Below are positions 1 to 64,000 of a DNA stretch of 64,000 bases, piece after piece; position 1 is the stretch's first letter, and every line of letters starts with the position of its first letter. Source of the stretch: Lysobacter arseniciresistens ZS79 (lineage in GTDB: Bacteria; Pseudomonadota; Gammaproteobacteria; Xanthomonadales; Xanthomonadaceae); contig NZ_AVPT01000005.1 in the NCBI RefSeq assembly GCF_000768335.1, forward strand, positions 1 through 64,000. The letters are read 5' to 3'. The position numbers and the translations under genes are program-made. The notes beneath the pieces were generated by a model. It saw only the letters and a list, made by a program, of their open reading frames with translations, was not told the DNA's origin and made no database searches.

Positions 1-27
1 TAAGTGTCCGTGAAAACGGGGGTGAAC
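1..27. mobile_element. Probable terminus of a second IS element
   Basis: The first bases read GTGTCCGTGAAAACGGGGG, which resembles the terminal inverted repeats of IS3-family elements. They replace the expected continuation of the OrfB reading frame, so I infer that another IS inserted into, or recombined with, the first one. Only this edge lies inside the window. Confidence 0.4.
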
Positions 28-469
28 CCAAATCATCCAGCACGTTGAACAACCGGAAGCTGCGCCCGTCGCTGAGCTGGTCGTGCATGAAGTCCATCGA
101 CCAGACCTGATTGATCGCCTCCGGCACCGCCAGCGGTTCCGGACGCTCGCGCACCAGGCGCTTCTTCGGCTTGATCCGCAGGTTCAACTCCAGCTCCCGG
201 TAGATGCGGTAGACGCGCTTGTGGTTCCAGCCGAAGCCTTTGACGTTGCGCAAGTGCAGGAAACACAGGCCGAAGCCCCAGTCGCGGTAGGCCGTGGTCA
301 GCCGGACCAGCCAGTCGGCGATCCGGGCGTTCTCCTCGCTGGCCTTGGCCTGGTAGCGATAGCAGGTCTCGCTCAGCTCGAAGGTCCGGCAGGCGTGCCG
401 GATGTTGGTGCGCCCGCCGTCCACTGCCAGTCTGGCCATCTCCCGGCGTTGAGATGGCCTCACCATTTT
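27..469 (-). pseudogene. IS3-family transposase OrfB, N-terminal fragment
   Basis: Reading the minus strand in the -1 frame after the A7 run gives a protein starting MVRPSQRREMARLAVDGG. It continues through typical IS3 OrfB sequence (FELSETCYRYQAK, NHKRVYRIYRELELNLR) to the first catalytic aspartate of the DDE triad (QVWSMDFMHD). Homology stops after FNVLDD at about position 27. The second Asp and the Glu of the triad are absent because the sequence switches to an unrelated IS-like terminus. About 145 of roughly 275 expected residues remain, so the transposase should be inactive. Confidence 0.8.
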
Positions 470-726
470 TTTCCCAGCGCCTCCTTCAGCAGATCGGCGC
501 TGAGCTGGGCGTCCGCGTACATCTTCTTCAGCCGCCGATTCTCGTCCTCCAGCTCTTTCATACGGGCGACCATCGACACCTCCATGCCGCCGAACTTGCT
601 GCGCCACTTGTAGAACGTGGCCGAGCTGATGCCGTGCTCGCGGCACAGCTCCGGGACGGGCGTGCCGGCCTCGGCCTGCTTGAGCACGGCGATGATCTGG
701 CTGTCGGTGAAGCGGGACTTCTTCAT
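460..726 (-). CDS. IS3-family transposase OrfA (HTH)
   Basis: This 88-residue protein begins MKKSRFTDSQIIAVLKQAE and carries the helix-turn-helix typical of IS3/IS407-type OrfA (PELCREHGISSATFYKWRSKF, about residues 25–45). A short leucine-zipper-like coiled coil follows (MVARMKELEDENRRLKKMY, about residues 51–69). OrfA recognises the IS ends and is normally fused by -1 frameshifting to the catalytic OrfB. The frameshift signal is an A7 run in the last codons (…GKKW stop, about 464–472). A Shine-Dalgarno GAGGAGG lies just upstream of the ATG. The length is normal for the family, so this half is intact although its partner is truncated. Confidence 0.9.
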   Translation of the reverse strand: MKKSRFTDSQIIAVLKQAEAGTPVPELCREHGISSATFYKWRSKFGGMEVSMVARMKELEDENRRLKKMYADAQLSADLLKEALGKKW

Positions 727-775
727 GGAACCTCCTCGGGGTCAGACTACGAGAAAATTCCACTTCTGGCGTCAG

Positions 776-1306
776 CTAATGGGTGGGGGGATTACCACCC
801 TGCGTGGTTCCCGGCGCAAGCAGCGCAACACTCGTGACGTCGCGGGCGACGGGCAGTCGCTCGATCGTCTCCTGGGTGACGATGGTCGTAGACTCGACCG
901 AGGAGAAGTCGATCGGCGGAATGTAGCTTCCGGTGACCTGCACGCGATCGAGTTCCACCGCGTCGCCGGCCGTCGCGCCACCGGTGAAGTCCACCGAGGT
1001 GCCGGCACCCACCGCGACACCAACGCCGTTACGCACGCCGGTGGTGCCATCGGCATTCTTCAGGGTCACGGTATACGTGCCCGGCGGAAGTGCGCCCGCG
1101 CGGAAACTGCCATCGGCGCTTACCGGGACTTCGCGGCTGAAGCCCGTTGCCGGATTGACCACCGTGACGGTCGAACCGGCCGGAGCCTGGCCGACGATGT
1201 TGCCGGTGGTGTTGGACTGGGCGTGTACGCCGGAGGCGAAGCACAGGCCGAGCGCTACGGTCAGTGCGCTGCGGCGCAGAGCGCGGTTGATAGTGGGTCT
1301 GGACAC
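776..1306 (-). pseudogene. TonB-dependent receptor (Oar-like), N-terminal fragment cut by IS
   Basis: A GTG start at 1306, preceded by AAGGGG, opens a frame with a signal peptide (ALTVALGLCFASGVHAQ). A carboxypeptidase-regulatory-like beta domain follows (NIVGQAPAGSTVTVVNPATG…GTYTVTLKNADG, about residues 30–95). Next comes the start of a TonB-receptor plug (VQVTGSYIPPIDFSSVEST…ETIERLPVARDVTSVALLAPGTTQG). The frame then runs into the IS right end and stops. A full Oar-type receptor is about 900–1,100 residues, so nearly all of the plug and the barrel is lost here. The product, if secreted, would be a short periplasmic fragment. Oar-like receptors import or bind large substrates at the outer membrane; the substrate cannot be told. 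Confidence 0.8.
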
Positions 1307-1586
1307 GTGGTGATCCCCTTGACGCGGTGGGAAGGAAACCCTGACGGGCCGGCCGAATATGACTTTGGTAACGAACCCACAACAACCCACTAAGGAAATA
1401 TTTATGTAAATATGTGACTTTGATCACACTTTTTGAGGCATTCGTTCACTTGTGCACTGCAATAATTTGTGTCTCTGTCGCATTAAGTAATGTCAGGCAC
1501 TTGTAGACGCCTGGTCCTTCGGTTAGCTCGACCCGCTCTCGCCTTCACCCGCTACAATTCCGCAGCCTCCCCCGCCTGAGATCCCC
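1307..1586. promoter_or_regulatory. AT-rich divergent intergenic region
   Basis: The 280 bp between the receptor remnant and pyrH are clearly richer in A+T (1380–1500) than the flanking genes. They probably hold the old receptor promoter and the pyrH promoter. A -10-like TACAAT lies at 1553–1558, about 28 bp before the pyrH start; I see no convincing -35 box. Neither tsf nor rpsB, the usual genes upstream of pyrH, is present here. Confidence 0.4.
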
Positions 1587-2309
1587 ATGCCGCAACTCGC
1601 CTATCGCCGCGTCCTCCTGAAACTTTCCGGCGAGGCGCTGATGGGGGACGAGGACTACGGGATCGACCCCAAGGTCATCACGCGGCTGGCCAGCGAGGTC
1701 ATCGAGGCCCAACAGGCGGGCGCGGAGATCGCGCTGGTCGTGGGGGGCGGCAACATCTTCCGCGGCGCCGGACTGGCCGCCGGCGGCATGGACCGGGTCA
1801 CCGGCGACCACATGGGCATGCTTGCCACCGTGATCAACGCGCTGGCGATGCAGGACGCGCTGGAGAAGCTCGGTGGCAAGGCCCGGGTGATGAGCGCGAT
1901 CAAGATCAACGACGTGTGCGAGGACTACATCCGCCGCCGCGCGATCCGCCACCTGGAAAAGGGCCGGCTGGTGATCTTCGCCGCCGGCACCGGCAATCCG
2001 TTCTTCACCACCGACTCGGGCGCCGCGTTGCGCGCGATCGAGATCGGCGCCGACCTGCTGCTCAAGGCCACCAAGGTCGACGGCGTCTACGACAAGGACC
2101 CGAACAAGCACCCCGACGCGAAGCGCTACGACCGCCTCGGCTACGACGAGGTCATCGCCCGCAACCTGCAGGTGATGGACACCGCGGCGTTCGCGCTCGC
2201 CCGCGACAGCGACCTGCCGCTGCGCATCTTCGACATGGGCCAGCCCGGCGAGCTGCTGAAGATCCTGCGCGGCGAGGAGATCGGCACCCTGGTGCAGGGC
2301 CGGGGCTGA
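1587..2309 (+). CDS. pyrH: UMP kinase
   Basis: PyrH phosphorylates UMP to UDP with ATP in cytosolic pyrimidine nucleotide synthesis and works as a hexamer. The 240-residue product has the family length. It shows the N-terminal phosphate-binding KLSGEAL, the glycine-rich [10 protein letters not shown], the [14 protein letters not shown] loop and the [15 protein letters not shown] segment of amino-acid-kinase-fold UMP kinases. The ATG lies about 28 bp after a TACAAT box. In related genomes pyrH is usually followed directly by frr; here a CDF transporter gene separates them. Confidence 0.97.
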
Positions 2310-2354
2310 CCGTTGCAATAGTGTCCGCCCACGCCGCGTGACACGATCACGCGC

Positions 2355-3293
2355 ATGCACGCCCATTCGCACTCGCCTCGGCACGGCACCCGCGCGTTTG
2401 CCGCGGTCACCCTGATCAATCTCGCCTATACCGCCCTGGAGGCGGGCTACGGGTTCGCCACCAATTCGCTGGCGCTGCTCTCGGACGCGCTGCACAACCT
2501 GGGCGACGTGCTCGGCCTGGGCCTGGCGTGGGGGGCGGCGGTGCTTGCGCGGCGGATGCCGACCGAGCGCCACACCTATGGCTGGCGCCGCGCCACCCTG
2601 CTCTCGCCGCTGGCCAACGCGGTGCTGCTGGTGGCGTTCTCGGGTGCGCTGGCGTGGGAGGCGATCCGCCGCTTCAACGCGCCGCCGGAGATCCCGGCGC
2701 TGCCGGTGGTGCTGGTGGCGCTGCTGGGCATCGCGATCAACCTCGGTTCGGCCTGGTTCGTGCGCGACGGCCACGACCACGACCTCAACCGCCGCGGCGC
2801 TTTCTTGCACCTGATGGCCGATGCGGCGGTGTCGCTGGCCGCGGTGCTGGCCGGCGTCGGCATGTTGTGGTTCGGCTGGGCGTGGCTGGACCCGGTGATC
2901 GCACTGCTGATCGGCGTGGTGGTCGCGGCCAGCGCGGTCGGCCTGCTGCGCGAGAGCTTCAACGCCGCGATGGACGCCGTGCCGCGTTCGATCGACCAGC
3001 CGGCGGTACGCGACTTCCTCGCCGCGCAGGCGGGCGTGACCGCGGTGCACCACCTGCACATCTGGTCGCTGGGCGCCGGCGAGATCGCGATGACGGCGCA
3101 CCTGGTCCGGCCCGGCGCCCACGACCACAACGCCTTCATCGACCGGGTCAACACCGCGCTGGACCAGCGGTTCGGGATCAACCACCCGACCCTGCAGATC
3201 GAGCACGGCACCGCCTGCGAGCACGACCGCCACGACCTCGCGCCGCATGGCGAGGCGCCACGCGCACACGGGCACGGCCACCACGGCCACTGA
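2355..3293 (+). CDS. CDF-family cation (zinc-type) efflux transporter
   Basis: This 312-residue inner-membrane protein has six hydrophobic segments and a His-rich start ([11 protein letters not shown]) and end (HGHGHHGH). The metal-site signatures of the cation diffusion facilitator family are present: SDALHNLGD in TM2 and HLMADAAVS in TM5. The C-terminal cytoplasmic ferredoxin-like domain ([23 protein letters not shown]) is intact. CzcD/ZitB relatives export Zn(II), Co(II) or Cd(II) by proton antiport; the metal is inferred from the His motifs only. The gene sits between pyrH and frr, where it is not normally found, and is followed by a GC-rich hairpin. Confidence 0.9.
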
Positions 3294-3300
3294 CGACCCA

Positions 3301-3318
3301 CGGGCCGGGCGCGGCCCG
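3301..3318 (+). terminator. GC hairpin after the CDF gene
   Basis: A 7-bp perfect stem (CGGGCCG/CGGCCCG) with a 4-nt loop starts 8 bp after the transporter stop and lies before the frr -10 box. There is no T-run, so termination or attenuation is only a guess. Confidence 0.35.
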
Positions 3319-3328
3319 CCCCCTCCGC

Positions 3329-3334
3329 TATACT
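3329..3334 (+). promoter_or_regulatory. -10 box of a probable frr promoter
   Basis: TATACT lies 32 bp upstream of the frr ATG, right after the hairpin that follows the CDF gene. It suggests that frr and the downstream envelope genes have their own promoter. No clear -35 sequence is seen. Confidence 0.4.
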
Positions 3335-3366
3335 CCCGCGATTACCGCACGAGACCGGAGCCGGCA

Positions 3367-3923
3367 ATGCTCGACGATATCAAGAAAGACGCCCAGACCC
3401 GCATGAACAAGAGCGTCGAGTCGCTGCGCCACGACCTGACCAAGGTCCGCACAGGCCGCGCTTCGACCGCACTGGTCGACCACCTGAAGGTCAACTACTA
3501 CGGGTCGGACATGCCGCTGACCCAGGTCGCCAGCGTGGCCGTCACCGACGCCCGCTCGCTCACCATCACCCCGTGGGAAAAGCAGATGGTCTCCGCGGTG
3601 GAGAAGGCGATCATCAACTCCGACCTCGGCCTGACCCCCAACACCGCCGGCACCGTGATCCGGATCAACCTGCCGGCGCTGACCGAGGAGCGCCGCAAGG
3701 AGCTGACCAAGCTCGTGCACGGCGAGGGCGAGAACGCCAAGGTCGCGATCCGCAACATCCGCCGCGACGCCAACCACCAGGTCAAGGAACTGCTGAAGGA
3801 AAAGTCCATTTCCGAGGACGACGCCGCGCGCAGCGAGACCGAGATCCAGAAGATCACCGACGAGGGCATCAAGCACGTCGACGAAGTGGTCAAGGCCAAG
3901 GAACAGGAGTTGATGGCCGTCTG

Positions 3924-3924
<1 letters not shown>
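3367..3924 (+). CDS. frr: Ribosome recycling factor
   Basis: RRF splits the post-termination 70S ribosome together with EF-G. The 185-residue product matches the family length exactly. It starts [20 protein letters not shown] and has the conserved VRTGRAS segment, the [14 protein letters not shown] stretch and the [17 protein letters not shown] helix. The frame is open further upstream, but this ATG gives the conserved N-terminus. It overlaps uppS by one base (TGATG), which indicates translational coupling. Confidence 0.97.
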
Positions 3925-4711
<787 letters not shown>

Positions 4712-4715
<4 letters not shown>

Positions 4716-5563
4716 CCCGCACCCGTATCCTCGCCGCGCTGGTGATGGCCCCGCTCGCGATCCTCGCGATCCTGCTGCTGCCCACCGACTGGATGATGAT
4801 GCTCGCCGCGGTGGTGTTCCTGCTGGGGCTGTGGGAATGGTTCGACCTCGCCGAGATCGAGGACACCCTCGCCCGCACGGTGCTGCTGGTGGCCCACCTC
4901 GCGGTGATGGTGGCGCTGGTATGGGCGTCGCGGTCGACCACCGGCTTCAGCTTCGTGCTGTTCCAGCTGATGACCGTGGCCGGCGTGATCTGGTGGCTGC
5001 TGGCGCTGGCGTGGCTGGGCCGCTACAACTTCGCCAGCGACCACGAGACCTACGCGCGCGTGTTCAAGCTCGCCGCCGGCGCGCTCAGCATGATCCCGGC
5101 CTGGTGCGCGCTCGCCTGGATCCACGCAAGCGAGCCCAACGGCCACCGCTGGCTGCTGGCGGCGCTGGCGGTGGTCTGGGCGGCGGACACCGGCGCCTAC
5201 TTCGCCGGCCGCACCTTCGGTGGCAAGTGGTTCGGAGGCCGCAGGCTCGCGCCGCGCATCAGTCCCAACAAGACGTTCGAGGGCCTCGCCGGCGGCATGC
5301 TGGCGGCGGTACTGGCCGGCGTCGCCTTCAGCCTGATCGCGGGCGCGGGCGTGGCGCAGCTGCCTGCGGTCGCGCTGGTGTCGCTGGCCGCGGGCCTGTT
5401 CTCGGTGGTCGGCGACCTGTTCGAGAGCCTGCTCAAGCGGCATGTCGGGGTGAAGGATTCCGGCCACCTGATCCCGGGCCACGGCGGCATCCTGGACCGC
5501 CTGGACGGCGTCCTCGCGGCGCTGCCGGTTTTCGCGCTGGGCAAGGCGCTGCTGGGCTTCTGA
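4712..5563 (+). CDS. cdsA: Phosphatidate cytidylyltransferase (CDP-DAG synthase)
   Basis: CdsA makes CDP-diacylglycerol from CTP and phosphatidate in the inner membrane, the branch point of phospholipid synthesis. The 283-residue product has about eight hydrophobic helices and the C-terminal CDS signature with [18 protein letters not shown] and ILDRLDG. The ATG overlaps the uppS stop in an ATGA arrangement, so the two are probably co-translated. The next gene, dxr, starts two bases after the stop. Confidence 0.96.
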
Positions 5564-5565
5564 GC

Positions 5566-6741
<1,176 letters not shown>

Positions 6742-6772
6742 CCCTCCACCCCTTTCCGCCAGGACCCACGGC

Positions 6773-8137
6773 ATGACTGAACTGCTCGGTTCGATCTGGT
6801 GGCTGATCGTCAGCCTCGGCGTGCTGGTGACCTTCCACGAGTTCGGCCACTACTGGGTCGCGCGGCGCTGCGGGGTGCGGGTGCTGCGTTTCTCGGTGGG
6901 TTTCGGCAAGGCGCTGTGGTCGCGTCGCGGCCGCGACGGCACCGAATACGTGATTGCCGCGATCCCCCTCGGCGGCTACGTCAAGATGCTCGACGAACGC
7001 GAGGGCGAGGTGCCTGACGCGCAGCTCGGCCAGGCCTTCAACCGCAAGTCGGTGTGGAAGCGGATCGCGATCGTCGCTGCGGGGCCCATCGCCAACCTGC
7101 TGCTGTGCGTGGCGCTGCTGTGGGCGATGTTCGTCATCGGCCGGCCGGATTACGCGCCGGTCGTCGGCAGCACCGACGGCATCGCGGCCGAGGCCGGGTT
7201 GCAGGCGGGCGACCGGGTCCTTGCCGTCGGCGAGCGTGAAACCCCGACCTGGAGCGACCTGCAACTGGCACTGATCCCGGCCGCGCTCGACCGCGCCGAC
7301 GTCGAGCTGCGGGTGCGGGATGCCGCAGGCCGGGAATCGGACACCACCCTGCCGCTATCCGCCCTGCCGGCCGACTTCGACGAGCGCCGCATCATCGACG
7401 CGATCGGCCTGGTGCCGCGGCACCTGCTGGTCCCGCCGGTGATCGGCCGCGTCGCGCCCGACACGGCCGCCTGGGGCGTGCTGGCCGAGGGCGACCGCAT
7501 CACCGCGATCGACGGCCATCCGGTACAGGCCTGGAACGACATCGGGCCGCTGGTCCAGCAACTGGGCGAGCGCGACGGCACCGCAATGGTCGAGGTCGAG
7601 CGAGACGGCGACCGCCTCGCGCTGGAACTCGCCCCCACCCGGATCCAGCCCGAAGGCGGCGGCGAACCCTACTGGGCGCTGGGCGTGAGCTCGGTCCGCC
7701 CCCAAATGCCGCCGATGGACGCGGAACTGCGCCACGGCCCGCTGGCGGCGGTCCCGGCGGCGCTGCGCGAGACCGTCCACCAGGCCGGCGAACTGGTCTC
7801 GATGATCGGCCGCGCCTTCACCGGCCGGGTCGAGGTCGAAAACACCGTCGCCGGCCCGATCACGATCGCCCGCGCCGCCAATGCCTACGCAGACCAGGGC
7901 CCGGCCTGGTACCTCTCCCTGCTGGCCATGCTCTCGCTGAGCCTGGGCATCCTCAACCTGCTGCCGATCCCGATCTTGGACGGCGGTCACCTGCTGTATT
8001 ACCTTATCGAGCTGGTCAAGGGCAGCCCGGTCAGCGAGCGGACGATGGCTGTCGGGCAGTACGTGGGCCTGCTGCTGATCGTCGGGCTGATGGGCCTGGC
8101 GTTCTACAACGACATCGTGAACAACCTGATGCGCTGA
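6773..8137 (+). CDS. rseP: Site-2 protease RseP
   Basis: RseP is an intramembrane zinc metalloprotease that cleaves anti-sigma factors (RseA-type) during envelope stress. The 454-residue protein has the zinc-binding HEFGH at residues 22–26 in the first transmembrane helix. Two periplasmic PDZ-like regions follow (near PVVGSTDGIAAEAGLQAGDRV and near APDTAAWGVLAEGDRI). The third zinc ligand lies in LLPIPILDGGHLLYYL near residue 403. The start 31 bp after dxr is chosen because it places HExxH in the first membrane span. It sits directly before bamA, as in most proteobacteria. Confidence 0.96.
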   Translation: MTELLGSIWWLIVSLGVLVTFHEFGHYWVARRCGVRVLRFSVGFGKALWSRRGRDGTEYVIAAIPLGGYVKMLDEREGEVPDAQLGQAFNRKSVWKRIAIVAAGPIANLLLCVALLWAMFVIGRPDYAPVVGSTDGIAAEAGLQAGDRVLAVGERETPTWSDLQLALIPAALDRADVELRVRDAAGRESDTTLPLSALPADFDERRIIDAIGLVPRHLLVPPVIGRVAPDTAAWGVLAEGDRITAIDGHPVQAWNDIGPLVQQLGERDGTAMVEVERDGDRLALELAPTRIQPEGGGEPYWALGVSSVRPQMPPMDAELRHGPLAAVPAALRETVHQAGELVSMIGRAFTGRVEVENTVAGPITIARAANAYADQGPAWYLSLLAMLSLSLGILNLLPIPILDGGHLLYYLIELVKGSPVSERTMAVGQYVGLLLIVGLMGLAFYNDIVNNLMR

Positions 8138-8240
8138 TGCACAGCCGGTCGAACGTGCCTCTTTCCCAGCCGAGCCCCACCCGCCCCGCCTCTGCCCGGC
8201 ATCCGCAACCGCGGGCGCCGCAGAACCCCAACCGGACGTG

Positions 8241-10727
8241 ATGATGACGCGACCCACCCACCGCCGCCTGCTTGTCCTCGCCCTCGCCTCGGCGCTTTCT
8301 GCCGCCCCGGCACTGCCGGCGCTGGCACAGTCGGCCACGGCCGCTCCGGTTGCCCCGTTCGCGGTCAGCGACATCCGCGTCGACGGCCTGCAGCGCATCT
8401 CCGCCGGCACCGTGTTCACGTACCTGCCGATCGAGCGCGGCGACACCGTCGACCAGGACCAGGTCGGCGACGCGATCCGGGCGCTGTACAAGACCGGGTT
8501 CTTCGAGGACATCGCGATCGGGCGGCAGGGCAGCATCCTGGTGGTCACCGTCACCGAGCGCCCGGCGATCAACAAACTCACGCTCAGCGGCAACAAGGAC
8601 ATCGAGACCGAGGACCTGATGAAGGGCCTCGCCGACATCGGCCTGACCGAGGGCAATACCTTCGACCGGCTGAGCCTGGACCGCGTCACCCAGGAGCTGA
8701 CCCGCCAGTACAACAACCGCGGCAAGTACAACGTCGCCATCACCCCGACGGTGACCAATCTGCCGCGCAACCGCGTCGACGTCGCCATCGCGGTCGAGGA
8801 AGGCAAGGCCGCGCGCATCCAGCACATCAACCTGGTCGGCAACGAGCTGTTCGACGACGAGCAGATCCTCGACACCTGGGAGTCCGGCGAGCACAACTGG
8901 CTCAGCTGGTACCGCCGCGACGACCAGTACTCGCGCGAAAAGCTCTCCGGCGACCTGGAGAAGCTCAACAACTTCTACCTCGACCGCGGCTACGTCGATT
9001 TCGCCATCGAGTCCACCCAGGTCTCGATCAGCCCCGACAAGCAGGACATGTTCATCACCGCCGGCGTGACCGAGGGTGAGCAGTACAAGGTGTCCAGCGT
9101 GCAGGTCACCGGCGACACGGTGCTGCCGAAGGAAGAGGTCGAGGCGATGGTGCTGGTCAAGCCCGACCAGATCTTCTCACGGCGCCTGCTGGAGATCAGT
9201 TCCGACGCGATCACCGCGACCCTCGGCAACGTCGGCTACGCGTTCGCGCAGGTCAACCCGATCCCCGACGTCAACCGCGAGGACAAGACCGTCGGCATCA
9301 CCATGCAGGTGGTGCCGGGCCCGCGCGTCAACGTGCGCCGGGTGGTGTTCAAGGGCAACAGCCGCACCGCCGACGAGGTGCTGCGTCGCGAGATGCGCCA
9401 GTTCGAGGGCAGCTGGTACTCGCAGGCCGCGATCGACCGCTCCAAGATCCGCCTGCAGGGACTGGGCTACTTCGACACCGTCGACGTGGAGACCCAGCAG
9501 GTGCCGGGCTCGCACGACCAGGTGGACGTGGTCTACACCGTCAACGAAGTGGCCGCCGGCAGCTTCGTGTTCGGCCTGGGCTACTCCGCGCTCACCGGCC
9601 TGAGCACGCAGGTGCAGGTGTCGCAGAACAACTTCCTCGGCAGCGGCAACCGGATCGCGGTGCAGGCGCAGCGCAACTCCTACCTGCAACGCTACGACTT
9701 CTCCTTCATGAACCCCTACTTCACCGACAACGGGGTTTCGCTGGGCTACAACCTGCGCTGGAGCGAGTTCGACAACTCCGACTTCAACACCGCGCAGTAC
9801 TCCAGCACCAGCGGCGTCGGCCAGGTGGTGATGGGCGTGCCGATCACCGAGACCGACAGCGTCACCGCGCTGCTGGGCATCGACAGCAACCAGATCTTCG
9901 CCCGCCGCGGCCGCACGCCGGAGTCGCTGGTCCAGTACATCGACGCGGTCGGCCAGCGCACGTTCCACGCCTGGCGCGGCGAGATCGGCTGGGGCCGCAA
10001 CACGCTCAACAGCGCGCTCACCCCGACCCGCGGCACCAACCAGCGGATCTGGCTGGAAGCGACCCTGCCCGGCTCGACCGTCGAGTACTACAAGCTCAAC
10101 TACAGCTTCTCCAAGTTCTGGCCGCTGTCGCGCCACCTGGTGCTCAACACCCGCACCGACCTCGGTTACGGCGACAGCTACGGCGACGAATTCGTCCGCA
10201 ACGTCTGCTTCACCGGCGGCAGCATGGTCGACACCGACGGTAATCCGGAGACCCCGGCGGTGTACGTCCCGGGCCCGGACCCGACCGAGCCGTGCCTGCC
10301 CGACTCGCCGGACTACATCAACACCATCACCGCCGACGGCCTGCCGTTCTTCGAGAACTTCTACGCCGGCGGCGTGCGCTCGGTGCGCGGCTTCACCGAC
10401 AACACCCTCGGCCCGAAGGAGGCCGCGCTCGGCAGCAACTACCTGCAGCCGATCGGCGGCGCGTTCAAGACCACCGGCTCGCTGGAGATGTTCTTCCCGA
10501 CGCTGATCGAAAGCTCGGCGGCGCGCGTCTCGGCGTTCATCGATGTCGGCAACGTCTTCAAGGACTTCGACACCTGGGATGCCGGCGAGCTGCGCGCGTC
10601 GACCGGCCTGGCGCTGATGTGGCGCTCGCCGATGGGGCCGATCTCGATCAGCTACGCCTACCCGTTCCGCAAGGAAGAAGGCGACGACCTCGAGCGCCTG
10701 CAGTTCACCTTCGGCGGCACGTTCTGA
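8241..10727 (+). CDS. bamA: Outer membrane protein assembly factor BamA
   Basis: BamA is the Omp85 core of the BAM machine that folds beta-barrels into the outer membrane. The roughly 828-residue protein has a signal peptide (LALASALSAAPALPALAQ). Five POTRA repeats follow (about residues 35–430; the first begins VSDIRVDGLQRISAGTVF). A 16-strand barrel ends in QFTFGGTF with terminal Phe. The diagnostic VRGF of extracellular loop 6 is at about residue 715. It is preceded by an acidic, Pro-rich insertion carrying two cysteines that could form a loop disulfide, as in E. coli. Three start codons in a row (GTG-ATG-ATG, 8238–8246) leave the exact start open by two codons. Confidence 0.96.
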   Translation: MMTRPTHRRLLVLALASALSAAPALPALAQSATAAPVAPFAVSDIRVDGLQRISAGTVFTYLPIERGDTVDQDQVGDAIRALYKTGFFEDIAIGRQGSILVVTVTERPAINKLTLSGNKDIETEDLMKGLADIGLTEGNTFDRLSLDRVTQELTRQYNNRGKYNVAITPTVTNLPRNRVDVAIAVEEGKAARIQHINLVGNELFDDEQILDTWESGEHNWLSWYRRDDQYSREKLSGDLEKLNNFYLDRGYVDFAIESTQVSISPDKQDMFITAGVTEGEQYKVSSVQVTGDTVLPKEEVEAMVLVKPDQIFSRRLLEISSDAITATLGNVGYAFAQVNPIPDVNREDKTVGITMQVVPGPRVNVRRVVFKGNSRTADEVLRREMRQFEGSWYSQAAIDRSKIRLQGLGYFDTVDVETQQVPGSHDQVDVVYTVNEVAAGSFVFGLGYSALTGLSTQVQVSQNNFLGSGNRIAVQAQRNSYLQRYDFSFMNPYFTDNGVSLGYNLRWSEFDNSDFNTAQYSSTSGVGQVVMGVPITETDSVTALLGIDSNQIFARRGRTPESLVQYIDAVGQRTFHAWRGEIGWGRNTLNSALTPTRGTNQRIWLEATLPGSTVEYYKLNYSFSKFWPLSRHLVLNTRTDLGYGDSYGDEFVRNVCFTGGSMVDTDGNPETPAVYVPGPDPTEPCLPDSPDYINTITADGLPFFENFYAGGVRSVRGFTDNTLGPKEAALGSNYLQPIGGAFKTTGSLEMFFPTLIESSAARVSAFIDVGNVFKDFDTWDAGELRASTGLALMWRSPMGPISISYAYPFRKEEGDDLERLQFTFGGTF

Positions 10728-10744
10728 CGGCGCGGGCAGCCGTC

Positions 10745-11764
10745 GTGCAGTCCGCTCCCGCCACGTTCACCGCCGACGAGCTGGCACGACGCTTCTCGCT
10801 CGAACTGCGCGGTGACGGCGCGGCGCGGGTCGAAGGCGTCGGCACGCTCGCCGGCGCACGCCCGGGGCAACTCGCCTTCCTCGCCAACCCGCGCTACCGC
10901 GGCCAGCTGGCGTCGACCGGGGCGACGGTGGTGGTCATGCGCGGCGACGATGCGGATGGCCACGACGGCACCGCGCTGGTCGCGCCGGACCCCTACGTCG
11001 CCTTCGCGAAGATCTCGGCGCTGTTCGAGCCGGTGCCCGTGCGCGCACCCGGCATCCACGCGTCGGCCGACATCGACCCCAGCGCGAGCGTCGACCCGGC
11101 CGCCCATGTCGGCGCGTTCTGCAGCATCGGCGCGCGCAGCCGGGTCGAGGCCGGCGCGGTGGTCGGCCCCGGCTGCGTGATCGGCGACGACTGCGTGGTC
11201 GGCGCCGGCAGCGAGCTCATCGCCCGCGTCACCCTCGTCACCCGGGTCCGCCTCGGCCAGCGCGTGCGCATCCATCCCGGCGCGGTGCTCGGCGCCGACG
11301 GTTTCGGCCTGGCGATGGAAGCCGGCCGCTGGATCAAGGTGCCGCAGCTGGGCGGCGTGGTGATCGGCGACGACTGCGAGATCGGCGCCAACACCTGCAT
11401 CGACCGTGGCGCGATCGACGACACCGTGCTCGAGGAGGACGTCCGCCTCGACAACCAGATCCAGATCGGCCACAACGTCCGCATCGGCGCGCACACGGCC
11501 ATGGCCGGCTGCGCCGCGGTGGCCGGCAGCGCGAAGATCGGCCGCTACTGCCTGATCGGCGGCGCCGCCGGCGTGCTCGGCCACCTGGAGATCTGCGACC
11601 GCGTGGTGATCACCGCGATGAGCCTGGTGAGCAGCTCGATCCGCCAGCCGGGCGAGTACTCTTCGGGCACCGGCCTGATGGACAATCGCAGCTGGCGCAG
11701 GAACGCCGCGCGCTTCAAACAGCTCGACAGCCTCGTCCGCCAGTGGCGCGGGCGCGATGACTGA
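10745..11764 (+). CDS. lpxD: UDP-3-O-(3-hydroxyacyl)glucosamine N-acyltransferase
   Basis: LpxD transfers the second 3-hydroxyacyl chain, from acyl-ACP, onto UDP-acyl-glucosamine in lipid A synthesis. The 339-residue protein has the N-terminal uridine-binding domain (SFTADEL-type start; [13 protein letters not shown]). Left-handed beta-helix hexapeptide repeats follow (about residues 110–290), with the catalytic His in [11 protein letters not shown] (about residue 243) and a C-terminal helical tail. The start is a GTG 17 bp after the bamA stop, the only one that gives a normal N-terminus. No skp gene lies between bamA and lpxD, unlike in enterics. Confidence 0.95.
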
Positions 11765-11815
11765 ACGGAAGACGGCCCGCACCGGACGGGTCGGCAAGCA
11801 AGGAAAAACGAAACC

Positions 11816-12268
11816 GTGAAACTCCCGATCGACGTCCCCACCATCCAGGCACTGCTGCCGCACCGCTACCCGTTCCTGCTGGTGGACCGCGTGGTCGAGC
11901 TCGAAGCCAACAAGCGCGTGCTCGCCTACAAGAACGTCACCGCCAACGAGAACTTCTTCAATGGCCACTTCCCGGGCCGCCCGGTGATGCCCGGCGTGCT
12001 GGTGATCGAGGCGCTGGCCCAGGCGGGCGGCCTGCTGACCCAGCTGTCCACCGGTGGCGAGAGCGACGGCAAGCTGTTCTACCTGGTCAAGGTCGACGGC
12101 GCGAAGTTCAGCAAGATGGTGGTGCCGGGCGACCGGCTCGACCTGGAAGTCATCCTCAAGCGCACCATCCGCAACATGGCGCTGTACCAGGGCATCGCCC
12201 GGGTCGACGGCGAGCAGGTCGCGTGCGCCGACATCCTGTGCGCCGAGGTCGCAGCGGCCGACGCATGA
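11816..12268 (+). CDS. fabZ: 3-hydroxyacyl-ACP dehydratase FabZ
   Basis: FabZ dehydrates 3-hydroxyacyl-ACP in fatty-acid elongation and competes with LpxA and LpxD for the same substrate. The 150-residue hot-dog protein has the catalytic His51 in [21 protein letters not shown], with the catalytic Glu in the same motif, and the [14 protein letters not shown] start. It begins with GTG and overlaps lpxA in an ATGA arrangement, tying fatty-acid and lipid A synthesis translationally. Confidence 0.97.
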
Positions 12269-13050
12269 GTACCGCCGCCGTCCATCCCAGCGCGATCGTC
12301 GAACCGGGCGCCCGGCTCGGCGACGGCGTGCGCGTGGGCGCCTTCAGCTACATCGGCAACGACGTGGAGATCGGCGACGGCACCGACATCGGTCCACACT
12401 GCAGCATCCACGGCCCGGCGCGGATCGGCCGCGACAACCGCATCCTCGGCCACGCCGCGATCGGCGGCGAACCGCAGGACAAGAAGTACGGTGGCGAGCG
12501 CGTCGAGCTGGTCATCGGCGACCGCAACACCATCCGCGAGTTCGTCACTGTCAACCGCGGCACTGCCGGCGGTGGCGGCTGCACCCGCATCGGCGACGAC
12601 AACTGGCTGCTGGCCTACACCCACGTCGCCCACGACTGCGTGGTCGGCAACCACTGCGTGTTCTCCAACAACGCGACGCTGGCCGGCCACGTCGAGGTCG
12701 GCGACCACGTGATCCTCAGCGGCTTCGCCGGCATCCACCAGTTCTGCCGGATCGGCGCGCACGCGTTCATCGGCATGGGCGCGTTCGTCAACGGCGACGT
12801 GCCGCCGTTCGTGATGGTCGCGCAGGAGGGCTACGGCCGCCCGCGCGGGATCAACAGCGAGGGCCTCAAGCGCCGTGGTTTCGACGCCGACCGGATCGCC
12901 GCGATCAAGCGCGCCTACCGCGCCCTGTACGTCGCCGGCGGTTCGCTCGACGAGGCACGCGCGCGGCTGGTCGAACTGGCCGGCGACAGCGACGACGTGC
13001 GCGCCCTGCTCGAGTTCATCGACGCCGGCGAGCGCCCGCTGCTGCGCTAG
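12265..13050 (+). CDS. lpxA: UDP-N-acetylglucosamine O-acyltransferase
   Basis: LpxA starts lipid A synthesis by moving a 3-hydroxyacyl chain from ACP to UDP-GlcNAc. The 261-residue trimeric beta-helix protein has catalytic His123 in [13 protein letters not shown] (E. coli His125). The acyl-chain ruler region reads [17 protein letters not shown]. Met occupies the position of E. coli Gly173, as in Pseudomonas aeruginosa LpxA, which uses C10 chains, so a short 3-hydroxy acyl chain is expected. The C-terminal helical domain is intact. Confidence 0.97.
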
Positions 13051-13065
13051 CCGGGGGCCAACAGG

Positions 13066-14298
13066 GTGGACGACATTTTCAACGACCCCGTGCATGTACC
13101 GCGCAAGCGCATCGCGCTGGTTGCCGGCGAGGCCTCCGGCGACCTGCTCGGGGCGGGGCTGGTCGAACGCCTGAAGCAGCGCTGGCCGCATGCCGAATTC
13201 GTCGGCATCGGCGGCGATACGATGCGCGCAGCGGGCATGGATACCTGGTTCGATGCCTCCGAGCTGTCGGTCATGGGCCTGGCGGAAGTGCTGCGCCACC
13301 TGCCGCGGCTGCTGCGCCTGCGCCGCGAACTGCGCCAGCGCGTCCTGGACTGGAAACCCGACGTCTTCATCGGCATCGACGCGCCGGACTTCAACCTCGG
13401 CGTCGAGCGCTGGCTCAAGCAGCGCGGCATCCGCACCGTGCACTACGTCAGCCCGTCGGTGTGGGCCTGGCGCGAGAAGCGCGCGGCGAAGATCGGTCTC
13501 AGCGCCGACCGGGTGCTGTGCCTGTTCCCGATGGAACCGGCGATCTATGAGCGCCACGGCGTCGACGCGCGCTTCGTCGGCCATCCGCTGGCCGATACCA
13601 TGCCGCTGGAGCCCGACCGCGACGCCGCCCGGCGCGAACTCGGCCTCGCCGGCGACCGTCCCCTGCTGGCGCTGCTGCCCGGCTCGCGCGTGGGCGAGAT
13701 CGAGCGCCTCGGCAACGACTTCCTCGCCGCCGCCGCGCGCGTACTGGCCGCCGAACCGGCGCTGCAGGTGGTCGCGCCGATGGCCAGCGGTCACGCCCGC
13801 GCCGCGTTCGAGCGCGTGCTCGCCGCGCACCCCGATGCCGCCGCGCTGCACCCGGCGCTGCGGGTGATCGACGGCAACGCGCGCACGCTGATGATCGCCA
13901 GCGACGTGATCCTGCTCGCGTCCGGCACCGCCACGCTGGAAGCGATGCTGGCCAAGCGGCCGATGGTGGTCGGTTACCGCGTCGCCGACCTGACCTACCG
14001 CATGGTCAAGGGCCTGGGCATGCTCAAGGTCGACCACTACGCACTGCCCAACGTGCTCGCCGGCGAACCGCTGGTGCCGGAGCTGATGCAGCACGACTGC
14101 ACGCCCGACAAGCTCGCCGACGCGCTGCTGCGCTGGCTGCGCGACCCGGCCGCGGTCGCCCGGCTGGTGCCGCGCTTCCTCGCGCTGCACGAACAACTGC
14201 GCTGCGACGCCTCGAAACAGGCCGCCGACGCCGTGGCCGGGCTGGTCGAGGCCGTACCGGCGACGGCCGGCGCCGGCGGAGCCGATGGGCACCGCTGA
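13066..14298 (+). CDS. lpxB: Lipid-A-disaccharide synthase
   Basis: LpxB joins UDP-2,3-diacylglucosamine and lipid X to form the tetraacyl disaccharide at the inner face of the inner membrane. The 410-residue GT19 enzyme has the conserved [13 protein letters not shown] near residue 20, [25 protein letters not shown], and [13 protein letters not shown] with the nucleotide-binding site. It starts with GTG 15 bp after lpxA and overlaps rnhB by 14 bases. Confidence 0.96.
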
Positions 14299-14950
14299 GC
14301 AGCTCGGGCTGGAGCTCGCCGTGGCCCGCGGCGGCCAGCGCATCGCCGGCGTCGACGAGGCCGGCCGCGGCCCGCTGGCCGGCCCGGTGGTGGTCGCCGC
14401 GGTGGTGCTGGGCCCCGGCCGCACACCGGTCAACGGCCTGGCCGACTCCAAGCAGCTGTGCGCCGCGCGCCGCGAGGAGCTGTACGCGCGCATCGTCGAC
14501 AAGGCGATGGCGTGGCACGTGGTCAGCGTCGAGGCCGACGAGATCGACCGCATCAACATCTACCAGGCGACGATGCTCGGCATGCGGCTGGCGCTGGAAG
14601 GCGTGCGCGCGGTGGCCGAACTGGCCCGCATCGACGGCAACGCGTTGCCGCGCGGGCTGCCCTGCCCGGCCGAGGCGTGGATCGGCGGCGACGCCCGCGA
14701 CCGCGCGATCATGGCCGCGTCGATCCTTGCCAAGGTCACCCGCGACCGCACGATGGCCGCGCTGCACCAGCAGTTCCCGCAGTACGGGTTCGACGGCCAC
14801 AAGGGGTACTCGACGCCGGCGCACCTGGCCGCGCTGGCCGCGCACGGCCCCTGCCCGCAGCATCGGCGCAGCTTCGCGCCGGTGCGTGCGGCACTGGGGA
14901 TCGCCGCGCCGGCGCCCGACCAGGCGGTCGCGGAACTGCTCAGCGAATGA
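14285..14950 (+). CDS. rnhB: Ribonuclease HII
   Basis: RNase HII removes ribonucleotides from DNA and cleaves RNA in RNA–DNA hybrids. The 221-residue protein has the catalytic [17 protein letters not shown] near residue 24, LADSKQL, the acidic IDGN position, and [17 protein letters not shown]. It lies between lpxB and dnaE as in other proteobacteria. Its 3' end overlaps by 11 bases the 3' end of a convergent lipoprotein gene. Confidence 0.96.
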
Positions 14951-15344
14951 TGATCGCCGGGTCGATGGCCTGTCCGTCGACCACGATCTCGTACGGGTAC
15001 ACCGTTCCCGACGCACCGGTGACCACCATCGACACCTTCTGCCGGCCGTCCTCCTCGCTCGACGGATGCCCGGTCGCGGTGCGCCGCCACTCGTGGCCAC
15101 TGCTGCTGGCGAACAGCACGGTGAACGCGCGGGTCTCGCCCGGCGGCGCCCGCCAGGTGACCTGCGTCCCCGAGTCGACCGTGCAGTCGCCCTTGGGTCC
15201 GGCGTCGTAGGACGGGATGTCGATGTAGATCGCCGTCGCGCCGCGGAAGCTGTATTCGCAACTGATGCCGTCGGCGTCGGGCAGGTGCCGGCAGCCGGCC
15301 AGCACGGCCACGGCGGCGATGGCAAACACGGGCAGCACACGCAT
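14940..15344 (-). CDS. Small putative lipoprotein
   Basis: I do not recognise the family of this 134-residue protein. It has a clear lipoprotein signal peptide ([15 protein letters not shown], lipid Cys18). Its mature part looks like an all-beta domain ([14 protein letters not shown]…[17 protein letters not shown]…[12 protein letters not shown]) of the kind that binds at the periplasmic face. The gene is downstream of and co-oriented with the membrane-bound regulator gene, 41 bp away, so the two may be co-transcribed. Confidence 0.75.
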
Positions 15345-15385
15345 GTCGCACTCCTGGGGTTGGCCTGCGACAGGCAGGCCTTCGG

Positions 15386-17614
15386 TTACAACGCGCCCCC
15401 GCGCCCGTCCTGTGTCTCCACGCCGGCCGGACCGGAATCCCCGGCCGCCAGCGCGCGCAGCATCGGCGAAGCTTCGATCCGCTGGTCCGGGATGCCGGCG
15501 CCGCGCGCCAGCCGCAGCCGGTCGCGCGCACCGTCGCCGTCGCCCAGCCGCGCCAGCGTCTGTGCATTGATCAGCGCGACCTCGGCCTGCTCGGTCGCCA
15601 GTGCCTCGGCCGCCGCCACCTGCACCCGCGCCGCCTCGTCCGCACCGAGGTTGGCCCGATACCAGCCCAGCAGCGCCACCGCCTGCGCGTCGCTGAACTT
15701 GATGTCGAGGTAGGCCGCGGCCATCCGCGCCGCCCGCGCGTAGGCCTTGCGGACCTGGCCGTCATCGCGTGGTTCGACCGCCGAAAGCGCGTCGCCGATG
15801 TTGCCCCAGATGCGGAAGTCGTCCGGGTCCAGCCGCGCCGCGCGCCGGTACAGCTCCGCCGCCTCGGCATACCGGCCCTGCCCGTAACGCAGCGTGCCGA
15901 GGTTGCTCAGCGCGCCGTAGCCCGGCGCGATCGCCAGCGAACGGTTGAACGCCTCCGCCGCGCGCGTGGCGTCGTCGCGGGCGAGGTACAGCCCGCCCAG
16001 CGAGGACCACAGCGTGGCGTCGTCCGGCCGCAGGGTGGTCGCCTTGGCAAACGAGGCGATCGCGCCGTCGATGTCGCCGGTCGAGTACTGGTGGATGCCC
16101 AGCTCGCGATGGATCTCGGCATCGCCGGGGCGCATCTCCAGCGCACGGGCGAAATACTCGCGGGCCAGTGCGTCGTCGCCCTGCGCCGAGCGGGTCCGGG
16201 CCAGGCCGACCCAGGCTTGCGGCCGCAGCGACAGGTCGTCGAGGGCGCGCGTGTAGTGCTCGATCGCCGCCGCGTCGTCGCCGCGCACGCGGTGCAACTC
16301 GCCGAGCGCGAGGCTGACTTCGCGCAGTTCGGGGTCGGCCCGCGCGGCGGCGGCGCAGGCATCGCGGGCACGCTTGAACGCCGGCGTGTCACGCGCCGCC
16401 TCGAAACGCTTGAGCTCGACCCGGCAGACCCCGGCCCGCGCCCGCGGGAACTCGCGGTCGATCATCAGCGCGCGCCGGAAGTAGCCCAGCGCGGCCTGCA
16501 GCGACGCGTCGTCCTGTGCCTCGCGCAGGCGCTGCTGGCCCTGCAGGTAGGCCTCGTAGGCGGCCAGCTCGCGGGTCGGGGCGAGCCGCTCGCGCAACCC
16601 CTCGCCGTCGCGCGGCAGCACGCCGAGCAGCGCCCGCGTCACCTCGTCGGCGATGTCGCCCTGCACCGCGAACACGTCCTGCAGCTCGCGGTCGAAGCTG
16701 TCGCTCCACAGGGTGAAGCCACTGGCCACGTCGACCAGCCGCGCGTTGATCCGCACCCGCTCGCCGTCGCGCCGCACGCTGGCGTCCAGCACCGTCGCCA
16801 CGCCGATGGCCCGGCCCAGCGCCTGCAGGCCGAGGTCGCGCCGGCGGGCGGCACCGGCGCTGTCGATGGCGGCGACCTTGAGCCCCGGCACGCCGGCCAG
16901 CGCATCGTGCAGCTCGACCGCGAGGCCCTGGGCGAAGTAGCGGTCGTCCTCGCGCCGGCTGAGGCTGGCGAACGGCACCACCGCCACCGAGGCCTCCGCC
17001 GGCCGCGCCACCGGCGCCGCCGCGCGGTCCCACCACAGGCTCGCCACCAGCGCGACCGCCAGCACCGCCGCGGCCGCCATCCATGCGTGGCGGACCCGCC
17101 AGCGCCGGGCGGGTGCCGGCCCGGGCGACGCGGACGCCCCAGGCACCGTGGGTGGCGGCAGCGCGACCACCGCCGTGGACGCCGGCGCCACCACCGGCAG
17201 GGCCGCGCCCTCCGGTGCATCGGGCACATCGGACGCATCGGGGACGTCCGGCACCGGCGCCGCCTCGTCCTCCAGCGCTCCCACGAACACGTAGCCCAGC
17301 GCATGCCGGGTCTGGATGTAGCGCGGCTCGTGCGCGTCGTCACCGAGCACCCCGCGCAGCTGCGCGATCGCCCGCGTCAGCACCCCGGGGGTGACGTGCC
17401 GGTGCCCCCACACCTGGTCGAGCAGGTCGTCACGGCCGACCAGCTCCCCGCGGTGCCGCAGCAGCGTCAGCAACACCGCGAACGCCTTCGGCTCGACCGC
17501 CAGCGTGGTCCCGCCGCGGCTCAGGGTGTGCGCCACCGCGTCGACCAGCACCCCGTCGAAACGGTAGTGCTCGCCGGGGGTGTGCAGCTCTCCCCGAAGC
17601 CCGAACGGTTCCAT
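15386..17614 (-). CDS. Membrane-bound winged-helix regulator with TPR domain (CadC-like)
   Basis: This 742-residue one-component regulator begins with an OmpR/CadC-type winged-helix DNA-binding domain (about residues 15–110; LDQVWGHRHVTPGVLTRAI, RYIQTRHALGYVF). An acidic Ala/Pro linker and one transmembrane helix follow (about residues 173–195, AAAAVLAVALVASLWW). The periplasmic part has a TolB-N-like domain (SVAVVPFASLSRREDDRYFAQGL) and then several TPR repeats. Such proteins sense an envelope signal and bind DNA directly. The start ATG at 17614 has GAGG upstream; longer readings lack support. It diverges from the paired DUF1232-like genes, which are plausible targets. Confidence 0.85.
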   Translation of the reverse strand: MEPFGLRGELHTPGEHYRFDGVLVDAVAHTLSRGGTTLAVEPKAFAVLLTLLRHRGELVGRDDLLDQVWGHRHVTPGVLTRAIAQLRGVLGDDAHEPRYIQTRHALGYVFVGALEDEAAPVPDVPDASDVPDAPEGAALPVVAPASTAVVALPPPTVPGASASPGPAPARRWRVRHAWMAAAAVLAVALVASLWWDRAAAPVARPAEASVAVVPFASLSRREDDRYFAQGLAVELHDALAGVPGLKVAAIDSAGAARRRDLGLQALGRAIGVATVLDASVRRDGERVRINARLVDVASGFTLWSDSFDRELQDVFAVQGDIADEVTRALLGVLPRDGEGLRERLAPTRELAAYEAYLQGQQRLREAQDDASLQAALGYFRRALMIDREFPRARAGVCRVELKRFEAARDTPAFKRARDACAAAARADPELREVSLALGELHRVRGDDAAAIEHYTRALDDLSLRPQAWVGLARTRSAQGDDALAREYFARALEMRPGDAEIHRELGIHQYSTGDIDGAIASFAKATTLRPDDATLWSSLGGLYLARDDATRAAEAFNRSLAIAPGYGALSNLGTLRYGQGRYAEAAELYRRAARLDPDDFRIWGNIGDALSAVEPRDDGQVRKAYARAARMAAAYLDIKFSDAQAVALLGWYRANLGADEAARVQVAAAEALATEQAEVALINAQTLARLGDGDGARDRLRLARGAGIPDQRIEASPMLRALAAGDSGPAGVETQDGRGGAL

Positions 17615-17748
17615 CACGGAAACCTCGTGTTTGCCTCGCGATCCCTGCGACAAACGTGGCCGAAAACTCGCATCGACCTCATGACTGCAACGCCGGGCGG
17701 CGCGACGCTGGCCACGCACCGAGCCGGTGCCACCCTGCGAGACCATCC

Positions 17749-18402
17749 ATGAACGCCATGCTTGAAAACGCCATCCCGGCGACCGTCCTGACCGCCGTCC
17801 TCCGCGCCCCGGGCGCATCCGGCCCGCACCGGCGCCATAGCATCGGCGGGTTCAGCCCGAGCCCCTGGGCGCTCGACCGGTTCAATGCCGTGCTCCGGCA
17901 ACTCGGGCGTGAACAGGCGCCCCTCGATTGTGATCACCTCGCCACCGCGGCGCGTGAATTGTGCGATTGCAGCAACGCGCTGGCCGCAACCGCCATCGGC
18001 GTGCGGATGCGCCGCGCCGCCGCGCTGGACCGGATGATCGCCGACCGCGACTGGCAGGCCGCCAACGAGGCGCTGGAGGTGGGCGCCCGGATCGTCGACT
18101 ACATCCGCGACCGCGACGACCTGATCCCCGACACCCTGCCGCGGGTCGGCCGCCTCGACGACGCCATCGTGGTCGACACCGCCTGGCCGCGGGTGGCCGA
18201 CGAAGTCCGCGCCTACACCGACTACCGCCGCCTGCGCCGGGTCGAGGCCGGCCTGCGCGGTTGCGACGTGCACGCGTTCGCCTTCGACCGCGACGACTGG
18301 CTGCAGGCGCGCGAAGCCGAGGCCGCGCTGGCCGCCCACCGCGCCCGGGTCCGCGACAGCGCCTACGTCCCCGCGCCGTGCGCCACCTTCCGCGTCCACT
18401 GA
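17749..18402 (+). CDS. Small protein with DUF1232-like motif (paralogue 1)
   Basis: The function is unknown. The 217-residue protein carries DRDDLIPDTLPRVGRLDDAI followed by VVDTAW. This matches the short conserved core of DUF1232 (YkvA-like) proteins, D-x-I-P-D-x-x-P-x-x-G-x-L-D-D, which are membrane- or stress-associated proteins of unknown activity. It ends RVRDSAYVPAPCATFRVH, resembling the end of the next gene, so the two are paralogues. It starts 135 bp from the divergent TPR regulator. Confidence 0.7.
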   Translation: MNAMLENAIPATVLTAVLRAPGASGPHRRHSIGGFSPSPWALDRFNAVLRQLGREQAPLDCDHLATAARELCDCSNALAATAIGVRMRRAAALDRMIADRDWQAANEALEVGARIVDYIRDRDDLIPDTLPRVGRLDDAIVVDTAWPRVADEVRAYTDYRRLRRVEAGLRGCDVHAFAFDRDDWLQAREAEAALAAHRARVRDSAYVPAPCATFRVH

Positions 18403-18637
18403 GCCGCCACCGGTGTTCAGCCGGCGTTTCCAGAGGTGTACGGGCCCCGTCGCCAAAGCCCGCAGCGACGGGGCCCGCCGCCGTCCCTGCCATTCGTCGC
18501 CCCACTTCCGGGACGGCGACAACGCCGACGCAACGGCGCACGATGGGCGTGCATCCAACGCACCGGATCACCGCAGCCGCACGCCCCCACCGGCCGGCGC
18601 GCGGCCCGCCCCACCGGCCGGTACAGCGAGGTGTGCC

Positions 18638-19270
18638 ATGCGCATGTCAGTCCCGACACCGACTGCCGACCCGCTGCCGTACTTCAGGCACGACGGACCG
18701 GCACCCACCACCGGAGCCCCTCCCCACCTGTCGTTGCGCAGCGATGCCATCGCCCGCTTCGACGCCCTGCTGCACGAGATCCACCCCGACGCCGCGCGCG
18801 TCGACCCGGACCGCCTGCAGCACCTGACCGACTGGCTGCTGTCGCTGCCGCCGGCGCGCGCCCACGACGTGCTCGACCGCCGCCTGCGCCGGATCGACGA
18901 GCTGCGCGCGATGCTCGACGACTACGACTGGGACCTGCCGCAGTCCACCCGCGCGCGGCTGCTCAAGCTGCTGGCCTACGTCGATCGCGACGACGACCTG
19001 ATCGACGACCACCGGCCGATGCTCGGCCTGCTGGACGACGTGCTGCTGGTCGAACTGGCCTGGCCGGCGTTCGCGATGGAGGCCGACGAGTACCGCGACT
19101 TCTGCGCGTACCGCAACGACGAGCACCCCGACGGCGGCGGCGACCTGCAACGCACCGCCTGGCTGCGCGACCGCCTGGCCGAACTGGCCCTGCTGCAGCA
19201 CCAGGCCCGCGTGCACGACAGCCACTACGCGCACTCCGGCGACCCGCAACCGCGCTTCCGCGTGGTCTGA
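18638..19270 (+). CDS. Small protein with degenerate DUF1232-like motif (paralogue 2)
   Basis: This 210-residue protein is a diverged copy of the preceding gene. RDDDLIDDHRPMLGLLDDVL followed by LVELAWPAFAMEADEY aligns with the DUF1232-like core, but the I-P-D is changed to I-D-D. The ends RVHDSHYAHSGDPQPRFRVV also align. It has an N-terminal Pro-rich tail and no signal peptide. The ATG has AGCGAGG upstream. The function is unknown. Placement next to paralogue 1 and a divergent regulator suggests shared control. Confidence 0.65.
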   Translation: MRMSVPTPTADPLPYFRHDGPAPTTGAPPHLSLRSDAIARFDALLHEIHPDAARVDPDRLQHLTDWLLSLPPARAHDVLDRRLRRIDELRAMLDDYDWDLPQSTRARLLKLLAYVDRDDDLIDDHRPMLGLLDDVLLVELAWPAFAMEADEYRDFCAYRNDEHPDGGGDLQRTAWLRDRLAELALLQHQARVHDSHYAHSGDPQPRFRVV

Positions 19271-19375
19271 GCGCCACCGCCACGGGCCGCGGCGTCCGCG
19301 GGGCGGTGTCAACCCTGACCCGCCCCCGCGGGGCTGCTAATCTGGCCGTCGCCCTCGCCGGTACGCCACGGCAGC

Positions 19376-22300
19376 ATGTCCGCATCGCCCTTCGTACACC
19401 TTCACCTCCACAGCGAATTTTCCCTCGCCGACTCCACCATCCGGATCGGCGAGCTGGTCAAGCGCTGCGTGGAGCTCGGCCAGCCGGCCGTCGCGCTGAC
19501 CGACCTCAACAACCTGTTCGCCGCGGTCAAGTTCTACAGGAAGGCCGAGGGTGCGGGCATCAAGCCGATCCTCGGCGCCGACATCGGCCTGGCCGACGGC
19601 AACGAGGCGCCGTCGCGCCTGACCCTGTTGTGCCGCGACCGCGAGGGCTACCTGACCCTGTCGCGCCTGCTCAGCCGGATGTGGATGGAGGGGCACCGCA
19701 CCGACGGCGTCGCCCTGCGCCCGGAGTGGCTGCGCGAGGACAACGCCGGCCTGTTCGCCCTCGCCGGCCGCCAGAGCCTGGCCGGGCGGCTCGCCACCGG
19801 CCACCGCGCCGAATTGGCCGAGGCGTGGATCGCCGACTGGCAGTCCACCTTCGATGACCGCCTGCACCTGGAGCTGACCCGCACCGGCCGCGACGGCGAG
19901 CAGGTCTTCAACGACCTCGCCCTGCACCTGTCCGCCAAGCGCGGCCTGCCGGTCGTCGCCAGCAACGACGCCCGCTTCCTCCACGCCGAAGGCTTCGAGG
20001 CGCACGAGGCGCGCGTCTGCATCTCCACCGGCCGCGTGCTCGACGACCCCAAGCGGCCGAAGGAATACAGCCCCGAGCAGTACCTGCGCTCGTCCGAGGA
20101 GATGGCCGCGCTGTTCGCCGACGTGCCCGACGCGCTCGACAACGCCGTCGCGCTGGCGACCCGCTGCAACGTCGAGATGCAGCTGGGCACCTACTACCTG
20201 CCGGCGTTCCCGGTGCCGGACGAGCACACCATCGAGTCGTGGCTGCGCAGCCAGTCGCGCGAGGGGCTGGCCAAGCGGTTGGAGAAGGCGCCGCTGGCCG
20301 AGGGCAAGTCGCGGCAGGACTACGAGGACCGCCTGGAGACCGAGCTCGACGTCATCATCAAGATGGGGTTCCCCGGCTACTTCCTGATCGTCGCGGACTT
20401 CATCAACTGGGGTAAGCAGCAGGGCATCCCGGTCGGCCCGGGCCGCGGTTCCGGTGCCGGCTCGCTGGTGGCATGGGCGCTGGGCATCACCGACCTGGAC
20501 CCGCTGCCGTACGACCTGCTGTTCGAGCGTTTCCTCAACCCCGAACGCGTGTCGATGCCCGACTTCGACATCGACTTCTGCATGGACCGGCGCGACGAGG
20601 TCATCGACTACGTGGCCCGCAAGTACGGCCGTGACCGCGTCAGCCAGATCATCACCTACGGCACCATGGCCGCCAAAGCCGTGGTGCGCGACGCCGGCCG
20701 CGTGCTCGGCCACCCGTACGGCTTCGTCGACGGCATCGCCAAGCTGATCCCCAACACGCTGGGCATCAGCCTCGACGACGCGCTTGGGGAATCGGAGGCC
20801 TCGCACAAGAACCCGGCGCTCGCCTCGACCGACCTGATCGAGCGCTACCAGCGCGAGGACGAGGTCCGCGACCTGCTCGACCTCGCCCGCTCGCTGGAGG
20901 ACCTGACCCGCAATGCCGGCAAGCACGCCGGCGGCGTGGTCATCGCGCCCAGCCCGCTGCACGACTTCTGCCCGCTGTTCGCCGAACACGACGGCGAGGG
21001 CCGCGGCAAGAGCCCGGTCACCCAGTTCGACAAGGACGACGTCGAAGCCGTCGGCTTGGTGAAGTTCGACTTCCTCGGCCTGCGCACGCTGACGATCATC
21101 GACTGGGCAGTGAAGGCCATCAACGTCCGGCGCGCCGCCGCTGGCGAAGCACCGCTCGACATCACGGCGCTGCCGCTGGACGACCGCGCCAGCTACGAGC
21201 TGTTCGCACGCGGCGACACCGTTGCGGTGTTCCAGTTCGAATCGCGCGGCATGCGCGAACTGCTCAAGCGGGCCCAGCCCGACACCTTCGAGGACATCAT
21301 CGCGCTGGCCGCGTTGTTCCGCCCCGGCCCGCTCGGCTCGGGGATGGACAAGGACTGGGTCGACCGCAAGCACGGCAACGCCGAGGTCACCTACCCGCAC
21401 GAATCGCTGGAGCCGGTGCTGTCGCCGACCTACGGCGTCATCGTGTACCAGGAACAGGTGATGCAGATCGCCCAGGTGATGGCCGGCTACTCGCTCGGCG
21501 GCGCCGACCTGCTGCGCCGCGCGATGGGCAAGAAGAAAGCCGAGGAGATGGCCAAGGAGCGGGCCAAGTTCGAGGCCGGCTGCGAGGAGCGCGGCATCCC
21601 GGCCAAGGTCGCCAGCCCGATCTTCGACCTGATGGAGAAGTTCGCCGAGTACGGCTTCAACAAGTCGCACTCGGCCGCCTACGCACTGGTCGCCTACCAG
21701 ACCGCCTGGCTGAAGGTGCACTACCCGGCCGAGTTCATGGCCGCGGTGCTGTCCAGCGACATGGACAACACCGACAAGGTCACCGGCTTCCTCGACGAGT
21801 GCCGGGTGATGGGGCTGGACGTGCTGCCGCCGGACGTCGACACCTCCGCCTACATGTTCGAGGCGGTGGCGCCGGGCACCATCCGCTACGGCATCGGCGC
21901 GGTGAAGGGCGTCGGCCGCGGCGCGTGCGAGTCGATCGTCGATGCGCGCCGTGCGGGCCCGTTCACCGACCTGCTCGACTTCTGCAAACGTGTCGACGGC
22001 AACAAGCTCAACCGCCGCACCGTCGAGGCGCTGATCATGGCCGGCGCCCTCGACAAGCTCGGCAGGAACCGCGCCAGCCTGATGCTGCAGCTGCCCGAAG
22101 TGCTGAAGGCCACCGACCAGATCGCCCGCGAGCGCGCCGCCGGCCAGGTGTCACTGTTCGGTGGCGGCGACACCGCCGCGCCGGCCCTGAAGCTGGACCT
22201 GCCCGAGACCGACGAATACCCGCTCGGCCACCTGCTGGGCGGCGAGCGCGACACCCTCGGCCACTACCTCAGCGGCCACCCCTTCGACCCCTACCGCGAG

Positions 22301-22897
22301 GAAGTGCACGCCCTGACCGGCCACGACCTCGGCGACCTCGAAAAGATCTGGGAAACCCGCCCCGAGTCCGCCCGCAGCGGCTGGCGCCCGGAGGTGGAAA
22401 CCGTCGTCGCCGGCCAGGTGGTCGCCCTGCGCAAGAAGGGCGACAGCCAGATGTTCGTGCAGATCGAGGACGGCCGCGGCCGTCTGGAATGCGCCTTCTT
22501 CTCCGAGACCTACAGCGAGTTCGCCCAGCTGCTGACCCGCGACCGCCTGATCGTGGTGCAGGGCGGCCTGCGCGAGGACGCCTTCAGCGGCGGGTTTGCC
22601 CTGAAGGCCGCACGGTGCTGGGATTACGAACAGATCTGCGCGCAGCACGCCCGGCGGCTGTCGCTGCGGCTGGACCTGCGCGTGCCGGGGACGTGGGACC
22701 GCGTGGATACGCTGCTGGCGAAGCACCGGCCCGGCAAGACGCCGATTCGCGTTGATCTGATCAAGGCCGGCGCCGCGGGGATGCTGGATTTGAATGGCAG
22801 CAGCTCGGTGCGGGTGGATGCGGAGCTGGTGGGGACGTTGAAGGCGGTGCCGGGGGTCAAGGCGGTGAAGCTGGCGCTGGGGCGGCCCTGGGGCTAA
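19376..22897 (+). CDS. dnaE: DNA polymerase III alpha subunit
   Basis: DnaE is the catalytic subunit of the replicative polymerase. The 1,173-residue protein has the N-terminal PHP domain (FVHLHLHSEFSLADS) and the palm with the catalytic aspartates in MPDFDIDFCMDRRDEV near residue 396. The fingers and helix-hairpin-helix region follow, then a beta-clamp-binding motif QVSLFGG near residue 923, and an OB fold with GRGRLECAFFSE. The length is normal. It follows rnhB at a distance instead of directly. accA, its usual downstream partner, lies 20 kb away. Confidence 0.97.
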   Translation: MSASPFVHLHLHSEFSLADSTIRIGELVKRCVELGQPAVALTDLNNLFAAVKFYRKAEGAGIKPILGADIGLADGNEAPSRLTLLCRDREGYLTLSRLLSRMWMEGHRTDGVALRPEWLREDNAGLFALAGRQSLAGRLATGHRAELAEAWIADWQSTFDDRLHLELTRTGRDGEQVFNDLALHLSAKRGLPVVASNDARFLHAEGFEAHEARVCISTGRVLDDPKRPKEYSPEQYLRSSEEMAALFADVPDALDNAVALATRCNVEMQLGTYYLPAFPVPDEHTIESWLRSQSREGLAKRLEKAPLAEGKSRQDYEDRLETELDVIIKMGFPGYFLIVADFINWGKQQGIPVGPGRGSGAGSLVAWALGITDLDPLPYDLLFERFLNPERVSMPDFDIDFCMDRRDEVIDYVARKYGRDRVSQIITYGTMAAKAVVRDAGRVLGHPYGFVDGIAKLIPNTLGISLDDALGESEASHKNPALASTDLIERYQREDEVRDLLDLARSLEDLTRNAGKHAGGVVIAPSPLHDFCPLFAEHDGEGRGKSPVTQFDKDDVEAVGLVKFDFLGLRTLTIIDWAVKAINVRRAAAGEAPLDITALPLDDRASYELFARGDTVAVFQFESRGMRELLKRAQPDTFEDIIALAALFRPGPLGSGMDKDWVDRKHGNAEVTYPHESLEPVLSPTYGVIVYQEQVMQIAQVMAGYSLGGADLLRRAMGKKKAEEMAKERAKFEAGCEERGIPAKVASPIFDLMEKFAEYGFNKSHSAAYALVAYQTAWLKVHYPAEFMAAVLSSDMDNTDKVTGFLDECRVMGLDVLPPDVDTSAYMFEAVAPGTIRYGIGAVKGVGRGACESIVDARRAGPFTDLLDFCKRVDGNKLNRRTVEALIMAGALDKLGRNRASLMLQLPEVLKATDQIARERAAGQVSLFGGGDTAAPALKLDLPETDEYPLGHLLGGERDTLGHYLSGHPFDPYREEVHALTGHDLGDLEKIWETRPESARSGWRPEVETVVAGQVVALRKKGDSQMFVQIEDGRGRLECAFFSETYSEFAQLLTRDRLIVVQGGLREDAFSGGFALKAARCWDYEQICAQHARRLSLRLDLRVPGTWDRVDTLLAKHRPGKTPIRVDLIKAGAAGMLDLNGSSSVRVDAELVGTLKAVPGVKAVKLALGRPWG

Positions 22898-22937
22898 CGG
22901 ACCACGGAAAGCCGCACGTCTACCGCGGAGAGACACA

Positions 22938-23312
22938 ATGAAAATAACACTCACCTATGGAAAAAAACGATACGGAACCTCTGACGATGAAACAGTCAGA
23001 GACTATCGCGCGACAGCCATCAAGCGCGGGCGTGAAATAACTCTTTGTGTTGATTTCCCTATGGGTGAACTGGGAAAAGGCGTTGGCGATGGTGCGGGCA
23101 TGGTGCAGGAAGCCAGCCTCACTCTTTCAGAAGAAGAACTCGCGCTATTCTCCGAGCTCTTGGAAAGAGCTAGCAACAATCAAGAAATCTCTGAGTCGTC
23201 CTTTTTTGGAGATGATTCCGAAGATTACCGCGAGCAGCTTCGATCAATTCGAGAATGGCTCTCTTTACATCCCGAGAAGAACTTCTTCGATGCATTGAAA
23301 GCTATTCGTTAG
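22938..23312 (+). CDS. Hypothetical protein, AT-rich island gene 1
   Basis: I do not recognise this 124-residue soluble, acidic protein. It starts MKITLTYGKKRYGTSDDETV and is rich in Glu and Ser toward the C-terminus, with helical predictions around LSEEELALFSELLERASNNQ. The gene starts 40 bp after dnaE with AGAGACA upstream, and its base composition and codon use are clearly more AT-rich than dnaE. It is followed at 11 bp by another small gene with a strong Shine-Dalgarno, so the two are probably one transcript. Horizontal acquisition is likely. Confidence 0.65.
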   Translation: MKITLTYGKKRYGTSDDETVRDYRATAIKRGREITLCVDFPMGELGKGVGDGAGMVQEASLTLSEEELALFSELLERASNNQEISESSFFGDDSEDYREQLRSIREWLSLHPEKNFFDALKAIR

Positions 23313-23323
23313 GAGGGGACTAT

Positions 23324-23587
23324 ATGCAAGCAGCAATTTCCGTCGCGCTCTGGGCGGTCGGACTTGTCCTTGGCGTGCCAATAGCGATGCTCGGGATAAT
23401 TCACTTAGACCATGAGCTAGCGAAGCGAAAGCCTGCTCTCCGCGAAAAGATGGTAACCCACCTTAAACGCATCATGTTCTGGCTGTATGCTTTAGTCATT
23501 TCAGCAGTAGTACTGATTGGAATCCCTGCCAGCTGCATGGAAGTGGATAGATGCAACAGTAACAAACATCGACTCGGACTCTGCTAA
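23324..23587 (+). CDS. Small two-helix membrane protein, AT-rich island gene 2
   Basis: This 87-residue protein has two hydrophobic segments (VALWAVGLVLGVPIAMLGII and IMFWLYALVISAVVLIGIPA) separated by a basic loop (ELAKRKPALREKMVTHLKR). A two-pass inner-membrane protein with cytoplasmic loop is the simplest reading. The ATG is chosen because a perfect AGGAGG ends 7 bp before it. No family is recognised. It shares the low-GC character of its neighbours. Confidence 0.6.
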   Translation: MQAAISVALWAVGLVLGVPIAMLGIIHLDHELAKRKPALREKMVTHLKRIMFWLYALVISAVVLIGIPASCMEVDRCNSNKHRLGLC

Positions 23588-23626
23588 GGAACTGATTGGC
23601 GCGCATCGACAGCATAGAGGAGCGAC

Positions 23627-23896
23627 ATGAGAATTGGCAGCCCTTTCATATTAAACGAAGCACAGCTGGCCACCTTGGTAAGCATTACCCCGAACAACTC
23701 TTTATTGTTAGAGACAGTAAAAGAAGGCGTCTCCTCAGGGGACGGGAAAATCCACATCAACTGCAATATCAGTGAGGCCAATTATATCAAAGAACTAATC
23801 GAACGAGAGCTTGAAAAGGACAGCCAAAACACCTCACTTCTTGATTTGTACATCATTATCGACAAGGCGAGCAAGTCATATCGCACGCACCGCTGA
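23627..23896 (+). CDS. Hypothetical protein, AT-rich island gene 3
   Basis: The 89-residue protein starts MRIGSPFILNEAQLATLVSI and has no signal peptide or membrane span. GAGGAGCGAC precedes the ATG. Its size, acidity and low GC recall immunity-like or antitoxin-like proteins, but no motif proves this and no toxin partner is visible beside it. Confidence 0.55.
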   Translation: MRIGSPFILNEAQLATLVSITPNNSLLLETVKEGVSSGDGKIHINCNISEANYIKELIERELEKDSQNTSLLDLYIIIDKASKSYRTHR

Positions 23897-24135
23897 GCCG
23901 GAATTAACAACAAGCCTCTGGGAGACCGGCCACAAGGCCCCGCTTCGGCAGATTACCAGTGCAACTTCGACTAAAATCAAGATTACATTTAGCGCAGCTC
24001 GCCACGACCATCCAGCAAAGCCGATGCCAGCACACAGCCAGGAGTATTCGCCCATCTACTACACGTAGGCTAGATGTGATTTCTACTGCTTGCGCGGCAA
24101 CGATCTTCAACTGATATTTTATACGAGGCGGCCGA
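23897..24135. other. AT-rich gap without a supported gene
   Basis: These 239 bp hold short open frames on both strands with no start signal or recognisable product. The composition stays AT-rich like the flanking genes. I see no clear repeat or terminator. Confidence 0.4.
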
Positions 24136-24528
24136 ATGCTGACAAAACAGGATGCATTACTCGCATACGCGAAGATGATCAATGTGCTCGACGTTGCGCC
24201 ACTGGAACCGCTACTCGCGAACGACTTTACTTATGAGTCTCAGACCGTGTTCTCCGCGTTAGATTCAAAACAAGCCTTCTTGGACTACATTCGACCCAAG
24301 CTTCTCGCCATTCGCGAAGCGGGATTTCAAATCTACGCCGAAATGGGCACTATATCGGCTTATGGGGAGAAGCAACCGTGCGTCGTGCTCGCAGAAGGCA
24401 GCAAAGATAATCTCGTCGGCATAGTGTTGGCATGCGTCTCGGGAGACAAACTAAGTCGCCTAGACTTGTGCATTGTTCCACCTGCTCAGTGCGCGGAGCG
24501 GACCGGCCATTACCCGTCAACCCTCTGA
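24136..24528 (+). CDS. Hypothetical protein, possible NTF2/SnoaL-like fold
   Basis: The 130-residue protein begins MLTKQDALLAYAKMINVLD and continues LEPLLANDFTYESQTVFSAL. This pattern, a helix pair followed by a beta-strand with a small aromatic pocket, is common in NTF2-like (SnoaL) proteins. The assignment is by look only. ACGAGGC precedes the ATG. Base composition is lower in GC than the core genome. A small cavity-fold enzyme or binding protein is possible. Confidence 0.55.
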   Translation: MLTKQDALLAYAKMINVLDVAPLEPLLANDFTYESQTVFSALDSKQAFLDYIRPKLLAIREAGFQIYAEMGTISAYGEKQPCVVLAEGSKDNLVGIVLACVSGDKLSRLDLCIVPPAQCAERTGHYPSTL

Positions 24529-24563
24529 TAATTCGTCTGCTACGAAGATATAAGCAGACATCT

Positions 24564-25016
24564 ATGAGCACGACAGGATTTCGCGCAAGACAGCTGGCGA
24601 AGGCGCTGGCCTTTATGACGGCGCTGACGGCGTGCCAGTCCGGTTCCCGCCCCCCGTCTTCTGAACACGCCGGGCTGCATGTAGCGTCCGTATCCCCAGC
24701 GATGCCCGACCCGTCCTCCTCCGACGCGGGTCGGTTTCCGGGGCTCTGCGAGGGCTGGTCGCTTACCCCGGAACAGGTGGAAACGTTTTTCGCTCTCAGC
24801 ACGGAGATGGATTCCCGCGCCTACCACCACGAATACGACACTGCGCCCTGCATGATCGAGGGCGAACTGGTCGACGGCGGGCGGGACTGGGCGTTCCACA
24901 TCAACGGGGCGGCCAAGGGCTACTGGAGCGACGGCAGCGACACGCGCTATTTCGGCTGCACCGCCGACGCCTGCGATTCGCTGGTGCTGGTGCCGCACAT
25001 CGGCATGGATCCCTGA
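24564..25016 (+). CDS. Hypothetical lipoprotein
   Basis: The 150-residue product has an N-terminal basic stretch and a lipobox (ALAFMTALTAC, lipid Cys24). A Ser/Pro-rich linker follows, then a small domain with paired cysteines (PCMIEGELVDGGRDWAFHINGA and YFGCTADACDS). The domain recalls small periplasmic proteins that carry a Gly/Trp-rich strand with two disulfides. Function unknown. Composition returns to the high-GC mode partway through the gene. Confidence 0.65.
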   Translation: MSTTGFRARQLAKALAFMTALTACQSGSRPPSSEHAGLHVASVSPAMPDPSSSDAGRFPGLCEGWSLTPEQVETFFALSTEMDSRAYHHEYDTAPCMIEGELVDGGRDWAFHINGAAKGYWSDGSDTRYFGCTADACDSLVLVPHIGMDP

Positions 25017-25560
25017 CCCTGCCTTAAGCTGGCTCCGGACCCGCGCGCCCGACGCCGTAGGACGATCAACGTCGGCCGCGCGTCAACTCCACCGTGCGGG
25101 GCACCCACCGACGGCTGATGCGGAAGCACGCCGAGGTGCGGATAACCCGCCTCAAGGCCTCCTGACGGCCCCGGGCCGGGTTGCTGCCAATCACGCCGCC
25201 CGCCCCTTCTGCGCCGATCGTGACGCCATCTCCGGCGAAAACGAGGTCCCGAACCTCATCGATGAGGTCTGGAACCTCATCCACGAGGTCCACAACCTCA
25301 CGCACGAGGTGCGCAACCTGACGACCGAGGTCCGGCACCCCACGGACGAGGTCGCGGACCTCACGCCCCGGGTCCGGCACCCCGCCAGCCACCTCCGCAA
25401 CCTCACCCGCGAGGTCCGCGACCTCGTCGCCGGCCTCCTCGACCCCGTCGCTGCGCCGCTGGCGGGATTCACCGGCCCGCCGCGCGCACTTGGCAGCGCG
25501 CGCCGATTGCCGGACGCTGCGGCAACGCCGCTGATTTGGCCGCCAGACCGCCCGGAATCC
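25017..25560. other. Gap with an internal minisatellite, no confident gene
   Basis: The 544 bp between the lipoprotein and the next gene hold a 21-bp tandem repeat (25243–25452) flanked by high-GC sequence. One plus-strand frame stays open through it and joins the downstream gene, with a possible GTG at 25309, but no convincing ribosome site is seen. Coding for a coiled-coil extension is possible but unproven. Confidence 0.4.
25243..25452 (+). repeat. 21-bp tandem repeat, about ten units
   Basis: Units follow the pattern GAGGTC-nnn-AACCTC plus six variable bases, degenerating toward the 3' side. In the plus frame each unit reads E-V-x-N-L-x-x; in the minus frame E-V-x-D-L-V-x. Each unit is also nearly self-complementary (GAGGT…ACCTC). 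Period and count were read directly from the sequence. Confidence 0.85.
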
Positions 25561-25923
25561 ATGACCGCACACCGCGTCAAATTCGACTTCGTCGTCCACT
25601 TCACCAATGGCGGCAGTTTGTCCGCACAGGACTTCCGCCTGGACATTCCCGGCAGCGATATCTCCGACGACCAGCTCGCCGCCCACCTGATCCAGGACAT
25701 GCGCCTGCTGATGGCCGGCCGCGTGGATATCACCAACAAGCAGATCATCGAGGAGCCGCACAAGCGGCAGGCGATCCCGACCGACGACCTTCCACGGGCA
25801 ACCGTCGATCTGGCTGACGCCGCACTGTCCGCGTCGGAGCTCATATCCCGGGCCCGCCACCACCCGATCCGCGTGGTGGCCGGTGACGGCGAGAGCTACA
25901 AGCTGTCACGGCTGGTGGCCTGA
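25561..25923 (+). CDS. Conserved small hypothetical protein
   Basis: The 120-residue product starts MTAHRVKFDFVVHFTNGGSL, continues QDFRLDIPGSDISDDQLAAH, and has RLLMAGRVDITNKQIIEEPH. I recall this arrangement from conserved proteobacterial small proteins of unknown role, but cannot name the family. No signal peptide or membrane helix. The upstream repeat shares its reading frame, so the true start might be a GTG at 25309, giving a coiled-coil N-terminal extension. It is followed 20 bp later by the TfoX-like gene. Confidence 0.6.
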   Translation: MTAHRVKFDFVVHFTNGGSLSAQDFRLDIPGSDISDDQLAAHLIQDMRLLMAGRVDITNKQIIEEPHKRQAIPTDDLPRATVDLADAALSASELISRARHHPIRVVAGDGESYKLSRLVA

Positions 25924-25943
25924 CTTCACCCGCGGAGACAACC

Positions 25944-26297
25944 ATGGCAACCGACCGCGACTTCATCGATTACGTCACCGAACAGGCCGGCCTCGGCAGC
26001 CGCCTGACGTCGAAGAAGATGTTCGGCGAGTACGCGCTTTACCTGGACGGCAAGGTGGTCGGCTTCGCCTGCGACAACAGCCTGTTCATCAAGCCGTCCG
26101 CGGCGGCGGCGACGCTCGCGCCGGACCTGCCCCGGCGGCCGCCCTACCCCGGCGCGAAGGACTACCCGGTCGCCGACGAGCTGCTGGACGACACCGACGC
26201 GCTGCGCCGGCTCATTGCCGCAACCGCCGACCTCATGCCGCCGCCCAGGCCCGCCAGGCCGCGGAAAAACCGGCCAACCCGGGGCCCTGCCGCATGA
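25944..26297 (+). CDS. TfoX N-terminal domain protein
   Basis: The 117-residue protein matches the TfoX_N domain (DFIDYVTEQAGLGSRLTSKKMFGEYALYLDGKVVGFACDN…LFIKPSAAA). Full-length TfoX regulates competence genes, whereas single-domain members like this have unknown roles. The C-terminus is Pro/Arg-rich. GGAGACAACC precedes the ATG. The stop falls where a peptidase remnant begins, so a deletion may have brought the two together. Confidence 0.8.
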   Translation: MATDRDFIDYVTEQAGLGSRLTSKKMFGEYALYLDGKVVGFACDNSLFIKPSAAAATLAPDLPRRPPYPGAKDYPVADELLDDTDALRRLIAATADLMPPPRPARPRKNRPTRGPAA

Positions 26298-26463
26298 CCG
26301 CTCGCCACGCTGATCGACGCCGGCCGCCCGGTCGACCTGTACCTGTTCCCCGACACCGACCACGGCATGTACGAGTACACCGTGCAGCCCGACGGCACCC
26401 GCGAGGCCACGCGGATCACCCGCGGCTACCTGCGCCTGCTGGGCGACTGGATCCGGGGCGACG
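26298..26463 (+). pseudogene. C-terminal remnant of an S9-family (prolyl oligopeptidase/DPP-IV-like) peptidase
   Basis: The plus frame just after the TfoX-like stop reads TLIDAGRPVDLYLFPDTDHG and then MYEYTVQPDG and RITRGYLRLLGDWIRGD. This is the end of an alpha/beta-hydrolase domain of S9 peptidases, including the catalytic-His motif (D-T-D-H-G). Everything upstream, with the Ser and Asp, is missing, and there is no start codon. The frame then runs into the next gene without a stop. Confidence 0.6.
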
Positions 26464-26552
26464 TGCAGGGTCCGTATGGTCGCGGCGAGCGCCTGGACGG
26501 CGGAACGCCGGAGTCGGTTCCAAAACCCACCCCCACTACACAAGGAGTCCCC

Positions 26553-26870
26553 ATGACCTTTGCACTGATCGTCAAGCACACCACCCGGCCCGGGAAGCGG
26601 GACGAAGTCCGCAAGGTGTGGGAAAAGCACATGGCGCCCGCCGTGGCGGCCAACCCGGGGCACCTTGCCTACTTCTACTGCTTCGACAACGCCGACCCGG
26701 ACTCGATCAGCGCGTTCCAGCAGTACGTCAGTGCGGAGGCCTCGCAGGAGTTCCTGGAAGCGGACAGCTACGCGGCGTACCTGAAAGACGTCGAGCCCCT
26801 CCTGCAAGGCCCGCCGCAGGTCACGGCGCTGACCCCGATGTGGTGCAAGGGCAGCACCGCGCGGCGATGA
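26553..26870 (+). CDS. Antibiotic biosynthesis monooxygenase (ABM) domain protein
   Basis: The 105-residue protein is a single ABM-type ferredoxin-like domain: TFALIVKHTTRPGKRDEVRK, then HLAYFYCFDNADPDSISAFQQ and FLEADSYAAYLKDVEPLL. Such proteins are dimeric small oxygenases or heme/quinone-handling enzymes; the substrate is unknown. The ATG follows AAGGAGTCCCC. It precedes the AraC gene by 60 bp and may belong to the same stress cluster. Confidence 0.8.
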   Translation: MTFALIVKHTTRPGKRDEVRKVWEKHMAPAVAANPGHLAYFYCFDNADPDSISAFQQYVSAEASQEFLEADSYAAYLKDVEPLLQGPPQVTALTPMWCKGSTARR

Positions 26871-26930
26871 CGGACGGGGCGGCCCACCCGGTGGACGATC
26901 CGATCGAAGGCGGCCGGGCGAGCCACTGAC

Positions 26931-27407
26931 ATGCCGCAGAGCCCCGAACTGCTGCGCCGGCTGCTGCGCGCGAAGGACCGGATGGACGCCGCGCCGCACG
27001 AGGAGTGGCCCGTCGCGAGGCTGGCGCAGGTGAGCGCGGTGTCGGAGGCCCACTTCGCGCGCGGGTTCCGCAAGGCGTTCGGCACGCCGCCCCACCGCTA
27101 CCTGCTGACGCGCCGCATCGAGCGCGCCATCGCCCTGCTGCGCGATACCGACCTGCCCGTCACCGAGGTGGCGTATCGCACCGGGTGGAATAGTCTGGGC
27201 ACGTTCGGGCGCGTGTTCCGCGACATCACCGGCGAAAGCCCCGGCGAGCCGCGCTCCCGCGAGCGGCCCGCGGCGCATGACGCCGGACGCGCTCCCGAGT
27301 GCATGGTGCGGGCGGCGCACCGGCCCGACCTCAGGACCGCAGTTTCGGAGAAGCGCCGCGGCGAGGGGATTGGCATAAAGAAGCGCCAAACAACGGAGGT
27401 TCCATGA
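26931..27407 (+). CDS. AraC-family transcriptional regulator (DNA-binding domain only)
   Basis: This 158-residue protein is an AraC/XylS HTH pair without an effector domain. Helices run through RLAQVSAVSEAHFARGFRKAF and IERAIALLRDTDLPVTEVAY, and the family signature ends WNSLGTFGRVFRDITGESPG. The C-terminal 50 residues are basic and of low complexity. The stop overlaps the VOC gene in an ATGA arrangement, so it likely controls its own operon. AraC–VOC pairs of this kind are common in proteobacteria. Confidence 0.85.
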   Translation: MPQSPELLRRLLRAKDRMDAAPHEEWPVARLAQVSAVSEAHFARGFRKAFGTPPHRYLLTRRIERAIALLRDTDLPVTEVAYRTGWNSLGTFGRVFRDITGESPGEPRSRERPAAHDAGRAPECMVRAAHRPDLRTAVSEKRRGEGIGIKKRQTTEVP

Positions 27408-27814
27408 CTCAAGGTGTCGGTGTCGCCGGTCTGTATGTCCGGGACCAGGACGAAGCCCTCGGGTTCTACGTCGACAAGCTGGGCTTCCGCGTCCACACGG
27501 ATGCCCGCAACGGCAATTACCGCTGGCTGACGGTGCAGCATCCGGAGCAGCCCTCGTTCCAGCTCGGGCTGTTCGCGCCGGGTCCGCCGCTGCACGACGC
27601 GGCCACCGCGCAGGCGCTGTGCGAGGCAGTCGCGAAGGGCGCCATGCCGCCGCTGGTGCTGATGGTGGATGACTGCCGCGCCGCCTACGAACGGCTGAGT
27701 GCGCGCGGCGTCGAGTTCACCCAGGAGCCGGTGGAACGCTATGGCACGGTGGACGCGGGCTTCCGCGACCCGTCCGGCAACGGCTGGAAGATGATCGAGG
27801 CGGGTGCCCGATGA
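27404..27814 (+). CDS. VOC-family (glyoxalase/bleomycin-resistance-like) protein
   Basis: The 136-residue protein has two beta-alpha-beta-beta-beta modules of the vicinal-oxygen-chelate fold: VAGLYVRDQDEALGFYVDKL, GFRVHTDARNGNYRWLTVQH, and a C-terminal FRDPSGNGWKMIE that places the metal-binding Glu. CGGAGGTTCC precedes the ATG. It overlaps both neighbours (ATGA with araC, ATGA with the YdeI-like gene). The substrate cannot be named; detoxification or antibiotic-binding roles are typical. Confidence 0.85.
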   Translation: MTQGVGVAGLYVRDQDEALGFYVDKLGFRVHTDARNGNYRWLTVQHPEQPSFQLGLFAPGPPLHDAATAQALCEAVAKGAMPPLVLMVDDCRAAYERLSARGVEFTQEPVERYGTVDAGFRDPSGNGWKMIEAGAR

Positions 27815-28356
27815 CCACGTCCACCATCCGTTTCACCGCCAGACTCCACCGCCCCGCCCGGCCGGAGAAGGGCGGCACGTGGAGCTTCCTGGTCCTGCCG
27901 AAGTCGGCCAGCGCGAGGCTGCCGACGCGCTCGATGACCAGCGTGGAGGGCACGCTCAACGACCAGCCCTTCGCCGCCACGCTGGAGCCGGACGGCAACG
28001 GCAGCCACTGGCTGAAGGTGAGCCGCGAGTTGCGCGGCAAGGCCGGCGCCGAGCCGGGCGACGAGGTCGCGCTGGCGATCCGCCCGGCCGCGGAGGAGCC
28101 CGAACCCGAGGTGCCGGCCGACGTGCGCAAGGCGCTGGCCGCCGCGCCGGCCGCGAAGGCGACGTGGGACGACATCACCCCGGTGGCGCGCCGCGACTGG
28201 GTTCACTGGGTCACTTCGGGCAAGCGCGAGGAGACCCGCGTACGCCGCATCGAGGTGGCCTGCGACAAGCTCGGCAAGGGCCAGCGCCGCGCCTGCTGTT
28301 TCGACCGCTCGGGGATGTACAGCAAGAGCCTGTCGGCGCCGGAAGCGGCCGACTAG
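27811..28356 (+). CDS. DUF1905/YdeI-OmdA family protein
   Basis: The 181-residue protein combines a DUF1905 beta-barrel domain (IRFTARLHRP…GGTWSFLVLPKSASARLP, about residues 1–90) with a YdeI/OmdA-type C-terminal helix region. The latter reads PADVRKALAAAPAAKATWDDITPVARRDWVHW and carries the typical TSGKREETRVRRIE segment. YdeI relatives are linked to resistance to cationic peptides, but mechanism is unknown. The gene is translationally coupled to the VOC gene and converges with the photolyase gene (4-bp overlap). Confidence 0.85.
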   Translation: MTTSTIRFTARLHRPARPEKGGTWSFLVLPKSASARLPTRSMTSVEGTLNDQPFAATLEPDGNGSHWLKVSRELRGKAGAEPGDEVALAIRPAAEEPEPEVPADVRKALAAAPAAKATWDDITPVARRDWVHWVTSGKREETRVRRIEVACDKLGKGQRRACCFDRSGMYSKSLSAPEAAD

Positions 28357-29762
28357 ATGGGTTTCAACCGCGCCAGCGCGTCCAGCGCGCCGCGCCGCCC
28401 CTCCGCGAGGTCCACCACCGGCTGCGGCGGGTAGCGGCCGATGTCGCCCAGCGCGCGCGGAACTTCCCAAGGCGCATGGCGCGCCGCCGCCGGCACGCCG
28501 CGCAGCTCCGGCACCCACTGCGCGATGTAGGCGCCGTCGGGGTCGAACCTGCGTGCCTGCAGCACCGGATTGAACACGCGGAAGTACGGCGCGGCATCGA
28601 CGCCGGTACCGGCCACCCACTGCCAGCCCAGCGTATTGTTGGCGAGGTCGGCATCCACCAGCCGGTCCCAGAACCAGCGCGCGCCGTGGTGCCAGTGCAC
28701 GCGCAGGTGCTTGGTCAGGTAGCTGGCGACCACCATCCGCACGCGGTTGTGGATCCAGCCGGTGGCCGTGAGCTGGCGCATGCCGGCATCGACGATCGGT
28801 ACGCCGGTGCGCCCGAACTTCCACGCGCGCAATGTGTCGGGGTCCGGCTCGGCCCAGTCGAAATCATCGAAGCGCGGGTTGAAGTTGGCGTCGGTGGTGT
28901 GGGGGAAGTGGTGCAGCACGTGGTGCGCGAACTCGCGCCAGCCCAGTTCGCGCACGTAGGCGAAGCGCTGGTCGGCCGGTTCGATCGACGCCAGCTCGGC
29001 GACCACGCGCCACGGTGCGATCTCGCCGAAATGCAGGTGCGGCGACAGCCCCGAGGTGAGCGGCTGGTCGGGGCGGTCGCGGCCATCGCGGTAGTCGTGC
29101 AGCGCACGCTGGGCAAACGTGCCGAGGGCGTCGGCGGCGCCCTGTTCGCCGGGCCTCCAGGCGTCCCAGAACCCGGTGTCCCAGCGCGGATCGGGTTGCA
29201 GGCCGAGATGGCCAAGCAGCGCCTCCCCGGGCAGCCGCTCGAACGCGGGAAGCGACGGCGGGGCCTCGTTCAGCGTGTGCCGCGGCCAGGCGGCCAGCGC
29301 GGCTTTCCAGAACGGGGTGAATACACGGAACGGGGCGTCGTTGCGCGTCGCCACCTGCCAGGGTTCGAACAGCAGGCTTCCGTTGTGGGCCTCGGCACGC
29401 AGGCCGCCGCGGTGCAGGGTGCGCCGGATCGCGGCGTCGCGCTCATCCACGCAAGGCTCGTGCCGGCGATGCCAGAAGACGGCGGCGGCGCCGGTGGCGG
29501 CGGCGATGGCCTGCAGCGTCTGGAGGCTGTCACCGGCGAACACGTGAAGACGCGAACCCCGCGACCGCAGGTCCGCGTCCAGCGCCGCCAGTGACCGGTG
29601 CCGCCATGCGTCCGATGCCGCGCCGGGCTTCCACGCCCCTTCTTCATGCGGGGCGTGGATGTAGACCGGCAGCGGTGCCATGCCGGACTTGAGCGCGGCC
29701 TGCAAGGCCGGGTGGTCTCGCAACCGCAGGTCGTTGCGGAACCAGACGATGGCAGGCGTCAC
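28353..29762 (-). CDS. phrB: Deoxyribodipyrimidine photolyase (cryptochrome/photolyase family)
   Basis: The 469-residue protein repairs cyclobutane pyrimidine dimers using blue light. The N-terminal alpha/beta antenna domain begins VTPAIVWFRNDLRLRDHPAL (GTG start), and the C-terminal FAD domain carries ANNTLGWQWVAGTGVDAAPY and the TGWIHNRVRMVVASYL helix. Length and key segments match class I CPD photolyases. Its proximity to the CarH-like regulator, through two other minus-strand genes, suggests light-dependent expression, but no operator is seen directly upstream. Confidence 0.95.
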   Translation of the reverse strand: MTPAIVWFRNDLRLRDHPALQAALKSGMAPLPVYIHAPHEEGAWKPGAASDAWRHRSLAALDADLRSRGSRLHVFAGDSLQTLQAIAAATGAAAVFWHRRHEPCVDERDAAIRRTLHRGGLRAEAHNGSLLFEPWQVATRNDAPFRVFTPFWKAALAAWPRHTLNEAPPSLPAFERLPGEALLGHLGLQPDPRWDTGFWDAWRPGEQGAADALGTFAQRALHDYRDGRDRPDQPLTSGLSPHLHFGEIAPWRVVAELASIEPADQRFAYVRELGWREFAHHVLHHFPHTTDANFNPRFDDFDWAEPDPDTLRAWKFGRTGVPIVDAGMRQLTATGWIHNRVRMVVASYLTKHLRVHWHHGARWFWDRLVDADLANNTLGWQWVAGTGVDAAPYFRVFNPVLQARRFDPDGAYIAQWVPELRGVPAAARHAPWEVPRALGDIGRYPPQPVVDLAEGRRGALDALARLKPI

Positions 29763-29792
29763 CGGATCACCGATACGGGGGCCGGGCGCGCA

Positions 29793-30020
29793 TCAGCGGC
29801 GGACTTCGGCACGCGACGGCGCGGCGGTACCGCCACTGAGCAGCGGGACGATCTGGTACAGCGCCGACAGGCCGGCCAGGATGTAGACGACGCGCGCCAG
29901 CAGGGCGTCCTGCCCGCCGAAGATCGCGGCGACGAGGTCGAACTGGGCGATGCCGACCAGCCCCCAGTTGATGCCGCCGACGATGACGAGCACGAGGGTG
30001 ATGACGTTGAGCGTTTTCAT
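29793..30020 (-). CDS. DUF378 small membrane protein
   Basis: The 75-residue protein has two hydrophobic helices and the DUF378 pattern MKTLNVITLVLVIVGGINWGL…IFGGQDALLARVVYILAGLSALY. Such proteins are of unknown function and often stress- or envelope-linked. GGAGACCCACC precedes the ATG. It lies between the photolyase and fasciclin genes on the same strand, 30 bp before the photolyase start, so it probably shares a transcript with the photolyase. Confidence 0.85.
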   Translation of the reverse strand: MKTLNVITLVLVIVGGINWGLVGIAQFDLVAAIFGGQDALLARVVYILAGLSALYQIVPLLSGGTAAPSRAEVRR

Positions 30021-30059
30021 GGTGGGTCTCCGGTGAAGGGTTGCAAGGGGGTACAGGTG

Positions 30060-30090
30060 CGCAGCCCGCCGAGGAGCGCGGCGGGCTGCG
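30060..30090 (-). terminator. Strong hairpin downstream of the fasciclin gene
   Basis: A 12-bp perfect stem (CGCAGCCCGCCG and its complement) with a 7-nt loop lies between the fasciclin and DUF378 genes. There is no T-run after it, so termination is likely but not certain; it could also stabilise an mRNA end. Confidence 0.45.
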
Positions 30091-30154
30091 CGGCGACGGT
30101 CCGGCCGGCGATGGGTATCGAAGGGGTGGCCGGCCCGTGCGCGAGGCGTGGGCG

Positions 30155-30685
30155 TCAGCCGCCCGGCATCAGGACCTTGTCGATCACGTGGATGACGCCG
30201 TTGGTGGCCTTGACGTCGGCCATCACCACGTTGGCACCGTCGACCATCACCGCGCCGTCGGCGGCGACGATGTCCACCGCATCGCCGTTGACGGTGGTGG
30301 CCTCGTCCAGCCCGCCGACGCGGCTGGCGGGGTAGCGGCCGGGGACCACGTGGTAGGTCAGGATCGCGACCAGCTTGTCCTTGTTCGCGGGCTTGAGCAG
30401 CTCTTCGACGGTGCCGGCGGGCAGCGCCGCGAAGGCCTCGTCGGTCGGCGCGAACACGGTGAACGGACCGTTGCCCTTCAGCGTGTCGACCAGCCCGGCG
30501 GCGGTCAGCGCCGCGGCGAGGGTGTTGAACTGGCCGGCGGCAACGGCGGTGTCGACGATGTCGCCCTTGGCCTGGGCGGCCTTGGCATGGTCGCCCTCAT
30601 GGTGGCCGGCGTGGGCCAGCGGCACGGCGAGCCCGAGTGCCAGTGCGACGACGAGGGTGCGGAGGGATGCATTGCGGTGGTTCAT
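30155..30685 (-). CDS. Secreted fasciclin-domain protein
   Basis: The 176-residue protein has a signal peptide ([19 protein letters not shown]) and one fasciclin (FAS1) domain. The domain shows the H1 motif [20 protein letters not shown] and the H2-end [18 protein letters not shown]1 proteins are cell-surface or periplasmic adhesion-type proteins; in bacteria some respond to light or oxidative stress. The gene is transcribed divergently from the CarH-like regulator, and its promoter region holds the TTGTAC boxes. Confidence 0.92.
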
Positions 30686-30741
30686 GGCGGCGTGCCTGTT
30701 GGGAGGGACGGCGCCAGCTTTGCCCGGCTCCCGTTAGCCGT

Positions 30742-30774
30742 TTGTACAAACTGTAGTTGTACGCTTGTTGTACA
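30742..30774. promoter_or_regulatory. Candidate CarH/LitR operator with three TTGTAC boxes
   Basis: TTGTAC occurs at 30742–30747 (as palindromic TTGTACAA), 30757–30762 and 30768–30773. The second and third are exactly 11 bp apart, the spacing of CarH direct repeats, whose core is nTnTACA in published sites. The first is 15 bp upstream of the second. The boxes lie 10–42 bp before the regulator start and inside the divergent intergenic region with the fasciclin gene, where they would block both promoters. Confidence 0.6.
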
Positions 30775-30783
30775 TTGCTTCGC

Positions 30784-31683
30784 ATGTTCCCCGTCAAGGC
30801 CGCCGCCGAACTGAGCGGGCTCACTCCCGAAACCCTGCGTGCGTGGGAGCGCCGCCATGCCGCGGTGGTGCCGCACCGCGACGGCAAGGGGCGCCGAATG
30901 TACGACGCCGCGATGATCGAGCGGCTGGCCCGGCTGCACCGGTTGACCGGCCGCGGCCATCCGATCCGCGACCTCGCAGGGCTCGACGACGCCGCGCTCG
31001 ACGACCTGCTGGAGGAAAGCCGCCAGACCGGCTACGGCGGCGTGGAGGAGCTGCCGGCACGGATGCTCGACGCCATCGCCGACTACCAGGTCGACGTGTT
31101 CGACCGCGACCTGTCGGTGGCGATCGCGACGCTGCCGGTGTCGGTACTGGTCGCGCGCGTGGTCGCCCCGCTGCTGCGCGAGGTCGGCGTGCGCTGGGCC
31201 GACGGACGGCTGGCGATCGCGCAGGAGCGGCTGGTCAGCAGCCTGCTGCGGGCCCGGCTGCTGTCGGTGCTGAACCAGCACCCGCGCGGGCACGAGCCGC
31301 GGGTGCTGTTCGCCACCCTACCCGGCGAGCCGCACGAGCTCGGGCTGCTCGGCGCGGCGCTGCACGCGCACGAGGCGGGGCTGCCGGTGCTGTACCTGGG
31401 CACCGGGCTGCCGTCGGCGGAGCTGGCGCGGGTCGCCACCCGGCTGGGCGCGGCCGCGGTGGCAATCAGCTCGGTCGACCCTGGCCAGGCGCGGGAGGCG
31501 CTGGCCGGGTTGCGCGAGCTCGACGGCCTGCTGCCGCCGGGGATGCCGGTCTGGGTCGGCGGTGCCAACGCGCGTTACCTGGCCGAGGCACTCGGGCTTG
31601 CCCGGGTCGCGGCGGTCACCGACCCGGGTGCGTTGGGTGCGCTCGGCCGTCGCCTGCAAAAAGCACGCACCTCGCGTAAATGA
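30784..31683 (+). CDS. MerR-family B12-dependent light regulator (CarH/LitR-like)
   Basis: The 299-residue protein has an N-terminal MerR helix (FPVKAAAELSGLTPETLRAW, then ERRHAAVVPHRDGKGRRMYD). A B12-binding-2 helical cap follows (about residues 90–165), then a cobalamin-binding Rossmann domain with E182-P-H184-E-L-G187 and WVGGANARY. CarH-type tetramers with adenosylcobalamin repress in the dark and fall apart in light. The capping motif Wx9EH here is W138…E148-R149, so the His is replaced by Arg, and no His follows the Trp. The ATG at 30784 has no Shine-Dalgarno; a leaderless mRNA is possible. A TTG at 30757 would bury the operator in the gene. Confidence 0.85.
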   Translation: MFPVKAAAELSGLTPETLRAWERRHAAVVPHRDGKGRRMYDAAMIERLARLHRLTGRGHPIRDLAGLDDAALDDLLEESRQTGYGGVEELPARMLDAIADYQVDVFDRDLSVAIATLPVSVLVARVVAPLLREVGVRWADGRLAIAQERLVSSLLRARLLSVLNQHPRGHEPRVLFATLPGEPHELGLLGAALHAHEAGLPVLYLGTGLPSAELARVATRLGAAAVAISSVDPGQAREALAGLRELDGLLPPGMPVWVGGANARYLAEALGLARVAAVTDPGALGALGRRLQKARTSRK

Positions 31684-31738
31684 CGCCGTCTTGCCGCCGC
31701 GCCCGCCACGCTGGCGGAAACCCCTACCTCCCAAGACC

Positions 31739-32242
31739 ATGCCCATGACAGCTCACGACCGCGCCCGTGCCTTCAAGGGCCTCATCGTCTGGCTGCTGGT
31801 GACATTCGTCGCCGCCGGCATCGGCAGTGCCGCCTCGATGCGGGCCGGCGACTTCTACCAGCAACTGGTACGGCCCGGCTGGGCGCCGCCGGCCGACGTG
31901 TTCGGTCCGGTCTGGACCGTGCTGTACGTGCTGATGGCGATCGCCGCGTGGCTGGTCTGGCGCCGCGCCGGCAGCTTTGCCGCGGCGCGCACGGCGTTGA
32001 CGCTGTACCTGGCGCAGCTGGTGGTCAACGCGCTGTGGAGCTGGCTGTTCTTCGGCTGGCACATGGGAGGCGCCGCGCTGGCCGACCTGGTGCTGATGTG
32101 GGTGCTGGTCGGCGCCACGGTGATGGCGTTCTGGCAGATCCGCCCGCTGGCCGGTGCGCTGCTGTTGCCCTACTGGGCGTGGGTGACGTTCGCCGGCGCG
32201 CTCAACTACGCGACCTGGCAGTTGAACCCGCAGCTTCTGTGA
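31739..32242 (+). CDS. tspO: TspO/MBR family tetrapyrrole-binding membrane protein
   Basis: The 167-residue protein has five transmembrane helices and the TspO signature QQLVRPGWAPPADVFGPVWT, plus VNALWSWLFFGWHMGGAAL and the C-terminal ALNYATWQLNP. TspO proteins bind porphyrins or other tetrapyrroles and in bacteria link light or oxygen to stress responses. It follows the CarH-like gene by 55 bp on the same strand, so light-regulated co-expression is plausible. The first in-frame ATG is chosen; another start two codons later is possible. Confidence 0.93.
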   Translation: MPMTAHDRARAFKGLIVWLLVTFVAAGIGSAASMRAGDFYQQLVRPGWAPPADVFGPVWTVLYVLMAIAAWLVWRRAGSFAAARTALTLYLAQLVVNALWSWLFFGWHMGGAALADLVLMWVLVGATVMAFWQIRPLAGALLLPYWAWVTFAGALNYATWQLNPQLL

Positions 32243-32320
32243 ACGGTTAAGGTTTCCGGCCGGACCGCCGTTAACGCCCGTATCGACAGCATCCACGCCA
32301 ATGCCGACACGCCACCGTCG

Positions 32321-34255
32321 ATGCGCCGACGCATCGGGGCGGCGATGTGCGCGCTGCTGGCGGCTTTCCTGGCCCTGCCCGGCCAGGCCCACGAGAACGT
32401 GCCGGGCCAGCCGCCGGTGCACCCGGAGATCACCCCGGCCCAAGCCGCGTTCGACAAGCTGTTCTGGGACATCGACGACGGCGCCTTCCCGCTCGACTCC
32501 TACGCACAAACCTACGCCGTGCTGGCCAGGCTCGAGCAGGCGATCCCGCCGGGTGACGTGCACCGGCAACTGCAGTACCGCTATATGCACTGCCTGGTGG
32601 GCTTCAACCACGGCACCACCGGCGCGGTGGACTACGCCCGTGAAAGTGCCGAGGCGGCCCGCGCGGCCGGGGACGAGGCCTCCGAAGCCGCGCTGCGGGC
32701 CTGCCTGGGCATCCACCTCTCCAACAACGGCGATGCCGCGTCCGCGGCCGTGCAGTACGAACAGGCGGCGCAACTGGCCCGCCGTGGCCGCGACTTCAAC
32801 GTCGAGGGGGTCGCGCTGGTGCGGCGCGGCAACCTGCGGATGGACGCCGGCGACATCGCCGCTGGCCTGCAGGACCTACTGGATGCGCAGCAGGTGTTCG
32901 AGCGCGGCCAGGTCGCCTTCCAGGTCGATTTCAACCTGTTCGCGATCGCCCAGGCCTACCGCCGTCTGGGCGAGCTCGACCGCGCGCTGGAGTACATCAA
33001 CCGGGTGGTCGAGTTTGGCCAGGCACGCAGCGACGAGCTGGTGCTGGCTTCTGCATTGAACGAACGCGGCCGCATCCGCATGGCACGCGGCGAGTTCGAC
33101 CAGGCCGAGGCCGACCTGCGCCAGGCGCTGGTGTACGCCACCAACGAAGGTCGCCCGGCCAGCATCGGCTACATACGGCTGCAACTGGCCGAGCTGCAGA
33201 ACCGGCGCGGGCGTCCGCGCGACGCGCTGGACGAGTTGCAGGCCGCGCTCGTCGCCTACCGGCAGACCGGTGGCCCGCCGCCGCAGGACCTGCTCGATCT
33301 GCAGACCGGCATCGCCCGTTCCCGCCTCGGCCAGCACCGGTTGGCGCTGCAGTCACTCGGCCGCGCGCTGCCGGCGCTGCACGACGCCGGCGACCTGGCC
33401 AGCGTGATGGAGGCGCACCTGTGGCGCGCCGACAGCCGCGAAGCGCTGGGCGACGCCACCGGTGCGCTGGCCGACCTGCGCGCGTTCGCCCGGCTGCGCC
33501 GGGAGTCGGCCGGACGGGCGACCCACCAGCGCGTGCTCGCCATGAGCGAGGGGTTCGACGCGCGCTACACCGAGTTGCGCAACACCCGCCTGCGGGAGCA
33601 GCAGGCACGCGCCGAGCGACTGGCCGCGGCCGAACGACAGCGCAAACCCTGGCGGATCGCCTCGATCGCCCTGGGCGCGATGCTGGCGCTGGTGCTCGCA
33701 TGGCTGGCGCTGCGGCAGGCGCGTCGACTGCTGCGGCTGCGGGGCATGGTCTCGACCGACCCGCTGACCGGCGCGATCAACCGTCGCGAGGTGCAGTACC
33801 GGGTGGCCAAGCATCTCGCCGGTGGCGATGCGCAGCTGTGCGTCGTGCTGATCGACCTGGACCACTTCAAGCAGGTCAACGACCGCCACGGGCACGCCGC
33901 GGGGGACCAGGTGCTGGTGCGCGCGGTGGCGGCATGGCACGGCGTGCTGCGGGCCGGCGAGCGGCTGGCGCGGCTGGGTGGCGAGGAGTTCGTCGCGGTG
34001 CTGCCGGGGGCCGGGATCGACGCGGGCGCACAGGTGGCCCGGCGGTTGCTGGAGGCCACCCGCGCGATCGACCTGGGGGATGTCGCGCCGGGGCTCTCGA
34101 TCACCGCCAGCTTCGGCGTGGCCGCCGCGTTGCCGGGCGAGCGCACGCTGGAGGAAATCCTCGGCCGCGCCGATGCGGCGCTGTACCGGGCCAAGACCGC
34201 AGGCCGCGACCGCATCGAGATCGCCGATGGGCCCGCGCCGGAGGCCTCGCAGTGA
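32321..34255 (+). CDS. TPR-containing diguanylate cyclase 1 (periplasmic sensor)
   Basis: The 644-residue protein has a signal peptide (MCALLAAFLALPGQA) and an extracytoplasmic TPR-rich sensor part (about residues 30–420). One transmembrane helix follows (IALGAMLALVLAWLALRQA, about residues 448–465) and then a cytoplasmic GGDEF domain. The active-site signature is GGEEF at residues 553–557, so it should make c-di-GMP. The inhibitory I-site (RxxD) five residues before it reads R-A-G-E, so product inhibition may be lost. It overlaps a paralogue in a GTGA arrangement. Confidence 0.93.
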   Translation: MRRRIGAAMCALLAAFLALPGQAHENVPGQPPVHPEITPAQAAFDKLFWDIDDGAFPLDSYAQTYAVLARLEQAIPPGDVHRQLQYRYMHCLVGFNHGTTGAVDYARESAEAARAAGDEASEAALRACLGIHLSNNGDAASAAVQYEQAAQLARRGRDFNVEGVALVRRGNLRMDAGDIAAGLQDLLDAQQVFERGQVAFQVDFNLFAIAQAYRRLGELDRALEYINRVVEFGQARSDELVLASALNERGRIRMARGEFDQAEADLRQALVYATNEGRPASIGYIRLQLAELQNRRGRPRDALDELQAALVAYRQTGGPPPQDLLDLQTGIARSRLGQHRLALQSLGRALPALHDAGDLASVMEAHLWRADSREALGDATGALADLRAFARLRRESAGRATHQRVLAMSEGFDARYTELRNTRLREQQARAERLAAAERQRKPWRIASIALGAMLALVLAWLALRQARRLLRLRGMVSTDPLTGAINRREVQYRVAKHLAGGDAQLCVVLIDLDHFKQVNDRHGHAAGDQVLVRAVAAWHGVLRAGERLARLGGEEFVAVLPGAGIDAGAQVARRLLEATRAIDLGDVAPGLSITASFGVAAALPGERTLEEILGRADAALYRAKTAGRDRIEIADGPAPEASQ

Positions 34256-36195
34256 CGCCGCGGTTCCGCCTGCTGGCCGCGCTGCTGGCCGCCGCGTCGA
34301 TGGCGGCGACGGCGACGGCGAGTGTCGCGCCCGTCGCGTCGACAGCCCGGCCGCTCCTTCCTTCGCACGGCGACGCGGCGCAACCCGACGCCGACGCCTT
34401 CGACGCACTGGCCACCCGTCTCGAACGGGGCGCGTTGACGGCCGCCGCCCCCGAGCAGGCCCGCGACCAGCTGGCCCGGCTGCGGCGCCTGCTGCCGCCC
34501 GGCGACCCGCGGCGCGACCTGCGCTACCGCTACCTCGCCTGCGGAGCCGCTCCGGGCGATGCCGAGGCCACGATCGCGCTGGCGACCCGCGGGATCGCCG
34601 ATGCGCGTGCGCTGGAGGACGCCCACGCCCAGGTGCGGTTCCTCTACTGCCGGGCCGATGCCCGCGCGAGCGTGGCGCCACCCGACCAGACCCTGGGGGA
34701 CTGGGAGGCCGGCCTCGCCATGTCCCGTGCCAACCGCGACTGGCGGCTGGTGGCGGACGGACTGGTCGGCCGCGGCTACATGCGCTCGCTGGACGGCGAG
34801 CACGCCCGCGCGCTCAACGACTTCCTCACCGCGCAGCAGCTGTACCGCACCACCGGCCACGATGCGCTCGCCCGCGAGAACGCGCTCAACCTGGGCATCG
34901 CCTATCGCCGCATGGGTGATCTGGAGGAGGCCCGCACCCACGTTCAACAGGCGCTGGACGAGGCCACCCGGGGCGACGACTGGGGCACCCGCTTCAACGC
35001 GCTGCTGCAGCTGGGCTACCTGTACGAGGACCTCGGCCAGCTGTCACGCGCGCAGCAATCCTACGAACAGGCCCTCAACCTGGCCCCCCGCGAGCAGGCA
35101 CGCGCCCAGGCCGGTGCCGCACGGCTGGCATTGGCCGGGGTGCTGATTGCCCGCGGCCACCATGCAACGGCGCTGGAAGCGCTCGACCAGGCCGAGCGCG
35201 AACTGGCGGGGACCTCCGACACCGGTCGCTCCGGCCTGCTGCGGATGCGCCGCGGCCTGGCGCTGGCGGGCCTGGGCCGCAACGACGATGCCCTGCGCGA
35301 GTACGAAGCGGCCGAGCGCCTGATCCGGCAACAGGACAACGAGCGCTACCTGGCGATGCTGCTGCCGGCCCGCGCCGAAGCACTGGAGGCGTCCGGCCAG
35401 CCGGACCGCGCACTGGCCGAGTACCGCCGGTTCGTCCAGCTGGAGGGCACGTTGCTGGACGGGAGCGCGCGCCAGCGCGCCACGGCGATGCGCCACCGGT
35501 TCGACGCCCGCCGCCGCGAACTCGACACCCAGCGGCTGCTGGCCGACACCGAACTGCAGCGGCAGGAGCTCGATGCGCTGGTGCGGGCACGCCGCTGGCA
35601 ATGGCTCGCGCTGACGCTCGGCGCCGTGCTGGTACTGGTGCTGGCGGCGCGGTTGCTGCGGCAGCAGCTGCGGACCCGACGCCTGCGCTCGCTGGCGTCG
35701 ACCGACGCGCTGACCGGCGTCGCCAACCGCCGCGCGATCGACCACGCCGGCAATACGCTGTTCGCCGCCGCGCGTGACGGCGACACCGCGATGAGCGTGC
35801 TGATGTTGGACATCGACCGTTTCAAGCAGGTCAACGACGTGCACGGCCACCTCGCCGGCGACGAGGTGCTGCGCCGCGTCGTCGCCGCCTGCCAGGGCGC
35901 GCTGCGCAATTCCGACCGGCTGGGGCGTTTTGGCGGCGAGGAGTTCGTCGCGGTGCTGCCGGGCACGGAGGCGGCCCCGGCCGCGCAGGTCGCCGAGCGC
36001 TTGCGCCTGGCGGTCCAGGCGATCGACCTGGACGACGTCGCCCCCGGGCTGCGGGCCACGGCCAGCGTCGGCCTGGCCACGCTGCGGGCCGATGATGGCG
36101 GTTTCAACGCGCTGGTCGAGCGCGCCGACCGGGCGCTGTACCGGGCCAAGGCCGGCGGTCGCAACCGGGTGGAGCGCGACAACCCGCCGGGCTGA
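34252..36195 (+). CDS. TPR-containing diguanylate cyclase 2 (periplasmic sensor)
   Basis: The 647-residue paralogue of the preceding gene starts with GTG, overlapping its stop. It has a signal peptide (LLAALLAAASMAATATA), TPR-like helices (LGIAYRRMGDLEEARTHVQQ, LGYLYEDLGQLSRAQQSYEQ), one membrane helix (LALTLGAVLVLVLAARLL) and a GGDEF domain. The active site is GGEEF at residues 561–565. Here the I-site reads R-N-S-D and is intact, so this cyclase can be product-inhibited. The two genes arose by duplication and are co-transcribed. Confidence 0.93.
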   Translation: MTPRFRLLAALLAAASMAATATASVAPVASTARPLLPSHGDAAQPDADAFDALATRLERGALTAAAPEQARDQLARLRRLLPPGDPRRDLRYRYLACGAAPGDAEATIALATRGIADARALEDAHAQVRFLYCRADARASVAPPDQTLGDWEAGLAMSRANRDWRLVADGLVGRGYMRSLDGEHARALNDFLTAQQLYRTTGHDALARENALNLGIAYRRMGDLEEARTHVQQALDEATRGDDWGTRFNALLQLGYLYEDLGQLSRAQQSYEQALNLAPREQARAQAGAARLALAGVLIARGHHATALEALDQAERELAGTSDTGRSGLLRMRRGLALAGLGRNDDALREYEAAERLIRQQDNERYLAMLLPARAEALEASGQPDRALAEYRRFVQLEGTLLDGSARQRATAMRHRFDARRRELDTQRLLADTELQRQELDALVRARRWQWLALTLGAVLVLVLAARLLRQQLRTRRLRSLASTDALTGVANRRAIDHAGNTLFAAARDGDTAMSVLMLDIDRFKQVNDVHGHLAGDEVLRRVVAACQGALRNSDRLGRFGGEEFVAVLPGTEAAPAAQVAERLRLAVQAIDLDDVAPGLRATASVGLATLRADDGGFNALVERADRALYRAKAGGRNRVERDNPPG

Positions 36196-36225
36196 AAAAC
36201 CGCCGCGACGTGCCGTCGGGCGCCC

Positions 36226-36257
36226 CCAAAAAGAACGGCCGCCCCGGAGGCGGCCGT
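36226..36257 (-). terminator. Rho-independent terminator for the outer-membrane barrel gene
   Basis: Downstream of the minus-strand stop at 36290 a 9-bp stem (ACGGCCGCC/GGCGGCCGT) with a 5-nt loop is followed on the minus strand by TTCTTTTTGGG. It may also end the plus-strand cyclase transcript, though no T-run follows in that direction. Confidence 0.75.
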
Positions 36258-36289
36258 CCTGCAGCAACTACCGCTTGATCAGAAGCTGA

Positions 36290-36853
36290 TCAGAAGCGGT
36301 ACTCGCCGCCCAGCGCGATCGTGTCGACATCGACGTCGACGCCGCGGAAGTCGGCCTGGCGACGGTCGAAGTTCAGCGACACGCCGAAGTTGCGGTTGAA
36401 GTCGTAGCCGGCGCTGACGCCGAAGTACGCCTTGGTGGAGTGCTCGTCGTCGATGACGTCGAAGTTGTCCTCGCGGACCTGCGCGGTCAGCCGGGTGATG
36501 CCGACGCGGCCGCCGATGAAGAAGCCGGTGTGGGCCGGGCCGAAGTTCTTCTTGGCCGCGACGCCGGCGCCGAAGGACACCAGGTCGAGCTCCTGGTCGT
36601 TGCCCAGGTACTCGTTGTACAGCGTGCCGACGTGGCCTTCGACGGCGAAGTTCGGGTTGAACCAGTAGCCGCCGCCGAACGTGGCGGAGGTGTCGCTCTC
36701 GCTCGCCGAACCGACGCCGGTGTCGACGTCGACATCGCTCTGGCCGATCTCGGCGCGGATGTAGCCGGCGCTGCCGTCGGCGTTGGCGGCCATCGCGGCC
36801 GGGGCCATCGCGGCCAGGGCCAGGGCGGACGAGAGGATCAGGGTCTTCTTCAT
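36290..36853 (-). CDS. Outer-membrane beta-barrel protein
   Basis: The 187-residue precursor has a signal peptide (MKKTLILSSALALAAMAPAAMA). An 8-stranded barrel pattern follows with alternating aromatic strands (SDTSATFGGGYWFNPNFAVE, KNFGPAHTGFFIGGRVGI, KAYFGVSAGYDFNRNFGVSL). It ends in EYRF, with the terminal Phe recognised by BamA. It resembles OmpA-like/Opa-type small barrels of unknown role. The ATG at 36853 is preferred to upstream ATGs since AAGGA lies at a suitable distance. A terminator follows. Confidence 0.85.
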   Translation of the reverse strand: MKKTLILSSALALAAMAPAAMAANADGSAGYIRAEIGQSDVDVDTGVGSASESDTSATFGGGYWFNPNFAVEGHVGTLYNEYLGNDQELDLVSFGAGVAAKKNFGPAHTGFFIGGRVGITRLTAQVREDNFDVIDDEHSTKAYFGVSAGYDFNRNFGVSLNFDRRQADFRGVDVDVDTIALGGEYRF

Positions 36854-36955
36854 GGTGCGTGTCATTCCTTGGGTAGGGTTTGCCCGTGCGTGGGCGGCGC
36901 GCAGCATCGGCGGGGCGGGCCTGTCTGTCAAATTTTCGTTAACCGTGAAAAGCAA

Positions 36956-37004
36956 TTAATGAACCCCTCAGTACACTGCCGCCTTTCCGTCGCCGGAGTC
37001 GCCC
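36956..37004. promoter_or_regulatory. Divergent promoter region, barrel gene and efflux adaptor
   Basis: This 49-bp stretch, and the bases just before it, are AT-rich (TTTTCGTTAACCGTGAAAAG at about 36933–36952 is a near-palindrome). A -10-like TACACT lies at 36972–36977, 27 bp before the adaptor start. A regulator of the efflux operon may bind here, but no regulator gene is adjacent. Confidence 0.35.
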
Positions 37005-38123
37005 ATGCCCGTGTCCGCCCGTCGCTGGCTGTCGCTGGCCTGCCTTTGCCTGGCGCTGGCCGCCTGCGGGGGCGATGACGCCGCCGACGATGCCGCGACC
37101 GAAGCGAGCGCCGGGATGGCGGTCACCACGGCGCCGGTCACGCGACGCGAGCTGGCCAGCGGGGTCACCGCGTCGGGGCCGATCACGGCGGTCGAGGAAA
37201 TGCAGCTCGGGGTCGAGCTGAGCGGGCTGCGGGTGACCGCGGTCAACGTCGACGAGGGCGAGGTGGTCGACGCCGGCGACGTGCTGCTGACGCTGGACGC
37301 CCGCACGCTGGACTCCGACCTCGCCCAGGCCCGGGCCGCGCTCAACGAGGCCGAGGCCGGCGCGGCGCTGGCGCGGTCCAACCTGGCACGCGGCGAGCAA
37401 CTGGCACGCGGGCAGTACATCAGCGCGGCCTCGCTGGACGAGCTGCGGGCGGCGCGCACCCAGGCCGAGGCGCGCGTCGGCACCGCACGGGCGGCGCGCG
37501 ACGCGGCGCAGTTGCGGCGTGATTTCGCGACCCTGCGGGCGCCGGCCGACGGGGTCATTTCGGCGCGCCTGGTGCAGCCCGGGCAGGTGGTCGCGGCCGG
37601 CAGCGAGTTGCTGCGTCTGATCCGCGACGGCGAGCTGGAGTGGCGCGCGGAGTTGCCGGCGGCCGACCTGGGCACCGTCAACCCCGGCGACCGGGTGGAG
37701 TTGCGCGACCGTGACGGCGACCGGGTGGTCGGCACCGTGCGCGCGGTCTCGCCCGGCGTCGATGCGGCCAGCCGCACCGGCACCGTGTTCGCCGACCTGC
37801 CGGAGCCGGCCGACCTGCAACCGGGCACCTACCTGGAAGGCCGGATCAACACCGGGCTGGCGACCGTGCCGGTGGTGCCGGCGGACGCGGTGGTGCTGCG
37901 CGACGGCTTCCCGACCGTGTTCGTGGTCGAGGACGGCACCGCGCGGATGGTGCGGATCGAGCCCGGCGCGCGCGACAACGGTTTCGTCGAGGTGCGTGCG
38001 GGGTTGGACGACGGCGCGCAGGTGGTGGTGCGCGGCGCCGGCTTCCTCGCCGACGGCGACCGGGTCCGCGTGGTACCGGTGGACGACGCAGCGACACCCG
38101 CCACCCCGGCACCCGCCCCATGA
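37005..38123 (+). CDS. RND efflux periplasmic adaptor (MFP) lipoprotein
   Basis: The 372-residue protein has a lipobox (LACLCLALAAC, lipid Cys21). The membrane-fusion fold follows: beta-barrel/lipoyl halves (GLRVTAVNVDEGEVVDAGDV, FATLRAPADGVISARLVQPG) around a coiled-coil hairpin (DLAQARAALNEAEAGAALARS…AARTQAEARVG). A C-terminal beta domain completes the protein. It bridges an RND pump to an outer-membrane channel. The stop overlaps the pump start (ATGA). No outer-membrane factor is encoded in the operon, so a TolC-like protein must come from elsewhere. Confidence 0.93.
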   Translation: MPVSARRWLSLACLCLALAACGGDDAADDAATEASAGMAVTTAPVTRRELASGVTASGPITAVEEMQLGVELSGLRVTAVNVDEGEVVDAGDVLLTLDARTLDSDLAQARAALNEAEAGAALARSNLARGEQLARGQYISAASLDELRAARTQAEARVGTARAARDAAQLRRDFATLRAPADGVISARLVQPGQVVAAGSELLRLIRDGELEWRAELPAADLGTVNPGDRVELRDRDGDRVVGTVRAVSPGVDAASRTGTVFADLPEPADLQPGTYLEGRINTGLATVPVVPADAVVLRDGFPTVFVVEDGTARMVRIEPGARDNGFVEVRAGLDDGAQVVVRGAGFLADGDRVRVVPVDDAATPATPAPAP

Positions 38124-41100
38124 GCGGCGGCGGCACCCTCTCCTCCTGGGCGATCGACCGGCCGCTGCCGGCGGTGCTGGTGTTCATCGTGCTGTGCGTG
38201 GCGGGGATCTGGGGCTTCATCCAGCTGCCGGTGGCGCGCTTCCCCGACGTCGCCTTCCCGATGACCACGGTCACCGTGGTGCAGCCCGGTGCCTCGCCGT
38301 CGCAATTGGAGACCGAAGTCACCCGCCGCATCGAGGATTCGGTGGCGACCATCCCCGGCATCAAGCGGGTGGTCTCCAGCGTGACCGAGGGCACCAGCAC
38401 GACGATGATCGAGTTCGAGCTGGAGGTCGACGTCGACAGCGCACTGGACGAGACCCGCGACGCGGTCACCCGGGTTCGCACCGACCTGCCGCAGGACATC
38501 CAGGAGCCGCTGGTCGGCAAGGTCGACATCGGCGGCGCGCTGGTGACCTACGCGGTGTCGGCGCCGTCGATGACGCCCGACCAGCGCTCGTGGTTCGTCG
38601 ACCGCGAGGTGTCGCGTGCGCTGTACGGCGTCGACGGCGTCGCCCGGGTGTCGCGCATCGGCGGTATCGAGCGGCAGGTGCGGGTCGACCTGGACCCGCA
38701 GCAGCTGCTGGCATACGGCGTCACCGCCGCGGAGGTGTCGCAGCAGCTGGCGCGCATCCAGGTGGAACAGGCCGGCGGCCGCGCCGAGATCGGCGGCAAC
38801 CAGCAGACCATCCGCACCATCGGCACGGTGGACGACGTGCAGCAGCTGCGCGACTACACCATCAGCCTGGCCGACGGCCGCGCGGTGCGGCTGTCGTCGA
38901 TCGCCACCATCACCGACGGCGCCGCCGACCCGACCCAGGCCGCGCTGCTGGACGGCGAGGCGGTCGTCGCGTTCTCGGTCTCGCGCAGCCGCGGCGCCGA
39001 CGAGCTGGACGTCTCCGAAGGCGTGCGCGCCACGCTGGACGAGCTGGCCGCGGCGCACCCGGGGGTCGAGTTCGAGCTGGTCAGCGACATGGTCCAGGAG
39101 ACCCGCAACTCCTACGAGTCGTCGATGACGATGCTGTGGGAGGGCGCGCTGCTGGCGCTGGTGGTGGTGTGGCTGTTCCTGCGCGACTGGCGCGCCACCT
39201 GGGTCAGCGCGGTGGCGCTGCCGCTGTCGATCATCCCGACCTTCGCGGTGATTTACCTGCTCGGCTTCTCGCTCAACATGATCACGCTGCTGGCGCTGGC
39301 GGTGGTGGTCGGCATCCTGGTGGACGACGCGATCGTGGAGATCGAGAACATCGTTCGCCATCTCGGCCAGGGCAAGAGTCCGCGCGAGGCGGCGCGCGAG
39401 GCCGCCAACGAGATCGGTACCGCGGTGATCGCCACCTCGATGACGCTGGCGGCGGTGTTCGTGCCGGTCGCGTTCATGCCCGGCATCGCCGGCAAGTTCT
39501 TCCGCGAGTTCGGCTGGACGGCGGCGACCGCGGTGCTGTTCTCGCTGCTGGTCGCGCGCCTGCTGACGCCGATGATGGCCGCCTACCTGCTCAAGCCGCA
39601 CGCCGACAACCCCGGCGAGTCGCGGCTGATGAAGCGCTACCTCGGCTGGGTCGACGCCGCCCTGCGCCACCGCGCCCGCACGCTGTGGGCGGCGTTCGCG
39701 CTGTTCGTGCTGTCGCTGTGCCTGGTGCCGCTGATCCCGGCCACCTTCATCCCGACCGGCGACCTCGGCCGCAGCAACCTCAGCATCGAGTTGCCGCCGG
39801 GCACGCCGGTGGAGGAGACGGTGGCGGTGTCCGAGCAGGCCCGCGCCCAGCTGGAATCGATGCCCGAGCTGCAGAGCGTCTTCACCATGGTCGGCAGCGT
39901 GCTCGACCTCGGCGACCCGAGCCAGAGCGGCACCGGCGACCCGCGCAAGGCGACGCTGGTGATCGACTGGGGCAACGCCGACGACCGCGACCGCAGCCAG
40001 CAGCAGCTCGAACAGGAAGTGCGCGAGCGGCTGGCCGACCTGCCCGGCACGCGCGTGAGCTTCATCAGCGCCGAGCCGGGCGGGCGCATGCAGCTGGTGC
40101 TGGCCGGCGACGACCCGGAGAAGCTGCACGCCGCGGCCGCCGCGGTGGAGCGCGACCTGCGCACGTTGCAGGGGCTGGGCAGCATCTCCTCGTCGGCGTC
40201 GCTGTTGCGGCCGGAGCTGCGGATCGAGCCGGACCCCGCACGCGCGGCCGACCTCGGCGTGTCGACCGCGCAGATCGCCGAGGCGGCGCGCGTCGCCACC
40301 GCCGGCGACTACACCCAGCGCATGGCCAAGCTCAACCTGCCCGACCGCCAGGTGCCGATCCGGGTCGGCTTCGCCCGCGAGGACCTGCGCGACCCGGCGC
40401 TGGTCGGCCAGCTGCAGGTGCGCGGCAACCAGGGGCCGGTGCCGCTGTCGGCGGTGGCCGACATCGAGGCCGGCAGCGGGCCGTCGGTGATCTCCCGCTA
40501 CAAGCGCCAGCGCAACATCACCCTGACCGCCGAACTCAACGGCCGCCCGCTCGGCGAGGTGATGCAGGAGGTGCAGCAGCTGCCGAGCGTCAACCGGCTG
40601 CCGGCCGGCGTCGACTTCCTCAACACCGGCGACGCCGAGGTGTTCGTCGAGCTGTTCACCGGCTTCGCGCTGGCGATGGGCGCCGGCATCGTCTGCATCT
40701 ACATGGTGCTGTTGCTGCTGTTCAACCACCCGGTGCAGCCGCTGACCATCCTCACCGCGGTGCCGCTGTCCGCCGGCGGTGCGTTCGCGGCGCTGCTGCT
40801 GAGCGGCAACATGCTGTCGATCTCGGCGCTGATCGGCCTGCTGATGCTGATCGGCGTGGCGACCAAGAACTCGATCCTGCTGGTCGACTACGCGGTGATG
40901 GCCGAGGACGAACACGGGCTGTCGCAGCACGACGCGCTGATCGACGCCTGCCGCAAGCGCGCCCGGCCGGTGATCATGACCACGCTGGCGATGGGCGCCG
41001 GGATGATGCCGCTGGCGCTCGGGTTCTCCGGCGATTCCAGCTTCCGCGCGCCGATGGCGTGGGCGGTGATCGGCGGGCTGATCACCTCGACCCTGCTCAG

Positions 41101-41203
41101 CCTGATCGTGGTGCCGGCGGCCTACACGGTGCTGCACGACGTCGGCGACTGGTTCGCACGGCGGTTCCGGCGTGGCGCGGCCGGGACGCACGCGTCGGCC
41201 TGA
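38120..41203 (+). CDS. RND-family efflux transporter permease
   Basis: The 1,027-residue protein has the full AcrB/MdtB-type layout. Twelve membrane helices enclose two large periplasmic loops, with the proton-relay aspartates in VVVGILVDDAIVEIEN in TM4 and a Lys in the TM10 region GVATKNSILLVDYAV. The N-terminus reads WAIDRPLPAVLVFIVLCVAG. The closest look is to the HAE1/HAE3-like multidrug pumps with a short N-terminus. It probably exports hydrophobic compounds by proton antiport; the substrates are unknown. It is translationally coupled to the adaptor. Confidence 0.94.
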   Translation: MSGGGTLSSWAIDRPLPAVLVFIVLCVAGIWGFIQLPVARFPDVAFPMTTVTVVQPGASPSQLETEVTRRIEDSVATIPGIKRVVSSVTEGTSTTMIEFELEVDVDSALDETRDAVTRVRTDLPQDIQEPLVGKVDIGGALVTYAVSAPSMTPDQRSWFVDREVSRALYGVDGVARVSRIGGIERQVRVDLDPQQLLAYGVTAAEVSQQLARIQVEQAGGRAEIGGNQQTIRTIGTVDDVQQLRDYTISLADGRAVRLSSIATITDGAADPTQAALLDGEAVVAFSVSRSRGADELDVSEGVRATLDELAAAHPGVEFELVSDMVQETRNSYESSMTMLWEGALLALVVVWLFLRDWRATWVSAVALPLSIIPTFAVIYLLGFSLNMITLLALAVVVGILVDDAIVEIENIVRHLGQGKSPREAAREAANEIGTAVIATSMTLAAVFVPVAFMPGIAGKFFREFGWTAATAVLFSLLVARLLTPMMAAYLLKPHADNPGESRLMKRYLGWVDAALRHRARTLWAAFALFVLSLCLVPLIPATFIPTGDLGRSNLSIELPPGTPVEETVAVSEQARAQLESMPELQSVFTMVGSVLDLGDPSQSGTGDPRKATLVIDWGNADDRDRSQQQLEQEVRERLADLPGTRVSFISAEPGGRMQLVLAGDDPEKLHAAAAAVERDLRTLQGLGSISSSASLLRPELRIEPDPARAADLGVSTAQIAEAARVATAGDYTQRMAKLNLPDRQVPIRVGFAREDLRDPALVGQLQVRGNQGPVPLSAVADIEAGSGPSVISRYKRQRNITLTAELNGRPLGEVMQEVQQLPSVNRLPAGVDFLNTGDAEVFVELFTGFALAMGAGIVCIYMVLLLLFNHPVQPLTILTAVPLSAGGAFAALLLSGNMLSISALIGLLMLIGVATKNSILLVDYAVMAEDEHGLSQHDALIDACRKRARPVIMTTLAMGAGMMPLALGFSGDSSFRAPMAWAVIGGLITSTLLSLIVVPAAYTVLHDVGDWFARRFRRGAAGTHASA

Positions 41204-41292
41204 TCGGTACGGAAGGCCCCCGCCGGTGCGCGCGCCGGCCCGGCAGCGGTGCATCATTTCCGCTCCGTCCCTGCTCCCGTTCCGGCCCGCCC

Positions 41293-41646
41293 ATGCACGC
41301 GACCTGGACCACCATCGGCCTGCTCACCCTGAGCAACGTCTTCATGACCTTCGCCTGGTACGCCCACCTCAAGGAGCTGGGCGGCAAGCCGTGGATCATC
41401 GCCGCGCTGATCAGCTGGGGCGTCGCGTTCTTCGAGTACCTGCTGCAGGTGCCGGCCAACCGGATCGGCTACACGGTGATGTCGCTTGGACAGCTGAAGA
41501 TCCTGCAGGAGGTCATCACGCTGACGGTGTTCGTGCCGTTCGCGGTGTTCTACATGAAGGAGCCGCTGAAGCTGGACTACCTGTGGGCCGGGCTGTGCAT
41601 GCTGGGCGCGGTGTATTTCATGTTCCGTGACAAGATCGGTGCCTGA
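41293..41646 (+). CDS. DUF486 (DMT-superfamily) membrane protein
   Basis: The 117-residue protein has four transmembrane helices and the DUF486 pattern LLTLSNVFMTFAWYAHLKEL, then QVPANRIGYTVMSLGQLKIL and DYLWAGLCMLGAVYFMFRDK. These are half-sized drug/metabolite-transporter-like proteins that probably dimerise; function unknown. It follows the RND pump by 89 bp on the same strand. Confidence 0.88.
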   Translation: MHATWTTIGLLTLSNVFMTFAWYAHLKELGGKPWIIAALISWGVAFFEYLLQVPANRIGYTVMSLGQLKILQEVITLTVFVPFAVFYMKEPLKLDYLWAGLCMLGAVYFMFRDKIGA

Positions 41647-41719
41647 ACGAGCGACCTTGACAAGGCCGCATAGGGCCGATAGGGGTACAGCGCCAATAGG
41701 GCATCGCGAGGAGAAGGAA

Positions 41720-42187
41720 ATGCTCGTCAACAGTGCAGGAATGCTGATTTTCTGTGCAATAGCCTCGCTTTATTTTGCCGCATCGCCTCCCGCCAACGCG
41801 CAGTCGGTAAAAGTCGAATCCTCTGTCAGCACGACATATCAAGCCGGATCGCGCGAGTCGAGCGAGGTTCGCGGGTGGCTGATCGATCACGCGGAATATC
41901 GCAATGGCACACCCCTCGGTGAGTTTGAAAAACTCGGCCAGATAGTTGTCACCTACGAAACATCCCACCCGGGCAGTGGGGTGACAGCAAGTAGCCCTGG
42001 CAACCAACCGCCGGTGCCACTACCTGCAACCGGGCGCCACGGCGATACGATCACTATCTCCTCTTGCGGCGGCGGAGCTTCCCAGAGCTGGTCCTATACG
42101 TGGGTCGCCAACCCGAATGGCGGCGGCTGGGTGCTGATCAGCTACAGCTATACCAGGACGCGGGCATGCTCGGGCAGCGGAGCCTAG
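41720..42187 (+). CDS. Hypothetical secreted protein
   Basis: I do not recognise this 155-residue protein. It has a signal peptide (MLIFCAIASLYFAASPPANA) followed by a Ser/Thr/Gly-rich, beta-prone mature part (GDTITISSCGGGASQSWSYT then WVANPNGGGWVLISYSYTRT). GAGAAGGAA precedes the ATG. It is more AT-rich than its neighbours, which suggests transfer. Upstream ATG readings lack a ribosome site. Confidence 0.6.
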   Translation: MLVNSAGMLIFCAIASLYFAASPPANAQSVKVESSVSTTYQAGSRESSEVRGWLIDHAEYRNGTPLGEFEKLGQIVVTYETSHPGSGVTASSPGNQPPVPLPATGRHGDTITISSCGGGASQSWSYTWVANPNGGGWVLISYSYTRTRACSGSGA

Positions 42188-42216
42188 GCTCCGGTTAACC
42201 AAAGCGGGAATCGCCG

Positions 42217-43278
42217 TCACCACGCCCGGCCGTACTGCGGCGGCGTGGTGATCCCGGCGCCGAGCGTGTGGGCGGCGCGGCGCGGGAAGTACGGGTCGCG
42301 CAGCAGTTCGCGGGCCAGCAGCACCATGTCGGCCTCGCCGTCGGCGACGATGCGCTCGACCTGGGCCGGGTCGGTCAGCAGCCCGACCGCGCCGGTGGCG
42401 ATGCCCGCCTCGCGCCTGATCCGGCAGGCGAACGGCACCTGGTAACCCGGCTGCAGCGGGATTTTCGCGTTCGGCACGCTGCCACCGCTGGACACGTCGA
42501 CCAGGTCGACGCCGCGGTCCTTCAGCCGCCCCGCCAGCGCGAGGCTCTGCTCGATGTCCCAGCCGCCGTCCACCCAGTCGGTCGCGGAGATCCGCAGCCA
42601 CAGCGGCAGGCGCTCCGGCCAGGCCGTGCGGACCGCGTCGACCACCTCCAGCAGCAGCCGGATGCGGTGTTCGAAATCGCCGCCGTAGCGGTCGGTGCGG
42701 CGGTTGGACAGCGGCGACAGGAACTCGTGCAGCAGGTAGCCGTGGGCGGCGTGGATCTCGACCATCTGGAAGCCGGCGTCGAGCGCACGGCGGGTGGCGG
42801 CGGCGAAGTCCTCGACCACCTGCTCGATCCCGGCCGCGTCGAGCGCCTCCGGCACCGGCGAGCGCTCGTCGAACGCGACCGCCGACGGTGCGACCGGGGT
42901 CCATCCGCCGTCCTCCGGCCCGACCGCCCCGCCGCCGCGCCACGGGGCGTCGGTGCTGGCCTTGCGCCCCGCGTGGGCCAGTTGCACCGCCGGGACCGCG
43001 CCCTGCTCGGCGATGAACCGGTTGATCCGCATCCAGGCGTTGGTCTGCGACTCGTTCCACAACCCGGTGTCGGCCGGCGAGATCCGGCCCTCCGGCGACA
43101 CCGCGGTGGCCTCGGCGATGACCGTGGCGGCGCCGCCGACCGCGCGGCTGCCCAGGTGGACCAGGTGCCAGTCGTCGGGCAGGCCGTCGCGGGCGGAGTA
43201 CTGGCACATCGGCGACACCGCGAGCCGGTTGCGGAAGGTGACGCCACGCTGGACGAGGGGCTGGAACAGGCGGGACAA
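42217..43278 (-). CDS. Old-yellow-enzyme NADPH dehydrogenase (YqjM/XenA type)
   Basis: The 353-residue FMN protein has the YqjM-type [11 protein letters not shown] motif with the thermophilic-like Cys near residue 25. It also has [25 protein letters not shown], and the catalytic [17 protein letters not shown], followed by NRRTDRYGG. It reduces activated alkenes, quinones or nitro compounds with NAD(P)H. It diverges from accA with a 150-bp spacer. A role in electrophile stress is likely but not shown. Confidence 0.94.
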
Positions 43279-43381
43279 GGCACGCTCCTGGGTCGACGGG
43301 GGTCACAGCATGCCCCCGTTGCGGCCGCCGTGGCGCGTGCGGGCCGCGCCGGACGCCTCGGTACGGCCCCGGGCGGTCGGC

Positions 43382-43387
43382 TAGACT
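43382..43387 (+). promoter_or_regulatory. -10 box of a probable accA promoter
   Basis: TAGACT lies 41 bp upstream of the accA ATG in the divergent spacer with the flavin reductase gene. No convincing -35 is seen. It fits accA having its own promoter now that dnaE is not adjacent. Confidence 0.35.
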
Positions 43388-43427
43388 GTCCCGATTGACC
43401 GGCAGCCCGCCTGCCCCGGACGACCGC

Positions 43428-44386
<959 letters not shown>

Positions 44387-44387
<1 letters not shown>

Positions 44388-44623
44388 TGTTCGGCTACCG
44401 CGCCGCCAAGTACTGGGCCGCCGTCGGCGCGCTGTTCGCGGTGGGCACCTGGCTCAGCCTGTCGAACAACGTGCTGGTCGCGCTGGCCTTCGCCGGCCTC
44501 ACCGCCGCCTGCCTGCTGGTGGCCGCCAGCTGCCTGCTGGTGCCGCCGCGGCCGCCGCACCGCGAAGACGACGGGCACGACCACACCGACGCGGCGCCGC
44601 GCCGGCGCAACTGGCGGCCCTGA
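44387..44623 (+). CDS. Small membrane protein
   Basis: The 78-residue product has two hydrophobic segments (AAVGALFAVGTWLSLSNNVL and ALAFAGLTAACLLVAASCLL) and a polar, His/Arg-rich tail. The ATG overlaps the accA stop (TGATG), so it is co-translated with accA. No family is recognised. It precedes tilS by 86 bp on the same strand. Confidence 0.55.
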
Positions 44624-44709
44624 GTTCGACGCAGTAGCGCTCGCGTCGGGCGCCCGCTGAAACCGCTGCAACGCCGGGCCGCCCGGCGCTTCATGGCACC
44701 ATCGCGCCC

Positions 44710-46173
44710 ATGCCGACCGTGCCCCCAGTGCTCGAAGACGCGGTGGGACCGCTGCCTGACGCGCCGCTGTGCGTGGGCTTCAGCGGCGGCCTCGACTCGG
44801 CCGTGCTGTTGCACCTGCTGGCATCCCTGCCCGCGCCGCACGAACGCGGCCTGCGCGCAATGCATGTCAATCACGGACTGCAGGAACGCGCCGATGACTG
44901 GGCCGCCCACTGCCGCGACGTCTGCGCGGCGCTGTCGGTTCCGTTGACCATCCACCACGTGACGGTGCCGCGCGACAGCGGGCTCGGTATCGAGGGCGCC
45001 GCCCGGCAGGCCCGGCGGGCGGCGTTCGCGGAGCAACTGGGCGACAGCGAGGTGCTGGCGCTCGCCCACCATCTCGATGACCAGGCCGAGACCTTCCTGC
45101 TGCGGGCGCTGCGGGCATCCGGGCCGGACGGCCTGGCAGCGATGCCGGCGTGGCGGCCGTTCGCGCGCGGGCATCTGTGGCGGCCGTTGCTGCACGTTCC
45201 ACGCGCGGCGCTGGAGCGGTACGCGCACGCACACGGCCTGCTCTGGATCGACGACCCGTCCAACACCGACGTGTCGTTCGACCGCAACTTCCTGCGCCAG
45301 CGCGTCCTGCCGCTGCTGCGCGAGCGCTGGCCGCATGCCGCGGCATCGATGGCGCGGTCGGCGGCGTTGTGCGGGGAGGCGGGCGGTTTGCTGGCCGACG
45401 AGGATGCACGGGCGTTGCGTGCGTGCGCTCTGGCCGTTGGCACGCCGCCGATGGAGATGATCGCCGCGCCTTCGGTCGCGACCGGTTCCGCTCCGCCTCC
45501 GCGCCTTGGAACCCCCGCCGCAGCGACACGATTGGGGCCGCTCGCGGCCCCGGAGGCGACCTCGCCGTCGCTGTCGCGCGCCGCGCTGATCGCGCTGCCG
45601 TCGGCGCGACGGGCACGTGTGCTCCGGCGCTGGATCGACGAGCTCGGCTTGCCGCCGCTGCCGGCCGGGGGCATCGCCCGGATCGAATCCGAGGTGCTGC
45701 CGGCGCGCGGCGACGCGGACGCGGCCTTCGAATGGACCGGCGCATCGGTGCGGGCGTGGCGGGACTGGTTGCATGCGGAGATGGTGCAACCGCCGCTGCC
45801 GGCGGACTGGGGGGCGCGCTGGGACGGCCGGGAGCCGCTATCGCTGCCCGGTGGAGGCCTTCTCGAACTCTCGGCACTCGACACGCGCTCCGGCCACGCA
45901 CAGCCTCCTCCCGACGCCCCCGCCTTCACTCCACCCCTGATCGTCCACCCGCGCCGCGGCGGCGAGCGCATCACCCTGCCGGGTCGCAGCCACTCGCACT
46001 CGCTCAAGCACGTGCTGCAGGAGTCCGGCATCCCGCCGTGGGAACGCGCACGGCTGCCGCTGCTGTCGTCCGCCGAAGGCGAGGTGCTGGCCGCGGGCGA
46101 CCGGATCATTTCCGCGGCGCTGCGCGACCGGCTCGATGCCCGGCAGCTCACGCTGGTCTGGCGCCGGCACTGA
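44710..46173 (+). CDS. tilS: tRNA(Ile)-lysidine synthase
   Basis: TilS modifies C34 of tRNA(Ile2) to lysidine. The 487-residue protein has the PP-loop [29 protein letters not shown], and the [17 protein letters not shown] region. The substrate-binding domain reads [21 protein letters not shown], and the C-terminal TilS domain [20 protein letters not shown] is intact. Roughly residues 245–288 (about 45442–45575) form a low-complexity Pro/Ala/Gly insert with palindromic DNA, absent from the usual TilS. It does not break the frame. Confidence 0.95.
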
Positions 46174-46268
46174 ATACGGCTGCCCCGGCCAACCGGCCGT
46201 CGACGCCGCATGGCGCCGGCCCCCGCCCCGCGTTGACCCGCCCACCACCGCCCCCCCACACTTGCGGC

Positions 46269-46532
46269 ATGCCTCGCAAACCCCAACCCGAAGCCTCGCC
46301 GGTCGCCGATTTCGAGACCTCGCTCGACGCCCTCGAGCAGCTGGTCGAGAAGATGGAGCACGGCGAGATGAGCCTGGAGGAGTCGCTGGCCGCGTACGAG
46401 CGCGGGGTCGGGCTCTACCGCCGCTGCCAGACCGCGCTGGAGCAGGCCGAGCTGCGCGTGCGCCTGCTCAGCGACCCGCAGGATCCTGCGGCCGGACAGC
46501 CGTTCGAGCCTCCCGCTTCGCCCGATGCCTGA
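46269..46532 (+). CDS. xseB: Exodeoxyribonuclease VII small subunit
   Basis: XseB with XseA degrades single-stranded DNA from both ends. The 87-residue protein has the conserved [20 protein letters not shown] and [20 protein letters not shown]. The stop overlaps the ispA start by 8 bases, the usual xseB–ispA arrangement. It follows tilS by 95 bp with no clear terminator. Confidence 0.95.
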
Positions 46533-47406
46533 GCCGTTGCTGGCCCGTTGGCGCGCGCGCAGCGACGCCGCGCTCGAGCGCGCCCTGCCCGCCGCCGACA
46601 CCGCTCCGCAGCGCCTGCACGCCGCCATGCGCCACGCCGTGCTGCTCGGCGGCAAGCGCATGCGTCCGTTGCTCGTGCACGCCAGCGGCGCGCTGTTCGA
46701 CGTCGAACCGGCGGCGCTCGACGCCCCGGCCACTGCGATCGAGCTGGTCCACGCCTACTCGCTGGTCCACGACGACCTGCCCGCGATGGACGACGACGCC
46801 CTGCGCCGCGGCCAGCCGACCGTGCACGTCGCCTTCGACGAGGCCACCGCGATCCTCGCCGGCGACGCGTTGCAGTCGCTGGCATTCGCGGTGCTGGCCG
46901 AAGCCCCGGTCGTCGCGGACATCCAGGTCGAACTGCTGCGCACGCTGGCCGGCGCCGCCGGTGCGGGCGGGATGTGCGGCGGCCAGGCGCTCGACCTCGA
47001 CGCCACCGGCAACGGCCACGGCATGACCGTCGCCGACCTTGAGCGCCTGCACGCGCTCAAGACCGGCGCACTGATCCGCGCCGCGGTACGGATGGGTGCG
47101 CTGTGTGGCGGCGCCGACGACGGCGCGCTGGCCGCGCTCGACCGCTACGCCGACGCGCTCGGGCTTGCGTTCCAGGTGCGCGACGACATCCTCGATATCG
47201 AAGGCGACAGCGCCACCCTCGGCAAGACCGCCGGCAAGGACGCGGCGCAGGACAAGGCGACCTTCCCCGCCCTGCTCGGCATGGCGGCCTCGCGCCGGCG
47301 GCTGGACGAGCTGGTGGAGGTGATGGCCGACGCCCTGGCGCCGTTCGGCGACCGCGCGGACGGCCTGCGTGCATTGGGCCGGCTTGCGGTGGAGCGCGAC
47401 CGCTAG
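46525..47406 (+). CDS. ispA: Farnesyl diphosphate synthase
   Basis: IspA condenses IPP with DMAPP and GPP to farnesyl-PP. The 293-residue protein has [12 protein letters not shown], the first Asp-rich [47 protein letters not shown], and the second Asp-rich [16 protein letters not shown] is the substrate for UppS encoded at the other end of the window. Normally dxs follows; here a repeat-rich spacer follows instead. Confidence 0.97.
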
Positions 47407-47489
47407 GGTCCGTGGTCGCGAGTGTCGCGGCTGCCGGGTTCGTGGGAATCCGGATCGTGAAGTCCGGACCCCGAATTGGCGTGAACCCG

Positions 47490-47561
47490 TAGGAGCGACG
47501 TAAGTCGCGACCCGCCGAAAGCCCGGGACGATGTAGAAGTCGCGACTCACGTCGCTCCTGC
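47490..47561. repeat. REP-like inverted repeat pair
   Basis: A 23-bp sequence at 47490–47512 (beginning GTAGGAGCGACGTAAGTC) recurs inverted at 47539–47561, with two mismatches, separated by 26 bp. The pair can fold into a long hairpin. Repeats starting GTAGGAGCGACG are widespread in Xanthomonadaceae intergenic regions. It lies between the convergent ispA and DUF4870 genes, where it may act in termination or as a RAYT substrate. No RAYT gene is in the window. Confidence 0.8.
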
Positions 47562-47622
47562 ATCGAAGCCCGAAGCCCAGCCCCGGCCGCTCCCCGCACC
47601 CTCCGGTGCGGGGATGACCGCG

Positions 47623-48096
47623 TTACTTGATCAACCGCAGCGTCAGCGGATAGCGGTAGGCAACACCCTCGTTGGCCTTGACTGCGGCGAGGATGGTCAG
47701 CACCAGCCACGCGATGCCGACGATCACCCAGCCGGGGATCGCGATGATCAGGCCAACGCCGAGGGTGACGATCGACAGCAGCACCAGCGCGAGGCAGACG
47801 ATCGCGACGGTGATGTTGAAGTTCAGCGCCTCTTTGCCCTGGTCATTGACGAAGGGCATGGTGTCCTTCTTGACCAGCCAGATGATCAGCGGGCCGATGA
47901 AGGTGCCCCAGCCGCCAGCGGCGGAGGTCAGCAGACCACCGACCAGCGCCGAGAGGTGGGCGAACATGGCCCATTGGCGCTCCTCGGCGGAGATGCCACT
48001 GGCGTTGGCGCTGGCGGCGGGCTCGACCGGCGGCGGCTGGTTGAACGGCGGCGGGGTGGACGGGCTTTCGGACGGGTCGTGCTCGTTCTGGTTCAC
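47623..48096 (-). CDS. DUF4870 membrane protein
   Basis: The 157-residue protein has a Pro-rich cytoplasmic start, then the DUF4870 pattern EERQWAMFAHLSALVGGLLT, a FIGPLIIWLVKKDTMPFVND segment with GKEALNFNITVAIV, and three or four membrane helices. Such proteins are of unknown function, sometimes Tic20-like. It is a single gene convergent with ispA. Downstream on the minus strand is the REP-like pair. Confidence 0.88.
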   Translation of the reverse strand: MNQNEHDPSESPSTPPPFNQPPPVEPAASANASGISAEERQWAMFAHLSALVGGLLTSAAGGWGTFIGPLIIWLVKKDTMPFVNDQGKEALNFNITVAIVCLALVLLSIVTLGVGLIIAIPGWVIVGIAWLVLTILAAVKANEGVAYRYPLTLRLIK

Positions 48097-48176
48097 GTGC
48101 CTTCTCCTGGGTGACCGGTGACCGGATCTGACCGGATTGTGGCACGGGCCTTCGCGGCCTGTAGGTGCCGGTTGGC

Positions 48177-49547
48177 CTACCCCTCGCCGGCCACCGTCAT
48201 ATTCCCGACCAGGATCGAGCCGGTGCGCACGTGCGAGCGCGGGTCGACGTCGCTGCCGACCGCCTCGATCGCGGCGAACATCTTCCTGAGGTTGCCGGCG
48301 ATGGTGATGCCGTCGACCGGGTACTGCACCGCGCCGTCCTCCACCCAGAACCCGGCCGCGCCGCGCGAGTAGTCGCCGGTGATGCTGTTGACGCCCTGCC
48401 CCATCAGCTCGGTGACCAGCAGGCCGCGGCCCATGCCCGTCACCATCGATTGGAAGTCGCCGGCGTTGGCGGCGACCTGCAGGTTGTGCACGCCGCCGGC
48501 GTTGCCGGTGGTCTGCAGGCCCAGGCGGCGCGCGGAGTAACTGCCGAGGATGTAGCGCTGCAGCACGCCGCCGGCGACCAGCGGCGACTCGCGCGTGGCC
48601 ACGCCGTCAGCGTCGAACGAGGCCGAGCGGAAGCCGCGCGGCAGGAACGGCAGCTCGTCGATCGCGAACCAGTCGGGGAACAGCTGCGTGCCCGCGCTGT
48701 CGAGCAGGAAGCTGGCGCGACGGTACAGCGCGCCGCCGGACACCGCGCCCAGCAGATGCCCGATCAGCGAACGCGCGACCTCGGCCGAGAACAGCACCGG
48801 GTACTCGCCGGTCGGCACCTGCCGCGGGGACAGGCGCGAGACCGCGCGCTCGGCGGCCCGGCGGCCGACCGCCGACGCCGCCTCGAGCTCGTCCGCCGAC
48901 AGGGCGATGGTGTACCAGCCATCGCGCTGCATGTCGGCGCCGCGGCCGGCGATCAGCGCGCACCCGAGGCTGTGCTGGGTGCTGCGCTCGCGGCCGGTGA
49001 AGCCATGCGAGTTGGCGTACACCGACAGGCTGCTGCCGCTGCCGACCGAGGCGCCGTCGGAGTTCTCCAGCCGCGGGTCGAAGTCGCGCCCGGCCTGCTC
49101 GCAGGCCAGCGCCAGGTCGATCGCGTGGTCGGCCTCGACCGCCCACGGGTGCCAGCTGTCGAACTCGCGGATGTCGGTCGCCATCAGTTCCGCGTCGGCC
49201 AGCCCGGCGGCCGGGTCGTGCTCGGTGTGGCGGGCGATCGCGCAGGCCTGCTCGACGGTCGCAACCAGGCTCTCCTCGCGCAGGTCGGCGGTCGACGCGG
49301 TGCCCTTGCGGCCGCCGAAGTAGACGGTGACGGCGATGCCGCGATCGCGGGTGGATTCGACCGTCTCGACCTCGCCCATGCGCACGTTGACGTTGAGCCC
49401 GGTGTCCTCCGAGCACGACACCTCGGCCTGGTCGGCGCCGGCGGCGCGGGCGCTGTCGAGCAGGCGCTGCGACAGCGCGGCAAGCGCGTCGAGGCGGGCT
49501 TCGCTGTCGCCGTGGGCGGGCGCTGTGGCGGGGGCGATGTCATTCAA
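48177..49547 (-). CDS. pmbA: Metalloprotease component PmbA/TldE
   Basis: PmbA (TldE) pairs with TldD in a heterodimeric peptidase that processes small peptides such as microcin B17 leader and CcdA. The 456-residue product shows the TldE pattern [40 protein letters not shown], and the C-terminal [21 protein letters not shown]. It lacks HExxxH, which TldD provides. The TTG start at 49547 has AAGGATAAGCC upstream and gives a normal length; another TTG 16 codons earlier lacks a ribosome site. The divergent darP gene lies 98 bp away. Confidence 0.93.
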
Positions 49548-49645
49548 TGGCTTATCCTTGCAGCGGTTGTCCGAGGCCGGGCCTGGGACGTTCAAGAGAA
49601 GTTGGCGCCGGCGGTGGCGGCGCCCGGAAGGGATCGGACACGACG

Positions 49646-50230
49646 ATGCGCGGACGCGACGAAGAAACCGGCGAGTACCTCGGCGAAAGCCGCAGCCAGC
49701 AACGGCGCGACGCGCTGGAGGTGCTTGCGCTGGGCCAGCAACTGGTCGCGCTGACCGATGCCCAGCTTGCGAAACTGCCGGTGCCCGAGGCGCTGCTGCC
49801 GCACATCCGCGAGACCCGCCGCATCACCTCGCACATCGCCCACAAGCGTCAGCTGGCCTTCCTCGCCAAGCAGATGCGACGCGAGGATGACGAGGTGCTG
49901 GAGGCGATCCGCGACGCACTCGACGAGAAGGGCGAGGCGGCCCGGCGCGAGGTCGCGGCGATGCACCGGGTGGAAGCCTGGCGCGACCGCCTGCTGGCCG
50001 AGGGCGACGCGGCGCTGGGCGAGTTCATCGCGCAGTACCCCGACGCCGACCGCCAGTCGCTGCGCCAGCTGGTGCGCAACACGCTGGAGGAACGCAAGCG
50101 CAACAAGCCGCCGCGGGCGTTCCGCGAGCTGTTCCGCGAACTGCGCGAACTGGTGATGGCCGGCGCCGCGCCGGCCGCCACCGGCGACGACCAGCCCGTC
50201 GACGACGCGTCCGAAGACGCCGCCGACTGA
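49646..50230 (+). CDS. darP: Ribosome-associated protein DarP (YjgA)
   Basis: The 194-residue acidic/helical protein matches YjgA/DarP, a factor that binds pre-50S ribosomes during large-subunit assembly. Conserved stretches are [19 protein letters not shown]-like at the start (here [20 protein letters not shown]), [20 protein letters not shown], and [32 protein letters not shown] precedes the ATG. It lies between tldD and pmbA on the opposite strand, an arrangement common in proteobacteria. Confidence 0.93.
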
Positions 50231-50256
50231 ACCATCGCCCCGGGCGGCCACGGCGG

Positions 50257-51699
50257 TCACGCCTGCGTGCCGCCCACCGTCAGCCCGTCGATCAGCAGTG
50301 ACGGCTGGCCGACCCCCACCGGCACGCTCTGCCCGTCCTTGCCGCAGACGCCGACGCCCTCGTCCAGCGCGAGGTCGTGGCCGATCATCCGCACCTTCTG
50401 CATCGTCTCCGGGCCGTTGCCGATCAGGGTCGCGCCCTTGACCGGCGCGGTGACCTTGCCATCCTCGATCAGGTAGGCCTCGGTCGCCGAGAACACGTAC
50501 TTGCCGCTCGTGATGTCGACCTGGCCGCCACCGAAGTTGACCGCGTACAGGCCCTTCTTGACCGAGCGGATCATCTCCTCCGGATCGTGCTGGCCGGCGA
50601 GCATGTAGGTGTTGGTCATGCGCGGCATCACGAGGTGCGCGAACGACTCGCGGCGACCGTTGCCGGTCGGCTTCATGCCCATCAGGCGGGCGTTGAGCGA
50701 GTCCTGCATGTAACCCGTGAGCACGCCGTCCTCGATCAGCGGCGTGCACTGGGTCGGCTCGCCTTCGTCGTCGATGTTGAGCGAGCCGCGGCGCCCCGGC
50801 AGCGTGCCGTCGTCCACGATGGTCACGCCCGGCGATGCCACGCGCTGGCCCATGCGGCCGGCGTAGGTGGACGTGCCCTTGCGGTTGAAGTCGCCCTCCA
50901 GCCCGTGGCCGACCGCCTCGTGCAGCAACACGCCGGGCCAGCCGCTGCCGAGCACCACCGGCATCACGCCGGCCGGCGCGTCGACCGCCTCGAGGTTGAC
51001 CAGTGCCTGCCGCAACGCCTCGCGCGCCCAGGCCTCGGGTTTGCCGTCGGCGAGCAGCTCGGTGTAGCTGTAGCGCCCACCGCCGCCGGTGTAGCCGCTC
51101 TCGCGGCGGCCGTTCTGCTCGACGATCACCTGCACGTTGAGCCGCACAAGCGGCCGCACGTCGGCGGCAAGCACGCCGTCGCTGCGCGCCACGAGCACGG
51201 TATCGACCCCGCCCGCCAGGCTGACCATGACCTGCTTGACCCGCGGATCGGCCGCGCGCAGCAGGCGGTCCAGCGTGCGCAACGCCTCGACCTTGGCTTC
51301 GTTGGGCAGCGAGTCGATCGGGTCATCGCTGGGATAGAGGTCGAGCGCGTTGCCGCGCACCAGCGAACGGGTCGTGACGGTCGAGCCGTCACGGGCGATC
51401 GCGCGGGCCGACTTGGACGCTTCGATGAGCGCGGCCGCATTGATCTCGTCCGAATAGGCGAAACCGGTCTTTTCGCCGCTGATGGCGCGTACGCCGACGC
51501 CCTGCTCGATCGAGTGGGCGCCGTCCTTGACGATGCCGTCCTCGACCGTCCAGCTCTCGCGCCGGGCGTGCTGGAAATACAGGTCGCCGAAGTCGATGCC
51601 CGGCCCGAGCAGGGTGCCGAAGGTGCGTTCGAGGCCGCCGGCGTCGAGGCCGGAAGGCAGCAGGAGCCGGGATTCGGCCAGTTGCAGCGGTAGGGTCAT
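50257..51699 (-). CDS. tldD: Metalloprotease TldD
   Basis: TldD carries the active site of the TldD/TldE peptidase. The 480-residue protein has the zinc-binding [20 protein letters not shown] (HExxxH) and [20 protein letters not shown]. It also has [20 protein letters not shown] and the C-terminal [20 protein letters not shown]. The ATG at 51699 is preferred to one 13 codons upstream because it gives the family N-terminus. It is co-oriented with yhdP upstream and pmbA downstream. Confidence 0.96.
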
Positions 51700-51797
51700 G
51701 GGGGTTCCGCGTGGCGTCGCGAGGGTGCGTATCCCCACGATATGCGGCCGTCGCCACGGGCTTCAACCGGTCCGTTCCCGGCCCGCCCGGCGCCCTC

Positions 51798-54700
51798 TCA
51801 GCCCGCCGGAACCGCCTGCGCGGCCGACAGCCGGCCCTGCTCGCGGCTGATCACCTCGACCTCGGGTTCCTCCCACGGCCCGGTAACCTTGTAGGTCTTG
51901 GCGCCGATCTGGCCCAGCGGCTTCTGCAGCACGGCGTTGGCGGCCGCGCCGATGGCCGCGCCGACCGGACCGCCGGCGATCGCGCCGACCGCGGTCAGCA
52001 GGTTGCCGGTCTTGGGCAGGACCTCGATGGTCTGGTTGAAGGTTTCCTCGCGCAGGTTGGCGGCGCCGCGGATGTTGATCTCGGCGGCCGGGCCGTCGAT
52101 CTGCAGGTTGTCGCTGCGGGCCAGCCCGCGCGCGAAGCCGATCCGCCCCTCGATGTGGTTGAAGGCGAAGCCCTTCGAGAAGAAATCGCGGAAGTCGAGC
52201 GACAGCCGCCGCGGCAGCTCGGCGATGCTGAGCAGGCCGAGGACGCGGCCGGCGCCGGGTTCGACTTCGAGCAGGCGACCGTCGCGCGCGGCCAGGGTCA
52301 GGTCGCCGTCGAGCGTGGCGACGCTGAATTCCGCCGGGCTTCCCGTCCAGCCCGCATCGAGCCGCATCTGGCCCTCACCGCCGGCCAGCCGGCCGCCGTG
52401 GCCGAGCCCCGCCAGCAACTGGCCGAAGTCCTCGCTGTCGACCTTCGCCGCGACGTGGGTGCGCTCGCTGGCACCGCGCCCGAGCCAGCTGCCGGTGATG
52501 TCGACCACCTGCTTGCCGCTGCGGGCGTGCAGCTTCTCGACCCGCAGGCCGGCCGCGGTCGGGCGGGTCTGCAGGCTGGCCTTGCCGAGCACGGCGTCGA
52601 CCAGCCGCAGGTCGTCGACCTCGATCAGCAGCGGCGGGATCCCGGCCGGGTTGATGCCGGCGGTCGCGGCCTGCGCGGCGGTCGGTGTCGCCGCGCTGGC
52701 GGGCGTCGTCGTCGCGGTGGTGGTGACGGTCGCCACGGCCGCGTCGGACGGGCGCCAATGCACGCGGGCGAAGCGGCCGGCGACCGCGCCATCGCCCGCC
52801 GGCAGCAGCAGTTCGCCCTGCAGCGACGCGCCTTCGGTCCGCACTGCGGTGGCGCCGCCCGGCGCAGGCACCACCAGCAAACGGGTATCCGGGAAGCCGC
52901 CGCCGAGCAGCTGGAGGTTGTCGGCGGTGACGTCGATGCGCTCCAGCGCCAGCCCGCTGCCGCCGGTCGCCGCGTCCGCACCACCGCCGACCAGGCCCAA
53001 CCAGCCGATCGCGTCGAGCGTGGCGGCGCGGCCGGTGGCGACCAGCCCCGACGCCGGCGGCGGCTGGTCGACCCGGCCGCTGCCGAGCACGACGCGGATG
53101 CCGGTGCGGTCGCCGACGCTGCGCGCGCGGGCGGCCAGGCGCTGGCCCAGGCTCACCCGCACCTCGCCGGCATCCAGCGGCAGCGGCACGCCGACGGTGG
53201 TCGCCAGCGTCGTGCCGGCCGGCTTGCCCAGCGGCGCCGGCAGCGACAGCGCGGTGCCGGCGAGGTCGGAACGCAGCTGCAGGCGGGCCTGGTCGCCGGT
53301 GGAATCCTTCGGCACCGTCACGTCGACGTTCCAGCGCGAGCGCCCGTCGACATGCGGCTCCAGCCACGCCAGTTGCGACGCGCGGCCGAGCAGTTTGTCG
53401 ATGCCGAAATCGGCCTCGATGCCGGCCTCGAACACGTTGCCGCGCGCCCGCACATGACCCTCGCCGGCCCGCAGCCGCAGCACGCCCGGGCGGCCGTCGT
53501 GACGCACCTGCAGGCCATCGGCATGGAAGCCGTGGCGGTCGAACACGGCCCGGCCGTTGACGCGGTCGAACGCCAGCTCCCAGCGCGGATCGGACAGCCG
53601 GGCACCGGCGAGTTCGACCTCGCCGTCGATCGCGATGCCCTCGCCGTGGCCCAGCGGGAGCCGCAGGTTGAAGTCGACCGCGGCCGGGCCGCGCGCCTGC
53701 ACGCTGTCGAAGGTTTCCGGGTGCAGCTCGCGCAGCGGGCTGGCGCGCAGCACCTTGACCAGCTGGGCGGCGTCGCCGCGCCCGTCGGCATCCACCGCGA
53801 GGCGGCCGCCGTTGTAGTGATCGATGCCGGCGGTCAGTTCATCGATGCCGAAACCGCCCAGCGCCCCGCTGCCTTCCAGCGCGAAGCCGTCGCCGATGAA
53901 CGCCGCCTCCAGCTCGACCTGCTCCGCCGCCGGCCAGTCGGGCTGGAACCGGATGGTCGCGTCGGCGATGTGCGCGGTCGCCTCGAAGCGGCCGTCGTTG
54001 CCGGTGAACGGCCAGTCGTCGAGGTCGCCCGAGACCAGCGCGCGGCCGTTGCGCACGGTGCCGGCGACCAGCGCGGTGTCGAGCCATTCGACCACTGTCT
54101 CCGGCATCAGGTGGCGCACCCAGAACCCCTTGGCGACCGGCAGCGCGGTCTCGTCGATGGTCGCGGCGACATCCAGCCACGGCCGGCTGCCATCGCCCTG
54201 CCACCAGAGGCTGCCGCGCGCGGTGGCGCCGAAGTCGTCGCCGTCAATGCGCAGCGCGTCGGTGCCGATGCGCCAGCCGTCGCCCTCGCGCCAGCCGGTG
54301 ACGGTGCCGGCGAGGCTGGTCGCGTGCGCGCGGCCGAATCCGCTGGGCCAGTCGAAAACCCACGACGCGGCCGGGTCGAGCGCGAACTGGAAACCGTCGG
54401 CGTCGCCCTCGAACCGTCCCGCCAGCCCGCGCATGCCCGGCCGGTCGCCGACCGGTGCGAAGCCGAAGCCGTCGATCCGGGCAACCGCCCGCATCGGTCC
54501 GTCGCGGCGCCCGGCGACCTCGACCTCGCGCAACACCGCATGCGGGCGTGCCTGCAGCAGCCAGCGGCGCAGGCCGGCCGGCAACCGGTCGCTGAGCGAG
54601 GCGACGGATACCAGCGGCGCGATGTCGAGATGCTGCGAGCGGACCGCGAACCGCTCGCCGCCGGCCAGCAGCAGCCCGTCGAGCCGGCTCGCGCCGTCGT

Positions 54701-55661
54701 CGGTGGTCACCTGCAGCCGCGGCGCGTCGAGCCGCCAGCCGTCCTCGCCCTGCTGCCAGCGCGCGAGGGTGTCGACCGTCCGCAGCCGCACGCGCGGCGC
54801 CGGCGACGTGGGACTCAGCGGGGCGCCGCGCAGCACCACGCCATCGAGCTTGCCGGCGGCGGTCACCTGCACCACGCGCAGGCCGTCCAGCGTCGCCCAG
54901 GCCTCGGCGCGGCCGGTACCGGCGTCGGCCGCGACGCCCATCAGTTCCAGCAGCGGCGCCCAGTGCGACAGGTCGACCGCACGTGCGCCGGCGTACACGC
55001 GGCCGTCGCCGCTGTCGCGGTCCAGCTCCAGCACCGCCTCCAGCGGTTCGCTCGCACTGCCGCCGCGGGCCGGCCAGGCGCGCACGCCGGCTCGGATCCC
55101 GTCACCGTCGACGCGCAGGCGCAGGTCGATCTGCGGCAGCCGGGTGTCGATGCCGAGTTGCGGTGCGACCACCGCCAGCCGGGCGTCGATCACCTGCAGT
55201 TCGCCCAGCCGCTCCAGCGCGTCGAACGGGTCAGCGCCCGACTGCTGCTGGCCCGGCAGGCCGCGCACGTGCCAGCGGCCATCCGGGGTGCGTTCCAGGG
55301 TCAGGTCGAGGCCGCGCACGCGCAGCTCCGACAGCGGCGTGCCCGGCAGCAGGCCGGCGTAGATCGACACCAGCATCTCGGTGTCGCCGACGGTGAAGGC
55401 CTCATCGCCCGCGCCGACGCGCAGGTTGTCCAGCCGCAGCAGCGGGCCGCGGCGGGTCCATTCGGTCTCCACCCGGTCGAACGCCAGCGGCCGCCCGGCG
55501 CGCTGGCTCAGCCACTGCGCGATGCGTTCGGGATTGCGCTCGGCCAGCGGCAGCACCTGGCTGGCCACGCCGAGCACCAGCGCCACCAGCACCAGCACGA
55601 CGGCGACGGTGTAGCCCAGGCCCCGGCGGACCCTGCGCAGGTGGCGACGCAGCGCGGTCAT
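51798..55661 (-). CDS. yhdP: YhdP-family AsmA-like intermembrane phospholipid transport protein
   Basis: The 1,287-residue protein has one N-terminal transmembrane helix (LGYTVAVVLVLVALVLGVAS) followed by a very long all-beta periplasmic part of the AsmA/TamB type. The DUF3971 region is in the middle, and the AsmA-2 end reads ADVNIRGAANLREET-like (here AEINIRGAANLREETFNQTI). Homologues form a bridge that moves phospholipids toward the outer membrane together with TamB and YdbH. It follows rng on the same strand by 13 bp. The length is in the normal range. Confidence 0.93.
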   Translation of the reverse strand: MTALRRHLRRVRRGLGYTVAVVLVLVALVLGVASQVLPLAERNPERIAQWLSQRAGRPLAFDRVETEWTRRGPLLRLDNLRVGAGDEAFTVGDTEMLVSIYAGLLPGTPLSELRVRGLDLTLERTPDGRWHVRGLPGQQQSGADPFDALERLGELQVIDARLAVVAPQLGIDTRLPQIDLRLRVDGDGIRAGVRAWPARGGSASEPLEAVLELDRDSGDGRVYAGARAVDLSHWAPLLELMGVAADAGTGRAEAWATLDGLRVVQVTAAGKLDGVVLRGAPLSPTSPAPRVRLRTVDTLARWQQGEDGWRLDAPRLQVTTDDGASRLDGLLLAGGERFAVRSQHLDIAPLVSVASLSDRLPAGLRRWLLQARPHAVLREVEVAGRRDGPMRAVARIDGFGFAPVGDRPGMRGLAGRFEGDADGFQFALDPAASWVFDWPSGFGRAHATSLAGTVTGWREGDGWRIGTDALRIDGDDFGATARGSLWWQGDGSRPWLDVAATIDETALPVAKGFWVRHLMPETVVEWLDTALVAGTVRNGRALVSGDLDDWPFTGNDGRFEATAHIADATIRFQPDWPAAEQVELEAAFIGDGFALEGSGALGGFGIDELTAGIDHYNGGRLAVDADGRGDAAQLVKVLRASPLRELHPETFDSVQARGPAAVDFNLRLPLGHGEGIAIDGEVELAGARLSDPRWELAFDRVNGRAVFDRHGFHADGLQVRHDGRPGVLRLRAGEGHVRARGNVFEAGIEADFGIDKLLGRASQLAWLEPHVDGRSRWNVDVTVPKDSTGDQARLQLRSDLAGTALSLPAPLGKPAGTTLATTVGVPLPLDAGEVRVSLGQRLAARARSVGDRTGIRVVLGSGRVDQPPPASGLVATGRAATLDAIGWLGLVGGGADAATGGSGLALERIDVTADNLQLLGGGFPDTRLLVVPAPGGATAVRTEGASLQGELLLPAGDGAVAGRFARVHWRPSDAAVATVTTTATTTPASAATPTAAQAATAGINPAGIPPLLIEVDDLRLVDAVLGKASLQTRPTAAGLRVEKLHARSGKQVVDITGSWLGRGASERTHVAAKVDSEDFGQLLAGLGHGGRLAGGEGQMRLDAGWTGSPAEFSVATLDGDLTLAARDGRLLEVEPGAGRVLGLLSIAELPRRLSLDFRDFFSKGFAFNHIEGRIGFARGLARSDNLQIDGPAAEINIRGAANLREETFNQTIEVLPKTGNLLTAVGAIAGGPVGAAIGAAANAVLQKPLGQIGAKTYKVTGPWEEPEVEVISREQGRLSAAQAVPAG

Positions 55662-55674
55662 CGGTCAGGTCCGG

Positions 55675-57162
55675 TCAGAGCAGCACGACATCGAACTGCT
55701 CCTGCGCGTACTGGTCGTCGGCCTGGAACCGGATCGACTTGCCGAGGAACTCCTCCAGCTCGGCCACCGCCGCGGACTCCTCCTCGGTGATGCGCGTGAC
55801 CACCTTCGGCGAGGCCATCACCAGCAGCCGGGCGGCGTCGAACTGCCGCACCTGCCGCACGATCTCGCGGAAGATCTCGTAGGTCACCGTCTCCGGCGTC
55901 TTCAGCATCCCGCGGCCGCCGCACTCGTGGCACGGCTCGCTCAGTTGGCGCTCGAGGCTCTCGGTGGTGCGCTTGCGGGTCATCTCGACCAGGCCCAGCG
56001 GCGAGAAGTCGTACACCGTAGTCTTGGCGTGGTCGCGGGCGAGTGATTTCTCCAGCTGCCGCAGCACCTGGCGCTTGTGCTCGGCATCGGTCATGTCGAT
56101 GAAGTCGATGATGATGATGCCGCCGAGGTTGCGCAGCCGCAGCTGGCGCGCCACCGACTGCGCGGCCTCGAGGTTGGTCCGGTAGACGGTCTCCTCGAGG
56201 TTGCGCTGGCCCAGGAACGAGCCGGTGTTGATGTCGATGGTGGTCATCGCCTCGGTCTGGTCGATGACCAGGTAGCCGCCGGATTTCAGCGGCACCTGCT
56301 TGTCCAGCGCGCGGCCGATCTCGTCCTCGACCCCGTACAGGTCGAAGATCGGGCGGGCGCCGGCGTAGTGTTCGATCTTCTCGGCCAGGGCCGGCATGAA
56401 CTGCGCGGCGAACGTGCGCAGCCGGTCGCAGGTCTCGCGCGAATCGACCCGCACCTTCTCGACGTCGCGCCGCATCAGGTCGCGCACGGCGCGCAGCGGC
56501 AGGGTCAGGTCCTCGTACACGCACTGGCCGACACGGGCGTTGCCGGAGCGCTCCGCGACCAGCTGCCAGGCGCGGCTGAGGTAGGCGATGTCCTCGGCCA
56601 GCGCTTCTTCGGGTTGCGACTCGGCGTTGGTGCGGACGATGTAGCCGTGCTGCTCGCCGGCCGGCGCCAGCGCGGCGACGTGGCCCTTCAGGCGCGCACG
56701 CTCCGCCTCGTCCTCGATCCGTGCCGAGACGCCGACCACGCGCGTGCGCGGCAGCAGCACCAGGTAGCGCGACGGGATGCTGATCTGCGTGGTCAGCCGT
56801 GCGCCCTTGCTGCCGATCGGGTCCTTGACCACCTGCACGATGATTTCCTGCCCGTCGCGCAGCAGCTCGGCGATCGGCGGCGTCGGCGTCGGCGGCAGCG
56901 CGGCCGCCTCGTCCCCGGTGTTGCCGACCGGCGGCGGCCGGGCGATGTCGGCCGCATGCAGGAACGCCGCGCGCTCCAGCCCGACGTCGACGAAGGCCGC
57001 CTGCATGCCGGGCATCACCCGCTGCACGCGGCCCTTGTAGATGTTGCCGACCACCCCGCGCCGCCAGCCGCGCTCGATGTGCAGCTCCTGCAGCATGCCG
57101 TTCTCGACCACCGCCACGCGGGTCTCGCGGGGGGTGACGTTGACCAGGAGCTCCTCCGTCAT
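55675..57162 (-). CDS. rng: Ribonuclease G
   Basis: RNase G processes the 5' end of 16S rRNA and decays some mRNAs. The 495-residue protein starts MTEELLVNVTPRETRVAVVE and has an S1 domain (GNIYKGRVQRVMPGMQAAFV, then DVGLERAAFLHAADI). The catalytic region has IDQTEAMTTIDINTGSFLGQ with the metal-binding aspartates, and a zinc-link motif reads PCHECGGRGMLKTPET. A Pro/Ala-rich insert interrupts the S1 domain (about residues 74–92). It overlaps maf by 4 bases. Confidence 0.95.
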   Translation of the reverse strand: MTEELLVNVTPRETRVAVVENGMLQELHIERGWRRGVVGNIYKGRVQRVMPGMQAAFVDVGLERAAFLHAADIARPPPVGNTGDEAAALPPTPTPPIAELLRDGQEIIVQVVKDPIGSKGARLTTQISIPSRYLVLLPRTRVVGVSARIEDEAERARLKGHVAALAPAGEQHGYIVRTNAESQPEEALAEDIAYLSRAWQLVAERSGNARVGQCVYEDLTLPLRAVRDLMRRDVEKVRVDSRETCDRLRTFAAQFMPALAEKIEHYAGARPIFDLYGVEDEIGRALDKQVPLKSGGYLVIDQTEAMTTIDINTGSFLGQRNLEETVYRTNLEAAQSVARQLRLRNLGGIIIIDFIDMTDAEHKRQVLRQLEKSLARDHAKTTVYDFSPLGLVEMTRKRTTESLERQLSEPCHECGGRGMLKTPETVTYEIFREIVRQVRQFDAARLLVMASPKVVTRITEEESAAVAELEEFLGKSIRFQADDQYAQEQFDVVLL

Positions 57163-57743
57163 GCCGGCACCGCCAGCGGCCCGAGACCGACCCGCGCCAG
57201 CAGCCCCGCGGTCTCGCGCATCGGCAGGCCCATGACCGCCGAATGGCTGCCGTCGAGCCGGGTGACGAATGCTTCGGCGACGCCCTGGATGGCGTAGGCG
57301 CCGGCCTTGCCGAAGGCGTCGCCGCCGGCGACGTAGGCCGCGATCACCGCGTCGTCGAGTTCGGCGAAACCCACCTGCGACACCGCGACCGCATGGTGGC
57401 CGCCGTCGTGCGACAGCAGCGACACCGCCGACACCACCTCGTGCGTGCGGCCCGACAGCCGGCGCAGCATCGCGGCCGCGTCGTCGGCGTCGGCCGGCTT
57501 GCCGAACACCTCGTCGTCGAGGATCACTTCGGTATCGGAACCGAGCACCAGCGCGTCGCGGTCGCCGGCCACGCCGGCCAGCCCGGCCTGCGCCTTCTCG
57601 CGGGCGACGCGCGCCACGTAGTCGCGCGCCGGCTCGCCGGGACCGCGCTGCTCCGGGATGTCGAGGTCGATCAGCCCGAACTCCACGCCCAGGCGGGCGA
57701 GCAGTTCGCGACGACGCGGCGATTTGGAAGCGAGGTACAGCAT
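57159..57743 (-). CDS. maf: Nucleoside-triphosphate pyrophosphatase Maf (dTTP/UTP type)
   Basis: Maf-type enzymes hydrolyse dTTP, UTP or modified nucleotides and keep them out of nucleic acids. The 194-residue protein begins MLYLASKSPRRRELLARLG and has LVLGSDTEVILDDEVFGKP and RLSGRTHEVVSAVSLL. The SDTEV motif fits the YhdE (dTTP/UTP) subgroup. The chosen start gives the family N-terminus; an ATG 12 codons upstream is also open. It overlaps rng (ATGA) in the usual maf–rng order. Confidence 0.93.
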   Translation of the reverse strand: MLYLASKSPRRRELLARLGVEFGLIDLDIPEQRGPGEPARDYVARVAREKAQAGLAGVAGDRDALVLGSDTEVILDDEVFGKPADADDAAAMLRRLSGRTHEVVSAVSLLSHDGGHHAVAVSQVGFAELDDAVIAAYVAGGDAFGKAGAYAIQGVAEAFVTRLDGSHSAVMGLPMRETAGLLARVGLGPLAVPA

Positions 57744-57980
57744 CGGGTCGCGGGTCCGGTGGGTGGCGACGGCGGGCATCGGATGGGCGGCATGCGCGCG
57801 GCGCGACATGCGGCCCGGCGACACCGCCCCCACGCGTCGCCGGTGCACTGTTCAGGTAGCCGAAAGCATAACCCGCACTGACTGAGCGCCAGCCGACGCC
57901 AAGCCGCCCAACCCCGACCTGGCTCACGGTTCGTTCACCCCGATCGCCAGACCCTCACGGCGCCCACAAAGGACCCCTTC

Positions 57981-58742
57981 ATGCGTCTTCCCAACACCCG
58001 CTCCATCCCCTCGCACGGCCTGCGCGCGCTGGCCCTGGCCACCGCCCTCGCACTCGGAGCCGCCGCCATGCCGACCCACGCCCAGTCCCTGCCCGCCGCC
58101 GCGATGAGCACCGACGGCACCCTGCTTTCAGTGTCGGCGCAGGCCGAAACCACCCGCGTGCCGGACATCGCCCACCTGTCGACCGGCGTGGTGACCCAGG
58201 CCGCCGACGCCAACGCCGCGATGCGCGCCAACGCCGAGCAGATGACCCGCGTGGTCAAGGCGATCCGCGACGCAGGCATCGCCGAGCGCGACATCCGCAC
58301 CAGCGGCGTCAACCTCAGCCCGCAGTACCGCTACGCCGACAACCAGCCCCCGGCCATCACCGGCTACGAGGCGCGCAACACGGTCGACATCACCGTGCGC
58401 GAGATCGGCGAGCTGGGCGAGATCATGGACGCGCTGGTCGCGGTCGGTGCCAACCAGATCCACGGGCCGACCTTCGAGGTCGACGACACGGAGGGCGCCT
58501 ACGACGAGGCCCGCCGCGCCGCGATCGAAAAGGCCCGCGCCCGCGCCGCGATGTACGCGCAGACACTGGGGATGCAGGTGCGCCGCATCGTCAGCATCAG
58601 CGAGGGCAACGGCGGCTTTGGTCCGCCGGTGCCGATGATGGCGATGGCGCGGATGGAGAAGGCCGACGCCAGCACACCGGTCTCGCCCGGCGAAAGCACG
58701 CTGTCGGTCAACCTCGACGTCGTGTTCGAACTCGGGCGCTGA
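57981..58742 (+). CDS. SIMPL-domain (DUF541) periplasmic protein
   Basis: The 253-residue protein has a signal peptide (LALATALALGAAAMPTHAQS) and the SIMPL/DUF541 pattern GTLLSVSAQAETTRVPDIAH…VVKAIRDAGIAERDIRTSGV, then NLSPQYRYADNQPPAITGYE and ARNTVDITVREIGELGEIMD. Its roles are unclear: oxidative stress in E. coli YggE, and outer-membrane stability in others. AAAGGACCCC precedes the ATG. It interrupts the minus-strand maf–rlmH series. Confidence 0.92.
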   Translation: MRLPNTRSIPSHGLRALALATALALGAAAMPTHAQSLPAAAMSTDGTLLSVSAQAETTRVPDIAHLSTGVVTQAADANAAMRANAEQMTRVVKAIRDAGIAERDIRTSGVNLSPQYRYADNQPPAITGYEARNTVDITVREIGELGEIMDALVAVGANQIHGPTFEVDDTEGAYDEARRAAIEKARARAAMYAQTLGMQVRRIVSISEGNGGFGPPVPMMAMARMEKADASTPVSPGESTLSVNLDVVFELGR

Positions 58743-58917
58743 CGACCGTCCGTCGTCCCCCGCGCGCCGCTCTTCCGCCCGCGCTTGCCGTGCGCATGCG
58801 TACGGAGCAGGTTCGAGGCGTGGGCGCGGGGGACTTCCTCCACCAACCAACACCCGCAACCCCGCCCGCCGCGTCCGCACGTTTGCATCCCACAACGGCT
58901 GACTGAGGAGGTGGACC
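58743..58917. other. Spacer between the SIMPL and TonB-like genes
   Basis: These 175 bp hold the downstream Shine-Dalgarno (TGAGGAGGTGG) of the TonB-like gene. I see no other gene, repeat or hairpin with a T-run. Confidence 0.4.
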
Positions 58918-59589
58918 ATGACCCATGCAATGGCTTCCCGTTCGCGCGGCAATGGATTGTCCGGGCGACTGGACGGACCGCGGATCGCCGCCGGCGCCGG
59001 CGCGATCGCGCTCAACGTGGTGCTGCTGATGCTGTTGATGGTGCCGTTGCGGATCGTCGCCCCGACGCCGGACACCACCCGCACCGAAGTCGACTGGCTG
59101 CCGACGGTGCCGGAGAAGCGGGTCGAACCGGTACCGGTGCCGGTCGAGCAACCGCGCACCGTCCCCCGGCCGACCACCGCGCCGACGCCACGGGTGCAGC
59201 AGCCGCCATCGCCGCAGCCGGTGGTCGAACCGCTGGCGGGCGACCTGCCGGCGACGCCGCCGGTGGCGGTCGCGCCCCGGGACGCCGCCGTGGCCGGGCC
59301 GGTCGAGGTGATGACCGGCGCGGTGCTGCGCTACGCGGCCGCCCCGCCGCCGCCCTACCCGCGCCGCGCCCTGCGTGCCGGCATCGAGGGCACGGTGCTG
59401 CTGGAAGTGCTGGTCGACATCGACGGCCGCCCACTCACGGTCGACGTGATCGGCAGCAGCGGCGACCGCGAGCTGGACCGGGCCGCCCGGCGCCAGGTGC
59501 TGGAGCAGTGGCGGTTCCAGCCCGCGGTGCGTGAAGGCCGGCCGGTACAGGCGATCGGCCGGGTGCCGGTGTCGTTCTCGCTGGAGTGA
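58918..59589 (+). CDS. TonB-family energy transducer
   Basis: The 223-residue protein has one N-terminal transmembrane helix (AAGAGAIALNVVLLMLLMVP), a Pro/Val/Glu-rich periplasmic spacer (about residues 55–130), and a TonB C-terminal domain. The domain reads PPPPYPRRALRAGIEGTVLL, LVDIDGRPLTVDVIGSSGDR and QVLEQWRFQPAVREGRPVQ. It couples the inner-membrane proton force (ExbB/ExbD) to outer-membrane receptors. No exbB/exbD is nearby and the intact receptor is unknown; the broken receptor lies at the far end of the window. Confidence 0.92.
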   Translation: MTHAMASRSRGNGLSGRLDGPRIAAGAGAIALNVVLLMLLMVPLRIVAPTPDTTRTEVDWLPTVPEKRVEPVPVPVEQPRTVPRPTTAPTPRVQQPPSPQPVVEPLAGDLPATPPVAVAPRDAAVAGPVEVMTGAVLRYAAAPPPPYPRRALRAGIEGTVLLEVLVDIDGRPLTVDVIGSSGDRELDRAARRQVLEQWRFQPAVREGRPVQAIGRVPVSFSLE

Positions 59590-59668
59590 GGTGGCGGCGG
59601 CGTCGCGGTCACCGCCGCGGCGCCGCCAATTCGTGTGACACCGCCCGCGACAGGCCGGCGGGGTGACG

Positions 59669-60139
59669 TCAGGCGCGGTGGTACGGGTGGTTGGCCAGCA
59701 TCGCCGCGGCGCGGTACAGCTGCTCGGCCGCGACCAGCCGCACCAGCATGTGCGGCAAGGTGAGCGGCCCCAGCGACCAGGACTCGTCGGCGCGCGCCAG
59801 CACCTCGCCGGCGTGGCCCTCGGGGCCACCGATCAGCAATGCGAGGTCGCGGCCTTGGCCACGCCAGTGTTCCAGCCGCTGCGCCAGCTGCTCGGAACTC
59901 CACGGCTTGCCGCGGCCGTCCAGCGTCACCACCAGCGGCGACTTCGGCAGTGCCGCCAGCACCCGCGCACCCTCGTCGGCGGTGGCGCGGGCGACGTCGC
60001 GGTTCTTGCCGCGCACACCCGGCTCGACCTCCACCAGCTCCAGCGGCAGCCAGTGCGACAGCCGCTTGCGGTACTCCTCGAACCCTTCGGCCACCCAGTG
60101 CGGGGCGCGCTCGCCCACTGCGATCAGCTTCGCTTTCAT
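59669..60139 (-). CDS. rlmH: 23S rRNA pseudouridine-1915 N3-methyltransferase RlmH
   Basis: RlmH methylates pseudouridine 1915 of 23S rRNA. The 156-residue SPOUT enzyme begins MKAKLIAVGERAPHWVAEGF and has the knot region LALLIGGPEGHAGEVLARAD and LPHMLVRLVAAEQLYRAAAM. The length is normal. In relatives it directly follows rsfS; here a phosphatase gene on the other strand separates them. Confidence 0.96.
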   Translation of the reverse strand: MKAKLIAVGERAPHWVAEGFEEYRKRLSHWLPLELVEVEPGVRGKNRDVARATADEGARVLAALPKSPLVVTLDGRGKPWSSEQLAQRLEHWRGQGRDLALLIGGPEGHAGEVLARADESWSLGPLTLPHMLVRLVAAEQLYRAAAMLANHPYHRA

Positions 60140-60245
60140 CCGCGCATGGTACCGGCAGGGTCGCGCCGGCCGCCGCGACGGTTTGTCATCCGCCGGTTAC
60201 GGTCGCCCCCCAGCATCGGGCACTCCCCCGACAAGGAGTTGCACG

Positions 60246-61787
60246 ATGGACCAGCTCGACCTTCCCCGTCGCCAGGTGCTCAAGGGCGCGGCCGCCGCGA
60301 TGGCGGTCGGCGCGATCGGCAGCCTCGGTGCCCTGTATTCGCGCCAGAGCCTCGCCGCCGTCGGCCACCCGATCCGGACCGGCCCGGTCGCCGGCCCCTA
60401 CGGCCCGCTGGCACCCGTCGCCGACCGCGCCACCGGGCTGGCGCTGCTGCAATTGCCGGCAGGTTTCAGCTACGAGTCCTTCGGCTGGTCCGGCGACCTG
60501 ATGGACGACGGCCAGCCCTGCCCCGACCGCCACGACGGCATGGCCGTGCTGCCGCAGGCGCCGGGCCGACACGGTCGCGGACGCGGCGGCGAGCGCGGAC
60601 GCGGCCACGAACTGGTGCTGATCCGCAACCACGAACGCGGTGCCGGCCAGGCCTTCCGCGCGCCGGCCATGTACGACACCGGCGACCTCGGCGGCGGCCG
60701 CGTCGCCGGCGGCGGCACCACCACCCTGACCTGGCGCAAGGGCCGGCTGGAAGGCATCGAGGCCAGCCTCGGCGGCACCCTGGTCAACTGCGCCGGCGGC
60801 CCCACGCCGTGGGGCACCTGGCTCAGCTGCGAAGAGATCAAGAGCAACCAGGTCTCGGCCAGCGGCCGGCGCCACGGCTACGTGTTCGAGGTGCATCCCG
60901 ACCCCGCGCGCACCACCGGCCAACCGCTGGTGGCGATGGGCCGGTTCAGCCACGAGGCGGTGGCGGTGGATCCATCGACCGGCGCGGTCTACCTGACCGA
61001 GGACGACCGCAACAAGTCCGGCCTCTACCGCTTCATCCCCAATGACCGCAGCGACCGCCACGGCGCGCTGGAGAACGGCGGCCGCCTGCAGGCCGCGCGC
61101 GTGCGTGGCCGCCCCAACGCCGACCTGACGGTGCCGCAACCCGGTGCGGCCTACGCGCTGGAATGGGTCGACATCGCCGATCCCGACCTCGACAACCTGC
61201 CCGCACCCGCCGGTTTCCCCGACATCGGCGAGGGCGACACCCTCAGCGGCCCGTTCGCGCAGGGCTGGGCCGCCGGTGGCCTGCGCATGAGTCGCGGCGA
61301 GGGGATCTGGCAGGCGGCCGGCAAGATGTTCATCGTCGACACCTCGGCCGGGGTCGATGCGCGCGGCCGCCGCGGCCGCGGCAACGGTGCGGTGTGGGTG
61401 CTCGACCTCGCCAGCCAGCACCTGTCGCTGCTGTTCGCCAGCGGCAACCAGCTGGCCGCGCACAACCCCGACAACATCACCGTCAGCCCGCGCGGCGGCG
61501 TGGTGCTGTGCGAGGACGGCGGCGAAAGCCCGGACCACTACGGGCCGGGCTCGCGGCTGCTCGGGCTGACCCGCGGCGGCGAGTCGTTCTACCTCGCCAA
61601 GAACAACGTCGAGCTGCACCGCCAGCAGATCGCCGATGCGGGCAAGGTGATCGACGAGGGCGACTACCGCGGCAGCGAATTCTGCGGCGCCTGCTGGGAC
61701 CCGCGCGGGGAAACGCTGTTCGTCAACATCCAGTCGCCGGGCATCACCGTCGCGATCACCGGTCCGTGGGTGCGCGGGCGGCTGTAG
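60246..61787 (+). CDS. PhoX-family (DUF839) phosphatase, Tat-exported
   Basis: The 513-residue protein has a twin-arginine signal (LPRRQVLKGAAAAMAVGAIG). The PhoX/DUF839 beta-propeller follows, with the iron-ligand segment NCAGGPTPWGTWLSCEEIKS near residue 182, then MGRFSHEAVAVDPSTGAVYL and a C-terminal EFCGACWDPRGETLFVNIQS. PhoX enzymes are Fe/Ca alkaline phosphatases that release phosphate in the periplasm; DUF839 members vary. ACAAGGAG precedes the ATG. The gene lies inside the rsfS–rlmH pair, on the opposite strand. Confidence 0.9.
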   Translation: MDQLDLPRRQVLKGAAAAMAVGAIGSLGALYSRQSLAAVGHPIRTGPVAGPYGPLAPVADRATGLALLQLPAGFSYESFGWSGDLMDDGQPCPDRHDGMAVLPQAPGRHGRGRGGERGRGHELVLIRNHERGAGQAFRAPAMYDTGDLGGGRVAGGGTTTLTWRKGRLEGIEASLGGTLVNCAGGPTPWGTWLSCEEIKSNQVSASGRRHGYVFEVHPDPARTTGQPLVAMGRFSHEAVAVDPSTGAVYLTEDDRNKSGLYRFIPNDRSDRHGALENGGRLQAARVRGRPNADLTVPQPGAAYALEWVDIADPDLDNLPAPAGFPDIGEGDTLSGPFAQGWAAGGLRMSRGEGIWQAAGKMFIVDTSAGVDARGRRGRGNGAVWVLDLASQHLSLLFASGNQLAAHNPDNITVSPRGGVVLCEDGGESPDHYGPGSRLLGLTRGGESFYLAKNNVELHRQQIADAGKVIDEGDYRGSEFCGACWDPRGETLFVNIQSPGITVAITGPWVRGRL

Positions 61788-61808
61788 CGCGTTACCGGGT
61801 TGCGGATG

Positions 61809-61838
61809 CGACAACGGCGCCCCCGGGCGCCGTTGTCG
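61809..61838. terminator. Bidirectional terminator hairpin between convergent genes
   Basis: A 14-bp perfect stem (CGACAACGGCGCCC paired with its complement, 2-nt apparent spacer) lies 22 bp after the phosphatase stop and 19 bp from the rsfS stop. T-runs are weak, as is common in GC-rich genomes. Confidence 0.6.
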
Positions 61839-61856
61839 TTGCGTCCGCCGCGAGCC

Positions 61857-62300
61857 TCAGAGCTCGTCTTCGGCGTCGGTCTCGCCGCGGTGGTCGTCAC
61901 CGTACTCGTCGATCGCGTCCGGCGGCTGGTCGCCGACCGTCCACAGCCGCTCCAGCGCGTAGAACTCGCGCACCCGCGGCAGCATGACGTGGACCACCAC
62001 GTCGCCCAGGTCGACCAGCACCCACTCCGCTTCGCGCTCGCCCTCGACACCCAGCGGCATCACGTCGAGCTTCTTGGCGAACTTCACCACCTCGTCGGCG
62101 ATCGACTTGACGTGGCGCGACGAGGTGCCCGATGCGACCACCATGAAATCGGTGACGCTGCTCTTGCCGCGCACGTCGATCTCGACCGTGTCCTTCGCCT
62201 TCAGCTCCTCGACCGCTTCGCGCACCGCTTTCAGCAGGTCCTCCACGGCGGGCGGGGGGCTGGGCAGGCGGGTCTTGATGACTTGGGCGGGTGTGGTCAA
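61857..62300 (-). CDS. rsfS: Ribosome silencing factor RsfS
   Basis: RsfS binds L14 and blocks subunit joining in starvation. The 147-residue product has the Oligomerisation/RsfS pattern [40 protein letters not shown], and [20 protein letters not shown], followed by EFYALERLW. The start is probably TTG at 62300, since no ATG gives a proper N-terminus; a GTG about 18 codons in is possible. An acidic tail follows the conserved core. It belongs to the holA–nadD–rsfS operon. Confidence 0.93.
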
Positions 62301-62332
62301 AGGGCAGCTCTGGGACGGGGGCAAGGGGCGGA

Positions 62333-63025
62333 TTATAGCGAAGCCGAGGATGCGGCCCCGCCTGCATACAGCCAGTGACGGGCGATGTAGGCGGCGACGG
62401 CGTCCGGCACCAGCCCGGCCAGCGGCCGCCCGGCCGCGACGCGGGCGCGGATGGCGGTGGCCGAACCCTCGTGCAGCGGCTGCCGCAACCGCAGCACTCG
62501 GCCGCCCGGCGCCCGGTTCAGGGCGGCGACCGAATCGGTCCAGCGGCCGTCGAGCCAGCCGGCCAGCGGCCCGGGCAACACCGACGGTGACAGGTCGATG
62601 CCTGGGCGCTCGGCGACGACGAAGTGCGACAACTCGAACAGCGCCTGCCAGTCCTTCCATTGCGGCAGGCCGAGCAGGCTGTCGGCACCGACCAGCAGCG
62701 CCACCGGGGCGGCATCGCCGAGCTCGCGGCGGATGCCTTGCAGGGTGTCGATGGTCCACGAGCGGGTCGTGCGCGACAGTTCGCGCCGGTCGACCTTCAG
62801 CCGCGGCTCGCCGGCCACGGCGAGGTCGAGCATGCGCGCGCGGTGGATCGCGCCGGCGCCGGGAGTGTCGCGGTGCGGCGGGTCGGCCGCCGGCATCAGC
62901 CGGATCGTGGCGTCGAGCCGGTCGCGCGCGTGGCGGGCGACGCCGAGGTGGCCGTTGTGGACGGGGTCGAACGTACCGCCGTAGAACACGGTCAGCGGTG
63001 CGGTCGCGGTGGCGACCTCAGGCAC
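62333..63025 (-). CDS. nadD: Nicotinate-nucleotide adenylyltransferase
   Basis: NadD makes deamido-NAD from NaMN and ATP. The 230-residue protein has the nucleotidyltransferase motif [40 protein letters not shown], and the C-terminal S-x-T-x-I-R ([14 protein letters not shown]). It starts with GTG and overlaps holA by 8 bases. The short C-terminal extension ([10 protein letters not shown]) is unremarkable. Confidence 0.96.
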
Positions 63026-64000
63026 GCGCCAGCATCCGGGTCGCGCGCGGCTCGGCGACCGCCAGCAGCAGCCGCTCCAGCGCCAGCCAGGCGTCGGCCG
63101 GGTCCTCGCCGCGGACGCCGCGGCCCTTGGCGATGCGGTCGACCCGCCCGGCCTGCGAGACGAACGCGTCCCAGCGCGCGGCGGGGTGGCGCTGCAGCGC
63201 GCGCTGGTACATCGGCTGCTTCGAGTCCCAGATGCGCTGCGCCTTGAACTCGGCCGACAGGTTGCCGCCGCCGGCCTTGATCCGGGCCAGCGCCGCGGTG
63301 CGCTGCAGCTCCATCACCACCATGCCGAGCAGCGCCGGCACCGCCTCGCCCTCGGCGCGCAGGCCGGCCAGCATCCGCGCCACCTGCGCGGGCTGGCCGT
63401 TCATCGCCGCATCGAGCACGCGGAACACGTCGAAGCGCGCGGCGTCGGCGACCAGCGCATCCATCCGCGCCGCATCCAGCCGGCCGCCATCACTGAGCAA
63501 CGCGAGCTTGTCGACTTCCTGCGCGGCCGCCAGCAGGTTTCCGTCGACCCGCTCGGCCAGCCGCAGCACCGCCTCGCGGTCGGCCTGCAGGCCACGCGCG
63601 TGCAGGCGCCGGCTGATCCAGTCGGGCAGTTCGTGCGGCTTGACCTGCCAGCCGACGGCGACCCGGCCGACCTTGCCGATCGCCTCGCTCCACTTGCCGG
63701 CGTGCTTGCGGCTCCACTCGGTGGTGGTGACCAGCAGCACCACGTCGGCCGGCGGCGACTGGCAGAAGTCGACGATCATCTGCGCGCCCTGCTTGATCGG
63801 CTTGCCCGACGGGATCCGCAGCTCGATCAGGCGACGGCTGGCGAACAGGCTCGGCGCCGCGAGGCTGGCGTGCAGCGCGTTCCAGTCGTCCTCGCTCTGC
63901 TTGCCCTCGAACTCGAACACCTCGCGCTCGGTGATGCCCTGCGCGCGCGCGGCGGCCCGGACCGCGTCGGCGGCCTCCAGCACCAGCAGCGCCTCGGCGC
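63018..64000 (-). CDS. holA: DNA polymerase III delta subunit (5' end beyond window)
   Basis: HolA is the clamp-loader delta subunit that opens the beta clamp. The visible C-terminal part, about 327 residues, has EREVFEFEGKQSEDDWNALH, the LFASRRLIELRIPSGKPIKQ region, RVDGNLLAAAQEVDKLALLS, and a C-terminal helical domain. The 5' end runs off the window edge; the visible start codons are internal because the sequence before them (EALLVLEAADAVR) is conserved. It overlaps nadD. Confidence 0.93.
   Translation of the reverse strand, partial: AEALLVLEAADAVRAAARAQGITEREVFEFEGKQSEDDWNALHASLAAPSLFASRRLIELRIPSGKPIKQGAQMIVDFCQSPPADVVLLVTTTEWSRKHAGKWSEAIGKVGRVAVGWQVKPHELPDWISRRLHARGLQADREAVLRLAERVDGNLLAAAQEVDKLALLSDGGRLDAARMDALVADAARFDVFRVLDAAMNGQPAQVARMLAGLRAEGEAVPALLGMVVMELQRTAALARIKAGGGNLSAEFKAQRIWDSKQPMYQRALQRHPAARWDAFVSQAGRVDRIAKGRGVRGEDPADAWLALERLLLAVAEPRATRMLARA

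Follow-up and report, generated by a model that had tools for sequence, protein, structure and literature searches.

The window analysed here is a stretch of 64,000 nucleotides from Lysobacter arseniciresistens ZS79 (contig NZ_AVPT01000005.1, positions 1 to 64,000). It harbours a gene for a MerR-type regulator with a cobalamin-binding domain, a divergent fasciclin gene and, behind the latter, genes for a small DUF378-like protein and a DNA photolyase. The features of the locus are as follows.

28353..29762, minus strand: DNA photolyase, behind the fasciclin gene and on the same strand (Pfam DNA_photolyase, 3.2e-47; FAD_binding_7, 4.7e-81)
29793..30020, minus strand: small DUF378-like protein (55% over 49 aa to a DUF378-annotated place in locus L116)
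30155..30685, minus strand: fasciclin-domain protein, divergent from the regulator, probable target (Pfam Fasciclin, 5.5e-40)
30742..30778, no strand: candidate operator, TTGTACAA followed by two 11-bp tandem repeats, TTGTACGCTTG-TTGTACATTGC (sequence)
30784..31683, plus strand: MerR-type regulator with cobalamin-binding domain (CarH/LitR-like), 299 aa (translation, Pfam, phmmer)
31195..31200, plus strand: W138 (31195-31197) and A139 (31198-31200) of the cap (sequence)
31225..31230, plus strand: E148 (31225-31227) and R149 (31228-31230), which are E-H in CarH proteins (sequence)
31324..31344, plus strand: lower-ligand motif GEPHELG, G181-G187, with H184 (31333-31335), His in all 33 ortholog loci

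The ORF list opens the regulator gene at a TTG codon at 30757. Since this codon lies within the operator-like repeats, and ortholog matches open at residue 1 of the protein encoded from ATG 30784 (except in L032, at residue 57), the ATG was taken as the start. Pfam analysis of the 299-residue protein detected MerR_1 (3.3e-14), the type of DNA-binding domain expected of CarH (class I LitR), as well as B12-binding (6.3e-08) and B12-binding_2 (8.7e-08). Together with the phmmer matches to Thermus CarH chains (~8e-25), these hits indicate that the resemblance to CarH reflects homology rather than chance. The phmmer alignment pairs Thermus W131, H132, E141, H142 and H177 with W138, A139, E148, R149 and H184 of the regulator. 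Translation and scripted residue numbering confirmed W138, A139, E148, R149 and the intact G-E-P-H-E-L-G as given in the initial annotation, whose description of the protein as CarH-like, with a changed cap, is borne out by the Pfam and phmmer matches and by the fixation of E-R in the clade. The regulator scored 116.5 bits with the NCBIfam model NF052513 (TransRegCarH), under the 400-bit cut-off. As none of 398 genomes of the phylum and none of 14 control genomes passed it either, this cut-off is narrow. The gene is single-copy in the 3.09-Mb genome. A TspO/MBR gene follows on the same strand (31733-32242), and such a gene is found near the regulator in 2 of 23 relatives (L068 and L069). Two adjoining long TPR-GGDEF-like ORFs are present at 32321-36195, the first of which was the one subjected to Pfam analysis.

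The residues expected to hold cobalamin from below are in place. The B12 motif of CarH is described as D/ExHx2G/P-x41-SxT/V-x22-27-GG (PMC9304148), and by our count the regulator has all of it, as E182-x-H184-x2-G187, S229-x-V231 and G259-G260 with spacers of 41 and 27. Among 12 diverse members, G135, W138, E148, H184, G206, P210, S229, G259 and G260 are invariant. The SignatureFinder signature of light-responsive CBDs is composed of GxxW, EH, GxxH and GxxxP (PMC11796333); the regulator harbours three of these four elements (G135-W138, G181-H184 and G206-P210), the EH being ER. All of the 50 Foldseek matches listed, out of 91 (E ≤ 0.001), are CarH/LitR proteins by title or series, with a best E-value of 6.3e-14 and full-length TM-scores of only about 0.5. 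The AlphaFold model built from 5 rows has a mean pLDDT of 74.4, with residues 136-143 under 50. Because its cap loop is unreliable, neither the geometry of R149 nor side chains are argued from the model.

Relatives were collected from several genome sets. Own genome included, matches were found in 54 of 398 genomes of the phylum, 25 of 250 of the order and 76 of 360 of the class. In a second class, 7 of 78 genomes matched. The best 30 places from the phylum, 27 new loci from the order, and 30 loci plus 39 further stretches from the class were taken as alignment rows; shorter or weaker places were left out, so that the sample favours intact proteins. A contig search with the regulator protein yielded 4 relatives and a plasmid search 1 record, and a plasmid search with another query gave 120 records, 3 of which were used. 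Of 173 aligned rows, 149 were kept after removal of 6 duplicates and of 18 rows that were unaligned in the cap or mostly gaps. Nearly all of those kept are from Pseudomonadota, and the rarity of E-R reported below applies to that phylum.

Counting the window's own, we identified 33 ortholog loci, 31 of them distinct, and all have W-x9-E-R and the lower His. The other 32, or 30 once two duplicates are removed, share 58-84% identity with the regulator, and those with names belong to Luteimonas, Pseudoxanthomonas and Stenotrophomonas. Luteimonas arsenica shares the same protein region with a genome from the family of the window (L010 and L006), and on the strength of these names and this match the window was placed in Lysobacteraceae. 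The distribution of the gene is patchy: own genome included, 32 of 395 genomes of the family sample matched at 1e-8, among them two fragments of 40-47 aa and the distant L034, which has no Trp, and 5 of 60 genomes of the nearest relatives matched. Short stretches at G117:C1:3339006-3339137 and G213:C4:33497-33616 match the C-terminus of the protein with 65-66% identity and are possibly remnants of a lost copy. The most distant clade members, L031 and L033 (58-59% identity), have a stop codon within the matched stretch. A branch supported at 100/99 separates the 31 E-R rows from all others in a tree built from 84 rows. L170, from another family of the class (G992), also has W..ER. Its placement is not resolved in a tree of 101 rows, and it joins the clade with an SH-aLRT value of 78 after removal of six long-branch rows; a single origin of E-R in L170 and the clade is neither shown nor rejected. 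The neighbours of L170 gave no match to the fasciclin, photolyase, DUF378-like or TspO proteins of the window, and no exact repeat pair was found there.

Among the 116 rows with both Trp and the lower His, residues 148-149 are EH in 82, ER in 32, GH in one and QV in one. This count is not circular, whereas His in 82 of 82 against Arg in 31 of 31 is true by definition, the groups being named after residue 149. The 32 ER rows are the 31 of the regulator's clade plus L170, and residue 149 is His or Arg in 115 of the 116 rows. The exception, the QV row L118, is misaligned, and another alignment shows it without the lower His. With Arg in all 33 ortholog loci, a one-off mutation or a sequencing error was rejected. 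In the 31 distinct orthologs, Arg149 is encoded by CGG (15), CGC (11), CGA (4) or CGT (1), and Glu148 by GAG (21) or GAA (10). As the codons drift synonymously while the Arg stays, position 149 probably matters. R149 is a conserved, clade-specific replacement of the second cap histidine, and D/E140, R/K142, L143 and Q147 nearby are also fixed in the clade. Other departures from the cap motif were seen in the sample. The GH protein, L101 (G876), has W-x9-G-H without the cap Glu and is encoded next to a divergent fasciclin gene. In another lineage, Cys replaces the cap Trp in L182 and L183, with EH and the lower His present, and L187 and L188 have Cys for Trp and ER, without the lower His.

These counts make it unlikely, in our view, that Arg149 is a neutral, tolerated replacement in a protein with the standard behaviour of CarH, namely an AdoCbl-bound oligomer in the dark that disassembles in the light: the near-exclusive choice of His or Arg at residue 149 and the retention of Arg despite codon drift both speak against neutrality. 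It would nevertheless be consistent with a published assignment of the adenosyl contacts to Trp131 and Glu141 (PMC10442372), with the frequent absence of His132 from EH relatives detailed below, and with the retention of the repeats and of the fasciclin gene in the clade.

The position after the Trp proved less telling. The cap Trp is present in all 33 ortholog loci and is followed by Ala in 29 of the 31 distinct ones (L170 not counted). The regulator has A139 where Thermus CarH has His132, the residue of its bis-His light state, and the initial annotation had singled out this difference. The Ala is indeed there, but it is not unusual: in the 82 relatives of the sample that combine W..EH with the lower His, the residue after the Trp is Ala in 20, Glu in 16, Ser and Arg in 7 each, Asp, Gln and Lys in 5 each, His in 4, Asn and Leu in 3 each, Val, Met and Thr in 2 each and Ile in 1. 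Ala139 was rejected as a distinctive feature on this basis, 78 of the 82 EH proteins having no His after the Trp. A 2016 paper by Takano and others reportedly refers in its title to a semi-conserved His in LitR. In our sample, then, His132 is usually missing, whereas a missing E-H histidine marks one lineage.

We found no His within residues 95-160 in 29 of the 31 clade members, the other two having one each, at places 102 and 132, and 35 of the 82 EH rows carry the E-H histidine as their only one in that interval; these counts use the alignment columns present in the regulator, and His in insertions of other proteins is uncounted. An alternative conserved cap His was rejected, the nearest candidate, H166, being in the linker and His in 19 of 31. 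With so few His in the cap, no obvious cap ligand would be available for a bis-His light state like that of Thermus CarH. A homology model once proposed both H132 and H142 as light-state ligand (PMC4557120), crystals showed that H132 takes this role (PMC10442372), and H142 is listed among the key AdoCbl residues (PMC11796333). The equivalents of both of these upper-face His are missing together in the regulator's clade. The changed cap might shift the choice of chromophore or the light chemistry, an idea that this joint loss sharpens.

The shift of chromophore put forward in the initial annotation could be a retuning of the cap to MeCbl or OHCbl, in the manner of AerR. Rhodobacter AerR is a relative (7te2, 3.1e-08) whose B12 domain also has a Trp cap, and its LAerR form is reported to bind hydroxocobalamin whereas SAerR is unselective (PMC9144470). 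However, we consider retuning improbable given that E148, an adenosyl contact in CarH, is invariant and that the genome encodes two types of adenosyltransferases. AerR is also described as a co-regulator of CrtJ, with an upper His contributed by the N-terminus in LAerR and none in SAerR (PMC9144470). Across 56 chosen genomes of the family, the PduO-type adenosyltransferase was found in all 56 and the BtuR type in 7, with both in the own genome; the PduO type thus does not separate carriers of the regulator from non-carriers.

The altered cap might alternatively reflect a loss of B12 dependence, with repression by the apoprotein or through another partner. Myxococcus CarA and the Pseudomonas class II LitR proteins are likewise related to CarH and have a modified sensor domain. 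CarA is reported to be B12-independent with its B12 motif retained (PMC9304148), and retention of the motif is therefore no proof of B12 dependence. The cap motif of the regulator deviates from the CarH definition, and E-R is also found in relatives without the lower His (4 of 149 rows, L172, L187, L188 and L189, have it with neither the Trp nor the lower His). Nevertheless, Trp, Glu and the lower His are all retained in the regulator, as are S and GG of the B12 motif, which makes such a loss quite unlikely. CarA differs in having lost the Trp and retained EH (PMC9304148). Class II proteins are described as having only the four-helix bundle left of the B12 domains (PMC9758184), whereas in the regulator the B12 Rossmann domain is present (Pfam B12-binding, 6.3e-08, and the motif). 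Of the 18 sampled relatives that we ourselves labelled class II-like, none retains E-H or the lower His and 13 retain the Trp, unlike the regulator.

The intergenic region harbours repeats reminiscent of a CarH operator, a feature described in print as an 11-bp repeat, nnnnTnnACAn (PMC9304148). TTGTAC occurs twice with 11-bp spacing after TTGTACAA, giving tandem repeats with TnnACA that resemble the operator at the level of sequence; the first of the two ends in ACG rather than ACA, and the second stops 5 bases short of ATG 30784. The pattern TGTAC-N6-TGTAC is matched exactly at 30757-30773. It is also exact at the carH promoter of 22 of 23 loci, and exact repeats are found in 29 of the 31 clade loci. 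As a control, other spacings gave 0-5 exact matches in the same 23 loci, except for 15 bp (27 matches), which by eye corresponds to a third conserved site. Within the own genome the pattern has 3 matches against 1 for a reversed control pattern, those other than the carH promoter being in an ORF on contig C12 and near a contig end; given these numbers, we claim no wider regulon. In L079, a second exact pair lies downstream of carH, about 1811 bases from its start, and is perhaps a further target promoter. We saw no RBS by eye before ATG 30784 (30757-30784), and the distance between repeat and ATG is similar in most orthologs. Together with the closeness of the repeat to the ATG, this suggests a leaderless carH transcript.

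The fasciclin gene is divergent from the regulator gene in 23 of 23 loci and in 30 of 31 clade loci, and a photolyase gene follows it in 6 of the 23 loci besides the window. Of the 62 EH rows for which flanking DNA was available, 6 have exact repeats upstream, 3 (L117, L136 and L140) a divergent fasciclin gene and 12 a photolyase gene, and L140 has all three. The GH protein L101 has a divergent fasciclin gene as well. The circuit of repeats, fasciclin and photolyase is therefore also found with ordinary EH sensors, in a minority of cases.

Thermus thermophilus CarH (class I LitR/CarH) has in common with the regulator the MerR HTH, the four-helix cap and B12 Rossmann domain, the W-x9-E motif, the lower His, GxxxP and a photolyase gene nearby. 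The two proteins are 30% identical and differ in that the regulator has E-R for E-H, Ala for His132 and a cap almost free of His, and is encoded next to a fasciclin gene rather than a phytoene synthase gene. Wx9EH is called absolutely conserved in the CarH homologs studied and, together with the B12 motif, defines CarH (PMC8156234). With W-x9-E-R in the regulator and in all 33 ortholog loci, the protein is not a CarH by that test; it may nevertheless work like one, and is best viewed as a probable variant, specific to its clade, of the CarH/LitR photoreceptor family. We found no printed account of a W-x9-E-R CarH in the literature searched, a weak negative since most subscription journals were outside it. 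The B12 photoreceptors CtMerR, SasPcob and AbDPcob likewise lack His at position 132, where they have Arg, Gln and Tyr, respectively (PMC11796333). CtMerR is the nearest printed parallel: its anaerobic light structure is described as having no bis-His ligation, with a Glu that turns to the cobalt through water, but it retains EH where the regulator has ER (PMC11796333).

From these comparisons we infer AdoCbl binding, repression, a light response and the nature of the light state. We lean, with moderate confidence, towards a CarH/LitR-type repressor that depends on AdoCbl, controls light-protection genes and does without a second His in its light state. In the dark, AdoCbl would be bound base-off, with H184 below the cobalt and the adenosyl group covered from above by W138 and E148. 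The repressor would assemble on the tandem 11-bp repeats between its own gene and the divergent fasciclin gene, shutting down both its own gene and the fasciclin(-DUF378-photolyase) genes. Light would break the Co-C bond and release repression. Because neither of the two proposed upper-face positions is a His and the cap has almost no other, the light state would be an aquo- or hydroxo-cobalamin held by H184 rather than a bis-His form, and E148 may steady it through water, as in CtMerR.

A bolder version, which we put forward only tentatively, is that the clade is a lineage of photoreceptors with a histidine-free cap that signal without the second cobalt His. Arg149, with the acidic residue 140 and the basic residue 142, and Glu148 would couple Co-C cleavage to DNA release, possibly reversibly or with another choice of cobalamin. 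Thermus H132A was mostly tetrameric in the light in one study, while an earlier report found disassembly (PMC10442372). The former result implies that a cap devoid of His might respond poorly. The light spectrum of H132A is of the hydroxo type, near 352 nm; that of a bis-His state lies near 359 nm.

The role of the second His in CarH light signalling is thus disputed in print, with the H132A reports in conflict (PMC10442372). Since the clade lacks both upper-face His by nature, the question becomes testable in native proteins, and optogenetics might gain from it a CarH-type switch with an unlocked photoproduct. Motif filters that require EH would miss W-x9-E-R proteins. With Arg in place of the cap His throughout, this lineage may respond to light with chemistry of a somewhat different kind.
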